Position numbers and translations under genes: made by a program. A DNA stretch of 64,000 nt from an uncultured Flavobacteriales bacterium (GTDB taxonomy: Bacteria; Bacteroidota; Bacteroidia; Flavobacteriales_D; Sanyastnellaceae): NCBI GenBank assembly GCA_938085105.1, contig CALKGK010000044.1:1-64000 (forward strand). Reading direction: 5' to 3'. The stretch's first letter is position 1. Each line of letters opens with the position of its first letter. Positions 1-64,000 of the stretch are shown piece after piece. Under the pieces are notes generated by a model. That model was not told the origin of the DNA. It worked only from the letters and a program-made list of their open reading frames with translations, and searched no databases.

Positions 1-441
1 TGGGCTTTTGCGCTCTAAATGGATAGGTCGTTCTCCGGGTTGAAAATTTGGGCTACTTAAGCCGATAGCATTTTCAGAGTGAGGACGGAGAGCGGGGAAT
101 GAGGAGTTTGAATTTCCTTGTTGATGGGTTTTTGCGCTCTAAATGGATAGGTCGTTCTCCGGGTTGAAAATTTGGGCTACTTAAGCCGCTAGCATTTTCA
201 GAGTGAGGACGGAGAGCGGAGAATGAGGAGTTTGAATTTCCTTGTTGATGGGCTTGTGCGCTCTAAATGGATAGGTCGCTCTCTGGGTTGAAAATTTGGG
301 CTACTTAAGCCGATAGCATTTTCAGAGTGAGGACGGAGAGCGGGGAATGAGGAGTTTGAATTTCATTGTTGATGGGTTTTTGCGCTCTAAATGGATAGGT
401 CGTTCTCCGGGTTGAAAATTTGGGCTACTTAAGCCGATAGC
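1..441 (+). repeat. Tandem array of a 124-base repeat carrying the 20-base core motif
   Basis: Three full 124-base units begin at 1, 125 and 249, and a fourth, starting at 373, breaks off at 441. Units differ by only a few substitutions. Each carries the core GGGCTACTTAAGCCGATAGC (50-69, 174-193 with one change, 298-317, 422-441). The unit is quasi-palindromic around the core: CGTTCTCCG (29-37) faces CGGAGAGCG (86-94), GAAAA (42-46) faces TTTTC (71-75), and GCTA faces TAGC inside the core. The window edge cuts the array, so the true copy number is unknown. There is no open reading frame of note. The array ends exactly at the core, which suggests the core is a boundary or recombination point. 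Confidence 0.95.
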
Positions 442-483
442 TGAACTCCGCTATTAATTTCACCCTCTCGATACAACACAAAA

Positions 484-508
484 ATGTTGGAACGAATTTT
501 GTCAACAT
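484..508. other. Inverted repeat upstream of the barrel-protein gene
   Basis: ATGTTG at 484-489 faces CAACAT at 503-508 with a 13-base spacer, about 55 bases upstream of a TAnnTTTG box. It could be an operator or a chance dyad; nothing else in the stretch 442-561 stands out. Confidence 0.3.
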
Positions 509-561
509 CACCCCCGAAACACTTCAATCAATTTCAAGTGAATTATTAAGCAAGAATTAAA

Positions 562-569
562 TAGCTTTG
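562..569 (+). promoter_or_regulatory. Bacteroidota -7 promoter box TAGCTTTG
   Basis: TAGCTTTG matches the TAnnTTTG consensus of Bacteroidota housekeeping promoters and lies 18 bases before the start codon at 588. No clear TTTG -33 box is visible at the usual 17-23 base spacing. Confidence 0.5.
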
Positions 570-587
570 AAAATCATTTAGACGACC

Positions 588-1385
588 ATGAAAAAACTAC
601 TTATCCTACTGATCATTTCAGTTTACAGCATTGGAGCAAGTGCTCAAGAGTACAATAAATTCAAGATGGGATTCAAGGCAACGCCCAATTTCTCGTGGAT
701 TCAACCCAAAGATAAATACATCGATAGCGAAGGTACCCTCGCAAGAGCAGGTTTCGGATTCATTGCTGATGTCTTCTTCGCCGAAAACTACGCCATCGGT
801 ACAGGAATCAACATCATCAACAACGGTGGACGAATTTCATACCTCAGAGATGTGAGCTATACGCCGGCAGGAGAAGAAAATGCAGGTAGATTCATTGTAA
901 GACAAACCCGAGAATTCAAAACAAGATACCTCGAAATTCCACTCACTTTTAAGCTGCGAACCAACGAGATTGGCTACATCACTTACTGGGGGCAATTTGG
1001 TCTTGGTTTAGGAGTGAACATCGGTTCTAGTGCAGATGATACTTGGGATTTTGAACTCGAACGTGTTTCTTCAGATGGAAGTATCTCATGGGATAAAACA
1101 GAGGTGCCTTCTTTTGATGACGAGAACATTAACATCACTAATGATGTTGGAATAGCAAGGGTTTCCTTAATTATGGCCGCAGGTATTGAGTATAACCTCA
1201 GCGGCAGCACTTCGATTTTGGCAGGGCTCGAATTCAATAATGGCTTCACAAACCTCCATCGCGACGAAGAAGGGGTGAAAACCAATGAAAGAGATGAGCC
1301 TTTGTTCGAGGGTATTGAACCCCAAACCTTCGATATGAGAAGCATCTCAAACATGTTGCAATTGAATTTGGGGATTTTATTCTAA
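588..1385 (+). CDS. Outer-membrane beta-barrel protein, PorT-like family
   Basis: The 265-residue product has a clear signal peptide (about residues 1-19, ending in SAQ). The mature part shows alternating amphipathic strands and glycine/aromatic patterns of the Bacteroidota outer-membrane barrel family (OMP_b-brl_2), and it ends in a hydrophobic residue followed by Phe (GILF), as expected for barrel insertion. The PorT-like segment GFKATPNFSW near the N-terminus suggests the family that includes the type IX secretion protein PorT, but this resemblance is family-wide and does not make it PorT. A TAnnTTTG box precedes it, and nadE follows after 7 bases, so the two may be co-transcribed. The exact role is unknown. 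Confidence 0.75.
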   Translation: MKKLLILLIISVYSIGASAQEYNKFKMGFKATPNFSWIQPKDKYIDSEGTLARAGFGFIADVFFAENYAIGTGINIINNGGRISYLRDVSYTPAGEENAGRFIVRQTREFKTRYLEIPLTFKLRTNEIGYITYWGQFGLGLGVNIGSSADDTWDFELERVSSDGSISWDKTEVPSFDDENINITNDVGIARVSLIMAAGIEYNLSGSTSILAGLEFNNGFTNLHRDEEGVKTNERDEPLFEGIEPQTFDMRSISNMLQLNLGILF

Positions 1386-1392
1386 AAACGAA

Positions 1393-2175
1393 ATGAACAA
1401 CATCGGCGTAATCAACCACATCACAGAGTGGCTCAAAAGGTATTCAGACGACGCAGGAACGAAAGGTTTTGTGGTAGGGGTTTCGGGCGGAATTGATTCT
1501 GCACTGACGAGCACACTGGCCGCCAGAACAGGGAAACCCACCCTCTGCCTAGAAATGCCGATCCATCAAGCAGAAAGCCAAGTTACCCGGGCCGAAGAAC
1601 ACATCGAGTTTCTTCAAAAAGAATACCCTAATGTTACCCGACAAAAAGTCGACCTAACGGCTGTTTTTGACGGACTCATCGATTCATTGCCTTCGAGCGG
1701 ATCAGCCAACAAAGAGATGGCACTCGTGAATGCGCGGGCAAGACTGAGAATGACCACCCTCTACTATTTCGCTCAATTGAACGGAAGTATTGTGGTGGGA
1801 ACCGGTAATAAGGTGGAGGATTTTGGTGTCGGTTTTTACACAAAGTATGGAGACGGAGGCGTTGATGTTTCTCCGATTGCCGATTTGATGAAATCAGAAG
1901 TCTACGCTTTGGCGAAAGAACTCAATGTGATTCAATCCATCTTGGATGCAGCACCAACGGACGGACTCTGGGGCGATGATCGTACGGATGAAGACCAAAT
2001 TGGTGCATCTTACCCAGAACTTGAATGGGCGATGGATTTCATCGCAAATGGGGAAAAGGGTGAGATTTCATCCCGACAAGAAAAGGTGCTCGAAATATAC
2101 AAACGCCTCAACCGCATCAACCAGCACAAAATGCTACCAATTCCAGTTTGTCTTATTCCTGAAACACTGAAATAA
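1393..2175 (+). CDS. nadE: NAD(+) synthase, ammonia-dependent
   Basis: The protein makes NAD from nicotinic acid adenine dinucleotide, ATP and ammonia in the cytoplasm, the last step of NAD biosynthesis. The 260 residues are the short, ammonia-using form: there is no N-terminal nitrilase (glutaminase) domain. The ATP-pyrophosphatase P-loop SGGIDS is at residues 31-36. The segment GTGNKVEDFGVGFYTKYGDG and the following DVSPIADLMKSEV are typical of NadE. The gene begins 7 bases after the barrel-protein stop and ends 2 bases from the stop of the convergent BNR gene. Family assignment is firm. Confidence 0.95.
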   Translation: MNNIGVINHITEWLKRYSDDAGTKGFVVGVSGGIDSALTSTLAARTGKPTLCLEMPIHQAESQVTRAEEHIEFLQKEYPNVTRQKVDLTAVFDGLIDSLPSSGSANKEMALVNARARLRMTTLYYFAQLNGSIVVGTGNKVEDFGVGFYTKYGDGGVDVSPIADLMKSEVYALAKELNVIQSILDAAPTDGLWGDDRTDEDQIGASYPELEWAMDFIANGEKGEISSRQEKVLEIYKRLNRINQHKMLPIPVCLIPETLK

Positions 2176-2177
2176 GT

Positions 2178-5009
2178 TTACTCCACAATCTCCCAGCTTC
2201 CTGTAATCACTTCTCCCGCATTGCTAGTAAATCGCACCTCGTAAACCCCTACAGGATAGCTTTGCTTGTTCCCTTCACTCGAAGTTGTATACGCTTGCTC
2301 AAAAGACAATTGATGAAGACCGGCCTCAAGGTCCAAGTCTTGAGCAAAAATAGCTTCACCGCTTTCATCATGGATAGTGAGTGTCCCAACTTGAGCTTCT
2401 GGCAAGAATACCTGCAGTTCAAACGGCTGTATTGGAGCAGGAATCCACTTGTTCCAAGATTGACCAAGATTCTCTTCGTATTTGACTGATTTGCAAACAA
2501 TCATTGCCTCATTGAGGAGGTTTTCTTGAAGGACTGAAATGTCTAGTTTGTAGAGGCTTCGACCGTGGGTCGCCACAAGCAATTCCTGCTCGCGCTCTGC
2601 AATGGCAAGGTCGTGAACAGCTACGTTTGGGAAGTTAGGTGCGCTCAGTTTGGAGTAAGAAACACCATCGTCCAAACTCACAAACAATCCTTCGTCATTC
2701 CCTATAAAAAGCAATCCTTCCCGCTCGTTTGACGGTAAAATAACGTTCACGGGTGAATTGGGAAGTTGGGTCGAAATCTTGGTCCAAGAAGAACCGTAGT
2801 CCGTACTTTTGTAAACGTAAGGAGCGAAGTGATCATTGCGATACCCATTGAGGGTGAGGTACAGCGTACCTTCATGATGGGCACTCCAGCGAACGCGACT
2901 TACCCAAAGATCTTGAGGCAATTTCTTGTTCACATTGGTCCAAGTGTTACCGCCGTCCCTCGAAACATGAACATTCCCGTCGTCCGTGCCTAGAGCAAGA
3001 AGACCGTATTTAAGTGGGCTTTCATCAATGCTTGTGGCTGTTGCGTAAGGAACGTCTCCACGATTTTTACTCGAGGTAAGGTCTCCACTCAAGGTTTCCC
3101 AAGTGTCGCCTTTATCCAATGAGCGATGAAAACGGTTGGAGGCCAAATAAATGACTTCAGGCAGGTGTTTGGAGATTTGAATGGGGGTTTGCCAATTCCA
3201 TCTTAAGTGTTCTTCTCCCAATTGGTGTTTAGGGTGAATGTAGGTTCGTTCGCCATTAGGATCAATTCGGAAATAATGACCAAATTGATATCCGGTGTAG
3301 GCGGTGGTATGGTCTTTCCAGTCGATCTCAACTTTCATTCCGTCTCCCCCCATCAAGAAATCATAAGCGTATTTTCCATCTTGATGCCAAGAGCTGTTCT
3401 CTACGTGGTCATTCGGTCCGCGCCAAACACCATTGTCTTGCAGTCCTCCGTAAACGCGATAGGGTTCAGCTTGATCAACGTTTACGGTGTAAAATTGACC
3501 AACGGCAGGGGAGTTGCATTTCACGTAATGTTGTCCTCCATCGTATGAGATGTTAATTCCACCATCGTTCCCGTTGATGAGGTGTTGTGGGTTTTTCGGG
3601 TTGATCCAAATGCAGTGATGATCCACGTGCACGTTATCTGCATTGATGGAATTCCATGTCGATCCTCCGTCTTCAGATGAAATCATAGGAACTCCAGCCA
3701 CAATCAAGTGTTCTGGATTACTGGGGTCCACTTCAACCATTCCGAAATAATAGCCATACGAGTAGATGATTTCATTCAAAGCTCCTGTCTCATGCGTGCG
3801 GACACATTGAAGAGCGTCACTGCTGAATTTGTACAATTCTAGCCCAACGATTTCCTTGTTGAAGAGTTCGCTGTTTGCATCGTAGAAGTAGTTGTAGATG
3901 TCGCTAAGCTGAAGCTTTTTCGATTGAATTTCTTCCCGAAGTACAGCAGGATTGAGGTCTCGCCCAAAATCATTTTCATCTAAAAAGATACTTAAAACGG
4001 AGTCAGGCAGTGCTTCGAATTCTTCCATGCTCATGGTTTTGAAGTCTTTTGAATCCAGCGCTTGGTCTTCTTTGGCTGAACTGACCTTGTTTTCGCCGTT
4101 AAAGGACTCGTTCTGATTGTCAACACTGGCATACAGTACCCAGCTTTTATCGTCGGCATAGAGAGAAAGGCCTATTCGCCCAACATTTTTACTGGCCACA
4201 AAGCCGGGGAATCGTTCGCGTAGTTTCGTCCATGTTTTTCCTTTGTCAGTGGAATGATAGATGTCTGATGCGGGTCCGCCTTCAACAAAGTCCCAAGCTT
4301 TTCGTTCGCGTTGCCAAGCTGCTGCAAAGAGTTCGTCATTGAATGGGTTTAGCTCTAAGTCAACAAATCCAGCGTTTTCAACTTCCAATATTTGAACCCA
4401 AGTCCGGCCCTTATCGAAACTCTGAAAAAGTCCACCATGATCTCCGGATTTGGTGTATAACTGACCCATTGCAGCCACAAGAATCCGATTTGGGTTGTTG
4501 GGGTCAATAATCACTTTTCCAATATGGTGGCTGTTTTCAAGCCCGCGGTGCTCCCATGCTCCGTTAAACCTGCCTTCAGCATCAAGCCAATCTCCCTCAA
4601 CTTTCGAATAAAACATTCCTTGCCCGGCGTAGGAACTCCTGCTCGAATTCACCTCTCCAGTACCAACCCAGATTGTTTTTTGCTCCCAATTCACATCAAA
4701 CGCTCCAATGTTTTGAGTAGGAGCCTCATCGAAAATAGGGGTAAAAGAAGTGCCGTTGTTCGCGGTGTACCAGAGTCCACCAGTGGCATAAGCAACAACA
4801 AATTCGAGGGTGTTTTCAGGGTTTACCTTCAGATCAACCACCCGACCACTCATAATGCTCGGACCGATGTTTGTGAATTGCATCTCATAACTCAGCGCTT
4901 GCAGTTCAATTGTACTTGCTTCGGATGGTCGACTTGTTTCTCTCTGAGCGAAGAGTCCGCTGGATAGCAGTAATAAACAAGTGGTCAATAGGGTGGATGA
5001 CTTTATCAT
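2178..5009 (-). CDS. Secreted BNR/sortilin-type beta-propeller protein
   Basis: This 943-residue protein has a signal peptide (residues 1-21, ending in LFAQ) and is exported. Repeated Asp-box-like motifs of the S-x-D-x-G-x-T-W kind (for example STDKGKTW, SFDKGRTW, SLDKGDTW, SRDGGNTW, STDYGSSW) mark two propeller blocks of the VPS10/sortilin or glycosidase-like BNR superfamily. Bacteroidota homologues are often labelled glycosyl hydrolase or photosystem II stability factor-like, but no catalytic set can be assigned here. The middle (about residues 310-400) is an acidic non-repeat insertion. The C-terminus is a small beta-rich domain ending EVRF...GSWEIVE; it is not a canonical type IX sorting domain. 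Substrate and function are unknown. Confidence 0.8.
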   Translation of the reverse strand: MIKSSTLLTTCLLLLSSGLFAQRETSRPSEASTIELQALSYEMQFTNIGPSIMSGRVVDLKVNPENTLEFVVAYATGGLWYTANNGTSFTPIFDEAPTQNIGAFDVNWEQKTIWVGTGEVNSSRSSYAGQGMFYSKVEGDWLDAEGRFNGAWEHRGLENSHHIGKVIIDPNNPNRILVAAMGQLYTKSGDHGGLFQSFDKGRTWVQILEVENAGFVDLELNPFNDELFAAAWQRERKAWDFVEGGPASDIYHSTDKGKTWTKLRERFPGFVASKNVGRIGLSLYADDKSWVLYASVDNQNESFNGENKVSSAKEDQALDSKDFKTMSMEEFEALPDSVLSIFLDENDFGRDLNPAVLREEIQSKKLQLSDIYNYFYDANSELFNKEIVGLELYKFSSDALQCVRTHETGALNEIIYSYGYYFGMVEVDPSNPEHLIVAGVPMISSEDGGSTWNSINADNVHVDHHCIWINPKNPQHLINGNDGGINISYDGGQHYVKCNSPAVGQFYTVNVDQAEPYRVYGGLQDNGVWRGPNDHVENSSWHQDGKYAYDFLMGGDGMKVEIDWKDHTTAYTGYQFGHYFRIDPNGERTYIHPKHQLGEEHLRWNWQTPIQISKHLPEVIYLASNRFHRSLDKGDTWETLSGDLTSSKNRGDVPYATATSIDESPLKYGLLALGTDDGNVHVSRDGGNTWTNVNKKLPQDLWVSRVRWSAHHEGTLYLTLNGYRNDHFAPYVYKSTDYGSSWTKISTQLPNSPVNVILPSNEREGLLFIGNDEGLFVSLDDGVSYSKLSAPNFPNVAVHDLAIAEREQELLVATHGRSLYKLDISVLQENLLNEAMIVCKSVKYEENLGQSWNKWIPAPIQPFELQVFLPEAQVGTLTIHDESGEAIFAQDLDLEAGLHQLSFEQAYTTSSEGNKQSYPVGVYEVRFTSNAGEVITGSWEIVE

Positions 5010-5025
5010 AAAGATGAGATCTAGC

Positions 5026-5364
5026 TTATTTCAATTTTGGATTTTGTTGATGACGGTCTTTGTCTCGAATGCTCTTTTTCTCCATGTTTCGATGAAAAGC
5101 AGCAGTTAGATCAACACCCGTTTGATTTGCCAGGCACAAGAGTACCCAAAGGACATCAGCCATTTCGTCGCCAAGGTCCTTGTTTTTATCACTTTCCTTT
5201 TCCGATTGTTCTCCATATCTCCTGGCGATGATTCTGGCAACTTCACCCACTTCTTCAGTAAGCATGGCCATGTTGGTGAGCTCGCTGAAATAACGGACAC
5301 CAATGGTTTTTATCCAATGGTCTACTTTTTCTTGGGCTTCTTTAATACTGAGGTCTTCTTGCAT
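5026..5364 (-). CDS. MazG-like nucleotide pyrophosphohydrolase
   Basis: The 112-residue product belongs to the all-alpha NTP pyrophosphatase superfamily (MazG/YpjD type), which hydrolyses non-canonical or damaged nucleoside triphosphates to monophosphates with Mg2+. The metal-binding pattern is visible: EEVGE at residues 37-41 and DEMAD at 66-70, giving E-x-x-E plus E-x-x-D. I chose the ATG at 5364 (MQEDLSIKEAQ); the frame is open to another ATG at 5403, but the 13 extra residues are not part of the family fold. It lies 16 bases downstream of the BNR gene start on the same strand, so it reads toward that gene. Physiological substrate unknown. Confidence 0.85.
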   Translation of the reverse strand: MQEDLSIKEAQEKVDHWIKTIGVRYFSELTNMAMLTEEVGEVARIIARRYGEQSEKESDKNKDLGDEMADVLWVLLCLANQTGVDLTAAFHRNMEKKSIRDKDRHQQNPKLK

Positions 5365-5496
5365 GATTTCTTTGTTCCTAGTATTGGCAAGGTAAACAAG
5401 CATTCAGCCTGATGCAAATAAGCTTAGAATTAAGTACGGTTCGTTTTACCGCAGAAAAAGTGTTAATTTAGGCCCAACCTTTTCTAAAACAAACTT

Positions 5497-7863
5497 TTGT
5501 TGAATACGCTGACACGTGCGCTTCTTCTTATGTTGCTGTTTTCCGCCTCTTCGGCGTGGTCGCAATGCCTTGATCCAGCTACTGTGGAATCCTATTGCTA
5601 TGGAAACAGCGAGTATACAGAACTGGTCTATTTTCCCACTACCCCAGGCGTACCAGTAACCATTAATTTTCTTCAAGGTGAGGTAGAAAATAATACATGG
5701 GATACTTTTCAAGTTTTTGATGGCCCCGTAGGTGGACCGATTTTACTCCAAAATGGAGGTGTGAATTTGAACGTAGCTGGCGCTAGTGTGACTGCCAGTG
5801 TGGGGAATCCAATCACCATTATGTTTAATACTGATGGATCCGTCTCTTGTGCCAGCGGTTCTTTTGTCACGATGATTTTCGAGGTTTTTTGCGGTGGATC
5901 GCAAGTGCCGGGCTGTACTGATCCAAGTGCAGATAATTATGACCCAAGCGCTACCATCGATGACGGATCTTGTTTCACGCTGAATTGTGGCGGGAACGTC
6001 ATTTCAGAGACCTACTGTTATCCAAACGGTGACAATACGCTTTTCTCTTACACTCCCGCTGCACCTGGAGAAGAGGTGCTGCTATCGTTCTCACAAGGGG
6101 GGATTGAGTCGGGAACTTTCGATCAGATTGTTGTTTATGACGGCCCAGGTCCAGGATCTCCAATTCTCTATCAAAATGCCGTTGGTGCCTTCACTGATTT
6201 GTCGGGGCTTGATTTCCTTTCAACCTTGGGTAATGGAATTAGTTTTACAATTACGTCCGACGGTTCTGTTTCTTGTGGGGCAGGGACCTATGCACAAATG
6301 GAATGGGAAGTGTATTGCGCCATTCCTCCGGTGTTTGGGTGCATGAATCCCTCATCTCCCAATTATAACCCTGATGCAACGGTGGATGATGGTTCCTGTG
6401 TTCCTTGTATTAACCCAAATCCTCCAGGTTGCCCGAGCATTGATCTCGGACTTGATATTACCTTACCAGAATGTGTTGATCCATGCGTGCCGCTTGATGT
6501 AACGGCTGATTTTTTTGATGTTGGTTCAACCACTAGTTATACTGTTGAGGCCATTGATTTCTGTCCACCATATCCCTTTACTGTGGGAACTCCGATATTT
6601 GTTGGTTTTGATGATATCTTTTCAGACGTAATACAACTTCCTTTTGATTTTTGCTTCTATGGCAACGTTTTCAATCAAGCGGTGATTGGCGCGAATGGTC
6701 TGATTACTTTTGATATCACACAGGCTAATCAAACTTGTGCGTATGCCTTTAGTGCAAATGTCCCCACGCCAAGTGCGCCTGCAGGGCTCACGCAAGGGGG
6801 TATTTATAATAATTCCATAAATGGAGTCTATCACGATATAGATCCTGGTCAAGGTGGTTTAATCTCTTATGCCGTCTTAGGGAGTGCGCCTTGCAGAACT
6901 CTAGTGGTGAATTTTTATGATGTACCCCACTTTAGCTGCACTTCTATTAGAACTACTCAGCAAATAGTCCTTTATGAAACAACGAATGTGGTAGAGATTT
7001 ATATCGAGGACAAACCTACTTGTGCTGGTTGGAATAGTGGAAATGCTGTGATTGGTTTGCAGAATGCTACAGGAACAATGGGAATTGTTCCTCCAGGAAG
7101 GCAAACCGGAGCTTGGTCAGCAAGTAATGAGGCTTGGAGATTCAATCCTGCAGGGGCAAGTATTGTGAATATTGAATGGTTTCAGCAAGGGTTGGGAGTA
7201 GTAGGAACAGGTTCTACAATACAGGTGTGTCCATCTACGGATCTTCAGGTTTTTGTGGCGGAGGCAAGCTACCTTCGCTGTGATGGTGCTGAAGTGGTAG
7301 TGAGCGATATTGTTTCCGTCCAATGCGCTTCACTAGTGCTCCCAGTAGAATGGCTCGGTTTTGATGCGAAACTCATCAATGAAGGTGAAGAGGTGCTCTG
7401 CTCTTGGCAAACCGCAACAGAACTTGAAAACGACTACTTCACAGTTCAACGATCTCCAGATGGCGAATTGTGGGAAGAAATCGGTTTTGTGGACGGTGCA
7501 GGAACTTCTTATGAAGAACATTCCTACCATTTTGTTGACTCGGATCCTTACTCTGGAACAAGCTATTACCGAATCAAACAAACCGATTTTAATGGAGAAA
7601 CAGACCGCACCCATCGCGCCGTCATTCTTCGAGAAGAGCCCGCTTTGTTTGCTGCTTACCCCAATCCTAGCGATGGTAAATTGCGTTTGACGGGGATAGA
7701 TGGTGGAGTGCTACAAGTGCTCGATCTCCGTGGCCGAGTAGTGGAGGAGTTTACTTCCTTTGACCAAGAGATCGAACTCAACCCGAAAGCCGAAGGTGCA
7801 TACTTGCTGAAGTACATTTCTCGCAAAGGAGAATTGAGTTACCAACGAATTCAGGTGTACTGA
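5497..7863 (+). CDS. CUB-like domain protein with type IX sorting domain
   Basis: A 788-residue secreted protein. The start is TTG at 5497 (another TTG follows at once; an in-frame stop lies at 5485-5487), and the signal peptide ends SAWSQ near residue 23; the ATG at codon 12 is a less likely start. Two CUB-like beta-sandwich domains (about 23-132 and 163-275) are each followed by a cysteine-bounded DP-x-x-x-NY-x-P-x-A-x-x-DDGSC segment, a calcium-loop-like motif common in Bacteroidota surface proteins. The C-terminal 70 residues (from AAYPNPSDGKL) form a type A type IX sorting domain, so the protein should be exported by the Gld/Por machinery encoded in this window. Binding partner unknown. 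Confidence 0.85.
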   Translation: MLNTLTRALLLMLLFSASSAWSQCLDPATVESYCYGNSEYTELVYFPTTPGVPVTINFLQGEVENNTWDTFQVFDGPVGGPILLQNGGVNLNVAGASVTASVGNPITIMFNTDGSVSCASGSFVTMIFEVFCGGSQVPGCTDPSADNYDPSATIDDGSCFTLNCGGNVISETYCYPNGDNTLFSYTPAAPGEEVLLSFSQGGIESGTFDQIVVYDGPGPGSPILYQNAVGAFTDLSGLDFLSTLGNGISFTITSDGSVSCGAGTYAQMEWEVYCAIPPVFGCMNPSSPNYNPDATVDDGSCVPCINPNPPGCPSIDLGLDITLPECVDPCVPLDVTADFFDVGSTTSYTVEAIDFCPPYPFTVGTPIFVGFDDIFSDVIQLPFDFCFYGNVFNQAVIGANGLITFDITQANQTCAYAFSANVPTPSAPAGLTQGGIYNNSINGVYHDIDPGQGGLISYAVLGSAPCRTLVVNFYDVPHFSCTSIRTTQQIVLYETTNVVEIYIEDKPTCAGWNSGNAVIGLQNATGTMGIVPPGRQTGAWSASNEAWRFNPAGASIVNIEWFQQGLGVVGTGSTIQVCPSTDLQVFVAEASYLRCDGAEVVVSDIVSVQCASLVLPVEWLGFDAKLINEGEEVLCSWQTATELENDYFTVQRSPDGELWEEIGFVDGAGTSYEEHSYHFVDSDPYSGTSYYRIKQTDFNGETDRTHRAVILREEPALFAAYPNPSDGKLRLTGIDGGVLQVLDLRGRVVEEFTSFDQEIELNPKAEGAYLLKYISRKGELSYQRIQVY

Positions 7864-7932
7864 TTTTGAGTTCTCGATCAAACCGTTTTCCTCTGAGATG
7901 ATGTGATCGTGTCTAAGTTTTTTTTGAAGACC

Positions 7933-8385
7933 CTATTCCTTGTTTTTGCTGTCCATCATGATGGTCACCGGACCGTCGTTAATGAGCCCAACCTTCATGT
8001 CGGCCCCAAACTCACCACTTTGAACTTTTCCTTCCATTAGGTTTTCACAGTGATGGATGAAATCTTCGTACAAAGGAATCGCCCGATCGGGATGCGCCGC
8101 CCTGGTGAAGCTGGGTCGGTTGCCTTTCTTCGTTTTAGCGTGAAGAGTGAACTGAGAAACGACCAAGAGTTCGCCGTCAATATCTTGCAGACTTAAGTTC
8201 ATTTTTCCATCATCATCACCAAAAATCCTCATGGAAATGATCTTGTTGGCGAGCCATTCGATATCGGTCGGATCATCATCTTCTTCAATGCCCAGCAGAA
8301 CCAATAAGCCCTTTTCAATTTCGCTCTTAATGCTTCCTTCAATACTCACCGAAGCTTGACTCACTCGTTGGATTAGCGCTCTCAT
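7933..8385 (-). CDS. dtd: D-aminoacyl-tRNA deacylase
   Basis: The enzyme removes D-amino acids (and glycine from tRNA-Ala) mischarged on tRNA, a cytoplasmic proofreading step. With the ATG at 8385 (MRALIQRVSQASV) the protein is exactly 150 residues, the usual family length; the longer frame to 8454 has no conserved sequence. The two catalytic-site signatures are present: SQFT at residues 77-80 and GPVT at 138-141. It is divergent from purL, with 116 bases between the start codons that must hold both promoters. Assignment is firm. Confidence 0.95.
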   Translation of the reverse strand: MRALIQRVSQASVSIEGSIKSEIEKGLLVLLGIEEDDDPTDIEWLANKIISMRIFGDDDGKMNLSLQDIDGELLVVSQFTLHAKTKKGNRPSFTRAAHPDRAIPLYEDFIHHCENLMEGKVQSGEFGADMKVGLINDGPVTIMMDSKNKE

Positions 8386-8475
8386 GTGCACGAAATTAAC
8401 GAAATGTGTTTCCAATGGTGAAAAAAAGGTGCTTTTTCGGTGCGGAAGAACCAAGCTCGTTCATTGAAATAGTCC

Positions 8476-8483
8476 TACTTTTG
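8476..8483 (+). promoter_or_regulatory. -7 promoter box TACTTTTG upstream of purL
   Basis: TACTTTTG fits TAnnTTTG and ends 18 bases before the purL ATG at 8502, implying a very short 5' leader. It supports the ATG at 8502 over the upstream in-frame ATG at 8406, which would lie before the promoter. The -33 box is not clear. Confidence 0.55.
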
Positions 8484-8501
8484 CAGCAAAGATTTATCGT
8501 C

Positions 8502-10745
8502 ATGCAAAGTGCCATCAAGGGAGTCCCAGCAACGCTCGATCAAGCTCAAGAAATGGGCTTGAGACCAGAAGAATTTGATCAGATCAAAGAGATTCTTGGT
8601 CGTACCCCAAATTTCACCGAAATGTGTATCTACTCCGTGATGTGGAGTGAACACTGTTCTTATAAAAATTCGATCAAGTGGCTCAAGACCCTCCCGAAAG
8701 AAGGTCCGCACATGCTCGTAAAAGCCGGTGAGGAAAATGCTGGATTGGTGGATATTGGTGATGGCTTCGGATGTGCTTTCAAGATTGAGTCGCACAACCA
8801 CCCCAGTGCTATCGAACCTTATCAAGGAGCGGCTACAGGTGTTGGAGGAATCAACAGAGATATCTTCACCATGGGGGCTCGCCCAATTGCACAGCTCAAT
8901 TCCCTCCGTTTCGGTGAGCTCAGCAACCCAAAAACAAAATGGCTCCTCGAAGGTGTCGTTAAAGGAATTGGTGATTACGGAAATGCCTTCGGTGTTCCCG
9001 TTGTTGGTGGTGAAGTCTTTTTTGATGAATCGTACCAAGTAAACCCTCTGGTGAATGCCATGTCTGCCGGTATTTTGCGTGTGGGAGAGATGATTTCTGC
9101 AACGGCAAGCGGTGTGGGGAACCCCGTTTATATCGTTGGTTCTTCAACAGGAAAAGATGGAATTCAAGGAGCTTCATTTGCTTCAAAAGATATTACTGAA
9201 GACTCGGCAAACGATCTTCCATCGGTGCAGGTGGGCGACCCTTTCCAAGAGAAATTGCTTCTCGAAGCAACTTTGGAATTGGCGAAAACCGATGCTGTTG
9301 TTGGTATGCAAGATATGGGGGCTGCGGGCATCACTTGCTCTACTTCCGAAATGAGCGCTGCAGGTGGTGTGGGGATGGACATCGATCTCGATAAAGTGCC
9401 TTTGCGTCAGGAAGACATGAAACCGTACGAAATCCTACTTTCTGAATCTCAAGAGCGAATGCTCGTTGTGGTTGAAAAAGGCCAAGAAGCAATTGTAGAG
9501 CAGATTTTTGATAAGTGGGATCTCCACGCAGAACACATCGGAGAAGTCACCGAAGGAGATACCCTCAATTATTACAAAGAGGGTGAACTTGTAGCTTCAG
9601 TTCCAGCGAACAGTTTGGTATTGGGCGGTGGTGCACCAATTTACGAAAGAGAATACACAGAACCAGCATACTACGCTGAGTCGAAAAAATTCGATATTGA
9701 TCAAACCGAAGAGCCTCAGGACCTCGTTATCGTAGCCCGAAAACTCATCGCTCATCCAAACATTGCTTCAAAACAATGGGTGTACAATCAATATGACAGC
9801 ATGGTGGGGACGGCAAACATGTCGACCAACAAACCTTCAGATGCTGCAGTAGTGAACATCAAAGGAACCAACAAAGCCATTGCCCTCACAGTGGATTGCA
9901 ACGCGAGATATGTGAATGCAGACCCTGAAAAAGGAACGGCGATTGCGGTTGCAGAAGCGGCGAGAAACATCGTCTGCTCAGGTGGTGAACCATCAGCAAT
10001 TACCAACTGTCTCAATTTTGGAAACCCCTACAACCCAGAAGTATACTGGCAATTTGTAGGTGCGATCAAAGGGATGTCGGCAGCTTGTACCAAGTTCCAA
10101 ACACCAGTGACTGGCGGTAATGTCAGTTTTTACAACCAAACAGTAAATCCGGATGGAAGCGCGAAACCGGTATTCCCTACACCAACCATCGGTATGTTGG
10201 GTGTTTTGCAAGATAAATCGCTCCAAACTACGCTCGATTTCAAATACAAAGGCGATTTGATTTACCTTCTCGGTGAGTCGAAAAACGACATCAATTCTTC
10301 GGAGTACTTGGCCTCCATCCTAGGTGTGAAAAATTCTCCTGCTCCTTGGTTCGATATCGAAGAGGAATACAAACTCCAGGCTTGTGTCAAGTCTTTGATC
10401 AAAAACAACTTCATCAATGCCGCACACGATGTGAGCAACGGTGGTTTGTACACCACTTTGGTAGAGATGGGATTGCCGAACGGATTAGGTTTCGACATCG
10501 TGTCGGATGCTGACCTCAGAAGAGATGCTTTCTTGTTCGGAGAATCACAATCTCGAATAGTTGTTTCCGTTACTGAAGACTACGAAGGTGAGTTTATCGA
10601 TCTCGTCGGTCATAACGACGTGAGCCTGACCTTGCTCGGACACGTTACTCAAGGGAAAATGATGGTGGACGGAGATCACTTTGGCTTCGTGGAGGACATT
10701 CGTAAGATTTACGAAGAGTCCATTGGAAACGAAATGAAAAAATAA
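8502..10745 (+). CDS. purL: Phosphoribosylformylglycinamidine synthase subunit PurL
   Basis: PurL catalyses the ATP-dependent conversion of formylglycinamide ribonucleotide to the amidine in purine synthesis. The 747-residue product is the small PurL type, which works in a complex with the glutaminase PurQ and PurS; neither is encoded in this window. The sequence shows two AIRS-like halves: the first contains the [20 protein letters not shown] signature, the second the [11 protein letters not shown] segment and a C-terminal [11 protein letters not shown] motif. I set the start at 8502 because the family begins near this Met and a promoter box lies between it and the upstream ATG. The PASTA gene follows 76 bases later. 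Confidence 0.95.
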
Positions 10746-10821
10746 CAATCATCAAGTCACTATTGAAGGTCATGGCAAACTTGCAAAGAGCTAAGCATGA
10801 CTTTCTTATCTTGGGTCGCCT

Positions 10822-11619
10822 ATGAACCTTTTGAAATTTATATTCAGCAAAACATTTGTGAAGCAAATCATCTTCGCTGCACTTTTTTCTGGAGTTCTTC
10901 TGGGAGGTTTATACATCTATTTGGGGGTTTATACTGATCACGGAAATCATGTTTTGGTGCCCGATGTAAAAGGGATCAGTGTAGCTTCAGCCGGTGAAAA
11001 ATTGGCGGAACAAGGACTGAGCTACGTGGTGATTGACTCGGTTTTTGATGAAAATGCTATTCGCGGTGCCGTTTTGGAACAAAATCCTGTGGCTGATGCT
11101 CAAGTGAAGCAGAATCGAGACGTTTACCTCACAATCTACCGAAAAACAGCACCAAGTGAAGCGCTGAAGGTAGAAGAAGGAATGAATGCCGGAGTAGCGG
11201 AAATCATCCTCAACAATAAGGGGATCAAATACAACATTGAATACGAGTCCAATCAATTGCTCGATGGAATGGTGGTGCGCGTTGAACAGAACAATGAAAG
11301 CCTGAATCCCGACGACCGAATCCGAAGAGGAGATGCGGTGAACTTGGTGATTGGTAAAAGTGCTGAAGCGAAAGTATTGGTTCCCCAGTTGCTCGGAATG
11401 CCTTTGGACTCCGCTGAAAAAGTCTTGCAAAATGCACAATTATCCCTCGGTTTTCCGTTCTATGAAGGGGATTTGATGAGCTTGGACGATACGCTAAGAT
11501 GCAGGATTTACAGACAAACACCGACTTCAGCGCCAAACAAAAAGGTGCTTGTGGGAAATCAAGTTGATGTCTTTCTTCGTATCCCTGAAGTAAGTCAGAC
11601 CCCGCCTGAAATGCCTTAA
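10822..11619 (+). CDS. PASTA domain membrane protein
   Basis: A 265-residue protein with an N-terminal membrane anchor (about residues 15-36) and an extracytoplasmic part made of three PASTA domains (about 42-108, 113-180 and 186-256), each with the typical VPDVKGISVASA or VPQLLGMPLDSA opening. PASTA domains bind peptidoglycan fragments in kinases and penicillin-binding proteins, but here there is no catalytic domain, so the protein may be a cell-wall-binding accessory factor. It starts a tight run with the type IX cargo gene (2-base gap) and rluD (overlap). The PASTA-rluD linkage recurs in Bacteroidota as far as I recall. Function not established. Confidence 0.85.
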   Translation: MNLLKFIFSKTFVKQIIFAALFSGVLLGGLYIYLGVYTDHGNHVLVPDVKGISVASAGEKLAEQGLSYVVIDSVFDENAIRGAVLEQNPVADAQVKQNRDVYLTIYRKTAPSEALKVEEGMNAGVAEIILNNKGIKYNIEYESNQLLDGMVVRVEQNNESLNPDDRIRRGDAVNLVIGKSAEAKVLVPQLLGMPLDSAEKVLQNAQLSLGFPFYEGDLMSLDDTLRCRIYRQTPTSAPNKKVLVGNQVDVFLRIPEVSQTPPEMP

Positions 11620-11621
11620 AA

Positions 11622-13526
11622 ATGCCCAAAACAATGAAAAGCTTCCTCCTAATTTTACTCCTTGGTACAGTTCTGTTTTGTCAAGCACAAGAACAAGAAC
11701 TCCCCTTGATGTATAGCGTTGAGAAAGCGCTTCATTATGAGAAGGAGAGAAGCTTTACCCCAAAGGAAAATCGTGGAAACGGAGCTTTACAGATTCCTTT
11801 TTTCGACGATTTTTCTACGTATTCTCTTCCTACAGATAACCCCGATGTTCCAGAAGACTTGCGCCGTTGGGAAGATGATTTTGCCCACCTCAATCAAAAC
11901 ATGGCCGTACTTCCTCCAACCGTTGGTGTTGCTACACTGGATGGATTGGATGAAACAGGCTACCCCTATCAGTTTTCTGCCGATTCCTATGGTTTGGCTG
12001 ATGTGCTCACGTCTCGTCCAATTGATTTGGGCGGACTGACTGCAGATAACAGTGTTTATCTCCATTTCAGATATCAATGCGGTGGCTTTGGTAATGCTCC
12101 AGACGAACAAGACTCTTTGTTGGTAGAGTTTTTGGCTCCCGGTGGTGGACCAGATGCATGGTTCCAAGTTTGGTCGGTACCGGGCGATTTAGATCCGGAG
12201 GTGTTCAACGATGCCTTCATCCCTGTCGATGATCCGCTTTACCTTCAAGATGGGTTTCAGTTCCGTTTCAGAAATTATTCAACCCTTTCAGGAAACCTCG
12301 ACCATTGGAACATCGATTATGTCTTTCTCAACAACAACATCGATCCTGAGAACTTTGACGTTGTGGAAATCGCTTTTGTTTACCCAGAGTTGACTTTGCT
12401 CAATACCTACGTTTCCATGCCTTGGACCCACTTCATCGTTAATCCGGAAGTGCACATGTTGGAAACAACCAATACCCTTTCGAGAAACCTCAGTACTTCT
12501 CAGGCCGACAATATCTTTTCCGGATTCAAAGTGGATTACGAAGGGGATGTTCAAGATTTTCCGAACGGGTTTCAAACGGTTATTGTAAATCCTTTTGAGG
12601 TTTTTGAAGTGCCCTATTTTGTGAACGATGGTACCACTGAAGATTTTGTTTATGATACTTCAGTAAACGACACTTGTGCGATATTCGATGTGAGTTTTTA
12701 TCAAAACAGCATTGGTATTCTTGAGGGTGAGAAACTAGGAGTAGTGGACAATGATTCCATCGTCTTTCAACAAGTATTCACGAATTACTATGCCTTGGAC
12801 GATGGCAGTGCAGAGCGGGCGTATTCTTTGAATGAAACCGGGGCGAAAGTGGCCATGCGATTCAATGTTGAAGTAGAAGATACCTTGCTCGGACTGTTCA
12901 TCCACTTCACTCCCTTTCAAAATGACGTAAGCGACGAGACTTTCCTTCTGAGAGCTTGGACCAACGATGGCGGTCAACCTGGAAGCGAGATAGGTGAAAA
13001 TTTTAACTTTCATTCTCCGCAGTATTTCAACGACGGATACAACGTTTTTGCTTACTATGAATACGATGACCCGCTTGTGGTAAGTGGAAACACCTTCGTC
13101 GGTTTCATTCAGAATTCGGGTGCACAGCTCAATGTGGGGCTAGACAAAAATACCAACAACAATTCATCCCGTTTGTACTACCAACTGGGCCTTGGTGCCT
13201 CTTGGCAAAGCAGCGGTATCCAAGGAACCGTAATGATTCGTCCCGTATTCAGTTCAGGCAAAAGCTTTGTTTGGAATGGAATCGAGGAATTAAGTTCATC
13301 GGCAAACATTTACCCCAATCCTTCTCAAGCTAACTTCACCATCGAAAGTGAAGAAGCCATAAAGTCTTTGGAAGTCATGAACGTCTTCGGACAAAAGATC
13401 CATCAAGAAGTGTTGAATGGCGAGCAAACTTGCCGTTTGGACGCTTCACTATGGGCAGAAGGAAGCTATTTTATCGTCATAAGAACGTCGAAAGGTGTGA
13501 TTCGCGAAAAACTGATCAAACAATAA
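11622..13526 (+). CDS. Type IX secretion cargo protein of unknown function
   Basis: The 634-residue product has a signal peptide (about 1-23, ending FCQAQ) and a C-terminal type A sorting domain starting at the IYPNPSQANFTI motif, so it should cross the outer membrane by the type IX system. The body has beta-rich segments, including an aromatic/Asn-rich region (IPFFDDFSTYS) like those of other Bacteroidota cargo proteins, but I recognise no catalytic domain. An alternative ATG four codons downstream (11634) would give a slightly tidier signal peptide. It overlaps the downstream rluD start by one base (TAATG), implying translational coupling between an exported protein and an rRNA-modification enzyme. 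Confidence 0.8.
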   Translation: MPKTMKSFLLILLLGTVLFCQAQEQELPLMYSVEKALHYEKERSFTPKENRGNGALQIPFFDDFSTYSLPTDNPDVPEDLRRWEDDFAHLNQNMAVLPPTVGVATLDGLDETGYPYQFSADSYGLADVLTSRPIDLGGLTADNSVYLHFRYQCGGFGNAPDEQDSLLVEFLAPGGGPDAWFQVWSVPGDLDPEVFNDAFIPVDDPLYLQDGFQFRFRNYSTLSGNLDHWNIDYVFLNNNIDPENFDVVEIAFVYPELTLLNTYVSMPWTHFIVNPEVHMLETTNTLSRNLSTSQADNIFSGFKVDYEGDVQDFPNGFQTVIVNPFEVFEVPYFVNDGTTEDFVYDTSVNDTCAIFDVSFYQNSIGILEGEKLGVVDNDSIVFQQVFTNYYALDDGSAERAYSLNETGAKVAMRFNVEVEDTLLGLFIHFTPFQNDVSDETFLLRAWTNDGGQPGSEIGENFNFHSPQYFNDGYNVFAYYEYDDPLVVSGNTFVGFIQNSGAQLNVGLDKNTNNNSSRLYYQLGLGASWQSSGIQGTVMIRPVFSSGKSFVWNGIEELSSSANIYPNPSQANFTIESEEAIKSLEVMNVFGQKIHQEVLNGEQTCRLDASLWAEGSYFIVIRTSKGVIREKLIKQ

Positions 13527-14587
13527 TGAGCGAAAATCAAGAAGAGCACTTTAGTGGAGAAATGGAAGACGATGGAGATCTTGTCCATGATTTGTACGAG
13601 CACCATCGAATTATTGCAGATAAGGCTCAGGGGGTGCTTAGGATTGATAAGTTTCTGATTGATCGCCTCCCCAATGCTTCCCGAAACAAAATCCAGGACG
13701 CCACACGTGATGGTTATATTTTGGTGAATGGGGAACAAGTGAAGCCCAATTACAAAGTAAAGCCCATGGATGTGATTACCGTTGAGCTACCAACTCCCGT
13801 GCGAGAGTTTGAGCTTGTACCGGAAGACATTCCTTTGGACATCATGTATGAGGATGATCATGTCATCGTGCTCAATAAGGCTGCGGGAATGGTGGTACAT
13901 CCGGGTTTTGGAAATTATACGGGTACTTTGGTGAACGCCCTCGCATTTCACTTTGAACAGCTTCCTGCCAATACACAACACGGCATTCCTCGTCCTGGTT
14001 TGGTTCACCGCCTAGACAAGAACACCTCAGGGGTTATGGTGATTGGGAAAACCGAAGCCGCACTCACTCATCTTTCAAAACAATTCTACGATCGCACAAC
14101 GGACCGACGCTACAACGCTTTGGTTTGGGGGAGAGTGGAAGAAGATGGAAGAGTGGAAGGAAACATCGGTCGCTCATACAAAGACCGCAAAATCATGAGT
14201 GTTTTCGAAGATGGAGAACATGGGAAACACGCAGTAACTCACTACAAACCTCTGGAAGGATTGCAGTACCTCACTCTGATTGAATGTAAATTGGAGACGG
14301 GTAGAACCCACCAAATTCGCGCTCATATGAAGCACATTGGACACCCCTTGTTTGGTGATGCAGAATATGGAGGCGATAAGATTCTAAAGGGAACCACATT
14401 TACGCGTTACCGCCAATTTGTGGAGAATTGTTTCAAAATCCAACCCCATCAGGCCTTGCACGCGAAGTCTTTGGGTTTCGACCATCCTGAAACCGGTGAA
14501 CGAATGCACTTTGATTCGGAATGGCCAGCAGCTTTTCAAGAAGTGGTTGAAAAGTGGAGGCACTACCTTCGCCACCAAAAAGATTGA
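13526..14587 (+). CDS. RluD-family 23S rRNA pseudouridine synthase
   Basis: The 353-residue protein has an S4 RNA-binding domain (about residues 38-85) followed by the RluA/RluC/RluD catalytic domain. The catalytic loop HRLDKNTSG is at 161-169 with the nucleophile Asp164, and the LETGRTHQIRAHM motif lies further on. Enzymes of this type isomerise uridines in 23S rRNA; the exact sites cannot be read from sequence. An unusual acidic N-terminal extension (residues 1-30) precedes the S4 domain. I chose the ATG at 13526, which overlaps the upstream stop as TAATG; the longer frame to 13430 lies inside the preceding gene. Confidence 0.9.
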   Translation: MSENQEEHFSGEMEDDGDLVHDLYEHHRIIADKAQGVLRIDKFLIDRLPNASRNKIQDATRDGYILVNGEQVKPNYKVKPMDVITVELPTPVREFELVPEDIPLDIMYEDDHVIVLNKAAGMVVHPGFGNYTGTLVNALAFHFEQLPANTQHGIPRPGLVHRLDKNTSGVMVIGKTEAALTHLSKQFYDRTTDRRYNALVWGRVEEDGRVEGNIGRSYKDRKIMSVFEDGEHGKHAVTHYKPLEGLQYLTLIECKLETGRTHQIRAHMKHIGHPLFGDAEYGGDKILKGTTFTRYRQFVENCFKIQPHQALHAKSLGFDHPETGERMHFDSEWPAAFQEVVEKWRHYLRHQKD

Positions 14588-14645
14588 TCTTGGACTAGTT
14601 TTCCCGGGATGTGATGATTGATGAATCGAGGAGTTTGCAATCATC

Positions 14646-14661
14646 GGTGAGTGAGATCACT
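14646..14661. terminator. Short dyad between convergent rluD and ABC-F genes
   Basis: TGAGTG (14646-14651) and CACTCA (14656-14661) form a perfect 6-base-pair stem with an AGAT loop, overlapping the ABC-F stop codon. There is no T-run on either strand, so a terminator role is uncertain. Confidence 0.3.
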
Positions 14662-16594
14662 CATCAGCTAAAAGCTCTTCCAATTGAAGCGTACTGTCTT
14701 CCCAAGCACTCATGCTGGCATCAAGTGCTTTCTTCTTCTCTTGGAAAAGATTTAAAACCTTATCAGCAGCGGCTTGATCGGAATAGTCCAAAGAGGCAAT
14801 TTGTTCTTGCAGTTGGGCCAATTCATTTTCGAGAAGTTCGACGCTGCGCTCATGTTTACCCACAGCGTTGGTCAGTTTTCGTTTCTGACGTTCAAATTCT
14901 TTCCGCTCCTCGTAACTTCTCTTGTTGCTCGAAGTTTCTTCCTTTATCTCCACCTTCTTTTTGACATCCGCTTCATAGGCTGCAATGGACAAGGCGCGTT
15001 TTTCTTTCAAGAACTCCTGAATGTCCCCGATGTATTGTTTCAAACCTTTAGGAGTAACTTCATACACCATTTCTGTTAAACCGCTCAAAAAGTCACGATC
15101 GTGGGAAACCACAATCAAGGTGCCGTCGAATTGTTGCAGCGCCCGTTTCAGCATCTCTTTTGAGCGCATATCGAGGTGATTCGTCGGCTCATCGAGGATC
15201 AAGAGATTGTAGGGGTGCAATAAGAGCTTGCAAAGGGCCAAACGCGCTTTTTCACCACCCGAGAGTACGCTCACTTTTTTATCGATGTCTTCACCACTAA
15301 AAAGGAAGGCTCCCAACAAAGCGCGAAGTTGTGTTCGAATAGCTCCGGTGGCTTCATCATCCAGAACCTCAAAAACGGTTTTGCTTGGGTCGAGTTGTTC
15401 ACTTTGATTTTGGGCGTAGTACCCGATGTCAACGTTGTGACCAATGCTCATTTCACCTTTGGCAGATTCTTCTTCCAAGATGATGCGAGTAAGTGTGGTT
15501 TTCCCAGCGCCATTTTTACCTACCAAGGCAACTTTTTCTTGTCGAGCAATACTTAGGTTAACGTTTTTAAAAACAGGCTTATCGAAGCTCTTTTCTAGGT
15601 TCTCCGTTTTCACAACCACTTTTCCAGATCGTGGAGCGGGAGGGAAGGTGAAGTTGATTTGTGCATTTTCGAAGTTGTCGATTTCAATGCGTTCCATCTT
15701 ATCCAACTTCTTAATCAAGGTTTGAGCAAAGGCAGCTTTGTTCTTCTTAGCGCGAAACTTTTCAATGTTGCGTTGGGTGTCCTCAATGTATTTCTGCTGG
15801 TTCTTGTAAGCCTGTTCTTGTCGCTCCATGTCTTCAGCACGCCACTCCATGTATTTACTGTAAGGTGCTTTGATGTCGTGCACTTTATGACCTGTAATTT
15901 CAATGGTGCGATTGGTAATCGTGTCGAGAAAAACCCGGTCGTGAGAGATCAATACAATAGCTCCAGAGTAGTTTTTTAGAAAGCTCTCCAGCCACTCGAT
16001 GGATTCAATATCTAAGTGGTTGGTAGGTTCATCGAGCAAGAGCACGTTGGGTTGCATGAGGAGAAGCTTAGCGAGCTCCACACGCATCTTCCATCCGCCA
16101 GAGAACTCCTTCATCTGGCGATGCATGTCTTCCGGAAGAAAGCCAAGCCCTTGAAGTACTTTTTGTACCTGCTGCTCCATGTTCCCTCCTCCAAGAATAG
16201 CAAGGCGATCATTGGCTTCGCTGAGTCTTTGAATCAGTGCGTTGTAGTCATCACTTTCGTAATCGCTTCGTTCACCAAGTTCTGTACTGAGCTGTTCAAC
16301 ACTTTCCTCCAATCTATTGATTTCCTCAAAGGCTCTAGATGCTTCGTATAGAATGCTCGCTTCCTCTTCGTGCTCCATTTCTTGTGGTAGGTAGCCGATG
16401 GTTTTCTCCTTGGGGAGCAATACTTGTCCGGAGCTAGCAGAGATTCTTCCTGCGATGATTTTCATCAGGGTAGACTTACCAGCACCGTTTTTACCGATGA
16501 GCCCAATGCGGTCTTTCTCAGCAATGAAAAAGGAGAGGTTGGTGAAGAGGTCGCGTTGACCAAAATTGATGGATAGTGATTGAACTGTGAGCAT
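14657..16594 (-). CDS. ABC-F family ATPase, ribosome-associated
   Basis: A 645-residue soluble protein with two ABC cassettes and no membrane segments. Both Walker A motifs (GKNGAGKST near residue 37 and GKNGAGKTT in the second half), both signatures (FSGGWKMR, LSGGEKARL) and both Walker B motifs (LLLDEPTNHLD, LILDEPTNHLD) are intact, so both sites should bind and hydrolyse ATP. A linker rich in charged residues and a C-terminal coiled coil (about 560-640) match the Uup/YdiF branch of ABC-F proteins, which bind the ribosomal E site and rescue or regulate translation. The precise subgroup cannot be fixed by eye. It is followed by no same-strand gene. Confidence 0.9.
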   Translation of the reverse strand: MLTVQSLSINFGQRDLFTNLSFFIAEKDRIGLIGKNGAGKSTLMKIIAGRISASSGQVLLPKEKTIGYLPQEMEHEEEASILYEASRAFEEINRLEESVEQLSTELGERSDYESDDYNALIQRLSEANDRLAILGGGNMEQQVQKVLQGLGFLPEDMHRQMKEFSGGWKMRVELAKLLLMQPNVLLLDEPTNHLDIESIEWLESFLKNYSGAIVLISHDRVFLDTITNRTIEITGHKVHDIKAPYSKYMEWRAEDMERQEQAYKNQQKYIEDTQRNIEKFRAKKNKAAFAQTLIKKLDKMERIEIDNFENAQINFTFPPAPRSGKVVVKTENLEKSFDKPVFKNVNLSIARQEKVALVGKNGAGKTTLTRIILEEESAKGEMSIGHNVDIGYYAQNQSEQLDPSKTVFEVLDDEATGAIRTQLRALLGAFLFSGEDIDKKVSVLSGGEKARLALCKLLLHPYNLLILDEPTNHLDMRSKEMLKRALQQFDGTLIVVSHDRDFLSGLTEMVYEVTPKGLKQYIGDIQEFLKEKRALSIAAYEADVKKKVEIKEETSSNKRSYEERKEFERQKRKLTNAVGKHERSVELLENELAQLQEQIASLDYSDQAAADKVLNLFQEKKKALDASMSAWEDSTLQLEELLADE

Positions 16595-16602
16595 ATGGTA
16601 TT

Positions 16603-16634
16603 AAAAAGAACGCCCACCTTTTGGGTGAGCGTTC
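16603..16634 (-). terminator. Rho-independent terminator after gldN
   Basis: On the minus strand GAACGCTCACC pairs with GGTGGGCGTTC (one wobble) around a CAAAA loop, followed by TTTTT. It lies between the gldN stop (16657) and the ABC-F start (16594), so it ends the gldKLMN transcript and separates it from the ABC-F gene. Confidence 0.85.
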
Positions 16635-16656
16635 AAATATAAGTCTTGTTGCTTGA

Positions 16657-17508
16657 TTAGTAGTGCCACAAATCGTGTTCTACTGTAAACAACTCTTCTT
16701 TGATTCTTTCTGATTCCAACAATGCATCAATTCCTCGGGCATAAGCAGCAATGGAGCGATCGTATACGTTGGCTTCTTTGATGATGTAACTAGAGAACAT
16801 TCGATTTTGAAAAATCTCTTCGAAGGTTCTTCTTTTCGCATCATTCTGGAAGTTGAATACACTTGCGTTGGCGAAGACGTAACGACATTCTGGGAAGTAC
16901 AGCCAAAACAAGGTTTTGTAACCCCGCTTGGTTCCTTCATCGTCATAATCCTCTTTCATTGGAGCAATTCCAATGATGCGGACGTAACGTTCTGAACGTT
17001 GCTTGTCAAAAATCCAGTCTTCTTTCAACTGATACTGTGTAATATCACGTGAATTTACTGGCTCTTCTACCTCTACAGGAATAGGTTCCCCTGTATCGAG
17101 ATCTTCGGTCATTTTGGTCACTACTGGACGAAGCACGGAGTCAATCTCTGATTGAGACATCGGATAACGAAATTCATCATCATCGTCCGTTGGTCCGAGG
17201 CTGTATGCTGTGAGCGAACCTTCCGTCAAAAGAGCATATTTGATCACGTCGAAAAGACTCTTACGATCAGCAATCTCTTCCAATGGGAAGTACAATGGGT
17301 GATTCATCTTCTCTCTCAAGTCGATGATCTGCCACATGCGCTGTGCATACATTACATCTGCTTCACGAAGATGAGGGTAAGGTACCACTCGTTTCGTGGG
17401 ATTGTGTTCTTTCACATAAGCACCATCGAGTACGGTTTGCACTTGAGCGCTTGCTTGCGAAGAACCAAGGAGTAGAGCAGCTGCGAGTATTCCAAAAATA
17501 CGCTTCAT
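16657..17508 (-). CDS. gldN: Gliding motility / type IX secretion protein GldN
   Basis: The 283-residue protein has a signal peptide (1-22, ending ASAQ) and the GldN/PorN sequence: VLDGAYVKEHNPTKRVVPYPHLREADVMYAQRMWQIIDLREKMNHPLYFP is the family's highly conserved opening, and it ends EELFTVEHDLWHY. GldN is periplasmic and forms the large ring complex with the lipoprotein GldK at the outer membrane, part of the type IX translocon. It is the last gene of gldKLMN, 15 bases after gldM, and is followed by a strong terminator. An acidic stretch (TDDDDEF, about residue 101) is an ordinary variation. Confidence 0.97.
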   Translation of the reverse strand: MKRIFGILAAALLLGSSQASAQVQTVLDGAYVKEHNPTKRVVPYPHLREADVMYAQRMWQIIDLREKMNHPLYFPLEEIADRKSLFDVIKYALLTEGSLTAYSLGPTDDDDEFRYPMSQSEIDSVLRPVVTKMTEDLDTGEPIPVEVEEPVNSRDITQYQLKEDWIFDKQRSERYVRIIGIAPMKEDYDDEGTKRGYKTLFWLYFPECRYVFANASVFNFQNDAKRRTFEEIFQNRMFSSYIIKEANVYDRSIAAYARGIDALLESERIKEELFTVEHDLWHY

Positions 17509-17523
17509 GTGTTCTTGTTTAAA

Positions 17524-19245
17524 TTAAACTACTTTCAAAGAGATGTTGGCCACTTGTCTTGTGGTTCCATCGGGCAACTTCACTTTAATTTTTTCAATGT
17601 AGAGTTTTTGACCCTTACCAACTTTTTTCATGTTGGCTTTCATTTCTTCCGTTACTCTGTTGGAGTTCGAAACTTTTTCAATTACTTGTCCGTCACGTAT
17701 GAAGATCATGTTGAAGCTTTCTACTTTCACGGTAACATCGAAATCGAAGTTTTCCATTTCTGCACGCACACCAGCTGCAACACCCATATCACCTTTCGGC
17801 ACGGTACTGTCTGAGGGGCCTTTACCTGCAAAAGAAGGTACGGGATCAGGAATTCTTTTCACACGGAAATCTTTTTTCCCCATGTTCACTACAGATCCGT
17901 CGGGCATTTCTGCACTAACAGTAATCACGGCTTCGTTTCCTTTACCTGGCTTCACAACCCATCCATTGGCGTCTTTAGTGAGCGAGTGACCACTACTAAT
18001 GCTTGGACGAAGTTTGTCGGCAGGTACACCAGGAACGGAGATCTCAACAGGGTTTGGAAGACCACGATAAAATACGTTCATTTTCACAGGAGAGATCACC
18101 AGTGCTGGAGAAGCAACTGTAAACTTAGGTACGTAAAAGCTGTAATCTTCATCACCTGAAGGACCGCTATAAACGATTTTCCCTTTGAATTGGTGCTCAC
18201 CCAAACCAACTTGGTTGGAGGCAATTTTCAATTCTCCAAGTCCATTGCTTCCAACGTCCAATCTCATTTCGTCAGTTACATCGGTCAATTCAGTAGAATC
18301 CTGTCCGTCCCATTTCTTATCATCGATATAAAACTTAGGAGGGTTGGTTCCATCGTATGCGGCCAATAGTACATCTGCACGGAAGGTATCTCCCTGAAGG
18401 ATGTAGCTTGTTTGCGGCACAACCAAAGGCACAAGGTTGGTAAACTTGTATGATTTCCCTTCAATACCGCCCAAAAGTGCACTCAACATATCTGCTTGTG
18501 CGTTTTGAACATCAACTTGAAGTTTAGTCATTACAGGAATTACCGCCGCGAGTGGGTTATGAAAGAAATTCTTCGTTTCCCATTTCACTATTTTGTCCGC
18601 CTCTTCACTATCTTCATAGGTGAAGATCTTGTCAATAGCGCTCAAAAGTCCTGGAGGTACTTCCCATTGCTTTCCAGTCACCTCTTTGAATTTGATGCTT
18701 TTCAAGTAATCTCTGTAAGCCTCAAGTTTCAATTTTAGCTCGTGAGCAGACCATTCGGTCTCTTTTGGAGCTTCTGGTGCACCACCAACGAGTAGAGAGG
18801 TGTTCTCTTGGTTCTCATCTTTTTTGGTGATGATTGCATCTCCATTCTCATCTACAGCGTCAAGAGAAACCGTTTCTCCATCTACCATATATTCTTCAAA
18901 ACCTTCACCGAACTTGAGGGCATTCGCATTGTGCGAAACCGACATTGTTCTAGCTTTCAACTCTTCAATGTATTCCAACAATTCTGTTGATCTCGCTACC
19001 ACCTCGTCGGCAGCATCTTTGAAGGGCTTGGTTTTTTCAGGGTTTGCAGCGCTCTTCGCAGCGAAGGCACCCATCGTGTCGTTGTTCTTACTGTCCAGGG
19101 TTGATTCCGTCTTACGGAGCCCCATGTCTACCAATACAAATGAGTCGAGTACTTCCTTTGATACGTTCATCGCCAAAAGCGCTGTTAGTACCAGGTACAT
19201 CATCCCGATCATTTTTTGTCTTGGTGTTTCCTTACCACCTGCCAT
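17524..19245 (-). CDS. gldM: Type IX secretion motor protein GldM
   Basis: The 573-residue product begins MAGGKETPRQKMIGMMYLVLTALLAMNVSKEVLDSF, the diagnostic GldM/PorM N-terminus with one transmembrane helix (about 12-30). The long periplasmic part consists of beta domains that form a dimeric shaft. With GldL it forms the proton-driven rotary motor that powers type IX secretion and, in gliders, surface adhesin movement. The length is close to that of known GldM proteins. The gene lies between gldL (32-base gap) and gldN (15-base gap). No missing feature was seen. Confidence 0.97.
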   Translation of the reverse strand: MAGGKETPRQKMIGMMYLVLTALLAMNVSKEVLDSFVLVDMGLRKTESTLDSKNNDTMGAFAAKSAANPEKTKPFKDAADEVVARSTELLEYIEELKARTMSVSHNANALKFGEGFEEYMVDGETVSLDAVDENGDAIITKKDENQENTSLLVGGAPEAPKETEWSAHELKLKLEAYRDYLKSIKFKEVTGKQWEVPPGLLSAIDKIFTYEDSEEADKIVKWETKNFFHNPLAAVIPVMTKLQVDVQNAQADMLSALLGGIEGKSYKFTNLVPLVVPQTSYILQGDTFRADVLLAAYDGTNPPKFYIDDKKWDGQDSTELTDVTDEMRLDVGSNGLGELKIASNQVGLGEHQFKGKIVYSGPSGDEDYSFYVPKFTVASPALVISPVKMNVFYRGLPNPVEISVPGVPADKLRPSISSGHSLTKDANGWVVKPGKGNEAVITVSAEMPDGSVVNMGKKDFRVKRIPDPVPSFAGKGPSDSTVPKGDMGVAAGVRAEMENFDFDVTVKVESFNMIFIRDGQVIEKVSNSNRVTEEMKANMKKVGKGQKLYIEKIKVKLPDGTTRQVANISLKVV

Positions 19246-19277
19246 ATTCGCTTGTGTTTATTGGGTTAACAATTCGA

Positions 19278-20063
19278 TTATGACTGGCCAGCGCCACCGT
19301 TCATTGCGTTCAACATGTTGCTGTACACGCGGTTGAGGCTCTCCAAGTTCTTCGCCAAAGCAGAGATGTTCTCTTTGTACATTTTGGTGTCTTCAACAGA
19401 ATCGTTAAGATTCGAAACGAGGTCAGACATTCCAGCATACATTTGACGAGACTTCTCGAGTTCACCCAATTGCAATTCGTACATGTTGTTCAATGAAGCC
19501 AAGTTTTCGGTCATTTTCTGCAAGTGTTCACCTGCAGCAGCTCCCGCTTCCTGTCCATCTTTCAAACCTGTGAGTGACTCTGAAGCCAAGGCATAAGTAT
19601 CGGCCAACTCAGAAACTTTTGTGGTTGCTCCACGGAGGGAGTCTGAATATTCTTTTGTTGCTACGGAAGCATCAGTAATATCGCTCAATTGTGAAGCTTG
19701 AGTGCTAATAGAACGCATTCCTTGTCCCAAACTTTCGAGAAGGTCAGGGCCAATGTTGGCTTCAGCAAGCATGCCATCCAACTGCTGTGAGATGGAATTG
19801 TTTCCACCGCCGCCACCGCCGGCTTCGCGTTGCTCTCCAGAAGCTAATTCTGGGTAAACCAAAGACCAGTCTGGCTCTTCGTGGATCGGTTCGAAAGCCG
19901 AGAAGAAGAAAATTAGGGCTTCGATAGTCAAACCTGCAACAAGCATCGCGGATGCTCCAGGCCAGTGTTGAATTTTAAACATCGCTCCAACAATTACGAT
20001 AGCTGCTCCAATACCGTAGAGCTTAGCCATAAAGTTCTTCCATTTTTTACTTCCAGGTTTCAT
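19278..20063 (-). CDS. gldL: Type IX secretion motor protein GldL
   Basis: The 261-residue product has two N-terminal transmembrane helices (about 12-30 and 36-55) with the conserved KIQHWPGA segment between them and an acidic residue (the Glu in GLTIEALIFFFSAFEP) in the second helix, the position considered central for proton coupling with GldM. The cytoplasmic remainder is helical and Ser/Ala-rich with a glycine/asparagine linker (GGGGGGNNS near residue 83), then coiled coil. The gene lies 63 bases after gldK. Assignment is firm. Confidence 0.97.
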   Translation of the reverse strand: MKPGSKKWKNFMAKLYGIGAAIVIVGAMFKIQHWPGASAMLVAGLTIEALIFFFSAFEPIHEEPDWSLVYPELASGEQREAGGGGGGNNSISQQLDGMLAEANIGPDLLESLGQGMRSISTQASQLSDITDASVATKEYSDSLRGATTKVSELADTYALASESLTGLKDGQEAGAAAGEHLQKMTENLASLNNMYELQLGELEKSRQMYAGMSDLVSNLNDSVEDTKMYKENISALAKNLESLNRVYSNMLNAMNGGAGQS

Positions 20064-20126
20064 CTTTTCTCTTGCTTTTTGGTTTTTAATAGGGGTTCTT
20101 CTTACGTGCCTTTACACGTTTGGTTC

Positions 20127-21497
20127 TTAGTTTGCGTTAAAATCTTCTGGGTCTACGTTCTTACCACGTCCGAGGTAGGACATCACACATCTGAAGCCGA
20201 TGTAAGATTTCGCCGTATCTGAATACTCGTAAGAACGAGTTCCAGTTTGACAGTAATACCCGATGTCTTTCCAGGATCCTCCGCGTATTACCTTTCGCTT
20301 CAATGATGGTGGGTCATCATTCTTTGCATGGTATTCGTATTCTGGACTCATGTCGTGAGAGAAGTCATATACGTTCTCATCGTAAGCGGTATTGGTCCAC
20401 TCAGACACGTTTCCAGCCATTTGATAAAGGCCATAATCATTGGCACTGTAAGATTCGATTGGAACAGTGTAACATCCAGCATCCTCAACGTAATCACCAC
20501 GCATTGGCTTAAAGTTAGCCAAAGGACAACCTTGAATGTTTCTCATATAAGGTCCACCCCATGGGTAAGGCTGTAATTCCAGACCTCCACGAGCAGCGAA
20601 CTCCCATTCAGCTTCTGATGGCAAACGGAAATCTTGAACAATGGTTTCTCCATTGTATCTTTTCCATTCGTTCAGAATTTGCGTTCTCCAATAAGTAAAT
20701 GCTTTAGCCTGTCCCCAAGAAACACCTACCAATGGGTAGTCGTCATAAGCTGGGTGCCAGAAGTAATCTTTCAAAGGAGTGTTGTAACCGTAAGAATAAT
20801 CGTGAACCCAAGTAAGGGTATCAGGATACACAGGAATGACCTCTTCAATAATGAACTGGCTACGATCTGAGTGTCCGCGCACCGAGTGCAATTGATTGAG
20901 TGAGTTCACCTCACCGTATTCTTCATCTTTCCCTGCTTTACGAGCCGCTCCTTGGAAGTCGATCCAGTAGTAACGATACTTCAATTTGTAGGTGTTCAAT
21001 TGACGAACATCCTTGAATAGATCTGTACCCTGCATGAAAAACTCATCATACAGAAGGTCGAAGATATCTTCATCCTCCCAATCGATTTGCTCTTCCCAGT
21101 TCAATATATATCCTTTTCGGATAAAACGGTCGAGTTCTTGTCCTCTCTCGTTTTCTGCAAAGAAGTAACGATCATCATCATTTTGAGCCAATGCATCCAG
21201 GTAGAGGGAATCTCTCACATAGTACACAAACTGACGATATTCATTGTTTGAAATTTCATGGATGTCCATGTAGAAGGCTGGGATCGTTACCGTCTTTGAA
21301 CGAGCGTCCAAAGCATAAGGTACGTCCTGATCACTTGGTCCCATGGTGTAAGAACCGTAGTGGATGTAATTCATCCCATACGGGTTCACCTGAACCCAAT
21401 CTTCTCGGGGCTGCACTCCCACGAGCTCTCCTCTCGGACCAGAATAACAACTGGCGAGGGCTAGCAATAATAGCAGCGGGTAAAACGACTTTTTCAT
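20127..21497 (-). CDS. gldK: Type IX secretion lipoprotein GldK
   Basis: The 456-residue protein has a lipoprotein signal (ALASC, Cys17) and a formylglycine-generating-enzyme-like (SUMF1/FGE) domain covering about residues 45-440, with the family's WEFAARGGLELQPYPWGG and GNVSEWTNTAYD segments and a final GGSWKD...GFRCV block. GldK uses this fold structurally, not catalytically: it is an outer-membrane-anchored lipoprotein that binds GldN to form the periplasmic ring of the type IX system. It is the first gene of gldKLMN. A weak promoter match lies upstream at 21559-21593. Confidence 0.96.
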   Translation of the reverse strand: MKKSFYPLLLLLALASCYSGPRGELVGVQPREDWVQVNPYGMNYIHYGSYTMGPSDQDVPYALDARSKTVTIPAFYMDIHEISNNEYRQFVYYVRDSLYLDALAQNDDDRYFFAENERGQELDRFIRKGYILNWEEQIDWEDEDIFDLLYDEFFMQGTDLFKDVRQLNTYKLKYRYYWIDFQGAARKAGKDEEYGEVNSLNQLHSVRGHSDRSQFIIEEVIPVYPDTLTWVHDYSYGYNTPLKDYFWHPAYDDYPLVGVSWGQAKAFTYWRTQILNEWKRYNGETIVQDFRLPSEAEWEFAARGGLELQPYPWGGPYMRNIQGCPLANFKPMRGDYVEDAGCYTVPIESYSANDYGLYQMAGNVSEWTNTAYDENVYDFSHDMSPEYEYHAKNDDPPSLKRKVIRGGSWKDIGYYCQTGTRSYEYSDTAKSYIGFRCVMSYLGRGKNVDPEDFNAN

Positions 21498-21558
21498 GAT
21501 TTCCTTTTGGTTTTACAACTGGTTTGCGAGACCGGTTGATGAGAAGCAAGTTCTAACT

Positions 21559-21593
21559 TTAAACTACGTAGATATAACTCCGTTTGTTTCAAA
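21559..21593 (-). promoter_or_regulatory. Possible promoter of gldKLMN
   Basis: On the minus strand TTTG (21593-21590) is followed, after 23 bases, by TAGTTTAA (21566-21559), a two-mismatch version of TAnnTTTG, 60 bases upstream of the gldK ATG. Confidence 0.4.
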
Positions 21594-21596
21594 TTA

Positions 21597-22535
21597 TTAT
21601 AAAAATCTAGGGTTCGAGTGTTTATTGATCTCAACAATGTTCACAATTGTGAAGCAATAGCTGAGGAAAATCTCGTGAGATCCGTTGCTGTAATTGCTCA
21701 AATTTGAGGTAGTTACATCGTAGGAATAACCCAATTTAAAGCACTGGTTTCCACCCTTCTCTTTGGCTTGGCAGTACTCTACACCAACTACAGGAGCAAT
21801 GGCATCACCAGGGCGATACGTCAAACCACCGTAGAGGAATCCGTCATACAATACATTCACATTGACATCAAGTGCAGTCTTGTTGAAGTCTGACTTGGCC
21901 AATAAATTCGTTCTTAATACAAGTGGAGTGCTCGTGTTCAAATCAAAGTTGTAACCACCCATAAAGAAATAGTGGCGAGCAACTCCAATGTTCAACTGTT
22001 CCATATCAGCGGCAGTCAAGTGTGTAGAACTCAATCCTACATAATACTTGTCTTGCTTCCAATAGTAAACACCCAATCCAAGGTCAAAGGCATTATCATT
22101 CACTCCGTTGTTAGGAATGGTGTTATCCCCTTGGTCAATTGGTCTCCAATCGTTTCCAAGTTGCTTTCCATAAAAGCCCAAAGAAATACCAGCGCTGAAC
22201 TGTGCTCCATTTCCTGCAGGCATGTGGTAAGCTCCTGAAAGTTTAACTACGTTGTTGGTTTCTTGTCCCAATTGGTCGTTGTAAAAGTTCAATCCCACAC
22301 CGAGGTTAGTCCCCGCTTTACCACTGTAATTAAACATGGCTGTCTTGGGCTGACCCTCGAGTCCTGTCCATTGAGTGCGATAAAACGCAGACAAACAGTG
22401 TGCGTTATTGATACCAGCACTTGCCGGGTTAAACGATAGTTTATCGTTGAACCACTGGGTGAACTGTGGGTCTTGCTGCGCCTTCATGGTGATGGACGCT
22501 GCAATTAGAGCAACAAATAACAGGATTCGTTTCAT
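21597..22535 (-). CDS. PorP/SprF-family type IX secretion membrane protein
   Basis: The 312-residue protein has a signal peptide (about 1-20, ending MKAQ) and the hallmark opening QQDPQFTQWFNDKLSFNPASAG of the PorP/SprF family, then an outer-membrane barrel with repeated aromatic strands ending in FLSYCFTIVNIVEI. PorP binds the PorM/GldM shaft and attachment-complex proteins; SprF-type relatives help secrete particular cargo such as SprB. The position directly before gldK matches the porP-porK-L-M-N order. I chose the ATG at 22535, preceded by a purine-rich AAGGAAAAGG, over the in-frame ATG at 22577, which overlaps the likely transcript start. Confidence 0.92.
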   Translation of the reverse strand: MKRILLFVALIAASITMKAQQDPQFTQWFNDKLSFNPASAGINNAHCLSAFYRTQWTGLEGQPKTAMFNYSGKAGTNLGVGLNFYNDQLGQETNNVVKLSGAYHMPAGNGAQFSAGISLGFYGKQLGNDWRPIDQGDNTIPNNGVNDNAFDLGLGVYYWKQDKYYVGLSSTHLTAADMEQLNIGVARHYFFMGGYNFDLNTSTPLVLRTNLLAKSDFNKTALDVNVNVLYDGFLYGGLTYRPGDAIAPVVGVEYCQAKEKGGNQCFKLGYSYDVTTSNLSNYSNGSHEIFLSYCFTIVNIVEINKHSNPRFL

Positions 22536-22589
22536 TCCTTTTCCTTGGTTTAATGCAATTTCTGGTTTAGATCTCATTACGAGAAGGTG

Positions 22590-22619
22590 CTAATTTAACC
22601 AAAATTTACAATTCACAAA
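22590..22619 (-). promoter_or_regulatory. Promoter of the PorP/SprF gene
   Basis: On the minus strand TTTG (22619-22616), an 18-base spacer and TAAATTAG (22597-22590, one mismatch to TAnnTTTG) give a near-consensus Bacteroidota promoter about 55 bases upstream of the ATG at 22535. Confidence 0.6.
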
Positions 22620-22727
22620 ATCCTATTTCGCTTGTGGCTTTGCTTCGTTCAGCAGCTTTCAACATATCGTTGTTGAACAAACCTAGGTCGAGAAAAAAGA
22701 ACGGTTTGTAGGACAAAGGCCGAAGGA

Positions 22728-23891
22728 TCATGTCAGTTTTTGGTAGGTTCTCCACCAACGATCGGGCATGTCATCGTTGGTTGCTTGCTGATATTCATCG
22801 TAAGAACAAGGCACTAAGTGATGTCTTTCGTACTTGTTTTTGCGCCCAGCGGGATATGGTACGTCCATCCACCATCGGTCACTTCTTGGTGATTTATAGA
22901 AGGTGAGTTGATGCTCTTCTGTACTGAGATCCACGATGTATTTGAGATAAGATTCCTTATCCCCAATGGGATAATCCCCTTTTCTAAGCGTAATCCCTTC
23001 AATGAAACACCAGATCATTTGAGCTACGAGATGCGCCGTCATTCCTCGTTGATCGAGGTCGGGTCGATACTCATAGATTCCAAATGAGGTCAGCTTATCG
23101 CTCATTCCTGCATATCGAGCAATTTGACAGGCTTGTTCGGCATAAAGTCCGTTCGGACCACTGTTCCCAGTACCGGGAGCATCACTAAAGCGGATGGCTG
23201 AGAGATCGAAGCTCACGATGTCTGCATTCCTAACCAGGGGTTCTGTGTTCTGAATGTTCGTGTTGATTTCGCCAAGACGGTAAACATCGAAATACATTTT
23301 CTCCATCAATTCGAGCAATGCCTTATCAATCAAATACCGCTGATTACCAATGTTGCTGTAATTGAAGAGGTAGTTGGGTTGATGAAGAACAATCTTGTTC
23401 AGGTAGTTGCTTGAAGTGAAGCTGCTCGGGTCTTCTCCAAAATCCAAACGCGCGTCGACGGAAACCAGGTTGACGGTTTGTTCCAAGGCTTCGTAAGCGG
23501 CGTAATTGGCGTAGGTCAGGTCTTGAGAACCTCCAATCAGCAGCGGGATGATGTTCGCTTTGATGAGGTCTTCGCACACCAGTTTAACCAGCGCATCGGT
23601 ATCTGCCAGCGCATATCCAGCCTCAATGTTTCCAAGGTCGGCCACTTTAATGTCCTCGTCTAAAGAATGCAGGTCGTACAAGAACTTTCGGATGGGGGAG
23701 GTGTCCGAAACAGCGTCTTCCACTCCCGTTCTGCGATGTTCATGAATGCCAAACAGCGCCACTTTGACTCCATCCAATTCAGGGAATTCACCCGGTACAT
23801 GGATACGCACTTGATCTGAAAAGCGATGGTCTTCCAAGTCAGCCTTCTTCTCCGGGAGAACGATTGGCTTAAAAAAGTCTTCTAAGCTCAT
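22728..23891 (-). CDS. Arginase-fold protein with replaced metal ligands
   Basis: The 387-residue product follows the ureohydrolase (arginase/agmatinase/formimidoylglutamase) fold from about residue 40 to 320. At the three metal-binding motifs the usual residues are changed: GGDHS is GGSQD (120-124), DAHxD is DARLD (146-150), and SxDxDxxDP is SFDLSAIRFSD (227-237). Thus two His and one Asp ligands are replaced (Q123, R148, S231), and manganese-dependent hydrolysis of a guanidino substrate is unlikely. It overlaps the topA stop by four bases (ATGA) and is translated with it. Homologues linked to topA occur in other Flavobacteriia as I recall, usually labelled formimidoylglutamase. Actual role unknown. 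Confidence 0.85.
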   Translation of the reverse strand: MSLEDFFKPIVLPEKKADLEDHRFSDQVRIHVPGEFPELDGVKVALFGIHEHRRTGVEDAVSDTSPIRKFLYDLHSLDEDIKVADLGNIEAGYALADTDALVKLVCEDLIKANIIPLLIGGSQDLTYANYAAYEALEQTVNLVSVDARLDFGEDPSSFTSSNYLNKIVLHQPNYLFNYSNIGNQRYLIDKALLELMEKMYFDVYRLGEINTNIQNTEPLVRNADIVSFDLSAIRFSDAPGTGNSGPNGLYAEQACQIARYAGMSDKLTSFGIYEYRPDLDQRGMTAHLVAQMIWCFIEGITLRKGDYPIGDKESYLKYIVDLSTEEHQLTFYKSPRSDRWWMDVPYPAGRKNKYERHHLVPCSYDEYQQATNDDMPDRWWRTYQKLT

Positions 23892-26206
23892 TTTTTCGCT
23901 CCTTTACGGCGTTTTGGTGGGTTTTTCTCGTGTTCTTCAATGAGGTGTTTCACTTCGTCAAAGCTCAATGCGCTGGCGTCGGTGTCCTTTGGGATTTTGA
24001 CATTTTTCTTTCCAGCTTTAATGTAAGGCCCCCATCGTCCTTCAAGAACGCGAATGTCAGGATCTTCGTCAAAGGTCTGAATGATGGCTTTGGCGTCTTT
24101 CTCTCGCTTTTCTTTGATGAGTTCAATCCCCCGTTCTAGCGTAATGGTGTATGGGGAGTCACCATCGGCTTCTTTGATGCTCACAAATTTGCCGTCATGA
24201 CGAACGTAAGGTCCGAAACGACCAATGGCTGCGGTAACCACTTTTTCTTCGAACTGACCCAATTGTCTTGGGAGTTTGAAGAGATCCATCACTTCTTCAA
24301 AGGTGATAGAGCCAATGCTTTGATCTGGAAGAAGGCTGGCGAATTGTTTGTTTTCATCCTCGGCATCCCCGATTTGTGCCATGGGTCCGAATCGACCAAT
24401 TCTCACGAGTACAGGTTTACCTGATTCAGGGTGTTCTCCCAAGATACGCTCCCCAGAGGCTCTTTCTGCGTTTTCAAGGGTATCCTCCACTTTTGCATGA
24501 AAAGGCTTGTAGAAATCGGCAATCATTTTGTTCCACACGAGTTTTCCGTCGGCAATCTCATCAAACTGAGCTTCTACACTTGCTGTGAAATTGTAGTCGA
24601 GAATTCCTTCGAAGTTTTCTACCAAGAAGTCGTTCACAACGATACCAATATCGGTGGGGAAGAGTTTGCTCCTCTCGGTTCCGGTGGTTTCTGTCTTAAT
24701 TTCTTCCTCCACTTTTGCATTTTCGATGCTCAAGAAGTGGTACTTTCTTTCTTTTCCGTCGCGGTCTTCCTTCACCACGTAACCTCTTTTCTGAACGGTA
24801 GAGATGGTTGGGGCGTAAGTACTTGGTCTTCCGATGCCGAGTTCTTCAAGTCGTTTTACCAAGCTTGCCTCGGTGTAGCGGGCAGGATGTTGGGTGAAGC
24901 GCTCCGTTGCATTCATCTTCAGCATCTCAAGGGCCTGACCTTCCTTCATTGGAGGAAGCATGTCTTTGGTAGTGCTGTCTTCGTTTTCGTCATCCGTTCC
25001 TTCGAGGTATACTTTCAAGAAACCTTCGAATTTGATCACCTCTCCACGGGCCACTAATTGTTGGTCGTTCGTGCTTACAGCGATGGATGCGGTGGTTTTC
25101 TCCAGTTGTGCATCGGCCATTTGAGAGGCAAGGGTTCTCTTCCAGATGAGATCGTAAAGTCGCATGTCATTGCGTTCCCCGGTCACACTGTGTTCAGACA
25201 TATCTGAAGGGCGGATAGCCTCGTGTGCCTCTTGTGCGCCTTTTGATTTGCTTGTATAGCTTCTGCGTTGAGCAAATTCGGCTCCGTAGCTTTTGGTGAT
25301 TTCTGAAGCGGCAGCATTGAGTGCATCATCACTCAAGTTCACGCTGTCCGTTCTCATGTAGGTGATTTTTCCACTTTCATAGAGTCGCTGCGCAACCACC
25401 ATGGTTTGGCTTACTGAAAATCCAAGTTTTCTACTTGCCTCTTGTTGAAGGGTAGAAGTGGTGAATGGTGCTGCCGGACTCTTTTTACTGGGTTTTGTTT
25501 CCAGTTTGGCAATGGAGAAACTGGCTTCGGTGCAGTCGTTTAGGAATGCTCGGGCCTCTTCAATGGTTTTGTAGCGCTTGGGAAGTTCTGCTTTCAGTTC
25601 TGAGCCGTCCACATTAAAAATGGCACTCACTCGGTAGGAACCAACAGAATCAAATTTTTCGATTTCTCGTTCGCGTTCAACGATAATTCTCACGGCCACA
25701 CTTTGAACTCGTCCGGCAGAAAGGGACGGTTTCACCTTTTTCCAAAGTACAGGTGAAAGTTCAAAACCAACTAAACGGTCGAGGACGCGTCTTGCTTGTT
25801 GTGCATTCACCAAGTCGATGTTAACCGTTCTTGGACTTTCAATGGCTTTGAGGATGGCTTTTTTGGTGATTTCCGAAAAAACGATCCGCTTTACTTCTTG
25901 GTTTTTCAATTTCAAAGCTTCCTGAAGGTGCCAAGAGATGGCTTCTCCCTCACGGTCCTCATCCGTCGCTAGCCAGATCACTTCTGCTTTTTTTGAAAGC
26001 GCCTGAAGCTCTTTGAGTAATTTCTTTTTGTCTTCCGAGACTTCGTACACCGGCTTGAAATTGTCTTCAATATCAATGGCTACCCCTTTTCGTGGGAGAT
26101 CCCGAACATGACCATAGCTACTCTTAACCGTGAAGTCTTTCCCAAGGTATCCTTCAATGGTTTTCGCTTTGGCTGGTGACTCAACAATGACTAAATTCTT
26201 CGACAT
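23888..26206 (-). CDS. topA: DNA topoisomerase I
   Basis: Type IA topoisomerase, which relaxes negatively supercoiled DNA. The 772-residue protein opens with the TOPRIM domain (MSKNLVIVESPAKAKTI..., acidic WLATDEDREGEAISWHL), then the catalytic core with KITYMRTDSVNLS, whose Tyr is the nucleophile that forms the 5'-phosphotyrosine. The C-terminus has three repeated topoisomerase C-terminal modules (each with GRFGP or GRWGP) and a basic tail (PKRRKGAKK), without the zinc fingers of the E. coli enzyme. I start at the ATG 26206; the extension to 26299 is not family sequence and would begin before the promoter box at 26233-26240. Confidence 0.96.
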   Translation of the reverse strand: MSKNLVIVESPAKAKTIEGYLGKDFTVKSSYGHVRDLPRKGVAIDIEDNFKPVYEVSEDKKKLLKELQALSKKAEVIWLATDEDREGEAISWHLQEALKLKNQEVKRIVFSEITKKAILKAIESPRTVNIDLVNAQQARRVLDRLVGFELSPVLWKKVKPSLSAGRVQSVAVRIIVEREREIEKFDSVGSYRVSAIFNVDGSELKAELPKRYKTIEEARAFLNDCTEASFSIAKLETKPSKKSPAAPFTTSTLQQEASRKLGFSVSQTMVVAQRLYESGKITYMRTDSVNLSDDALNAAASEITKSYGAEFAQRRSYTSKSKGAQEAHEAIRPSDMSEHSVTGERNDMRLYDLIWKRTLASQMADAQLEKTTASIAVSTNDQQLVARGEVIKFEGFLKVYLEGTDDENEDSTTKDMLPPMKEGQALEMLKMNATERFTQHPARYTEASLVKRLEELGIGRPSTYAPTISTVQKRGYVVKEDRDGKERKYHFLSIENAKVEEEIKTETTGTERSKLFPTDIGIVVNDFLVENFEGILDYNFTASVEAQFDEIADGKLVWNKMIADFYKPFHAKVEDTLENAERASGERILGEHPESGKPVLVRIGRFGPMAQIGDAEDENKQFASLLPDQSIGSITFEEVMDLFKLPRQLGQFEEKVVTAAIGRFGPYVRHDGKFVSIKEADGDSPYTITLERGIELIKEKREKDAKAIIQTFDEDPDIRVLEGRWGPYIKAGKKNVKIPKDTDASALSFDEVKHLIEEHEKNPPKRRKGAKK

Positions 26207-26232
26207 GAACGCATATTTATTAGGTGGAACAA

Positions 26233-26240
26233 CAAAACTA
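26233..26240 (-). promoter_or_regulatory. -7 promoter box TAGTTTTG upstream of topA
   Basis: On the minus strand TAGTTTTG fits TAnnTTTG and lies 26 bases before the ATG at 26206. It supports this start. The -33 region is not a good match. Confidence 0.5.
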
Positions 26241-26374
26241 GAGATGGGTTTCACCGCCGATGATGAATTGTTGTCCGTCTGCAAAGTAAGTACATTCAAT
26301 CCTTCAATTCCAAGTGTCAGGTGGTAATGACTTTGTAAATTCTTTTAAAGAATTTGTTTTTGTGGGGCTGTCAA

Positions 26375-26406
26375 ATTGTCACCTTGCTCGGATTTCGTTA
26401 GCTTTG
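26375..26406 (+). promoter_or_regulatory. Promoter upstream of miaB
   Basis: ATTG at 26375-26378, a 20-base spacer and TAGCTTTG at 26399-26406 give a good Bacteroidota promoter 39 bases upstream of the miaB ATG. It probably drives miaB through secG. Confidence 0.6.
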
Positions 26407-26445
26407 CACTCCTTGATTTCAATGGGGGATACTTATTAAATACAC

Positions 26446-27888
26446 ATGCTTCACGAAGGAAATAAAGTAATCGACGAGTCAAGACAAGGAGAGGTAATCA
26501 TGTCTCCAAAGGGCTCGAAGAAAAAAGGGAAGAAGCTTTTTCTAGAAAGCTATGGCTGCCAGATGAATTTTGCAGACAGTGAGATCGTGGTGTCCATTCT
26601 GGGCAAGGAAGGTTTTGAAACCACCCGAAGTTTGGAACAGGCAGATGTTGTTTTACTCAATACCTGTTCTATTCGCGAGAATGCGGAACAAAAAGTGCGC
26701 AACCGTTTGGTTCATTTCAAAAACCTCAAGAAGAAAAAGCCGTCAATGGTGGTGGGTGTTTTGGGGTGTATGGCCGAGCGTCTAAGAGAGCAACTTTTGG
26801 AAGAAGAGCACTTGGTAGATATGGTCGTTGGTCCGGATGCCTATCGGGATCTTCCCAAGCTAATTTCTGAGGTTCACGGCGGACAAAAAGCAGTGAATGT
26901 CTTGCTTTCAAGAGAAGAAACTTACGCGGAAATTAGTCCGGTTCGCTTGGATAGCAACGGAGTGAGTGCCTTCATCTCCATCATGAGGGGGTGTGATAAC
27001 ATGTGTTCCTTTTGCGTAGTTCCCTTTACGCGAGGAAGAGAACGTTCTAGAGACCCAGAATCCATCGTTGCTGAGGCACAAGATCTTTTTGATCGAGGAT
27101 TTAGAGAAGTAACACTTTTGGGGCAAAATGTAGATTCGTACAAATGGAATTTGACCAACAAAGGCGAAGTGAAAGATCCGGAAAAGGAAACCGTGAACTT
27201 TGCTCAATTGATCGAGAAAGTGGCCTTGGTAAACCCCGATTTGAGGGTTCGTTTCAGTACATCGCACCCCAAAGACATGACGGACGACGTGCTTCACACC
27301 ATGGCGAAGTACGATAACCTCTGTAAGTACATTCACTTGCCTGTTCAATCAGGAAATTCCGATGTCTTGAAGCGAATGAATCGCGGTTATACAAGAGAAT
27401 GGTACATGAACCGCATTGACGCCATTCGCAGGATTTTGCCCGATTGTACCATTTCTACCGATATCATTACTGGTTTTTGTGGTGAAACGGAAGAACAGCA
27501 TCAAGATACCCTTTCTTTAATGAAGGAGGTGTCTTATCAGATGTCATACATGTTCAAGTATTCTGAGCGACCAAGAACTTTGGCGGAAAGAAAATATGAG
27601 GACGATGTGCCGGAGGAAGTGAAGAGCCGACGATTGGATGAAGTGATTGCCGTGCACTTGGAATGTGCGAAGGCGGGAACATCGGCCATGGTGGGGAATA
27701 CCTACACGGTTCTGGTAGAAGGAGTATCGAAGAAGTCAGACAAACATCATTTTGGCCGCAACAGTCAAAACACCATTGTCGTTTTTCCGAAGGGAGATAG
27801 TAAAATTGGGACTTACGTAAAAGTAAAGGCCTTGTCCAACACAGCGGTTACCCTTATTGGGGAGTTGCTTGAAACAGAAAGCGAATAA
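26446..27888 (+). CDS. miaB: tRNA-2-methylthio-N6-dimethylallyladenosine synthase
   Basis: MiaB adds the methylthio group at position 37 of tRNAs that read codons starting with U. The 480-residue protein has the N-terminal UPF0004 domain with three cluster cysteines (C38 in SYGCQMN, C74, C108), the radical-SAM motif CDNMCSFC (C183, C187, C190) for the second 4Fe-4S cluster, and a C-terminal TRAM RNA-binding domain (about 410-478). The N-terminal 30 residues are a family-typical extension, so the ATG at 26446 is plausible. It starts a five-gene run with 2-base spacing to the sigma-54 activator. Confidence 0.95.
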
Positions 27889-27890
27889 AT

Positions 27891-29147
27891 ATGGACGTAC
27901 AAGCCATCAAACAACGCTTCGGCATTATCGGAAATTCCGCTTTGCTGAATCGAGCCATTGACGTGGCCATGCAAGTTGCCCCCACCGAAATCTCCGTTTT
28001 GATCAATGGAGAAAGTGGAACGGGAAAAGAAGTGATGCCCAAGATCATTCATCAATTGAGTGCAAGGAAGCACGGGAGTTACATTGCTGTTAACTGCGGT
28101 GCAATTCCTGAAGGTACCATTGACTCAGAGTTGTTTGGTCATGAAAAAGGAGCCTTTACAGGGGCACACGAATCGAGAAAGGGCTATTTTGAAGTGGCCA
28201 ATGGCGGAACCATTTTTCTGGATGAAGTTGCTGAGCTTCCTCTTCAAACCCAAGTGCGTTTGTTGAGGGTACTTGAAACTGGAGAGTTCATTCGCGTGGG
28301 ATCCTCTAAGGTGATCAAAACCGATGTGCGAGTCGTGGCTGCCACGAATGTACATTTTGGAGATGCCATTAAGAACAACAAATTTCGGGAAGACCTCTTT
28401 TACCGATTAAATCAAGTGCCCATTTACATGCCCCCGCTTCGAGAACGCAGAGAAGATATTCACTTGCTGTTTCGCAAGTTTACCTATGATTTTTCTGAGA
28501 AATACCATGTTCCAGCTTTGGAATTGTCGGAAGATGCAGTGGATTTGTTGGAGAATTACCGTTGGCCGGGAAACATTCGTCAGCTCAAAAACATCTCGGA
28601 GCAAATATCAGTCATCGAGCAAAATCGTTTCTTGGATGCCGATACGCTTCGTGCCTATTTACCTCATGCCGATGTGAGTCAGAGTCCAGCTTTGGTTAGT
28701 GATTCGGGCAATTCAGGGTCCAAAGGAGGAAGTGATTTTACAGAGCGAGAAATCTTGTACAAGGTTTTGTTCGACATGAAAAATGACCTGAACGACTTGA
28801 AAGACCTTGTTTTGAAATTGATCCAGAACGACGGTCATCTCGACGCGAACGACAGCAACAGCGAGTTGCTTAAAAAGGTTTTTTACGACGATGGAGATGC
28901 GCCTAGCGAACGCTCAGGAGTGCTTCAATTGCCGGAAAGAACCAGTCATTCTAGTGGGAACAAAGCAGTTCATTTGAGCGAGGTGCATGAAGAAGTGGAG
29001 GAAACCTTATCGCTTCAGGACACCGAAAAGGAATTGATCCGCAAAGCTTTGCTTAAGCACAAGAACAAACGGAAACATGCCGCGAAGGAATTGGGCATTT
29101 CCGAACGAACCTTGTATCGAAAAATTAAAGAGTACAATCTGAAATGA
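27891..29147 (+). CDS. Sigma-54-dependent transcriptional activator without receiver
   Basis: The 418-residue protein begins directly with the AAA+ sigma-54 activation domain: Walker A GESGTGKE (40-47), the sigma-54-contacting GAFTGA loop (87-92), Walker B-like GTIFLDEVAELP, and the arginine-finger region FREDLFYRL. There is no N-terminal receiver, GAF or PAS sensor. A low-complexity, acidic linker (about 265-370) leads to a C-terminal Fis-type helix-turn-helix (KHAAKELGISERTLYRKIKEYNLK region). It should activate RpoN promoters; targets are not visible here. How it is controlled is unclear, possibly by amount or by the linker. It sits between miaB and lptE in one transcript. Confidence 0.92.
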   Translation: MDVQAIKQRFGIIGNSALLNRAIDVAMQVAPTEISVLINGESGTGKEVMPKIIHQLSARKHGSYIAVNCGAIPEGTIDSELFGHEKGAFTGAHESRKGYFEVANGGTIFLDEVAELPLQTQVRLLRVLETGEFIRVGSSKVIKTDVRVVAATNVHFGDAIKNNKFREDLFYRLNQVPIYMPPLRERREDIHLLFRKFTYDFSEKYHVPALELSEDAVDLLENYRWPGNIRQLKNISEQISVIEQNRFLDADTLRAYLPHADVSQSPALVSDSGNSGSKGGSDFTEREILYKVLFDMKNDLNDLKDLVLKLIQNDGHLDANDSNSELLKKVFYDDGDAPSERSGVLQLPERTSHSSGNKAVHLSEVHEEVEETLSLQDTEKELIRKALLKHKNKRKHAAKELGISERTLYRKIKEYNLK

Positions 29148-29181
29148 TCCGCGCGCGTTCAGTTCAAAAGAAATTTATTCT

Positions 29182-29682
29182 ATGAAAATGAAGGTTTTGA
29201 CATTTGTATTGTTGGTGCTTACCTGCTTGGGGTCTTGCGGAGTGTACAGTCCTTATGGAGCTCAGACTTCTGGGGCGAAAACCTTTTCTGTCGATTATTT
29301 CAAGCCGCAAACACCCTTGGCTAGTCCGGAAATGGCTCAAAACTTCACCGAAGCCCTCAAGGATTTGATCTTGCGTCAAAGCACTTTGAGCTTGGAAGAG
29401 AAGGATGGAGAATTACAGTATTCTGGAAGCATTACTGGCTATTCCGTGATGCCCGTTGGTGTGCAGGGGGATGAGGTAGCGAACGTCAACCGTTTGAGCA
29501 TCACCATCAAGGTGCGTTATGTCAATACTTTAGAGAAAGGCTTGAGCTTTGACCGATCTTTCACCAAGTTTGCCGACTACGATAGTTCTGAGGATTTGTT
29601 TTCAGTTGAAGCTTCTCTTTTGGACGATATTAATGATCAAATTACGCAAGATATTTTTAACTCGAGCTTAGGGAATTGGTGA
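29182..29682 (+). CDS. lptE: LptE-family lipopolysaccharide-assembly lipoprotein
   Basis: The 166-residue product has a lipoprotein signal with lipobox LGSC (Cys19) and a compact alpha/beta domain opening GVYSPYGAQTSGAKTFSVDYF, typical of the Bacteroidota LptE family (lptE-like, PF04390 type). LptE plugs the LptD barrel and helps insert lipopolysaccharide at the outer membrane. The same order, sigma-54 activator then LptE then secG, is common in Flavobacteriia, which supports the call. The stop overlaps the next start as TGATG. Confidence 0.85.
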   Translation: MKMKVLTFVLLVLTCLGSCGVYSPYGAQTSGAKTFSVDYFKPQTPLASPEMAQNFTEALKDLILRQSTLSLEEKDGELQYSGSITGYSVMPVGVQGDEVANVNRLSITIKVRYVNTLEKGLSFDRSFTKFADYDSSEDLFSVEASLLDDINDQITQDIFNSSLGNW

Positions 29683-30806
29683 TGGATAAAGACCGCTTTT
29701 ATACCTATTTAAAGGATGGGGTTCAAGGAACCTCGGAGGAGCAGGAAGACCTTCTGGCCATTCTCGAGCAATACCCTTATTTTCAAAGTGCGAGGGTGAT
29801 GTTGAGCAAGTCGTTTTACCTTAGTGGTCACCATGAATTTGATCAAGTCTTGCAACAAGCGGCGATACACGTCGGGGACCGGTCGTATTTATTTCAAGAA
29901 CACACCAAAGAATTGCTATCCAATACCATTGCACAAGTGGAAGCTGAAATGGAGGAGTTGCCTTTGGAGACCGAAACACTTGAAGAAGAAGTGAATGCAG
30001 ACCTTTCGGAACATGAAGAACCGAAAGAAGAACAAGGTATTGAACAAGGGAGTACTTTAAAGGAAGAGGCAGAGCACAGCACCGACGCGGAGGAAGCCAT
30101 CGAAGTGGAGGAGGATGATTCCCTTCAGCCCGAAGAAAAAGAAGACCACAATACCAAGGAAGACCGGAAGAAGTTCGATGAAATGAATGAGCTAGAGCAG
30201 GAAGTTTTGCTCGGAGCTTTGTCTAGCAGTATCTCCCAAGAATTGCGAGAGCATGAGGGAATTGAGGGAAATGAATCTACAAAGGATGAACAAGAAATCA
30301 GCGAGCAAGTTGAGCCAGCATCCGTTCCCCTTTCAACATCATTGAAAACATCCATGGAAGAATCCGAAGAAGGATTGAGCTTGTTTGCTTCCTGGATTTA
30401 TTCGAGAGCGAAAGAAATGCAATATGGTGAAGGAGTTCATGAAGTGAGTTCATCATCCGTTGGTGCAGCAAGTGAGGTAGAGGGAGGAGTTGAGGAGACG
30501 GAAGCAAGTACAAAGGCCGAAAGTTCTGAGCCACAATCCAAGGGAGATATTATTGACGCATTCATACGTAATGAGCCCAAAATCACCCCTCGGAGGGCCA
30601 TGGACGTTGAACCGCCTGAAGTTGTTGCGAAAGCCTTAGTTCAGGACGAAGAATGGGTGACAGAGACCTTAGCTCAAGTCTACGCCAAGCAAGGAAACCT
30701 CGGAAAGGCCCGAAAAGCCTATAAATTACTAGCTTTGAAATATCCAGAAAAAAGCGTTTACTTTGCAAACCAAATTAAAAAGCTGGGTAACCAGTCGAAC
30801 AAATAA
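29682..30806 (+). CDS. Acidic conserved protein of unknown function with C-terminal TPR-like segment
   Basis: The 374-residue product (ATG at 29682, overlapping the lptE stop; a TTG two codons upstream is less likely) has three parts. The N-terminal 75 residues (DRFYTYLKDG...LLAILEQYPYFQSARVMLSKSFY) form a conserved helical domain. The middle, about 80-280, is strongly acidic, low in complexity and probably disordered. The C-terminal 70 residues (DEEWVTETLAQVYAKQGNLGKARKAYKLLALKYPEKS) form one to two TPR-like helices. No signal peptide or membrane segment is present. It lies between lptE and secG, so an envelope-biogenesis link is possible. I do not recognise a named function. Confidence 0.8.
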   Translation: MDKDRFYTYLKDGVQGTSEEQEDLLAILEQYPYFQSARVMLSKSFYLSGHHEFDQVLQQAAIHVGDRSYLFQEHTKELLSNTIAQVEAEMEELPLETETLEEEVNADLSEHEEPKEEQGIEQGSTLKEEAEHSTDAEEAIEVEEDDSLQPEEKEDHNTKEDRKKFDEMNELEQEVLLGALSSSISQELREHEGIEGNESTKDEQEISEQVEPASVPLSTSLKTSMEESEEGLSLFASWIYSRAKEMQYGEGVHEVSSSSVGAASEVEGGVEETEASTKAESSEPQSKGDIIDAFIRNEPKITPRRAMDVEPPEVVAKALVQDEEWVTETLAQVYAKQGNLGKARKAYKLLALKYPEKSVYFANQIKKLGNQSNK

Positions 30807-30821
30807 GTAATTTCATCGAAG

Positions 30822-31142
30822 ATGGGCATTTTTTTAACCGTAGTTATTTTGTTGGTATGCTTGCTATTGGCAGCCGTAATATTGGTGCAAAACCCTAAAG
30901 GTGGTGGACTTGCCACTGGATTCCAAGGGGCTTCCCAATTTGGAGGTGTTCAGAAAACCAATGATTTCCTCGAGAAGTCAACTTGGTATTTAGTAATTGC
31001 TTTGTTCGTGCTTTGTCTTTTCTCAGCCAGCGTAATGTCTGGAAGCGGAGAAATCGAAGGACAGTATCAAGAAGATACGAGCATTACCACCCCTGCCATC
31101 CAAGATGGAGGAGGTTTGGATACAGAGGCTCCTGTAGAATAA
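30822..31142 (+). CDS. secG: Preprotein translocase subunit SecG
   Basis: SecG is the small accessory subunit of the SecYEG inner-membrane channel. The 106-residue product has two hydrophobic helices (about 2-22 and 52-72) joined by the conserved cytoplasmic loop VQNPKGGGLATGFQGASQFGGVQKTNDFLEKST. The C-terminal 30 residues are acidic and low in complexity, as in other Bacteroidota. It follows the acidic protein by 15 bases and is followed by a good terminator, ending the operon that begins with miaB. Confidence 0.95.
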   Translation: MGIFLTVVILLVCLLLAAVILVQNPKGGGLATGFQGASQFGGVQKTNDFLEKSTWYLVIALFVLCLFSASVMSGSGEIEGQYQEDTSITTPAIQDGGGLDTEAPVE

Positions 31143-31163
31143 AGATATTTCACCCATTATATC

Positions 31164-31199
31164 AATGTCAGTATGTCATCACATGCTGACATTTTTTTT
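31164..31199 (+). terminator. Rho-independent terminator after secG
   Basis: AATGTCAGTATG (31164-31175) pairs with CATGCTGACATT (31182-31193), a 12-base-pair stem with one wobble, around the loop TCATCA, followed by a run of T to 31199. Confidence 0.85.
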
Positions 31200-31312
31200 G
31201 CCCATAACTGAAGTATTGTCGGGTTACGGTGCTTAAAAAGCGGATGGCACAAAATATGAGAATGGGCGGACAGGTAAATAACCTGCATTATTAACTCTAA
31301 AATTGTAAACCA

Positions 31313-31588
31313 ATGTCAGTAAACGTAAAGCCCTTGGCAGACCGTGTTCTTGTAGAGCCTGCTCCTGCAGAAGAAACCACAGCTAGCGGGATCATTATTC
31401 CAGATTCAGCGAAAGAAAAACCACAACGCGGTAAGGTGATCGCAGTTGGAACAGGCAAGCCTGATGAGCCATTGACGGTAAAAGTTGGTGATACCATTTT
31501 GTATGGCAAATACTCAGGAACTGAGTTGAACCTTGAAGGTACCGATTACCTCATCATGCGCGAGTCTGATATCTTCGCCATTGTTTAA
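31313..31588 (+). CDS. groES: Co-chaperonin GroES
   Basis: The 91-residue cap of the GroEL chamber. It opens [43 protein letters not shown], with the mobile loop (about residues 18-32) that docks on GroEL, and ends [10 protein letters not shown]. It lies 33 bases upstream of groL in the usual operon. The 120 bases upstream contain no CIRCE inverted repeat, so control is probably not by HrcA at this site; a weak TAAAATTG at 31298-31305 is too close to the start to be convincing as the promoter. Confidence 0.97.
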
Positions 31589-31600
31589 TTTTCTCATTAA

Positions 31601-33259
<1,659 letters not shown>

Positions 33260-33303
33260 GAAAGAATCGTTGAAGCTGAGAAAGCTCACGAAGAAGATAA
33301 AAT

Positions 33304-33338
33304 GGCCGCTTTGATTTGATCAGAGCGGCTATTTTTTT
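33304..33338 (+). terminator. Strong hairpin terminator after groL, overlapping the gldA stop
   Basis: GCCGCTTTGAT (33305-33315) pairs with ATCAGAGCGGC (33319-33329), including one wobble, around a TTG loop; a T-run follows. The gldA stop codon (33329-33331, minus strand) lies at the edge of the stem, so the hairpin probably serves both convergent transcripts, more strongly for groL. Confidence 0.85.
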
Positions 33339-34240
33339 GTCAGTGTTTTGAAAACATCTTCCATATTCATCGCTTCTTTTTGCAAACCAAGCACACTTCG
33401 ATCGTTCTTCACGGCCCAATCAAAAATCGCTTGTCGGATATCGGTTCCTCCTTCAGAAATGAAAAGATAAGTATGATTCCCTTTCGCTTCCAAGGACTTC
33501 ACTCCTGGAATTTGTTTTAAGCTCTCCTCGTTACAAGCTTCGTTGAATTCTACACTTACAGCGTCACGTTGTTTTTGCTGGAGGTTTCTTAAATCGGCGA
33601 CCGGGGCATCTGCCACAATATCACCGCGATTTATGATGATTGCTCGATTACAAAGTGCTTCAACCTCTTGCATGATGTGGGTGCTTAGCATCACGGTTTT
33701 ACTTTGCCCAATTTCCTGGATCAACTGACGAATTTCTACCAATTGATTGGGGTCAAGACCAGAAGTAGGTTCATCAAGAATAAGTACCTCAGGGTCGTGA
33801 ATCATCGCTTGGGCAAGCCCGACACGCTGTCTATAACCTTTCGAAAGTTCCTCAATTTTCTTGTGTTGTTCCAAGCCGAGTCCCACACGTTCAATCATCT
33901 CGTCTACGCGTTGAGTAGCATTGGGAAGTTGGTACAATTGGGCAACAAAGAGCAGGTATTCTTTTACCCACATGTCCAAATACAAGGGGTTGTGTTCCGG
34001 TAAATAACCTACCTTTTTTTTCACCTCTAAGGGCGATTCCATCACGTCCAAACCACAAACTTCCACCTTTCCTTGAGTGGGAGGAATGAAGCAAGTGATG
34101 ATTTTCATCATCGTTGTTTTACCAGCGCCATTGGGTCCGAGAAAACCAATGATCTCTCCTTTTGAAATGGAGAAATCCACCTGGTTTAGGGCTTTTTGCT
34201 CTCCGTAGAGCTTGCTTAAATTCTGAACAATTATGGACAT
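33329..34240 (-). CDS. gldA: Gliding-motility-associated ABC transporter ATP-binding protein GldA
   Basis: The 303-residue protein is an ABC ATPase: Walker A GPNGAGKTT (about 36-44), signature LSKGYRQRVGLAQA, Walker B VLILDEPTSGLDPNQ, and an extended C-terminal region (about 215-303). It matches the GldA type of Flavobacteriia, where GldA with the membrane proteins GldF and GldG forms an ABC transporter needed for gliding; its substrate is unknown. No gldF or gldG is in this window, so they must be elsewhere if present. The divergent start is close to a TATTTTTG box at 34257-34264. Confidence 0.85.
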   Translation of the reverse strand: MSIIVQNLSKLYGEQKALNQVDFSISKGEIIGFLGPNGAGKTTMMKIITCFIPPTQGKVEVCGLDVMESPLEVKKKVGYLPEHNPLYLDMWVKEYLLFVAQLYQLPNATQRVDEMIERVGLGLEQHKKIEELSKGYRQRVGLAQAMIHDPEVLILDEPTSGLDPNQLVEIRQLIQEIGQSKTVMLSTHIMQEVEALCNRAIIINRGDIVADAPVADLRNLQQKQRDAVSVEFNEACNEESLKQIPGVKSLEAKGNHTYLFISEGGTDIRQAIFDWAVKNDRSVLGLQKEAMNMEDVFKTLTKK

Positions 34241-34256
34241 GAGTGCTGATTTTCCT

Positions 34257-34264
34257 CAAAAATA
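34257..34264 (-). promoter_or_regulatory. -7 promoter box TATTTTTG upstream of gldA
   Basis: On the minus strand TATTTTTG fits TAnnTTTG and lies 16 bases before the gldA ATG. The 90-base gldA-rsgA intergenic region holds this and the divergent rsgA box. Confidence 0.5.
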
Positions 34265-34316
34265 GGAAAGACTGAATGAAAGACCTGCTTTAAAGTCGCA
34301 ATTCAATGCTCATTCA

Positions 34317-34324
34317 TACCTTTG
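34317..34324 (+). promoter_or_regulatory. -7 promoter box TACCTTTG upstream of rsgA
   Basis: TACCTTTG fits TAnnTTTG and ends only 6 bases before the ATG at 34331, so the transcript may start at or beside the start codon (nearly leaderless), or translation starts at the second ATG, 34337. Confidence 0.55.
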
Positions 34325-34330
34325 TAAGGC

Positions 34331-35269
34331 ATGGATATGGAAACAGAAAATGGATTAGTGATCAAGTCAACGGGGTCTTGGTATGACGTTCTACGAGAAG
34401 ATGGCAGCTTGGTGTCTTGTCAAATCAAAGGCAAGTTTCGTTTGAAGGGCCTCAAAACCACCAACCCAATTTCGGTAGGTGACCGGGTTCAATTCATTTT
34501 GAATGAAGACAAAACCGGGGTGATTACTCACATCGAGGAGCGCAAGAACTACATTGTTCGGAAATCGGTGAACTTGAGCAAGCAAATGCACATTGTTGCA
34601 AGCAATGTGGATACCGCTTATTTACTCGTGACACTGAGTGAGCCGAGAACATCCATGGGCTTCATTGACCGTTTTTTGGTTTCCGCCGAGGCTTATCATA
34701 TTCCTGTTGTGTTGCTCTTTAACAAGGCTGACATGTATGATGATGAAGAGCTGGATCTGATGGGCTACTACATGGAATTGTATCAAGCCATCGGTTACCC
34801 TTGTCAAGCCATATCCGCCCTCGAAGGCGACGGAGTAGAGCACGTTCAGAAGCACATGAAGGGAAAGATCAGCATGGTATCTGGTCATTCAGGAGCGGGG
34901 AAATCTACTTTGATCAATCGATTGATTCCTGGAGTAGATATTCGAACATCGGAGGTCTCTGAATCGCACGGGAAGGGAAGGCACACCACCACCTTTGCTG
35001 AAATGCATGCCTTGCCTGAAGGAGGTTTTATCATTGATACTCCAGGGATAAAGGGCTTTGGTTTGGTGGATATTCCAAAAAACGATTTGCATCATTATTT
35101 TCCAGAAATGTTTGAGCGCTTGCCCGGTTGTCGATTCCACAATTGTTTACATTTGAATGAGCCCGGTTGTGCTGTAAAAGCCGCCGTTGAATCAGGAGAA
35201 GTGAATGCAGAACGCTACCACAACTACCTCATGATGTATGAGGATGACGAAACGGCATCTTACAGGTGA
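34331..35269 (+). CDS. rsgA: Ribosome small-subunit-dependent GTPase A
   Basis: RsgA is a late 30S-assembly GTPase. The 312-residue protein has an N-terminal OB fold, then the circularly permuted GTPase motifs in the order G4 (NKAD, 131-134), G1 (GHSGAGKST, 185-193), and G3 (DTPGIKGFG), and a C-terminal zinc site with CRFHNC...H...C (about 261-274). A second ATG lies two codons in (34337), and the promoter box makes either start possible. Its stop overlaps that of the convergent cysQ gene by 10 bases. Confidence 0.95.
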   Translation: MDMETENGLVIKSTGSWYDVLREDGSLVSCQIKGKFRLKGLKTTNPISVGDRVQFILNEDKTGVITHIEERKNYIVRKSVNLSKQMHIVASNVDTAYLLVTLSEPRTSMGFIDRFLVSAEAYHIPVVLLFNKADMYDDEELDLMGYYMELYQAIGYPCQAISALEGDGVEHVQKHMKGKISMVSGHSGAGKSTLINRLIPGVDIRTSEVSESHGKGRHTTTFAEMHALPEGGFIIDTPGIKGFGLVDIPKNDLHHYFPEMFERLPGCRFHNCLHLNEPGCAVKAAVESGEVNAERYHNYLMMYEDDETASYR

Positions 35270-36066
35270 TACTCATTCTTTCCTGCAATGAAGGGAGGGT
35301 TGTATAGACTCTCTCTATTGTACAGCAAAGGAGCATTGGTTTCTAAGCTGATGATGTCTTGGTCTGAAGCCAGAAGTAAAGCGTGTCCGGCAGCCGTATC
35401 CCATTCCATGCAAGGGCTGAAGCGAGGGTAGAGATGGGCTTTTTGCTGCGCCAGTGCCATGAATTTTGTGCTGCTTCCTGCTCTTTTGATTTTCACATCA
35501 CCGTGTTTTTGTTCCAACATAGAGAGGTAGTGCTTTGTTTTTGAGTTCAAATGAGCTCGAGACACTAGAGCGGTGAATTCTTGTGGCAAAGCGTGAACTT
35601 CAGAGCGGTGTTTGGGGTCAAAAATAGCGTTGGGTTCGAGAAATGCTTTGGAGTGAAATAGTCCAGTAACCTTTCCTCCCCACATGATCTCTTTGGTTTC
35701 GGGGAGTGCGATGACTCCGATGACTGGTCGCTGATTTTCGATCAGAGCAATGTTGACCGTGTATTCTTTGGATCCGCGCACAAATTCCTTGGTCCCGTCA
35801 AGTGGGTCAATGCTCCAATAGCGATCCCAATGTTTCCGCTGTTCGAAGTTCGGAAGAACTCCCTCTTCGCTCAGGAGGGGGAGTCCGACGGGAGTCAGGG
35901 CCTCACTGATGGCTTGATGTGCTGCTAAATCAGCCTCTGTAACAGGGGAAGCATCGGATTTATAGTTGGTTTGATATCCTTTTGATTTTACAGAAGTTAT
36001 CGCTGTAGCTGCATTTTGGGCAGCACAAACGGCCTTTTCCAGAAGCTTAAAGTAATCGGTTTCCAT
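35260..36066 (-). CDS. cysQ: 3'(2'),5'-bisphosphate nucleotidase
   Basis: The 268-residue protein belongs to the lithium-sensitive inositol-monophosphatase superfamily and most resembles CysQ, which dephosphorylates 3'-phosphoadenosine-5'-phosphate, the by-product of sulfate assimilation. Metal-site motifs are visible: E67/E68 in LLSEEG, DPLDGTKEF (87-95), and the C-terminal EWDTAAGHALL block. CysQ is the best fit because of the DPLDGTKEF form, but an inositol-phosphatase-like substrate cannot be excluded. It overlaps rsgA tail to tail (35260-35269). Confidence 0.88.
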   Translation of the reverse strand: METDYFKLLEKAVCAAQNAATAITSVKSKGYQTNYKSDASPVTEADLAAHQAISEALTPVGLPLLSEEGVLPNFEQRKHWDRYWSIDPLDGTKEFVRGSKEYTVNIALIENQRPVIGVIALPETKEIMWGGKVTGLFHSKAFLEPNAIFDPKHRSEVHALPQEFTALVSRAHLNSKTKHYLSMLEQKHGDVKIKRAGSSTKFMALAQQKAHLYPRFSPCMEWDTAAGHALLLASDQDIISLETNAPLLYNRESLYNPPFIAGKNEYHL

Positions 36067-36222
36067 GCCGTGAAGTTACATGGATTTCTAAAAGGATGTG
36101 TCTGTAGCATACATTAAGGAGAAAATCGAGGGTTTGATCTTCATGGATGGACGAAAGCACATCAAGCCAAAAAAAGGAGTGGCACTTTTATGGAATATGT
36201 ATATTTGCACCATCTCAAAATA
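36067..36222. other. Non-coding stretch upstream of the TPP riboswitch
   Basis: This 156-base stretch between the cysQ start and the riboswitch holds the promoters of cysQ and of the receptor gene. I see no open reading frame, repeat or exact TAnnTTTG box in it. Confidence 0.5.
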
Positions 36223-36306
36223 CAGGGGTGCCTATCTGGAAAAACGTTTCCTACCGGGCTGAGATCATACCCTTCGAACCTGACCGGGTAATTCCGGGTA
36301 GGAAGT
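36223..36306 (+). promoter_or_regulatory. TPP riboswitch aptamer (THI box)
   Basis: The conserved thiamine-pyrophosphate aptamer blocks appear in order: CAGGGGTGCC (36223-36232), GGGCTGAGATCATACCC (about 36256-36272), GAACCTGACCGGGTAATTCC (36276-36295) and GGGTAGGAAG. P2 forms from GGGGT and ACCC; the P3 arm is longer than usual. Position directly before a TonB-dependent receptor fits the known class of thiamine-regulated outer-membrane receptors in Bacteroidota. Binding of TPP should reduce expression of the receptor. Confidence 0.95.
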
Positions 36307-36311
36307 GGGTT

Positions 36312-36352
36312 AAATAAACCGAGCATTGGCTTCCCCTGCCGTGCTGTTATTT
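36312..36352 (+). promoter_or_regulatory. Possible riboswitch expression-platform hairpin
   Basis: AAATAA (36312-36317) and AGCA (36322-36325) face TGCT (36342-36345) and TTATTT (36347-36352). The apical loop contains CCCCTG (36333-36338), complementary to CAGGGG at the 5' end of the aptamer, and CTTCC (36330-36334), complementary to GGAAG at its 3' end. Mutually exclusive pairing could couple TPP binding to expression. This is inference from pairing alone. Confidence 0.45.
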
Positions 36353-36373
36353 AACATTATCTAAATTATTTTT

Positions 36374-39058
36374 ATGAAGAAAGTGAATTCACTTTTGATC
36401 CTGATCTTCGGCTTAATGACCATGTCGTCATTCGGCCAAGATTCAAACGTGTTGGGAAGAGTTCTCGACGACCAAGGAGAGCCGCTGCCCTTTGCTAATG
36501 TGCTCATTGAAGGCACTGGAATGGGAGTAGCAACTGACTTTGATGGGAATTACCGTTTGGCCGGTGTACCTCCCGGAACCTACACCATTAAGTATACCTT
36601 CGTGGGTTATGATCCCGTGACGAAAGAAGGTATTGAAGTAAAAGCAGGAACGGATACCAAAGTTCCAGACGTCAGAATGGGCAATATCTACATTGGGGTT
36701 GACATTCTTCCTGCTTTGGACTTGGAGATGGTTCGTGGAAACTTGTTGAACCTCGCCGCTATTGTTTCTATTCGAGGAAATGAGGATGCTCCCATCGCGA
36801 AAACGACGGTGAGTTCAAGCGAAATTGAGAAGTTGAACAACGGGCAAGATTTGCCTTACATGGTTCAGAATACTCCCTCCGTTGTTGTGACTAGTGATGC
36901 TGGAACTGGAATCGGTTATACCGGTTTGCGAATTCGTGGTTCTGACCAAACAAGGATCAATGTAACCATCAACGGTATTCCTTATAATGATCCGGAGTCT
37001 CAAGGTGTTTTTTGGGTGAATCTTCCCGATATGGCCTCGTCTCTTGATAACCTCCAGATTCAACGAGGTGTTGGTTCATCAACCAATGGAGCAGGAGCCT
37101 TTGGAGCCAGTATGTCGCTGAACACCCTTATGATTCCAAACCAAGCATTTGCTCAAATTAACAACAGTTTTGGGTCTTTCAATACCATGAAAAACACAGT
37201 GGCCTTTGGAAGTGGACTGATTGATGGAAAATGGAAGTTTGAAGGAAGACTTTCTCAAATTACAAGCGACGGTTACATTGATCGCGCCTCTGCAGACCTT
37301 AAGAGTTATTACATGTCTGGAGCCTACGATAATGGGAGAACCAGCATTCAAGCTTTGGTTTTTGGAGGTAAAGAGCGAACCTACCAAAGTTGGTACGGTA
37401 CTCCAGAATCTCGATTGAACAATGATGAGGAAGCTATGCGAACTCACGCTGCGAATGAAGGCTACAGCGAAGCCCAACTTCAGAATCTCTTGAACTCTGG
37501 TCGAACTTACAATTTTTACCTCTACGAGAATGAAGTGGATGATTATGCTCAAGACCATTATCAGTTGCATTTGAATCACCGCATTGGTAATTATTTAACC
37601 GCTCAGTTGTCTGGACACTATACCTACGGTAGAGGATTCTTTGAGCAGGAACGTTTGGGAGAAGATTTCGAAGACTACGGTTTGCAGCCCATCGTTTTTG
37701 GAGCAGATCAGGCATTTACTGCTGATGTTGACGGAGAAGGGAATCCCGTGAATTTGGGCTTTGAGAGCAGTTATCAGAGCAGTGATGTTGAGTTTGTGCA
37801 TGAAGTGGTGAACGACGCTCAGGGCAACCCGATTTTGGATCCGAACGGAAATGTTTTGGTCAATTCACAAGCAGGGATTTCTCAAACCGACCTCATTCGA
37901 AGAAGGTGGTTGAGCAATGACTTTTACGGGTTGACTTATTCTTTGAATTACAAAAGGAATAGAGTGAATGCTGTATTGGGTGGAGCATATAACGACTATG
38001 ATGGAGATCACTACGGAGAGTTGATTTGGATGGAACAAGCCAATGGGACACAGCAGGGGGATCTTTACTACTTGAATAATGGTCGAAAGAAAGACTTCAA
38101 TACTTATATTAAATTGGATTACCGTGTGAATGAAAAGTTGAGCATTTTTGGAGATGTTCAATACCGAAATGTGACCTATTTCACCAGCGGAATTGATGCA
38201 GACCGAAGAAGTATCTCCGTGGGTGACACTCTTGATTTCGTCAATCCAAAAGTAGGGGCCACTTATAAAGTGAGCCGAAGAGATTGGATTTATGCCTCTT
38301 ATAGTGTTGGAAATAGAGAGCCTGTGAGGAATGATTACATCGACGCTCTGGACGGACAGAAGCCAACTCACGAGACGCTTTATGATCTTGAGTTTGGATA
38401 TAAGCGTCGGACAGAAAAATACATGGTGGAGTTGAATTTTTACGACATGCAATATGACAATCAGCTCGTATTGACCGGAGCTTTGAATGATGTTGGGAGT
38501 GCAATTCGTACTAACGTTGCGCAGAGTTACCGAAGAGGAGTTGAATTGGCCACGGCTTGGAACATCATGCCCGGGTTGCGTTGGAACGTGAATGCTACTT
38601 ACAGCCAGAACAGGATTCAGGATTATGAGCATGTGGTGTATGATTATACCAATGGTTTTGATGTTTTGGTGGAAGAGTATTCGGATACGGATATTTCTTT
38701 TAGTCCGGACATCATTGCCAACACCGGTTTGGAGTTCAAGTTTTTTGATAATGATCGCCAGAGCTTGAGTGCGGAATGGATCGTGCGTTATGTTGGAGAG
38801 CAGTATTTGGACAATACCTCAAATGCTGACCGTGCGATTGATGCGTATTTGTTGAACGATGCTCGTGTGACGTATACCTTGAAGAATAGGTTGTTTAAGA
38901 CCGCGAGTTTGAACCTGTTGGTGAACAATGTTTTGAATGAACAGTATTCGAGCAATGGGTATACGTACTCATATGTAGTAGGAGAGATGGTTACGGAGAA
39001 TTTCTTTTATCCTCAGGCAGGGACGAATGTGTTGTTGTCTTTGAATCTTGGATTTTGA
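36374..39058 (+). CDS. TonB-dependent receptor, probable thiamine-compound transporter
   Basis: The 894-residue outer-membrane receptor has a signal peptide (1-21, ending SSFGQ), a CarboxypepD_reg-like beta-sandwich (about 24-105), a plug domain (about 130-250, with IRGSDQTRINVTINGIPYNDPESQGV) and a 22-strand barrel that ends FLLSLNLGF-like with a final Phe. Substrates enter with energy from TonB-ExbBD. The upstream TPP riboswitch strongly suggests that the cargo is thiamine, its phosphates or a precursor; this is inference from regulation. No inner-membrane thiamine transporter or kinase gene follows; a strong terminator ends a single-gene transcript. Confidence 0.93.
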   Translation: MKKVNSLLILIFGLMTMSSFGQDSNVLGRVLDDQGEPLPFANVLIEGTGMGVATDFDGNYRLAGVPPGTYTIKYTFVGYDPVTKEGIEVKAGTDTKVPDVRMGNIYIGVDILPALDLEMVRGNLLNLAAIVSIRGNEDAPIAKTTVSSSEIEKLNNGQDLPYMVQNTPSVVVTSDAGTGIGYTGLRIRGSDQTRINVTINGIPYNDPESQGVFWVNLPDMASSLDNLQIQRGVGSSTNGAGAFGASMSLNTLMIPNQAFAQINNSFGSFNTMKNTVAFGSGLIDGKWKFEGRLSQITSDGYIDRASADLKSYYMSGAYDNGRTSIQALVFGGKERTYQSWYGTPESRLNNDEEAMRTHAANEGYSEAQLQNLLNSGRTYNFYLYENEVDDYAQDHYQLHLNHRIGNYLTAQLSGHYTYGRGFFEQERLGEDFEDYGLQPIVFGADQAFTADVDGEGNPVNLGFESSYQSSDVEFVHEVVNDAQGNPILDPNGNVLVNSQAGISQTDLIRRRWLSNDFYGLTYSLNYKRNRVNAVLGGAYNDYDGDHYGELIWMEQANGTQQGDLYYLNNGRKKDFNTYIKLDYRVNEKLSIFGDVQYRNVTYFTSGIDADRRSISVGDTLDFVNPKVGATYKVSRRDWIYASYSVGNREPVRNDYIDALDGQKPTHETLYDLEFGYKRRTEKYMVELNFYDMQYDNQLVLTGALNDVGSAIRTNVAQSYRRGVELATAWNIMPGLRWNVNATYSQNRIQDYEHVVYDYTNGFDVLVEEYSDTDISFSPDIIANTGLEFKFFDNDRQSLSAEWIVRYVGEQYLDNTSNADRAIDAYLLNDARVTYTLKNRLFKTASLNLLVNNVLNEQYSSNGYTYSYVVGEMVTENFFYPQAGTNVLLSLNLGF

Positions 39059-39075
39059 TTTTTGTTGATTTGAGA

Positions 39076-39108
39076 AGCCACCCTTTCATTGAGAGGGTGG
39101 CTTTTTTT
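39076..39108 (+). terminator. Rho-independent terminator after the TonB-dependent receptor
   Basis: AGCCACCCT (39076-39084) pairs perfectly with AGGGTGGCT (39094-39102), a 9-base-pair stem, followed by a T-run to 39108. Confidence 0.93.
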
Positions 39109-39112
39109 GTTG

Positions 39113-39255
39113 GCTATCGGCTTAAGTAGCCCAGATTTTCAACCCGGATAAAACCTCTTTGTTTTAGGGTCTAAAAGATCGAACGGTGCTCCGAAGAGCT
39201 CATCACTCTCCGCTTTCTACCTTCGCTCTGCATATGCTATCGGCTTAAGTAGCCC
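39113..39255 (-). repeat. Two minus-strand copies of the 20-base core with a diverged 124-like unit
   Basis: Cores in the reverse orientation lie at 39113-39132 and 39236-39255, 123 bases apart. The sequence between them is a diverged copy of the 124-base unit of the left array read on the other strand: shared blocks include TTTTCAACCCGGA after the first core and CTCTCCGCT plus CGCTCTG before the second. It sits only 5 bases after the receptor terminator, between convergent genes. Confidence 0.9.
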
Positions 39256-39389
39256 ATTTTTTATTTGGTTTGAAGGATTGAGTTTGTTTAGGAAAGCCCC
39301 ACTTCAAACTCTGTGTTTTGATGCATGATTGATATCGGCCAAGAATCCATCATCCACCTGAAAAATAGAGAATAAGGGCGATTCAGCGA
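39256..39389. other. Non-coding stretch before the GGGP synthase stop
   Basis: This stretch is flanked by the repeat pair and the GGGP synthase gene. After the core it shares a CCCA...TTTTTTATT-like flank with the copy at 45288. I see no gene or clear terminator in the rest. Confidence 0.4.
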
Positions 39390-40115
39390 TTAACTTCTGC
39401 CTAAGTCAGCTAAAAGCTCAGGGTTTTGCTCAAATACGGTGCCTATTACAACAATGTCGGCTCCCGCATCAAATGCTGATTTCATTTGGAGTTCTCCTCG
39501 GATTCCCCCGCCAACGATGAGTGGTAAGGAACAATGTGTTCGGACATCCTTAATCATCTCTCTTGATACCTCCTGCATTGCACCGCTGCCCGCATCTAAA
39601 TAGATGCATTTCATTCCAAGCTGTTCTCCAGCTAGAGCAGTTGCAGATGCAATGCTGGGTTTATCGCGGGGTATTGGGCTTGTGTTGCTCATGTAAGAAG
39701 CAGTAGTTGCTCGACCACCGTCTATGAGTAAATAGGCAGTTGGAATAATTTCTAAGCCAGAACGCTTTAAATTGAAGGCAGCTTTAACGTGCTGGCCGAT
39801 TAAGTACTCGGGGTTTCTTCCTGATATCAGACTTAATAGTAAGATTGCATCTGCTGCAGAGCTAATTTGATCATTCGACCCTGGGAAAAGAATGATTGGA
39901 ATTTTAACTTGATTTTTCACCTCCATCAGTAAGGAATGAAACTGATCTTCCACCAAATGGCTTCCTCCGATCAAAAGAAAGTCTGCATTTGTGTTGGCTG
40001 CACTCAAAAGTTTACCGAATGAAGCGGTCAATTGAACTTCATCAGGGTCGAGCAAAAGGGCAAGACCTTTTTTGTTTTGAAGTTTGAAATCGAGAATTTT
40101 CTGATAAACCAACAT
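39390..40115 (-). CDS. Geranylgeranylglyceryl-phosphate synthase family protein (bacterial group II)
   Basis: The 241-residue TIM-barrel protein fits the GGGPS/PcrB family, which attaches a polyprenyl chain to sn-glycerol-1-phosphate, the first committed step of archaeal ether lipids. Visible motifs: LLLDPDE near residue 20, LLIGGSHL, ILFPGSNDQIS, KCIYLDAGSGA and VGGGIRG near the glycerol-phosphate phosphate site. Bacteroidota members form a GGGPS group distinct from Bacillota PcrB; the lipid made in these bacteria is not settled to my knowledge. It lies 25 bases downstream of an alpha/beta hydrolase gene, and the two likely share a transcript. Confidence 0.9.
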   Translation of the reverse strand: MLVYQKILDFKLQNKKGLALLLDPDEVQLTASFGKLLSAANTNADFLLIGGSHLVEDQFHSLLMEVKNQVKIPIILFPGSNDQISSAADAILLLSLISGRNPEYLIGQHVKAAFNLKRSGLEIIPTAYLLIDGGRATTASYMSNTSPIPRDKPSIASATALAGEQLGMKCIYLDAGSGAMQEVSREMIKDVRTHCSLPLIVGGGIRGELQMKSAFDAGADIVVIGTVFEQNPELLADLGRS

Positions 40116-40140
40116 GTTGGCAAATGTAGGGAAAGCACAA

Positions 40141-40983
40141 TCATTTTTCTTTACCGTTCCAGATGCCAGAAGATTTTACGAACTCTAAAGTGTTTTGATT
40201 GATCAGCTGGTGTCCTTGATTGAGAAAATGTAGGCGGCTTTTTTCAAGGCCCAATTTCAATAGTTTCCTTCCATGCTTTGGCTTGATTACACTATCTTTT
40301 TTCCCCATGATTAAGTTCAAGTCAACCTTCTGTTTTTGCGAAATGAGGAAGATTTGTCTCAAATTGGGTTTGAAGTGCTGAAAAGCTAACCAAGAGTGGT
40401 AAATGCGCATTCGGTCTTCAACACGATTCCCCTCTCCTAAATTTACGTGCACAAAACGATGCAGCTTCCCATCAATCAATCGAAACTGTCTTAGAAGATC
40501 GGTCAATTTGAGTATTTTCCTAGGGTTTTGGGCTACTGATTGGAATAAGTTTCTGCCGATTTTCGTTCCAATGAGCAATTGGTAAAAAGGGTTGATGTAC
40601 AAACCATCTGGCGCAAGAAGAAGCACTCGGTCAATCTTGAAAGCATTCATTTCTATAATGGAAAGACAGATTTTGCCTCCAAGACTATATCCAATCAAAG
40701 AGAAAGATGCTACTCCTAGCGAAGACAAAAACGCTTTTACAAGTTCTTGGAAGGAAACGAGAGAAACACCGTCTAGAATATCCAGTTCATTAGGCCAGGT
40801 GCTTGCTCCGTGATCAAATAGGTGAACGGATACAATTGATTCGTCTTCTCCTACCATCTCCTCAAAAAGTTTCATGTCCTCTAGAGGGCGGTTGAATCCG
40901 TGAAATGCCAGTACGGTGGAATTTCCTGTTCCGAATTGGGCATATTCTAGAGTGAAACCGTTGTGATGAAAGAGATTGGGCAT
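40141..40983 (-). CDS. Alpha/beta hydrolase
   Basis: The 280-residue protein has the alpha/beta-hydrolase fold: an oxyanion-type HGFNRP (28-33), the nucleophile elbow GYSLGG with Ser100, a late acidic residue in MGKKDSVI (about 240) and a C-terminal His in NQGHQLI. There is no signal peptide, so it is probably cytoplasmic. The substrate cannot be read from the sequence; linkage with the GGGP synthase gene hints at lipid or isoprenoid-ester chemistry, which is speculative. It starts 24 bases from the left end of the IS1595-like element. Confidence 0.85.
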   Translation of the reverse strand: MPNLFHHNGFTLEYAQFGTGNSTVLAFHGFNRPLEDMKLFEEMVGEDESIVSVHLFDHGASTWPNELDILDGVSLVSFQELVKAFLSSLGVASFSLIGYSLGGKICLSIIEMNAFKIDRVLLLAPDGLYINPFYQLLIGTKIGRNLFQSVAQNPRKILKLTDLLRQFRLIDGKLHRFVHVNLGEGNRVEDRMRIYHSWLAFQHFKPNLRQIFLISQKQKVDLNLIMGKKDSVIKPKHGRKLLKLGLEKSRLHFLNQGHQLINQNTLEFVKSSGIWNGKEK

Positions 40984-41006
40984 AGTCGCGAAGTTAAGAA
41001 ATGAGA

Positions 41007-41026
41007 GCTATCGGCTTAAGTAGCCC
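41007..41026 (-). repeat. Core motif copy, left end of the IS1595-like element
   Basis: Exact reverse-strand core. GCTA and TAGC can form a 4-base-pair stem with a 10-base loop. Confidence 0.9.
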
Positions 41027-41124
41027 ACTTTTCTGATTCAGAATAGGACAATGACTTTGTGAATGACTGGTTCTAATTTGTTTGTGGTGAGTGGTTTAGT
41101 GCTTCGATTCTGTAATTTTCTAAA

Positions 41125-42015
41125 ATGTTATATCGTGAAAATAAACAGCAATTTTCACCTTTTCCGAATCATCTGAATAACGAGAGGAAATGCTTAGAAT
41201 ATCTTATTTACTGCAAATGGGGCTCCGGCTACAAATGTAGGAAATGTGGAAACTTGAAGTTTGGGAGAGGGAAAAAATGGCATCATCGCAGATGTACAAG
41301 ATGCAGATATGATGAATCCCCAACAGCGAGAACTCTTTTTCATAAAATAAAGTTCCCTTTAACCAAAGCCTTCGGAATGGTGAATGAATTGGTCCTTGAA
41401 GAAGAAGGAAGATCTTCAATCGCTCTTGCAGTCAAGTATCGGGTTTGTCAGGAAACTGCTTGGTTCTTTAAGAGGAAGGTTCAACAAGCAATGGCAAGGT
41501 TTGAAACAAAGACCTTCATGTCTTCTGCCGAGAAAACAATCTTTATTAGGAGCAGGTCGCTCCTTGGGAAGAATATGCTATTAGAAGCTCAATGGGAGCG
41601 TGCAACTCGTATCGACTTTACGTTGAATTCTATTCCTTCGGAAAATGAATCGGCGAATTATTTGGCAACGGCTAAGTCAGTTCTTCAAAAGAAAGTTGGT
41701 CAAATTGATCGAGAAATGCGGCCCAATGAAGTCGCTTTAAGACAGCATAAATTAGCTCGAGGCTCGTTTTGGAAGCAGAACTTGATTTTTGGAGTCTCTA
41801 ATGAACCCCGTGAGGTGGGGGAATACCGAACTGAGCTTGAGGCATGGGTTCGCAAAACTCATTTCCATATCTCAAAAAAGCATCTCTTCTATTATTGCTG
41901 TGAATTCAATTTTAGAAAGTGGAAGAAAGTAAGCCTTGAAATAGGACCTAAGGAATTAATAAAGTCCATGGTTCTTCACCCTTGGCTTCGATTCGCAAAA
42001 ATTTCGGCGACGTAA
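41125..42015 (+). CDS. IS1595/ISXO2-like transposase-related protein, probably catalytically inactive
   Basis: The 296-residue protein has the N-terminal zinc ribbon of IS1595-family transposases (C38, C41, C57, C60), then the family's helical segment (TARTLFHKIKFPLTKAF...GRSSIALAVKYRVCQETAWFFKRKVQQAM). The C-terminal block WVRKTHFHISKKHLFYYCCE (241-260) and the following FNFRKW match the end of ISXO2-like domains. In between, the expected catalytic pattern is not recognisable: the VExDE-type segment appears as SAEKTIF (134-140), and the HxNxxEx(W) block is PREVGEYRTELEAW (228-241); only D195 might be a retained Asp. It is intact and uninterrupted, so it seems kept for a function. Its stop codon (42013-42015) lies inside the right repeat. 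Confidence 0.8.
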   Translation: MLYRENKQQFSPFPNHLNNERKCLEYLIYCKWGSGYKCRKCGNLKFGRGKKWHHRRCTRCRYDESPTARTLFHKIKFPLTKAFGMVNELVLEEEGRSSIALAVKYRVCQETAWFFKRKVQQAMARFETKTFMSSAEKTIFIRSRSLLGKNMLLEAQWERATRIDFTLNSIPSENESANYLATAKSVLQKKVGQIDREMRPNEVALRQHKLARGSFWKQNLIFGVSNEPREVGEYRTELEAWVRKTHFHISKKHLFYYCCEFNFRKWKKVSLEIGPKELIKSMVLHPWLRFAKISAT

Positions 42016-42024
42016 GCCGATAGC
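42005..42024 (+). repeat. Diverged core motif, right end of the IS1595-like element
   Basis: Core with three changes (CGGCGACGTAAGCCGATAGC). It includes the TAA stop of the transposase-like gene, and the change GCTA to GCGA weakens the hairpin stem. Confidence 0.85.
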
Positions 42025-42117
42025 TTCTTTTTTAGGAATGATGAGGTTTATCAACAACTTTCGAGAAGCTTGTGAAAAGTTCCATCCAAATAAGCTTCCT
42101 AAACCAAAAGGGTTGTC

Positions 42118-42125
42118 TAATTTTG
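42118..42125 (+). promoter_or_regulatory. -7 promoter box TAATTTTG upstream of carB
   Basis: TAATTTTG fits TAnnTTTG and lies 61 bases before the carB ATG. No clear -33 match. Confidence 0.4.
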
Positions 42126-42186
42126 TCCTCGGAATCTTCCCCGCGTCATCGCTGTCACCATATTTGAGTGAACGGCTAAAAAAAAA

Positions 42187-45003
42187 ATGCCAAGAGATAA
42201 GAGTATACGTTCGGTCCTCATCATTGGAAGTGGCCCGATTGTTATTGGACAAGCATGTGAATTTGACTATTCTGGATCACAAGCCTCGCGTTCTTTAAGA
42301 GAAGAAGGAATTGAAGTAACCTTGATCAATTCTAACCCAGCAACCATCATGACCGATAAGGTTGTGGCGGACAACGTATACCTCAAACCCCTGGAACCCG
42401 AGTCCATTGAGGAAATCCTAAAACTTCACAACATTGATGCAGTTCTTCCAACCATGGGAGGCCAAACTGCACTCAACCTCGCCATCAAGTGCGACGAAAT
42501 GGGGATCTGGGAAGAGTATGGTGTGCGCATCATCGGCGTTGATATTGACGCGATTGAAATCACCGAAAACCGAGAAAAGTTCAGAGACCTTATGGGAACA
42601 ATCGATGTCCCAATGGCTCCTCAGGATACCGCTAAGAGCTTTCTCGAAGGAAAAGAAATTGCACAAAAATTCGGATTCCCACTTTGCATTAGAGCCTCTT
42701 ACACGCTCGGTGGATCCGGAGCAGCATTTGTTCATACCAAAGAAGATTTTGAACCATTACTCACGAGAGGATTGCACTTGTCTCCAATCCATGAAGTGAT
42801 GATTGATAAGGCGCTTCTAGGGTGGAAGGAATTTGAGCTCGAGTTATTGAGGGATGCAAATGATAATGTAACCATCATCTGCTCCATTGAGAATTTCGAT
42901 CCAATGGGAATCCATACGGGTGATTCCATTACCGTTGCTCCAGCACTCACGCTTTCCGATTCAACTTACCAGCGTATGCGAGATATGGCAATCAAAATGA
43001 TGCGCTCTATTGGTGATTTTGCCGGTGGGTGTAACGTTCAGTTTGCCGTGAGTCCAGATGAGAAAGAAGACATCATCGCTATTGAAATCAATCCACGTGT
43101 TTCTCGATCATCTGCTCTCGCTTCGAAGGCTACGGGGTATCCAATTGCAAAAATCGCCGCGAAATTGGCCATCGGTTATCACCTGGATGAATTGAGCAAC
43201 CAAATTACGGGCAATACTTCAGCCTTTTTTGAGCCAACATTGGATTACGTTGTGGTGAAAATCCCAAGGTGGAACTTCGATAAATTCCAAGGAGCCGATG
43301 TGGAACTGGGGCTTCAGATGAAAGCAGTAGGAGAGGTAATGGCTATTGGCCGATCTTTCCAAGAGGCCTTACAAAAAGCATGTCAATCGCTCGAGGTGAA
43401 GAGAAACGGACTTGGTGCTGATGGAAAAGAATTGAGAGATCAAGACCAAATCTTAAGAAGTTTAGAGCGACCAAGTTGGGACCGATTGTTCCACATTTAC
43501 GACGCAATTAAGCTTGGTATTCCGTTCAAAACGATCCAAGAAAAAACCAAAATTGACTTTTGGTTCTTAAAGCAAATTGAAGACCTTCTTTTCGTTGAAC
43601 GTCGAATAGAAAAGCATTCCGTGGATTCAATTCCAAAAGAATTACTTTTTGAGGCGAAGCAAAAAGGCTATGCAGACCGACAAATAGCTCACCTTCTTAA
43701 GTGTTTAGAAAGTGAAGTACATACCAAACGAACCGAAATGTCAATCAACCGCGTTTACAAAGTGGTTGACACCTGTGCAGCGGAATTTCCGGCTTTAACA
43801 CCTTACTTCTATTCTACTTTTGAAGAAGAGAATGAGTCCGTTGTAAGTGATAAGAAAAAGGTGATTGTTCTCGGTTCTGGTCCGAACAGAATTGGTCAAG
43901 GAATTGAGTTCGATTATTGTTGTGTTCACGGAGTTTTGGCAGCGAAGGAATGTGGTTATGAAACGATCATGATTAACTGCAACCCCGAAACGGTTTCGAC
44001 GGATTTCGATACGGCTGATAAGTTGTACTTCGAGCCGGTTTTCTGGGAGCATATTTACGATATCATCCAGCACGAAAAGCCCGAAGGAGTCATCGTTCAG
44101 TTGGGCGGACAAACTGCGCTTAAACTTGCAGAAAAGCTGGAAAGATATGGAGTGAAGATTCTAGGAACGTCTTATGAAGCCCTGGATTTGGCCGAAGATA
44201 GAGGTAGCTTTTCGAACATCCTTAAAGAGAACAATATTCCTTATCCAAGATTTGGAGTGGTCGAAAATGCGGAGCAAGCGATTGAATTGTCCCGTGAGCT
44301 AGGTTTCCCGTTATTGGTTCGACCTTCTTATGTTTTGGGTGGACAAAGGATGAAAATTGTCATCAATGAAGCGGATCTTGAAACTACTGTAGTCAATATC
44401 CTTAGAGATATGCCTGATAATAAGATCTTGCTGGATCACTTCCTTGATGGAGCTATAGAAGCAGAGGCAGACGCAATTTGCGATGGAGAAGACGTTTACA
44501 TTATTGGTGTTATGCAACACATTGAGCCTGCGGGTATTCACAGTGGGGATTCTTACGCAGTATTGCCTCCATACAACTTGGGTGATTTGATTGTGGAGCA
44601 GATTCGTGAACAAACAAAAAAGATTGCCTTGGCGTTGAAAACAGTAGGACTCATTAATATCCAATTTGCTGTGAAAGACGACATGGTGTATATCATTGAA
44701 GCCAACCCAAGAGCGTCGAGAACAGTGCCATTCATTGCGAAAGCTTATGACGAGCCTTATGTGAATTATGCGACAAAGGTGATGTTGGGTGAGAAGAAAG
44801 TGAAAGATTTCAAGTTTGAGCCTAAAAAGTCGGGTTATGCGATCAAGATACCTGTATTCTCTTATGAGAAATTTCCGAATGTGAATAAGGAGTTGGGGCC
44901 AGAAATGAAGTCAACAGGTGAGGCAATTCGATTCATAAAAGACCTTAAAGACCCTTTCTTCAGAAAAATCTATTCGGAGAGAAACCTATATTTGAGTAAA
45001 TAG
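42187..45003 (+). CDS. carB: Carbamoyl-phosphate synthase large subunit
   Basis: CarB uses ammonia from CarA, bicarbonate and two ATP to make carbamoyl phosphate for pyrimidines and arginine. The 938 residues contain both ATP-grasp halves (first beginning SVLIIGSGPIVIGQACEFDYSG, second KVIVLGSGPNRIGQGIEFDY) and the central oligomerisation domain. The C-terminal MGS-like allosteric domain present in enteric CarB (1073 residues) is absent: the protein stops just after the second ATP-grasp half. This short form is, as I recall, usual in Bacteroidota, so it is not a truncation by frameshift. The carA gene is not in the window. DUF4834 follows 6 bases later. Confidence 0.96.
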   Translation: MPRDKSIRSVLIIGSGPIVIGQACEFDYSGSQASRSLREEGIEVTLINSNPATIMTDKVVADNVYLKPLEPESIEEILKLHNIDAVLPTMGGQTALNLAIKCDEMGIWEEYGVRIIGVDIDAIEITENREKFRDLMGTIDVPMAPQDTAKSFLEGKEIAQKFGFPLCIRASYTLGGSGAAFVHTKEDFEPLLTRGLHLSPIHEVMIDKALLGWKEFELELLRDANDNVTIICSIENFDPMGIHTGDSITVAPALTLSDSTYQRMRDMAIKMMRSIGDFAGGCNVQFAVSPDEKEDIIAIEINPRVSRSSALASKATGYPIAKIAAKLAIGYHLDELSNQITGNTSAFFEPTLDYVVVKIPRWNFDKFQGADVELGLQMKAVGEVMAIGRSFQEALQKACQSLEVKRNGLGADGKELRDQDQILRSLERPSWDRLFHIYDAIKLGIPFKTIQEKTKIDFWFLKQIEDLLFVERRIEKHSVDSIPKELLFEAKQKGYADRQIAHLLKCLESEVHTKRTEMSINRVYKVVDTCAAEFPALTPYFYSTFEEENESVVSDKKKVIVLGSGPNRIGQGIEFDYCCVHGVLAAKECGYETIMINCNPETVSTDFDTADKLYFEPVFWEHIYDIIQHEKPEGVIVQLGGQTALKLAEKLERYGVKILGTSYEALDLAEDRGSFSNILKENNIPYPRFGVVENAEQAIELSRELGFPLLVRPSYVLGGQRMKIVINEADLETTVVNILRDMPDNKILLDHFLDGAIEAEADAICDGEDVYIIGVMQHIEPAGIHSGDSYAVLPPYNLGDLIVEQIREQTKKIALALKTVGLINIQFAVKDDMVYIIEANPRASRTVPFIAKAYDEPYVNYATKVMLGEKKVKDFKFEPKKSGYAIKIPVFSYEKFPNVNKELGPEMKSTGEAIRFIKDLKDPFFRKIYSERNLYLSK

Positions 45004-45009
45004 AAGGGT

Positions 45010-45204
45010 ATGGGTTTTATTCGCTTTGTATTTTATGTTGTTGTAGGGTATATGATTCTTCGTCTATTGAGGAAGTTGTTTACACCGAAAAAAAGGCCTA
45101 CAAACCGCCAGCACCGGTCAGACAGCTACTCTAAAAAAGGGAGTGACCCAAAGCTCAATACAGATGGAATAGGGGATTATATTGATTACGAAGAAGTAAA
45201 GTAA
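45010..45204 (+). CDS. Small membrane protein, DUF4834 family
   Basis: The 64-residue product has one N-terminal hydrophobic helix (about 3-20, FIRFVFYVVVGYMILRLL) followed by a basic stretch (KLFTPKKRPTNR) and an acidic end (DYIDYEEVK), typical of the DUF4834 family found beside YfhO-like genes in Flavobacteriia. It is predicted to sit in the inner membrane with its tail in the cytoplasm. It starts 6 bases after carB and is followed by a hairpin, so it is probably on the carB transcript. Function unknown. Confidence 0.75.
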   Translation: MGFIRFVFYVVVGYMILRLLRKLFTPKKRPTNRQHRSDSYSKKGSDPKLNTDGIGDYIDYEEVK

Positions 45205-45223
45205 ATTGAAAGATCTATTAAAG

Positions 45224-45262
45224 GCCAGTTAGAAAGCAGATTCGTTTTTTGACTGGCTTTTT
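45224..45262 (+). terminator. Possible terminator after DUF4834
   Basis: GCCAGT (45224-45229) and ACTGGC (45252-45257) form a 6-base-pair stem with a long loop, followed by TTTTT. Confidence 0.5.
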
Positions 45263-45287
45263 GTTTCTATCGTTATCTGTTTTTAAA

Positions 45288-45307
45288 GCTATCGGCTTAA
45301 GTAGCCC
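45288..45307 (-). repeat. Core motif copy, minus orientation
   Basis: Exact reverse-strand core, followed by CAAATTTTTTATTGG, close to the flank of the copy at 39236. Together with the plus copy at 45427-45446 it makes an inverted pair in the same outward arrangement as the transposase-element ends. Confidence 0.9.
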
Positions 45308-45426
45308 AAATTTTTTATTGGCTTGATGTCTGATTTTTTGGGAAACGATCTTTCCTGACTTTACCTAGATCCTAGTCATATTGTTTAGGGTTTTTTACTA
45401 TTGAATAGTTGTCATGATTTCGGTTT

Positions 45427-45687
45427 GGGCTACTTAAGCCGATAGCCAAGAAGTCTCATTGGTAAGGCTCCCAAAAAAACGGAACCACGTGTCCTTCTCA
45501 AGATCAAGTACTTGTATTTCAGTGGTTTATTCAGGAGTGTGTTTGGGCTACTTAAGCCGATAGCAAAGAATAATGACTGCTCGGAATCATCCATCAAACA
45601 CACTAGTCCCTTCATCTAGTATTAGCTCAAACCGTTGTTTTTTAGGTTCTTGAGGTGTTTTCCATTTCGGCTACTTAAGCCGATAGC
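45427..45687 (+). repeat. Three plus-strand core copies spaced 118 and 123 bases
   Basis: Cores lie at 45427-45446, 45545-45564 and 45668-45687. Spacing is close to the 124 of the left array, but the sequences between them are unrelated to it and to each other. The last copy begins CGGCTA and is followed by CG, giving a perfect 6-base-pair CGGCTA/TAGCCG stem, a base change matched on both sides. The rest of the 573-base gap 45205-45778 holds a terminator and the minus-strand copy, and no gene was seen. Confidence 0.9.
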
Positions 45688-45778
45688 CGTCCGCTCACCC
45701 CAAATACCTCACCCATTAAAACCCAATTTCGTTTTCTCTCCACTCTCCACTATCTTTCGCCCCTAAACGCCAAACATC

Positions 45779-48430
45779 ATGAAGTTCCTCACGAAAGCAT
45801 TACCCCATATTATAGCAATCGTCGCATTCTATATTATCGCTTCCATCTACTTCACCCCGGCGTACAACGATTACGACCTCAATCAAGGAGATATCGATCG
45901 TTTCCTCGGTATGTCTAAAGAACTTCGAGACTACCGCGATCAATTCGACGACCAAAGCTTATGGACCAATAGCATGTTCAGCGGAATGCCCGCCTACCAA
46001 ATCTCCATGCTGCAGCCCAATAACTTACCTCAATCCATCATTACAGGGATTAAAATTGTTTTTCCCGGACCCGTCGGAATTCTCTGGCTAGCGATGGTTT
46101 GCTTCTACATCTTGTGCTGTTGCCTTAGAATAAACCCTTGGCTGGGCATGTTAGGAGCAGTGGCCTTTGCCTTGGCAAGTTTTAACTTCCTATACCTGGG
46201 GGCCGGACACGCTTCCAAAGTTGCTGCCGTAGCCATCACACCAGCGGTTCTAGGAGGAGTAATTCAAATCTTTCGCGGAAATTGGATCATGGGAGCGGCA
46301 ATTACCAGCTTTTTCGGCGCAATGGAACTGGCGGCAAACCACCCGCAGATCACCTATTACTTGGCTATTCTCCTCGTTTTTGTTGTCATCTTCGAGTCCA
46401 TCGCTTTGGTGAGAAAAGGTGAGCCTAAAAAACTCATCAATGGAGCTGCTGCACTCCTCATCGCAGCGGTTTTGAGCATTATTCCGAACATTACCGGACT
46501 ACTGACCACCTACAACTATAGTAAATTTAGTACGCGAGGCGACTCCGAGTTGAGCATCTCAGCGCCAGGATTAGCTAACGAATCTCCAAAAGAAGGCTTG
46601 AACAAAGACTATATCTTGGAGTACAGCATGTCTCGCGGCGAGGTGTGGTCTGTGCTCGTGCCAGATATTAAGGGTGGAGTGAGCAGCGCCATTGGTGGAG
46701 ACCAAGAACTGCTCAAAAGCGTGCCGAACAACTTCAAACAACAAGTAGCCCAGTCTTCTCGATACTGGGGAGAACAACGTTTTACAGGTGGAGCATTCTA
46801 TTACGGAGCAATCATCTTCCTTCTTTTTGTGGTCGGACTGTTCTTCACCAAAGACCACCTCAAATGGCCATTGCTCATTGCGTCTTTGTTGGCGGCGATT
46901 CTTGCTTGGAAAGATGCTTCTTTTATCACCGATTTGTTTCTGAACTACCTCCCGTTCTTTGCGAAATTTAGAGATACCAAGATGATGTTGGTGCTCTTTC
47001 AAATTGCCGGGCCTCTTCTCGCTGTGATGACCTTGAATCAACTCTTTAATGGGGATGAATTAAAGGATGCACAGAAAAAAATGCTGTTCGCTGGTGGCGG
47101 ACTCGTGTTCTTGATATTGATACTCTTTCTCGCTATTCCGGATACACTTTTCGACTTCATTTCTCCTGCTGAAAAAGATCAATTCTCGAGCTATCTGAAT
47201 GGAGGTGATCCAGAACAGAGCGCCTTTGTAAAGCAATTTATCACTGAGCTGAAAGACGTGAGAATGTCCATCATGAGAGCCGATGTTTTGAGATCTTTAC
47301 TTTTTGTGGTGATAGGATTCGGGTTGACGATTGCCTTGGCCCTGAAGAAACTCAAACCAAGCATGGCCATCGGACTCATTGCGCTTTTCACCGTTGTTGA
47401 CCTCTGGAGCGTTGACAAAAGATACCTCAACAACGAAAAGGCCAAAGGAGGTTATGTGCATTGGAAGAAAAATGAAGATCGATTCTTCCCATTCCAAGCC
47501 TCGGTTGCAGATCAAAGCATCTTTGAACAAGAGGTAACTGCTAGAGGAATAGAAGATGAGATTCAAACAGCAGTGAAAAACGCGGAAGACCGAAATGGAA
47601 AACGATTCACAAAAAGAGATCTAGCGAAAGAAGAAGCAGCCAAGTTTGGTGAGTTGAACTTCAATTCGAACTACCGTGTGCTCAATATTGGTAACCCTTT
47701 CAACGATGCAAGAACAAGCTTCTTCCACAAATCGATAGGCGGATACCACGGTGCAAAGCTCAAAAGCTACCAAGAGCTCATTGACTTTCATTTGAGTCCG
47801 GAGATTAACCGATTCATTGAAGTAGCAAATGCAGGCGGACTGGATGCTGCTTTTGCCCAAACGCCTGTGCTGAACATGCTGAACACCAAATACCTGATTG
47901 CCGATCCAAATTCACCACCGATTCCGAACAATAGGGCACTTGGAAATGTTTGGTTCGTGGATGAGGTCGAAATGCAGATGTCGAGCGACGATGAGATTGA
48001 AGCACTAGGAGAATTAGACCCTGCATTTACCGCTTTGGTGCACGAGCGCTATCAAGATGAAGTAACAGCCTTCGGCACTGGAAGCGAGTCGGACGAGATT
48101 TTCATGACGAGTTATCTCCCCAATCAAATTGAATACAGAAGTAAAACCTCTGATTCGCGCTTGGCGGTCTTCTCCGAGATATTCTACCCAGAAGGCTGGG
48201 AGGTGAGTATCGATGGAGAACCAGCGAGCTATTTTAGAGCGAATTACCTTCTTCGAGCAATGATGGTTCCTGCTGGAGAGCATACCATTATTTTTACGTT
48301 TAATCCCGCGGCTTACAACTCGGGGCGTACCCTCGCTTTGGTGGGTTCCATCTTGCTCGTTCTTTTACTCGGATTTGCCATTTATAAATCGCTCAAATCA
48401 CCCCGTTTAGAGGATCTTCAAGCGAGCTAA
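45779..48430 (+). CDS. YfhO-family integral membrane protein
   Basis: The 883-residue protein has an N-terminal hydrophobic helix, then about a dozen membrane helices (through about residue 540) and a large extracytoplasmic part (about 550-850), closing with a final helix (about 855-872) and a short tail. YfhO family members in Gram-positives take part in glycosylating lipoteichoic acid; in Bacteroidota a role as GT-C-like glycosyltransferase is likely but unproven. An early YDLNQGDIDRF segment in the first loop contains acidic residues where GT-C enzymes have their catalytic Asp. The next gene starts within the stop (TAATG), so both are coupled. Confidence 0.85.
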   Translation: MKFLTKALPHIIAIVAFYIIASIYFTPAYNDYDLNQGDIDRFLGMSKELRDYRDQFDDQSLWTNSMFSGMPAYQISMLQPNNLPQSIITGIKIVFPGPVGILWLAMVCFYILCCCLRINPWLGMLGAVAFALASFNFLYLGAGHASKVAAVAITPAVLGGVIQIFRGNWIMGAAITSFFGAMELAANHPQITYYLAILLVFVVIFESIALVRKGEPKKLINGAAALLIAAVLSIIPNITGLLTTYNYSKFSTRGDSELSISAPGLANESPKEGLNKDYILEYSMSRGEVWSVLVPDIKGGVSSAIGGDQELLKSVPNNFKQQVAQSSRYWGEQRFTGGAFYYGAIIFLLFVVGLFFTKDHLKWPLLIASLLAAILAWKDASFITDLFLNYLPFFAKFRDTKMMLVLFQIAGPLLAVMTLNQLFNGDELKDAQKKMLFAGGGLVFLILILFLAIPDTLFDFISPAEKDQFSSYLNGGDPEQSAFVKQFITELKDVRMSIMRADVLRSLLFVVIGFGLTIALALKKLKPSMAIGLIALFTVVDLWSVDKRYLNNEKAKGGYVHWKKNEDRFFPFQASVADQSIFEQEVTARGIEDEIQTAVKNAEDRNGKRFTKRDLAKEEAAKFGELNFNSNYRVLNIGNPFNDARTSFFHKSIGGYHGAKLKSYQELIDFHLSPEINRFIEVANAGGLDAAFAQTPVLNMLNTKYLIADPNSPPIPNNRALGNVWFVDEVEMQMSSDDEIEALGELDPAFTALVHERYQDEVTAFGTGSESDEIFMTSYLPNQIEYRSKTSDSRLAVFSEIFYPEGWEVSIDGEPASYFRANYLLRAMMVPAGEHTIIFTFNPAAYNSGRTLALVGSILLVLLLGFAIYKSLKSPRLEDLQAS

Positions 48431-49761
48431 TGGTGCAGTGGACGGATTGTATATTACCGCTCATATTTGTGTTCTTTTTTCTCTTCTGCATAGATAAAAG
48501 CAAGAAATTAGAGGTAGTGGGTATTCCAAAACGGTGGTTTCAAATCCTCTTCCTCAGCAAAGTGGCTTTCGGAATTCTCTTGTGGTGGATTTACACGTAT
48601 TACGAGCCATATAAAGGCGCAAGTGATGCTTTCCTCTACTTCAATGATGGACTCATTTTGGGTGAGTTGGCAGAGTCCAATCCACAACACTTTTTCCGCC
48701 TACTTTTCGGAATTGGCATCGAAGATCCTGCATTAGAAGTGTACTTCGATAATATGCATCGCTGGTGGTGTAAGAGCACGTATGGTATCGCAAATGACAA
48801 CCCTACAATCATTCGGATTAACGGGTTGATTGCTTTGGTGTCATTGGGGAATTTCCACGTCCACACCATATTCATGTGCTTCATCAGTACTCTAGCCGCA
48901 GCGTTTCTCATCAAAGCTGTTCGGAGCATCGTACACTTGCCGGTAAAAGCGTTGTTTTTTCTCATGCTTTTGGCTCCGTCTTATTTATTTTGGACCTCCG
49001 GCGTACTCAAAGAAGCTCCCTTGATGCTAGCTTTAGCTCTATTCCTTTATGCATTTTTTAGCTGGGTGAAGGTATCCTTTAAGTCGCTTAAATATGTGCT
49101 TCTGATGGTGATTTCGGGGTACTTCTTGTTTCACCTCAAAGGATATGTCTTTTTGAGCTTAATTCCAGCTTTATCTTTTTGGCTGATTGGAAGTAAGCTG
49201 AGTTATTGGCGTTTGGCTTTTCTCGTGGTACATGCGGTTTTTGTCGTAGCGGCGATGTTCGCCGATCGATTCTATTCAGCAGGAGATTTCCTTTATGTGC
49301 TGAGCAAGAAACAGACGGATTTCATCAATGTAGCCAATAAACAAGCTGCAGGGAGTCAGATCGAAGCAATTCCCATTAATGGATGGCTTGACTTTACATC
49401 CAACTTACCATTGTATTGGATCACCACTTTTTTCCGACCATTCCTCGGTGAGGGAAACTCCTTACTTCAGCATTTTAGCGCATTAGAAACAAGCATGTGT
49501 TTACTGCTCCTATTCTTAGCACTGATTTTCAGAAGACATCAAAGCAACGATGAGGGTAGACTGACGCTTTTTGTGCTGTCTTTTCTTCTGATACTTGCCG
49601 CTATCATTGGTGCAACCGTTCCTGTGCTTGGTGCCGTGGTGAGATATAAAGTACCACTGCTTCCGTTTTTCGGACTACTCATCGCGCTAATCATAGATCC
49701 AAGACCCTTTGAGAAGGTTTGGGAATCTATTCGAAGTGCAATTTTTCCAAGTCAGAATTGA
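48430..49761 (+). CDS. Polytopic membrane protein coupled to the YfhO gene
   Basis: The 443-residue product is an integral membrane protein with about ten hydrophobic helices, including a pair near the N-terminus (2-20, 34-58) and a run from about 130 to 300, then a C-terminal pair (about 355-420). It has no soluble domain. The loop between helices 2 and 3 (YYEPYKGASDAFLYFNDG and following) is the only longer hydrophilic part early on. I do not recognise a family; the architecture resembles polymerases or transferases of surface polysaccharides (GT-C or Wzy type). The overlap with YfhO (TAATG) suggests a shared surface-glycan task. Confidence 0.75.
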   Translation: MVQWTDCILPLIFVFFFLFCIDKSKKLEVVGIPKRWFQILFLSKVAFGILLWWIYTYYEPYKGASDAFLYFNDGLILGELAESNPQHFFRLLFGIGIEDPALEVYFDNMHRWWCKSTYGIANDNPTIIRINGLIALVSLGNFHVHTIFMCFISTLAAAFLIKAVRSIVHLPVKALFFLMLLAPSYLFWTSGVLKEAPLMLALALFLYAFFSWVKVSFKSLKYVLLMVISGYFLFHLKGYVFLSLIPALSFWLIGSKLSYWRLAFLVVHAVFVVAAMFADRFYSAGDFLYVLSKKQTDFINVANKQAAGSQIEAIPINGWLDFTSNLPLYWITTFFRPFLGEGNSLLQHFSALETSMCLLLLFLALIFRRHQSNDEGRLTLFVLSFLLILAAIIGATVPVLGAVVRYKVPLLPFFGLLIALIIDPRPFEKVWESIRSAIFPSQN

Positions 49762-49780
49762 ACTCCCTGCCGAGACAGAC

Positions 49781-50182
49781 TCAATCTAGGAAATACGCTC
49801 GTTCATGCGCTTCCGGCATTCGGCACGTTTCTCGTTTCCCAAACCAACGGTAGCGATTACGAGCAACCCAACGATAAATGACATCCCGCAAGCCTTTTGG
49901 AACAAGAATAAAGATGAAAAGCACTGGCCAAACCCCAGACATTCCCTTTGCAATGTGCAATGCAGCGCTACTTTCTGTAAATAATTTACCCGATTTATAA
50001 TATATTAACGAGTCCAGCTGCTCATTTTCAAGCAACTCAGGGATCTTTTTTTGAGCCGTGTTTCCTTGTAATGACGCGTATTTGAAGTGATTTTTGTGAT
50101 CACGCCGATGTACAAAATCCACAACACTGTTGCAGAGCGAGCATACGCCGTCGAAGAAAATGATTGATTCGTTAGAATTCAT
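49781..50182 (-). CDS. DCC-family thiol-disulfide oxidoreductase-like protein (DUF393)
   Basis: The 133-residue protein shows the DxxCxxC motif DGVCSLCN (11-18; C14, C17) followed by the family's helical region (VVDFVHRRDHKNHFKYASLQG). The C-terminal half contains a hydrophobic stretch (MSGVWPVLFIFILVPKGLRDVIYRWVARNRYRWFG) that is likely membrane-associated. DCC proteins are thioredoxin-fold relatives, mostly without known partner. ATG 50182 is chosen over a TTG two codons upstream. Confidence 0.85.
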   Translation of the reverse strand: MNSNESIIFFDGVCSLCNSVVDFVHRRDHKNHFKYASLQGNTAQKKIPELLENEQLDSLIYYKSGKLFTESSAALHIAKGMSGVWPVLFIFILVPKGLRDVIYRWVARNRYRWFGKRETCRMPEAHERAYFLD

Positions 50183-50248
50183 AGGCAATAAAGTTCCTAC
50201 TTTCGAAACAATTTAGAAGCACAAAAGTTAAACCTTTAAGGGGCTAAA

Positions 50249-51532
50249 GTGGCAACCAGAAAAAAGGATCCAGATAAAATGACTTCCAGAACGATGTCGA
50301 ACTTGACATGCATGCCCCAAAATAATGGCGGCCAAACTTCGGTAAAGTACACCCTTAGTGTCCAAAAAGCATTGGGAAAGAAAGATATCGAATTGTGGGA
50401 TAGCTTCAGTCCAGACGAATGTGTCATGCTCAAACATGCCTATATCGAAGGAGTGAAGGCATCCACGACAGGAGAAAGCGGTATTCGTTTCGCTCAAATT
50501 TGGAATGGAAAGGAAGAACTTTGCGGTGTTGTTGTGGTTCATATCGCTATCGCTGAAAGCAATAACCTCAAAGGAAATACCGAAAAGAAGAATTCAGCAC
50601 TTCAACAAATGTTGATCAAAGTGCTTACTGGAAACCGTCCCCTCCGATTTAGAATCGCCAGCATTGGTAATCCATTTGCGTCTGGTATCAACGGCTATTA
50701 TTTCTGCCCAAGTGTAAGTGTGGAAGATTCATGCAAGCTGCTGCATCAGGTTTTGGAAGAAACGCAGGCGCTTGAGAAAAAAGACGATAACTCCATCGTC
50801 GCTTATCTCATCAAAGATTTTTCGCGTGGAAGTCAAGAATTATCCCACCTTCAAGAAAGAGGTTTTGCTGAGTTTATGGTAGATCCTTTGATGATGATGC
50901 CCATTCTGAGTTCATGGAATTCCTTCGACGATTACCTCTCAGACCTGGTTTCAAAATTCAGAACCAAAGCAAAATCAGCAATCAAAAAAGCGGATGACTT
51001 GGAGATGAGATCTTTGTCGGCAAGTGATATCGAACAACACAAAGAACGCTTTGATGAACTCTACCACAATGTGGCAGACAAAGCTGATTTTACCCTTGGT
51101 CATCTTCACGTAGATAGCTTCATTCAACTGAAAAAAAACCTTTCAGAGCGTTTCGATGTGTATGGTTTCTTTCTCAAAGGAGAACTCATTGCTTTCCTTT
51201 CTGGAATTCATCACGGAAAACTCTATGATGCGCACATGATTGGCTTAGACTATGCTCACAACCAGCAATATGGTCTGTACATGAACATCCTATACAAATT
51301 TGTAGATCTCGCGATTCAAGCAAAAGCGGAGAAGTTAAGTTACGGTCGAACAGCGGGAGAAATCAAAAGTACCGTTGGGGCTTTTCCTACCGAGTTGAGC
51401 TGTTGCATTATGCACGCCAAAAAGGGACCAAATTTACTCCTTCGCACCTTTTTCAAATTCGTGAAACCGCAAGACTACGACATCCGATATCCTTACAAAA
51501 AGAACTTAGAAGTAACCCCTCCGAGCCTCTAA
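50249..51532 (+). CDS. FemAB/GNAT-like acyltransferase of unknown substrate
   Basis: The 427-residue cytoplasmic protein has a variable N-terminal half and a GNAT-fold, FemAB-like C-terminal half (about 215-410), with a core strand FLKGELIAFLSGIHHGKLYDAHMIGLD and the helix that follows (NQQYGLYMNILYKFVDLAI). FemAB-type enzymes transfer aminoacyl or acyl groups in cell-wall or lipid synthesis. The catalytic acceptor cannot be deduced. Start choice is open: GTG at 50249 is used here, with ATGs at 50279 and 50294 as alternatives; no conserved feature decides. The MFS gene starts 9 bases after its stop. Confidence 0.7.
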   Translation: MATRKKDPDKMTSRTMSNLTCMPQNNGGQTSVKYTLSVQKALGKKDIELWDSFSPDECVMLKHAYIEGVKASTTGESGIRFAQIWNGKEELCGVVVVHIAIAESNNLKGNTEKKNSALQQMLIKVLTGNRPLRFRIASIGNPFASGINGYYFCPSVSVEDSCKLLHQVLEETQALEKKDDNSIVAYLIKDFSRGSQELSHLQERGFAEFMVDPLMMMPILSSWNSFDDYLSDLVSKFRTKAKSAIKKADDLEMRSLSASDIEQHKERFDELYHNVADKADFTLGHLHVDSFIQLKKNLSERFDVYGFFLKGELIAFLSGIHHGKLYDAHMIGLDYAHNQQYGLYMNILYKFVDLAIQAKAEKLSYGRTAGEIKSTVGAFPTELSCCIMHAKKGPNLLLRTFFKFVKPQDYDIRYPYKKNLEVTPPSL

Positions 51533-51541
51533 ACCCCAACA

Positions 51542-52798
51542 ATGAAAAATCTTTCCGAGGGTGCTTTGCTCGCCATTTTGGCTGCAGTTCAATTCACCAA
51601 TATTGTCGATTTCATGATCATGATGCCCCTTGGAGATCTCTTTCAAAGAGAATTGGGCATTCAACCTTTTCAGTACAGTATTCTGGTTTCGGCTTACCCT
51701 TTAGCAGCTTTCCTTTCCAGTCTTTTTGGAGTTTTCTTCTTAGATAAATTTGATCGGAAAAAAGCCCTTACCGTAGCCTACCTGGGATTTGCTTTGGGCA
51801 CCTTGTCTTCTGCATTCGTACCCAATACCGACAATGAAAGTTTGAACTACATCCTCTTTGTAGGAACTCGATTTTTTACTGGACTAAGTGGGGGGATTCT
51901 CGGTGCTTTGGTTTTGAGTATCATTGGTGATGCCATTCCGTTAGAAAGAAGAGGAAAGGCCATGGGAGTGGTGATGATGGCTTTCTCGCTGGCGGCCATT
52001 ATTGGGGTTCCTATGGGCTTGATTTTGGTGGAATGGTTTGATGGGAATTGGCATGCGCCATTTCTGATGGTGGGAGGACTTGCCTCCCTGGTGTGGCTCT
52101 TTATTTTCTTTAAAATCCCTCCACTTCGGGCACACCTCGAAACGGGAAACCTCAAAGCCCATCCCTTCGAGACCATTCAGCTTGCCTTGAAGAGTCCCAA
52201 CCAACAAAAGGCCTTGCTTTTTATGGTGATGCTGGTTTTTGGTCAGTTTACAGTGATCCCCTTCATTACGCCGTACATGATCAATAATGTTGGTTTGGCC
52301 CAAGATCAAATCATTTACATCTATCTCGTTGGAGGAGCGTGTACGGTTATTTCCTCTCCACTCATTGGACGACTAGTAGACCGCTTTGGTAGAAAACCGG
52401 TGTTCTTCTTTATGGCTTTCGGTTCAATTGTTCCACTTCTGCTTACAACAAACCTTTGGCCTTTGCCCCTGTATCTTGTCCTTTGTGTTTCGGCCAGTTT
52501 TTTCATCTTCATTTCCGGACGAAACATTCCTGCGAACACCATGCTTACGGCTGTGGTAAAACCACAAAACAGAGGGGGATTCATGAGTTTGAACAGCAGC
52601 TGCATGTCTTTGGCCTCAGGAGCCGCGTCCTTGATTTCAGGGAGCATTATTGTGCAAGGCGGAGAAGGAGAACCTTTGCAAAATTACCATTGGGTAGGCT
52701 ACCTCGCTATTGGTTTTAGTTTGATTGCTGTATTGCTCGCAACACAACTCAAAGAGCTGCCCCAAAATCTTCCAGTGCAACCAAAAAGCGTAGAATAA
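51542..52798 (+). CDS. Major facilitator superfamily transporter
   Basis: The 418-residue inner-membrane protein has twelve predicted helices in two six-helix halves with a central cytoplasmic loop (about 190-215). The loop after helix 2 carries the MFS A-like motif DKFDRKKAL (about 67-75), and the corresponding second-half loop reads GRLVDRFGRKPV (near 275). The sequence resembles the drug/sugar-efflux branch (AraJ/YdhP type). Its substrate is unknown. It is tandem to the acyltransferase gene, which might modify its cargo (speculative). Its stop codon abuts that of the convergent DUF1853 gene with no intervening base. Confidence 0.88.
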   Translation: MKNLSEGALLAILAAVQFTNIVDFMIMMPLGDLFQRELGIQPFQYSILVSAYPLAAFLSSLFGVFFLDKFDRKKALTVAYLGFALGTLSSAFVPNTDNESLNYILFVGTRFFTGLSGGILGALVLSIIGDAIPLERRGKAMGVVMMAFSLAAIIGVPMGLILVEWFDGNWHAPFLMVGGLASLVWLFIFFKIPPLRAHLETGNLKAHPFETIQLALKSPNQQKALLFMVMLVFGQFTVIPFITPYMINNVGLAQDQIIYIYLVGGACTVISSPLIGRLVDRFGRKPVFFFMAFGSIVPLLLTTNLWPLPLYLVLCVSASFFIFISGRNIPANTMLTAVVKPQNRGGFMSLNSSCMSLASGAASLISGSIIVQGGEGEPLQNYHWVGYLAIGFSLIAVLLATQLKELPQNLPVQPKSVE

Positions 52799-53752
52799 TC
52801 AAGCACCTTTTACTTTCAAATTGGGCCATCTATCGTCAAGAACGAATCCACGAGAAAGCTCAATGTACACTCCTTCCATCAAGATCACTTGAACCAAAAG
52901 CTGAGCCCTCGTGCTTTTTTTAAAATGATCAGTGAGCCTTTGTCTGACAACTTCTGAACTTAAGATTTCGTCGGAAATATGTGATGGGTGAATGGTGGAA
53001 AGCCAATTCTTCTTTTCCAAAATGTACCACTCGGCTTTTTCGTGCAATAGGGAAGGGAGTTCGTGGGCGAAGCAGTACCAGCCAGACGAATATCGATCAC
53101 TGGCCCATTGATGCGGACGCGCTTTTTGAAGTAAGGTGAAATGGTGAAAGATGAAACCCTTCAAGAAAAGGCGAGACTCAAATTGTTGAACATTCCTTTC
53201 TTTCAAAGCTCCTTGAACGAGCGGGTGATGAGCCAGGTCAAATTGCCGATGGAACTTTTCCATTTTGTCAGCAAGACAATCCTTGGCGTTCGGACCAAGA
53301 AAGGTGCTCCATTTACTCTGGTTTTTTGAGGACAGATAGAATTTGCAAGCCACTTCGATATGGAACACTTTTTTATCCGCTAAGTCGGCCACAAGGAAGT
53401 CCATTTCACCCAAAGTTGTTTTGTCATTCACGACTTGCTTTCCTTCCCAAATCACTTCAAAACGTGCAGAATGATTGAAATAAAAAGAAAGGAGCCGTTC
53501 AAACCGCTTGCCCAAAGGTACACGGGGTGGGCGTTCTAGGTGTTCTTTGAGTTCGTAGGGAGCACGATCCAATGCTCGAACCCAATCTTCAGATTCCAAA
53601 ATCCGATCTTCATACCAGCTTGCGTCGAACACGATGTTTTCATCCCGAAAAGAAAATCGAGAAAGCAAAGGAGGAGCTCCTATCGCCCAAACCAATTCCC
53701 GCACTTCCTGAGTTTCTAAAGATTGAATGATGTTGTGAACGTGCGAAGGCAT
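52799..53752 (-). CDS. DUF1853 family protein, PD-(D/E)XK nuclease-like
   Basis: The 317-residue protein matches the DUF1853 family. A nuclease-like core is visible: GEMDFLVADLADKKVFHIEVACKFYL (115-140), with D118, E133 and K137 in a pattern like the PD-(D/E)XK active site, preceded by the helix RFERLLSFYFNHS. It has no signal peptide. Whether it cuts nucleic acid is not known. Its start codon overlaps the TATATTTG promoter box of the divergent gene at 53806, so regulation of the pair may be linked. Confidence 0.8.
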   Translation of the reverse strand: MPSHVHNIIQSLETQEVRELVWAIGAPPLLSRFSFRDENIVFDASWYEDRILESEDWVRALDRAPYELKEHLERPPRVPLGKRFERLLSFYFNHSARFEVIWEGKQVVNDKTTLGEMDFLVADLADKKVFHIEVACKFYLSSKNQSKWSTFLGPNAKDCLADKMEKFHRQFDLAHHPLVQGALKERNVQQFESRLFLKGFIFHHFTLLQKARPHQWASDRYSSGWYCFAHELPSLLHEKAEWYILEKKNWLSTIHPSHISDEILSSEVVRQRLTDHFKKSTRAQLLVQVILMEGVYIELSRGFVLDDRWPNLKVKGA

Positions 53753-53759
53753 ATATTTG
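53752..53759 (+). promoter_or_regulatory. -7 promoter box TATATTTG upstream of the small gene at 53806
   Basis: TATATTTG fits TAnnTTTG and lies 46 bases before the chosen ATG; TTG at 53733-53735 is 16 bases upstream, a slightly short spacing. It overlaps the divergent DUF1853 start codon. Confidence 0.5.
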
Positions 53760-53805
53760 TCAAAATTTTGCGATGCGAGTCATAGGAGACATTCCACACC
53801 ATCAA

Positions 53806-54018
53806 ATGAAAATCACCGTTTTTAGTTGGAACAACAAGTACCACATTAAATTCGAGATTGGTCAGTTTGAACAAACCTACAAAATCGGGAGCATGGACCT
53901 GATGGGTATGGATGATATTCAAAAGATGTTGGACGAGGAATTTCTCAATGAGGTAATGCAGCGCTTTTTAGAAATGAGAACGGCCTTTCAAGGGGCTTTT
54001 CAACGATTAAATTCATAA
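53806..54018 (+). CDS. Small conserved-looking protein of unknown function
   Basis: The 70-residue product (ATG at 53806; the frame is open to an ATG at 53773) begins MKITVFSWNNKYHIKFEIGQFEQTYKI, a beta-hairpin-like opening, and continues into a helical part (LDEEFLNEVMQRFLEMRTAFQGAFQRL). It is soluble, with no signal peptide. It lies 2 bases upstream of the OmpH-like gene and is the first gene of that operon. I do not recognise a family. Confidence 0.65.
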   Translation: MKITVFSWNNKYHIKFEIGQFEQTYKIGSMDLMGMDDIQKMLDEEFLNEVMQRFLEMRTAFQGAFQRLNS

Positions 54019-54020
54019 AC

Positions 54021-54659
54021 ATGTTGAGTAAAATTACATTAGGAATCAGTGTTGTGCTTCTCGCACTTGTGGCGTATTTGTTTGGTCAATTGAACGACCT
54101 TAAAGAGAATGCAAATCAAGATTCAAACATCGCTATTTCTGAAGACGCAGACGTAAATACCGATACTTCTGAAGGCAGTGTGCGTGTTGCTTTTGTTCGT
54201 GGAGATTCAATCATGTTGAATTATAAATTCGTTGAAGACGAACAAAACAAGCTGATCAAAAAGGCGAAAAGCAGCGAAAACAAACTCCAAAGAAGAATGG
54301 GAGAGGCAGAGAAAGAATATCAAAGCCTCGTGGAATACGCAAACAGTGGTTCAGCAACGGAAAAAGAACTCCAAATTACCCAAAATCGGATCATGGAACT
54401 GGAATATGAGCTCCAGCAAATGCAACAAGAGGAACAACAGAAAATTGCCCGTGTTGAAATGGAGTTCCAAACAGAACTTTACAACAGAATTAGCGACTAC
54501 CTTAAGGTTTATGGCGAGGAGAACGGTATTGATATGATTTTCAATTATGAGCCCGCTGGACAAACATTGTTGTATTCTATGGATGCTTTCGATGTCACCC
54601 AAGATGTGGTTTCCGCTTTGAACCAACAGTACGAACAAGAGAACAGTAGCGAAGAGTAA
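54021..54659 (+). CDS. OmpH/Skp-like periplasmic chaperone
   Basis: The 212-residue product starts with a hydrophobic signal or anchor (about 5-25), then an acidic linker (30-52), the strand VRVAFVRGDSIMLNYKF typical of OmpH/Skp, a long coiled coil (about 72-155) and the closing beta segment (GIDMIFNYEPAGQTLLYSMDAFDVTQDV). Skp trimers hold unfolded outer-membrane proteins in the periplasm. The N-terminal segment lacks an obvious cleavage site, so it may remain membrane-anchored. It lies in a four-gene run with 2-base gaps on both sides. Confidence 0.85.
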   Translation: MLSKITLGISVVLLALVAYLFGQLNDLKENANQDSNIAISEDADVNTDTSEGSVRVAFVRGDSIMLNYKFVEDEQNKLIKKAKSSENKLQRRMGEAEKEYQSLVEYANSGSATEKELQITQNRIMELEYELQQMQQEEQQKIARVEMEFQTELYNRISDYLKVYGEENGIDMIFNYEPAGQTLLYSMDAFDVTQDVVSALNQQYEQENSSEE

Positions 54660-54661
54660 AA

Positions 54662-55207
54662 ATGACCACAGCTCAAGCAAAGAAAGAAGAAAACATCGTA
54701 GAATACTTGCTCTACGTTTGGCAAATGGAGGATCTACTCAGGGCCGCGCGCTTTGATGAGGAAGTCATTGCTGGATTTTTGGCCCAACAATTTACTGAAG
54801 AGCAATATGATCTTGAGTTTGCTTGGTTCAAAGACCTCTCTCAAAAGATGCAACAACAAGGGGTGCAGAAACAAGGGCATATCTATGATGCCCAAGAAGT
54901 AATAACAGAGTTGATTTATTTGCATCACTCTTTACTTAATGTGTTTCAGGATAAAGAATACAAGGCTGCACTCAATAATGCCAAAGAGTACCTCGAGGAG
55001 TTCTCAACACGAGCAAAAGGGGAGTTCAATAACGAGATTGAGCCCTGCCTCCTAGCGGTCTATGGTTTACTGACTTTGCGTTTGAAGGGGGAGTCGGTTT
55101 CAGAAGAAACGGAAGTTGCGATGACCTCGTTCAGAACCTTGTTGGCTTATCTGGCAGACCGCTACAAGAAAATGAGGTCGGGAAAATTACAGGTTAATTT
55201 GAATTGA
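54662..55207 (+). CDS. DUF4924 family protein
   Basis: The 181-residue helical, soluble protein matches the DUF4924 family of Bacteroidota, with the conserved opening TTAQAKKEENIVEYLLYVWQMEDLLRA and the middle motif EVITELIYLHHSLL. No catalytic motif is visible. It starts 2 bases after the OmpH-like gene. Its last 14 bases overlap the end of the convergent sensor-kinase gene (55194-55207). Function unknown. Confidence 0.8.
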   Translation: MTTAQAKKEENIVEYLLYVWQMEDLLRAARFDEEVIAGFLAQQFTEEQYDLEFAWFKDLSQKMQQQGVQKQGHIYDAQEVITELIYLHHSLLNVFQDKEYKAALNNAKEYLEEFSTRAKGEFNNEIEPCLLAVYGLLTLRLKGESVSEETEVAMTSFRTLLAYLADRYKKMRSGKLQVNLN

Positions 55208-56609
55208 TTGCCGCAGAAACAAAGCGCAAGTAAACCGCATTTCCGCCTGATTTACGCTGAGCAACATGCATTCTACCTCCCATAAATTCTAGGTACTTTT
55301 CAACCACCTCCAAGCTAATTCCTTCACCAGCCATGCCTTGTGTCTTTGAACGGTCAAGCTGATCACTCGATGGTATTTGTTCAAAATTCTTACCGGTATC
55401 TAAAATGCTGATGCTGATTTCTTCCTCCGAGGGTTGTAAAATTTCAATGCTGATTTTTCCGTCTTTGGTATGCTGAACGGCATTGCTCACGGCAATTCGA
55501 ATACATTCGCCAATAAGGAAACGATCTCCCACGAGATAAGCGCGGTCCAAAAGTCGTTTTAGCTCAAAGTCAAGCTCTTTTTGTGCTACTTCTCGTTCTA
55601 AAGTGTGCCCAATATCTTCAAGAATAGCATCGATGGAAACCGATTCGAATTCGTTGTTGAGGTCGTGCACTTCAAGTTTAGCCGTTTCGATCATGCCCCG
55701 GGCAGTTTCCAAAAGACGCTGAGCACTAATTTTGATCATGTCCACATACTCCAAGGTCTCTTCGTTGTCCAACTCCTTTTCCATGATCTGGGCGAGTCCG
55801 AGAATACGGTTGATGGGTGCTTTCAGCTGATGATTAGCCCTTGAGAGCAGCTTCTCCCTCAAATGAACCAGTTGCTTGATTTGCTCACTCAGTTCGTCAA
55901 TGGTGTGATCAATCTGGTCTTCCTTACTCTGATTTAAGCAATGCACCATATGGTACAAAATGCCTTCACTGATAAAGGGAGTCGTAGTAATGTGAAATTG
56001 AAGCTTGTTCTTGAATTTGTCACTGAAGATTCCCACAAAACTGAAGGACTGTTTCTGATGGAATCGTGGTGTTTCACTTTGAACTTCGAACAGTTGCAAT
56101 AGGGGGGTGCTGAAAACACTGCTCGCTCTTTTCTTGAGTTGTTTTTGAACTGAACCATTGCTCACAAGAATGTTTCCAGATTCATCACAAATAAAACAAG
56201 GGATGGCGAGGTTCTTGATGAATTGGTACTCCCTGCTCAGAACTTCGGTGTATTGCTCAAGTGGGGCTGCTCCTTCTTTGATTACTCCAGTAACACCGGT
56301 AATATACACTTCATGCATGCGGCGAGATACGGTGATGGTGCTTTTGACCCAAAATTGCTTGCCACCAGTGCGGTAGGAGAATACTCTTGATATTTGCTTG
56401 GCTTCTTCCCTGGTTTGGATGGCTTCAAAACGTTTTAAGCCCATGAACTCACTCATTTCACGAGAGAGTTTTTTACCCCCTTCTCCCGTAGGTCGCATAT
56501 TGCAGTCCTCAGGATGAGAGATCATGATCAACTTCTGTTTGCTGAAATTTACTACCCAATAGGAGTTTTTTCCAGAGTCAACCTTGATGTCCATGTTCTT
56601 GTACTTCAC
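55194..56609 (-). CDS. Cytoplasmic PAS-type sensor histidine kinase
   Basis: The 471-residue protein has no membrane helix. Two PAS-like regions (about 45-115 and 125-225, with the tell-tale PCFICDESGNILVSNG) are followed by a coiled segment and the HisKA domain with the phosphoacceptor His260 (SRANHQLKAPINRIL). The ATPase domain has the N-box SNAVQHTKDG and the G-boxes LDTGKNF and GMAGEGISLEVV. It should autophosphorylate in response to an internal signal. The adjacent receiver (56646-57119), transcribed just upstream of it, lacks the phosphoacceptor, so the true partner is probably another receiver. Confidence 0.88.
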   Translation of the reverse strand: MKYKNMDIKVDSGKNSYWVVNFSKQKLIMISHPEDCNMRPTGEGGKKLSREMSEFMGLKRFEAIQTREEAKQISRVFSYRTGGKQFWVKSTITVSRRMHEVYITGVTGVIKEGAAPLEQYTEVLSREYQFIKNLAIPCFICDESGNILVSNGSVQKQLKKRASSVFSTPLLQLFEVQSETPRFHQKQSFSFVGIFSDKFKNKLQFHITTTPFISEGILYHMVHCLNQSKEDQIDHTIDELSEQIKQLVHLREKLLSRANHQLKAPINRILGLAQIMEKELDNEETLEYVDMIKISAQRLLETARGMIETAKLEVHDLNNEFESVSIDAILEDIGHTLEREVAQKELDFELKRLLDRAYLVGDRFLIGECIRIAVSNAVQHTKDGKISIEILQPSEEEISISILDTGKNFEQIPSSDQLDRSKTQGMAGEGISLEVVEKYLEFMGGRMHVAQRKSGGNAVYLRFVSAAINSN

Positions 56610-56645
56610 GTGGGAAATATAGTGAAGAAGCAGTAAAATTTGTGA

Positions 56646-57119
56646 TTAAGACAAAAGTCGTTGCCTCAAAATGAATTCAAATTGCTGGTTCTGACGCTCC
56701 AACTGCTCCAATAAATGATCCTTTTCTAAACTTGCCATGATCTGACTGGCAGCGTCTTGAATGTTTTGCTTGATTTCACTGTAGTTGAAAGGGCGACGTA
56801 AGATTTTGCTCACCTTTCCTCGGTTCACTGCAGCAATCATGTCCTCCCAAGATCCATCTTCGCTGCAAAGGATCCTTCCCACTTTTGGGAAATCTTTTGC
56901 AATGGCTTCCAAAAAAGCAATTCCATCCATTTCAGGCATTTCCTTGGTAGAAATAACAAGATCAACATGTTCTTCTCTTAAAACATTGTAAGCATCAATA
57001 GGAGTGGCCGCCAAAAGCACATCAAAATGAGTGTTCATGTTGTGATCAAAGGCTTCCAAAGCTGCTTTGTTCGTGTCCAAGTATAAAAGAGTGGTTCTTT
57101 TCGTATTCATCGCATTCAT
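56646..57119 (-). CDS. Pseudo-receiver protein lacking the phosphoacceptor Asp
   Basis: The 157-residue protein is a stand-alone CheY-like receiver with a C-terminal helical tail (about 125-157). Lined up with the REC domain at 62409, which it resembles closely, it has T58 in place of the phosphoacceptor Asp (VISTKEMP versus VISDQKMP), a single Asp in the acidic pocket (LDTN versus LDDE) and R109 at the conserved Lys (RRPF versus SKPW). It cannot be phosphorylated in the normal way and may act as a constitutive or competitor protein. It is the first gene of a pair with the sensor kinase at 55194 (36-base gap). Confidence 0.85.
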   Translation of the reverse strand: MNAMNTKRTTLLYLDTNKAALEAFDHNMNTHFDVLLAATPIDAYNVLREEHVDLVISTKEMPEMDGIAFLEAIAKDFPKVGRILCSEDGSWEDMIAAVNRGKVSKILRRPFNYSEIKQNIQDAASQIMASLEKDHLLEQLERQNQQFEFILRQRLLS

Positions 57120-57187
57120 AGGTTATCGTCCTCCATTTACGCAAGCTCGTAGAAAAGGTTACTGCCATTTCACTGCTTTCATGTTGA

Positions 57188-57195
57188 TAACTTTG
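57188..57195 (+). promoter_or_regulatory. -7 promoter box TAACTTTG upstream of the E1-like/nitroreductase gene
   Basis: TAACTTTG fits TAnnTTTG and lies 64 bases before the ATG at 57260. TTTC at 57168-57171 is 16 bases upstream, a weak -33 match. Confidence 0.5.
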
Positions 57196-57259
57196 CATTG
57201 GGATGACCTTTGCTTGGTGATGTTATGCGAACTTCGTAATAGCCACAAACCAAAGCCAA

Positions 57260-59566
57260 ATGAAACAGAGTGACCGACCTAGTGCTTTGAAGGGCTTTAC
57301 AAAAAGTACGGTACGCCCTCTCTTTTTGTACAATGCCACTGATGATCTAGAAATAATCCGTTCGTTCAAAGCTGACGAAAACATCCAAGTAGTTGACGAG
57401 ATATACAGTCAACTCGCAGAACTCATGGAACTGAGACACCCTGTCCGGGATCTTGAAGATTGGGAAATTAAGGCCAAAGTAGAAGGTCATCTCAATGGAA
57501 GAGATTTGGATACCTATGGTGTTTGGGTTTACTACCCTTGGCTCAAAACCATGGTACACCTCCTCGATGAAGAAGAGTTTGCCGAGGTGAGAACCAATCG
57601 TAACAAGTACAAAATTACTGCCGAAGAACAAGCGCTCCTTTCTCAAAAGAGAATTGGTGTTGTAGGTTTATCAGTAGGTCAATCCGTTTCCCTCACCATG
57701 GCCATGGAACGCGGCTTTGGGGAATTGCGAATTGCAGATTTTGATGAACTTGAACTCACCAACCTTAACCGAATTCGAACAGGTGTTCATACCCTCGGGC
57801 TCCCTAAAACAACCATCGTTGCAAGGGAAATTGCAGAGATTGACCCCTTCCTTAAGGTGGTGGTCTTCGCCGACGGAATTACCGATCAAAACATCGATGA
57901 ATTCATGGGAGTCAATGGCAAAGCGGAACCCCTCGATCTTGTGATTGATGAATGCGATGGTTTGGACATCAAAATCCTTCTACGAGAAAAGGCAAAATCC
58001 ATGAATATCCCTGTTGTGATGGACATGTCTGACCGCGGAACACTAGATGTAGAGCGTTTTGATGAAGAAGAAAACTACCCGCTCCTGCATGGACTCATAG
58101 GAGATGTGGATTACAGTGATGTGAAGAACTTAGGGACCTACGAAGACAAAATCCCATACCTCCTCCCAATGATCGACCCAAGAACCTTGAGCAAGCGACT
58201 CAAAGCTTCCATGGCAGAGGTGGGAACGAGCATTCGAACTTGGCCCCAATTGGCTTCAGCCGTTACCTTGGGTGGCGCCTTGGGTGCCGATGTTACTCGA
58301 AGAATACTCCTCGAAGCAGATCAAGGCTCTGGTAGATTTAGGATTGATTTAGAAGAACTTACTTCGCGTGAAAACGCTATAGACCTTCAGGCAGTAGAAA
58401 ACCCTTCGCTCATGAAAAGAACGGAGGTGGAAGATGAATTGCTGATTGGCTTGGAACAACTCGATGTTAAGGCTTCTCCAAATCGAGTAGTTTTGGAAGA
58501 GAAAGAGGCGTTGAATTACTTTGAAGAATTGAGAAAGGCGCCTTCATCGGGGAATACACAACCTTGGAAAGCCCATTACGAAGATGGGATCTTTTACTTT
58601 TTCGCCACTTGTGACCTAAATTCACTCACCAATAAGGAGAATCACTTGGGTAAAGTAAATCTTGGTGTGCTTGTAGCGAATTTTGAAACGCTCATCGCTA
58701 AAGACTACTTGCTTCAAGAAGAACATATCGTTGAGACAAATGAAGGCTTCCTCGCTTGGGTAAGTTTACAAAAACGAACTTCAGAACCTTCGTGGAAAGC
58801 AGCTTATGCATCTTTGTTGCACCTTCGTTCAACGCAAAGAGACGAGCGCAAAGAACACATCTCAGAGGCCGATTTTAAATCCTTTCAAAACGATGTGGAT
58901 GAATTGCTAAAACATTTCCCTGGGGTGAAAATGATTCATCGAAAAGATCCACAAGAAATTTCGGTGGTGTGCTCCAGCATTGAACAGGCCGATATGGCCC
59001 GATTCCTCAATCAGGAGATGCACGAAGAACTTTTTATGCACGAGTTGGCCTACAGCAAAGAAGATAAACGAGGTATTGCTGTGAGCGATCTCATGCTCGA
59101 TCTTAAAAACCAAGTCGGACTTGAATTGGTGAGCGACCCAGCAGTGGTGAAACTCCTGAATGAATGGGAACGGGGTGGTGCCCTCGGAAAACTGACCCGT
59201 GAAAAGGTGATGGATTCCGATGCCATGAGCCTCATTTCGGTAGATCAAAACATGGAAAACGCCCTCTACATTGGCGGTAAAGCCGTTATGTACATCTGGC
59301 TGCTGTGCGCCAAACATCAAATTGCGGTACACCCGTTCACTTCTCCAGTGTTTTTAGGCCCGCTCGCAAAAGATGAAAAATTTAAGGCCGACTTCCCTTA
59401 CTTGCACCAACTGGTAAGCGAGTCGCGTGAAATGCTTGCTCAAGAGTATCGATTGGAAGCAACAGATCGCCCAGTGTTTTTAACCCGACTCTTCCGCTCT
59501 TCCCTAGCGCCTGGAAGCACCTCACAACGAATCGCCCTCAAGGATTTTGTCTATGGAAAGAGTTAG
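57260..59566 (+). CDS. E1-like (ThiF) / nitroreductase fusion, Rv1355c (MoeY) family
   Basis: The 768-residue protein has an N-terminal domain (about 1-125), a ThiF/MoeB-type E1 domain (about 128-360) and a nitroreductase-like domain (about 410-768). In the E1 part, GLSVGQS (136-142) replaces the usual GxGxxG, while the DxD-like ADFDELELTNLNR (159-171) with its Arg is kept; no paired CxxC zinc motif is visible. The flavin-domain signature APSSGNTQPW is at 427-436. Mycobacterial Rv1355c is the named relative. Such fusions should activate a carboxylate with ATP and add a redox step, but the substrate is unknown. It overlaps the next gene by 14 bases. Confidence 0.85.
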   Translation: MKQSDRPSALKGFTKSTVRPLFLYNATDDLEIIRSFKADENIQVVDEIYSQLAELMELRHPVRDLEDWEIKAKVEGHLNGRDLDTYGVWVYYPWLKTMVHLLDEEEFAEVRTNRNKYKITAEEQALLSQKRIGVVGLSVGQSVSLTMAMERGFGELRIADFDELELTNLNRIRTGVHTLGLPKTTIVAREIAEIDPFLKVVVFADGITDQNIDEFMGVNGKAEPLDLVIDECDGLDIKILLREKAKSMNIPVVMDMSDRGTLDVERFDEEENYPLLHGLIGDVDYSDVKNLGTYEDKIPYLLPMIDPRTLSKRLKASMAEVGTSIRTWPQLASAVTLGGALGADVTRRILLEADQGSGRFRIDLEELTSRENAIDLQAVENPSLMKRTEVEDELLIGLEQLDVKASPNRVVLEEKEALNYFEELRKAPSSGNTQPWKAHYEDGIFYFFATCDLNSLTNKENHLGKVNLGVLVANFETLIAKDYLLQEEHIVETNEGFLAWVSLQKRTSEPSWKAAYASLLHLRSTQRDERKEHISEADFKSFQNDVDELLKHFPGVKMIHRKDPQEISVVCSSIEQADMARFLNQEMHEELFMHELAYSKEDKRGIAVSDLMLDLKNQVGLELVSDPAVVKLLNEWERGGALGKLTREKVMDSDAMSLISVDQNMENALYIGGKAVMYIWLLCAKHQIAVHPFTSPVFLGPLAKDEKFKADFPYLHQLVSESREMLAQEYRLEATDRPVFLTRLFRSSLAPGSTSQRIALKDFVYGKS

Positions 59567-60269
59567 GTTCGCCGGGTTCAAAGCCAATGAATTCAAAGAA
59601 GGCTGCGAGGAATTTGCCCGCGGACACGTGGCTGTGCTTCAGAAGTACAAAATCACGAACATTACCACCAATAATCTACAGTGGTTCACCCACCCAGGGA
59701 TGTTTGTGATTAGTGCTAAAAATACGAAAGGTGAAGTCATTGGGGGCATCCGACTCCAGAGCGTTTACCAAGGGTATAAACTACCAGTACAAACAGCTAT
59801 TTCTTATTTGGATGATGGTGTAGACGAGATTGTGAACAGCTATCCAAAGTACAAAACAGCAGAGATTTGCGCCCTGTGGAACAGTGCAGATTACGCTAAA
59901 CAAGGAGTGAGTAAACTGCTTTTTCACGCGGCAATAGCCCTATGTCCTTTGGTAGGAATTGAAACTTTAGTAACCATTTGTGCAGAATATACCGTAAAGA
60001 TGGTGGAAAACGTGGGGTTTAAAACGGTGCGTTCCATTGGCGAAAATGGACTATTTAGCTATCCAACTCCGGAATACAAAGCGCGAATGCTCGTGCTGGA
60101 AGACGTGGTTGGTATGCCCGATTGTGAAGAAGAAGTACGAAAACACATGATGACCCTCAGAGAACACGGCTTCGATTTAGAACTCAAATCTCCCACGGGC
60201 TATAATTTTACCATCACCTATGAATACAGGGAACTTCCAAGTCAAGGAAATCAATTCAAAATGGGGTAA
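59553..60269 (+). CDS. GNAT-type acyltransferase overlapping the E1-like gene
   Basis: The 238-residue protein looks like a GNAT-fold N-acyltransferase: the strand IGGIRLQSVYQG (core beta-4-like), the acyl-CoA-type loop region WNSADYAKQGVSKLLFHAAI and the following strand ETLVTICAEYTVKMVENVGF are in the right order. An N-acyl-amino-acid-synthase-like role is possible but not shown. ATG 59553 is used; the TTG two codons earlier is less likely. It overlaps the E1-like/nitroreductase gene by 14 bases and the next kinase gene by 50, so the three are translated as one unit. Confidence 0.75.
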   Translation: MERVRFAGFKANEFKEGCEEFARGHVAVLQKYKITNITTNNLQWFTHPGMFVISAKNTKGEVIGGIRLQSVYQGYKLPVQTAISYLDDGVDEIVNSYPKYKTAEICALWNSADYAKQGVSKLLFHAAIALCPLVGIETLVTICAEYTVKMVENVGFKTVRSIGENGLFSYPTPEYKARMLVLEDVVGMPDCEEEVRKHMMTLREHGFDLELKSPTGYNFTITYEYRELPSQGNQFKMG

Positions 60270-62394
60270 GCAGACTGTACTTTTGCTAGTACTGGTCATT
60301 ATCCACTCTTCTTTGAGTGCACTCGATGTGAACCAAAAGGATTCTCAGGGGTCTTTTCTTGGAGAGAATATTCTCTTACTTGAGAAGCAGTCGCCCGATT
60401 TAAGCATTCAAGACATCATCACAAGAGATGATTTTGTAGCCTCTGATGTGCCCGTTCCCAATTTTTTCGTTTCAGATTACGCACAATGGGCCAAAGTAGA
60501 ACTCAGTAATTCAGGAGAAGCTCAAGAGTATCTGATTGAGCTATCGCAGCCCACGCTTGCAGAAGTGAGCTTCTTTTTTGTGAAAGATGGAGTTGTTCTC
60601 GATCAACTTGATGCTGGGCTCAGCGTGAATGCATCGGAATGGTACAAAGAGAGTGTGAATTTTATTTTCCCTTTCACGCTAGATCAAAACGAGGAAGCCA
60701 GCATTTACATTCGAACTAGAAGCGGGGATCAGGTGGCCATGCCTTTGAAGATTTTTGAACGGGTGAGCTACCAAGAAGCCTTATTCGATCAGACCTTGTT
60801 CTTTGGCATTTACGCGGGTATTTTCTTGGTGATGATGCTCTATAACATCTTCGTTTACTTCAGTACGCGAGATCGTTCTTACCTGCTTTATGTGTTCTAC
60901 ATCGTTGTAGTAGGACTCACCCAAGCAAATTATCTGGGCTACCTCTTTCCTCTCATTTATCCATCGGTTCCTGACCTTGCCGTTTTCGGAACGTATTTCT
61001 TTGGTGCGTTTTCGGGTGTATTTGCCGTCGTGTTCATGCGCTATTTCTTGCGCACAAATAAACGAACCCCAATGCTCGATCGTGGGTTCAAGATCTTTGT
61101 ATCGATTTACTTCATTGCCACTTTCTTAGCCGTTTTTGAATACCACAATCTCAGCTACCAAATCATTCAATTGAACGCCATGCTGTTGGCGGTATTTATG
61201 ATTGTAGTGGCTACACGTTTAGCTCTTCAAGGCTATCGAGATGCGAAGTTTTTCCTCATTTCTTGGAGCAGTTTTCTGCTCGGTGTATGCGTGTTTGTAG
61301 CGAAAGACTATGGCCTCTTGGAATACAGCTGGTTTACTTATAATGGTATGGTACTGGGCTCAGCCATTGAAGTGATTTTACTTTCCTTCGCCCTGGCAGA
61401 TCGAATCAATCAGTTGAAAAAGGAAAAAGATCAAGAACAAGCAGCAAGGTTAATTGCCATCGAAGAGAACGAACGCATGGTGCGCGAACAAAACATCGTG
61501 CTCGAAGCAAAAGTGGAAAACCGAACAAAAGAACTGGAACAGAGTAACAACGAACTCAATACCACACTTTCCAATTTGAAGGAAGCTCAGTCGCAACTTG
61601 TAGATGCTGAAAAGATGGCGAGTTTGGGGCAGATGACAGCCGGAATTGCGCACGAGCTCAATAACCCAATCAACTTCGTAAGCTCCAATGTGATGCCGCT
61701 GAGGAGAGATTTGGACGATGTCTTTGAAGTGCTCAGTGCCTACGAAAAGCTGAAACCAGAAGACCAAAACTTAAAGCGTGCTTTTGAGGAAATTGAAGAA
61801 CTCAAAGAAGACATTGAACTAACTTTCATTAAAGATGAGATTTCTTCCTTGTTGAATGGAATAGAAGAAGGAGCTAATCGAACAGCAACAATAGTAAAAG
61901 GTTTAAGGGTGTTTTCTCGCTTGGATGAAGATGCGCTGAAAAGAGCCGATGTCAACGAATGCCTCGATTCTACACTGATTGTCGTAAAAAGTGCCATTGA
62001 TGGAGATGTGGTCGTCGATAGAAACTTCGATGAGTCGCTTCCAAGGATCAATTGCTACCCTGGCAAACTGAACCAAGTATTCATGAACATCATCACGAAT
62101 GCAGCTCAGGCCACCAAGAAAAACGGAAAAGAGGAAAAAAAGGTGGAAATCAGTAGTTCTCATGATGATAACTTCGTTTATATTCGAATTTCAGACAACG
62201 GAGTGGGGATGGACGAAAAAACAAAAGCCAAAATCTTTGACCCTTTCTTTACCACCAAAGAGGTAGGGGAAGGGACTGGTCTAGGTCTTTCAATCGTTCT
62301 AGGAATCATGAACGACCACAAAGGAAAAATTGAAGTGAATTCTACCTTGGGAGAAGGCACTGAATTTCTTTTAACTTTGTCTCGGTCCTTATGA
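60220..62394 (+). CDS. 7TM-DISM sensor histidine kinase
   Basis: The 724-residue protein has a signal-like helix (18-34), an extracytoplasmic 7TMR-DISMED2-type beta domain (about 40-185), seven transmembrane helices (about 195-395), a long coiled coil (about 400-465), and HisKA with His478 (GIAHELNNPINF), then the ATPase domain with ISDNGVGMDEKTKAKIFDPFFTTK and GTGLGLSIV. It probably senses a small ligand, often sugar-like, outside the cell. Its start overlaps the acyltransferase gene by 50 bases; no better in-frame ATG exists before the domain. It is followed 14 bases later by the REC-kinase hybrid. Confidence 0.92.
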   Translation: MNTGNFQVKEINSKWGKQTVLLLVLVIIHSSLSALDVNQKDSQGSFLGENILLLEKQSPDLSIQDIITRDDFVASDVPVPNFFVSDYAQWAKVELSNSGEAQEYLIELSQPTLAEVSFFFVKDGVVLDQLDAGLSVNASEWYKESVNFIFPFTLDQNEEASIYIRTRSGDQVAMPLKIFERVSYQEALFDQTLFFGIYAGIFLVMMLYNIFVYFSTRDRSYLLYVFYIVVVGLTQANYLGYLFPLIYPSVPDLAVFGTYFFGAFSGVFAVVFMRYFLRTNKRTPMLDRGFKIFVSIYFIATFLAVFEYHNLSYQIIQLNAMLLAVFMIVVATRLALQGYRDAKFFLISWSSFLLGVCVFVAKDYGLLEYSWFTYNGMVLGSAIEVILLSFALADRINQLKKEKDQEQAARLIAIEENERMVREQNIVLEAKVENRTKELEQSNNELNTTLSNLKEAQSQLVDAEKMASLGQMTAGIAHELNNPINFVSSNVMPLRRDLDDVFEVLSAYEKLKPEDQNLKRAFEEIEELKEDIELTFIKDEISSLLNGIEEGANRTATIVKGLRVFSRLDEDALKRADVNECLDSTLIVVKSAIDGDVVVDRNFDESLPRINCYPGKLNQVFMNIITNAAQATKKNGKEEKKVEISSSHDDNFVYIRISDNGVGMDEKTKAKIFDPFFTTKEVGEGTGLGLSIVLGIMNDHKGKIEVNSTLGEGTEFLLTLSRSL

Positions 62395-62408
62395 CCTAAC
62401 ACTAACTA

Positions 62409-63500
62409 ATGGGAAACGATAAGCACAAGATAAATGTCCTGTACCTGGACGATGAAGAGAATAATTTAACCTCCTTCAAGGCGAGTTTTCGTCGGGAATT
62501 TAAGGTGTTCACAACCACTTCTGCGAGCGAAGCCGTGCAGATTTTAACAGAGAACGACATTCACGTAGTGATTTCAGATCAAAAAATGCCCAACATCAGC
62601 GGTGTGGAGTTCTTTGAGCTGATCATTCCCGATTTTCCAGATCCGATTCGTATGCTCCTCACAGGGTATGCAGACATTGAGGCGGTCATCGACTCGATTA
62701 ACAAAGGTCAGGTGTATCGATACATCTCAAAACCTTGGAACGAGCAAGAGCTGCGCATCACAATCAATAATGCTTTTGAGCTTTTTGATTCCAAGCGTCA
62801 ACTTCAAATTAAAAACCAAGAGCTCGAAAAGGCATACAGCGAATTGGAGAAATTGGTTTACAGCGCTTCTCACGACTTGAGAGCTCCTTTGGTGAGTATC
62901 TTAGGCATCCTAAAACTTGCCCGAGCAGAAGGGGTGGAAGGCTCTGCAAAAGAGTACCTTCACATGATTGAGAAGACAGTAGGGAAACTCGATCTTTTTG
63001 TGCAAAACCTCATCAACTACCATCAAAACATGAAGAACGGTCAGCTTCTGGCTAACGTAAACTTCGATTTGATGTTCGATGAAATTGTGAGTAATTATAG
63101 ACATTTCGATGGAGCCTCAGATGTTCGCTTCATTAAAGATATTCAGGCAGAAGGCAGTTTTAGTCTTGATGAAATGAGATTGAAGATGGTACTGAACAAC
63201 TTCGTCTCCAATGCCATCAAGTTTAGAGACCGCACGAAGCCTGATCCATTTATTAAACTGACCGTACAATCCGAAGACGAAAACCTTGTTATTTCTTGTG
63301 AAGACAACGGCATCGGGATCGAAGAAGAACTCCTTCCTCGTATCTACGACATGTTCTACAGAATCACAGAAGATAACAACGGCTCGGGAATTGGTTTGTA
63401 CATTGCAAAAGAAGCTTCTGAAAGAATGGGAGGAACGATTAAAGTCGATTCGAACATTGGTTCTGGAAGTAAATTTTTGATCATCATTCCGAAAAACTAA
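62409..63500 (+). CDS. Response regulator / histidine kinase hybrid (REC-HisKA-HATPase)
   Basis: The 363-residue soluble protein has an intact N-terminal receiver (D14, D15, phosphoacceptor D57 in VISDQKMP, and the Lys in SKPW) followed by a coiled coil, a HisKA with His155 (SASHDLRAPL), and an ATPase domain (NNFVSNAIKF, DNGIGIEEELLPRIYDMFYR, GSGIGLYIAKE). The receiver comes first, the reverse of usual hybrid kinases, so it probably receives phosphate from the 7TM kinase and controls this kinase's own output. Its stop overlaps the next start (TAATG). Confidence 0.92.
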   Translation: MGNDKHKINVLYLDDEENNLTSFKASFRREFKVFTTTSASEAVQILTENDIHVVISDQKMPNISGVEFFELIIPDFPDPIRMLLTGYADIEAVIDSINKGQVYRYISKPWNEQELRITINNAFELFDSKRQLQIKNQELEKAYSELEKLVYSASHDLRAPLVSILGILKLARAEGVEGSAKEYLHMIEKTVGKLDLFVQNLINYHQNMKNGQLLANVNFDLMFDEIVSNYRHFDGASDVRFIKDIQAEGSFSLDEMRLKMVLNNFVSNAIKFRDRTKPDPFIKLTVQSEDENLVISCEDNGIGIEEELLPRIYDMFYRITEDNNGSGIGLYIAKEASERMGGTIKVDSNIGSGSKFLIIIPKN

Positions 63501-63901
63501 TGTCAAAAGAACTCCACATCATCTTAGTTGACGATAACGATATTGATATCGTGGTCAATTCAAAGTTGCTGAAGTTGGCTAATTTTAGCCAAAACATTAC
63601 TTCCTTCAACTCAGGAAGAGACGTGCTTCACTTTCTTGAAGAAGACCAGTCGTCGCTCACAGAAAAGACAAACATCCTCCTGCTGGATATTCAAATGCCA
63701 ACCATGGGCGGTTTTGAGTGTCTTGAAAAGATCATGGCACTGCCTGAAAGCGTCTTGAGTAGCCTGAAGGTGTTCATGCTTTCTTCTAGCATCGATCGAA
63801 ACGATATCGAAAGGGCAGAAAAAAATCCAGCGATCCTCAAAGTACTTGAAAAACCGCTGGATGTGTATCTTCTAAAAAGACTGGTGGAAGCTCACGCTTA
63901 A
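63500..63901 (+). CDS. Single-domain response regulator
   Basis: The 133-residue stand-alone receiver is complete: D11 and D12 in the acidic pocket, phosphoacceptor D63 (LLLDIQMPTMGG), Ser/Thr (MLSSS) and K118 (LEKPLD). It has no output domain, so it probably passes phosphate on or acts by protein contact. It is the last gene of the E1-like to regulator run, coupled to the hybrid kinase by a one-base overlap. Confidence 0.92.
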   Translation: MSKELHIILVDDNDIDIVVNSKLLKLANFSQNITSFNSGRDVLHFLEEDQSSLTEKTNILLLDIQMPTMGGFECLEKIMALPESVLSSLKVFMLSSSIDRNDIERAEKNPAILKVLEKPLDVYLLKRLVEAHA

Positions 63902-63906
63902 GCTCC

Positions 63907-64000
63907 TCAGCTGAAATATCTGAAATCCTCTCCGTCTTCAATGCGTAAAATGCTTTCGTAAATCAAACGAATCACATTTTCTACGTCTTCTTTACTAACG
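63907..64000 (-). CDS. Partial gene at the right edge, unknown product
   Basis: On the minus strand an open frame enters from beyond 64000 and ends at the TGA at 63909-63907. The visible 30 residues include SKEDVENVIRLIYESILRIE followed by DGEDFRYFS. This is too little to name a family. It is convergent with the response-regulator gene, 5 bases away. Confidence 0.55.
   Translation of the reverse strand, partial: VSKEDVENVIRLIYESILRIEDGEDFRYFS

Follow-up and report, generated by a model that had tools for sequence, protein, structure and literature searches.

Putative domesticated DNA-binding proteins derived from IS1595 transposases, and dispersed copies of their own end motifs, in two Flavobacteriales genomes

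Does a transposase-like gene that lies between inverted copies of a short motif, itself scattered between the surrounding genes, belong to a system of the REP/RAYT kind, and what would its protein do with these copies? In REP/RAYT systems vertically kept transposase-like genes are bounded by inverted copies of a dispersed short element, and a genome holds several paralogues, each with its own element and with arrays adjoining the gene (PMC2817692, PMC8049555). In bacteria they are the known example of a transposase that is retained together with a scattered family of its own ends, and a search of the open-access literature found no such system based on IS1595, which is not proof of absence. 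The locus studied here lies in a stretch of 64,000 nucleotides (the window) from an uncultured marine Flavobacteriales bacterium, corresponding to contig C44 of the 3.17-Mb draft genome G000 (99 contigs, 99% complete). Its features are as follows.

1 to 442, minus strand: composite tandem array, four A motifs alternating with four B motifs (TATCCATTTAGAGCGCA)
51, 175, 299 and 423, minus strand: motif A copies
39112 to 39254, plus strand: two-copy array of motif A with a spacing of 123 bp, directly past a terminator-like hairpin
41006 to 41025, plus strand: upstream copy of the cognate motif, AGCTATCGGCTTAAGTAGCC
41056 to 41087, plus strand: TTTGTGnATGA direct repeat with a 21-bp period, in the promoter region of the window gene
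41125 to 42015, plus strand: gene for the IS1595-derived protein of 296 aa, with zinc ribbon, HTH and degenerate DDE region
42006 to 42025, minus strand: downstream inverted motif copy, AGCTATCGGCTTACGTCGCC, overlapping the last codons of the 296-aa gene
45287 to 45688, both orientations: array of four A motifs (one plus, three minus), downstream of carB
39112, 39235 and 45287, plus strand: motif A copies
45428, 45546 and 45669, minus strand: motif A copies

Read as 41007–41026 and 42005–42024, the ends of the unit are inverted repeats matching at 17 of 20 positions, as the original prediction had stated, and the match rises to 18/20 when they are read as 41006–41025 and 42006–42025. That prediction had also counted ten further intergenic copies in the window; exactly ten were found, all outside coding frames and each with 0–2 mismatches, and the REP/RAYT-like layout proposed on this basis, in which inverted copies of a scattered intergenic element enclose a transposase-like gene, is indeed present. 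Across G000 the 19-mer of motif A has 16 exact matches and 22 at ≤2 mismatches, whereas the reversed pattern used as a control gives 1 match even at 3 mismatches; chance repeats as the source of the copies were ruled out by control patterns. The array at 1–442 is made of 124-bp units with a spacing of 42/82 and runs to the contig end. The other two arrays both have orthologous arrays on contig C88 of G001 (JAQWFN01, 'Flavobacteriales bacterium cluster1_bin.1'), a sister species, likewise marine, and the only other genome of the same genus among those searched.

The protein itself is IS1595-like, as had been proposed, with weak matches in two regions. It contains the zinc ribbon cysteines C38, C41, C57 and C60, an HTH, a degenerate DDE region that lacks D1 and D2, the first two catalytic aspartates of the IS1595 DDE motif, and a C-terminal helix with E260. 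The zinc-ribbon model PF12760 matches it weakly, with an E-value of 5e-4 that fails the Pfam cut-off, and the four cysteines are invariant in an alignment with clear IS1595 members. The terminal part of the IS1595 DDE domain is matched weakly as well; in the two genomes the Pfam IS1595 DDE model detects, below cut-off, the last helix only, in three family proteins. The AlphaFold2 model of the window protein has a mean pLDDT of 83 and a pTM of 0.83. Foldseek against PDB gave no significant match with it: the best hit has E 0.38, and a Mos1 transpososome ranks second. Z-scores from VIA-align reach 3.3 at most, with Transib at Z 3.1 (rmsd 7.1, 142 aligned residues), and no solved structure resembles the model closely enough to assign its middle domain, for which an RNase H fold was the candidate.

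What had been described as a single gene is single in the window only. With the window protein as query against 100 relatives, we found four full-length family members in G000 and five in G001, plus one C-terminal remnant of a family gene in G000; everything else that matched was an IS1595-type element or a fragment. All nine ORFs are intact (286–311 aa), and the other eight proteins are 38–52% identical to the window protein. The nine form one clade with support 100/100 and a long stem, separate from the elements that carry D1 and D2. Within this clade, support is moderate for the pairs A, D and E. For pair C it is weak (48/54), so that synteny is the main ground for calling these two genes orthologous. 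Four orthologue pairs are flanked by the same core genes in both genomes, with neighbours that are mostly 55–97% identical, the window pair itself being 50% identical; vertical descent in a conserved neighbourhood, the hallmark used for domesticated transposases, thus holds for these four syntenic pairs. The fifth gene (class F) was lost in G000, where about the last 60 codons are left at the orthologous site. This remnant (G000:C35:68.3-69.05 kb, L093) is fused in frame to an acyltransferase-like gene and has the end motif TATCCATTTAGGTCTCC. PADLOC found no match of the gene to known defence genes.

The active transposase that the original prediction implied finds no support, as D1 and D2 are absent in 9/9 proteins. 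Related elements that bear them have VDE at D1, TDGW or a similar motif at D2, and a C-terminal E. The nine proteins retain the C-terminal E, the zinc ribbon and the HTH, share 46 invariant residues, and have an H.KARG..W-like motif peculiar to them, parts of which are invariant. With D1 and D2 gone in all nine, spread by the window protein's own DDE chemistry is therefore unlikely. A transposase acting in trans was sought in both genomes within the IS1595 family and not found; neither G000 nor G001 holds a complete or above-cut-off IS1595 DDE domain.

Every family gene is paired with its own motif. Upstream there are 1–4 direct copies, often two to four, and an inverted copy accompanies the stop codon in seven of the nine genes. 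A copy at the position seen in the window gene was recognised in 5/8 of the other family genes, that of the C45 gene lies 17 bases further out, and the class C genes of both species have the motif upstream only. The classes are listed below.

Class A, genes C44/C88: TATCGGCTTAAGTARCC
Class C, genes C36/C94: TATCCATTTAVGTCGCC, upstream only
Class D, genes C37/C82: TATTGACTTAMGTCGCC
Class E, genes C45/C102: around ACGGCTTACGTCGCA / ACCGGCTTAAGTCGCA
Class F (TATATA), gene C62, G001 only: TATATACTTAAGTCTCA
Class B, sites at 9–397 of the window, G000:C35:75.3 kb and C35:102.8 kb: motif as in the array at 1–442

Class B is abundant in G000, and no gene with such ends was found; G001 has one hybrid class B copy, TATCGGCTTAGAGCGCA, at an orthologous array. 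Motif and gene co-vary between the species: class D reads TTACG in G000 and TTAAG in G001, the same at gene ends and in dispersed copies, and the class F motif accompanies its gene in G001 and is missing from G000, which keeps only a remnant of that gene. The hairpin or palindrome that had been taken for the common property of the motif is not general, since only class A folds fairly (–6.2 kcal/mol); a hairpin or REP element as a general feature was rejected, the other classes folding at 0 to –3.3 kcal/mol.

The motifs occur where the genes occur. A generic form, TATNNRYTTAVGTMKCM, has 48 matches in G000 and 49 in G001, and 0–3 in each of 98 comparison genomes of the same family and order, so that abundance in genomes without the gene, which would have spoken against the pairing, was looked for and seen in none: only the two gene-bearing genomes are rich in the motif. 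As arrays often end contigs, these copy numbers are lower bounds. Most copies lie in intergenic arrays of 2–8, mainly in one orientation and irregularly spaced at 33–138 bp, often directly past a terminator-like hairpin. The arrays sit in convergent, tandem and divergent gaps, and hence no single regulatory position is seen. Some are composite, with A alternating with class B in 124-bp units or D alternating with E; at the HtrA locus the D/E alternation is kept in both species although the spacers are quite different. A pyrimidine-rich tract (CTCTCCGTCCTCATTCTCACTCTGAAAA) precedes many class A, B and C motifs in both species (G000 arrays C36:8.8 kb, C43 and C94; G001 C73 and C41).

Most comparable arrays occupy orthologous places in the two genomes, and there the motifs are conserved against scrambled spacers. 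At 11 orthologous intergenic sites, chosen for having motifs in both genomes, the mean best match of a G000 motif in G001 has 1.3/17 mismatches, versus 6.0/17 for spacer 17-mers and 6.4–7.7 for shuffled motifs; tandem copies are not independent, and the sample is therefore one of sites, not of motifs. Other arrays are lineage-specific: the one at G000:C35:75.3 kb is absent in G001, and the pyrD array of G001, at a locus with a break in synteny, is absent in G000. In G000 three places contain a 124-bp A/B unit, with mostly 66–77% identity from one place to another. Together, the lineage-specific arrays and the recurring unit indicate that turnover continues, and that copies have spread or been turned over. 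A protein that does no more than bind would leave this unexplained.

Where do the motifs come from? By eye, they align with the terminal inverted repeats of the related elements L117, L118 and L127, GGTTTAACGGCTTACATC of L117 with class E and TAGGATTACCCATTTAGATCGC of L127 with class C, and on this ground the motif is derived from the terminal inverted repeat that IS1595-type elements of Bacteroidota carry. Members of the IS1595 family are described as having a DDE motif, target duplications that are usually 8 bp long and, in most groups, a zinc domain (PMC8101967). Our family resembles it in the zinc ribbon, the HTH, the C-terminal helix with E and the ends (TAGGATTACCCATTTAGATCGC of L127 versus TTATCCATTTACGTCGCC), but lacks D1 and D2 and detectable target duplications, and differs also in having one syntenic copy per class and solo ends scattered in arrays. 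L115, L116, L122 and L127, related elements with D1 and D2, lie between perfect 8-bp duplications; none was found at the seven DDE-less units with both ends recognised, where the best candidates have 2–5 mismatches in 8 (class C units, in which no 3' end is recognised, stand outside this comparison). The family is thus descended from IS1595 and departs from it in catalysis and target duplication.

DDE-less IS1595 units are also found in Pollutibacter soli and Ferruginibacter. These too have lost D1 and D2 while keeping intact frames and inverted ends; they differ in forming a separate clade within the D1/D2-bearing elements, and had no array copies at the sites inspected. Paired ends without arrays in this Chitinophagaceae clade suggest that loss of catalysis alone does not entail dispersal. 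When a generic pattern was drawn up for the terminal repeats that such elements carry, four element-bearing genomes gave no clear excess of matches; the pattern is loose, and the result correspondingly weak. Frames of ~630–680 aa in Cytophagales (L164, L166, L171, L172, L174, L175, L177-L181, L183, L184, L187 and L188) have a long stretch, probably a coiled coil, followed by a zinc ribbon of IS1595 type and an HTH, apparently another exaptation of the IS1595 DNA-binding module. Flammeovirga aprica (L130-L152) has many similar IS1595 copies with a frame of only 143–180 aa, several of them close to contig ends.

A further signal is the repeat TTTGTGnATGA-N10-TTTGTGnATGA, which lies upstream of most family genes and also at about 20 other loci in each of G000 and G001, several copies being just upstream of varied genes. 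G000 has 25 sites at ≤2 mismatches, against 4 for the control even at 3 mismatches. It is possibly an undescribed regulon signal, with a faint likeness to DnaA boxes.

How, then, should the partnership be read? On the sequence evidence we think it somewhat probable that these are domesticated, non-cutting DNA-binding proteins derived from IS1595, co-evolving with dispersed putative binding sites. IS1595-type transposases would have lost their catalytic aspartates and kept end recognition, and each member would most likely bind the form that the ancestral terminal inverted repeat has taken in its own lineage: in its own promoter (the 1–4 direct copies), usually at its stop codon (the one inverted copy), and in several intergenic arrays. 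The proteins may then act as autoregulated transcriptional or DNA-architecture factors, not as mobilising enzymes, with effects on neighbouring genes or on DNA structure. Were genes and solo ends instead functionless relics of an ancestral IS1595, kept similar by recombination among repeats, the origin of the motif in a terminal repeat would be accounted for, old insertions could yield solo ends and tandem arrays, and the Chitinophagaceae units exist without dispersed copies. Nine frames have nevertheless stayed intact (about (61/64)^290, ~1e-6 per neutral frame) while spacers diverged to near chance level, the motif classes track the genes across species, and the promoter-region repeat is kept in most, which makes this account doubtful at best.

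Unlikely as well, if a little less so, is a mobilisation of RAYT type, in which the proteins move or copy motif-bounded DNA by non-canonical chemistry or with a partner, the arrays being the products. The inverted motif pairs that bound the genes, as in RAYTs (Nunvar 2010, PMC2817692), the lineage-specific arrays, the 124-bp composite at several loci and a renewal of motifs that matches the present ends of the gene all fit it. Against it stand the missing aspartates in 9/9 proteins and the want of any complete IS1595 DDE domain in either genome, the orthologous and thus old position of most arrays compared, the absence of target duplications at the seven units with both ends, and the class C genes without a 3' end copy in both species; similarity within arrays could moreover come from tandem duplication and conversion. 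Mobilisation by the family proteins is unsupported; the spread of arrays may be due to tandem duplication and conversion, or to a residual activity. An ordinary active insertion sequence in few copies, suggested by the inverted repeats at the ends and by a transposase-like gene whose length is typical of an IS, was rejected as extremely improbable: many near-identical full units with target duplications were looked for and did not occur, each class having one full-length copy, and the genes lack catalytic residues, encode paralogues only 38–52% identical to the window protein, and are syntenic in two species.

Several known systems come close. With REP/RAYT the family shares kept genes, inverted flanking copies (seven of nine genes, those of class C lacking the 3' copy), paralogue-specific elements and arrays adjoining the genes. 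RAYTs are, however, HUH Y1 enzymes with conserved catalytic residues, and REPs are palindromic and often number hundreds, whereas our proteins are of the zinc-ribbon IS1595 type with D1 and D2 lost, and their motifs are mostly non-hairpin, number tens and form mainly direct tandem arrays. The family is not a member of REP/RAYT, because two defining features fail: in place of a HUH Y1 transposase with its catalytic tyrosine there is an IS1595-like protein, and in place of a high-copy palindrome or hairpin, about 50 generic copies per genome. TldR, which is nuclease-dead, descends from TnpB. Like our family, for which DNA targeting is presumed, it is a mobile-element enzyme turned non-cutting DNA-targeting regulator; TldR proteins are unrelated, RNA-guided transcription factors (PMC13418256), whereas recognition here would presumably be of an old terminal repeat by protein alone.

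A bolder proposal, which we put forward tentatively and consider improbable rather than remote, is a DDE-type partnership of REP/RAYT kind that arose independently, in which degenerate IS1595 proteins co-evolve with arrays of their own terminal repeats that are still spreading despite loss of the triad, two classes acting jointly on composite arrays. All of this is based on two draft genomes of one genus. On the main reading, as domesticated binding proteins, an arrangement like that of REP/RAYT would have arisen a second time from an unrelated source, here with catalysis lost while recognition and co-evolution with the sites appear to continue. The several paralogous protein–site pairs in two species offer a natural series for studying how ends of IS1595 type are read, and for asking if the scattered ends of transposons turn into sites of regulation or of DNA architecture.
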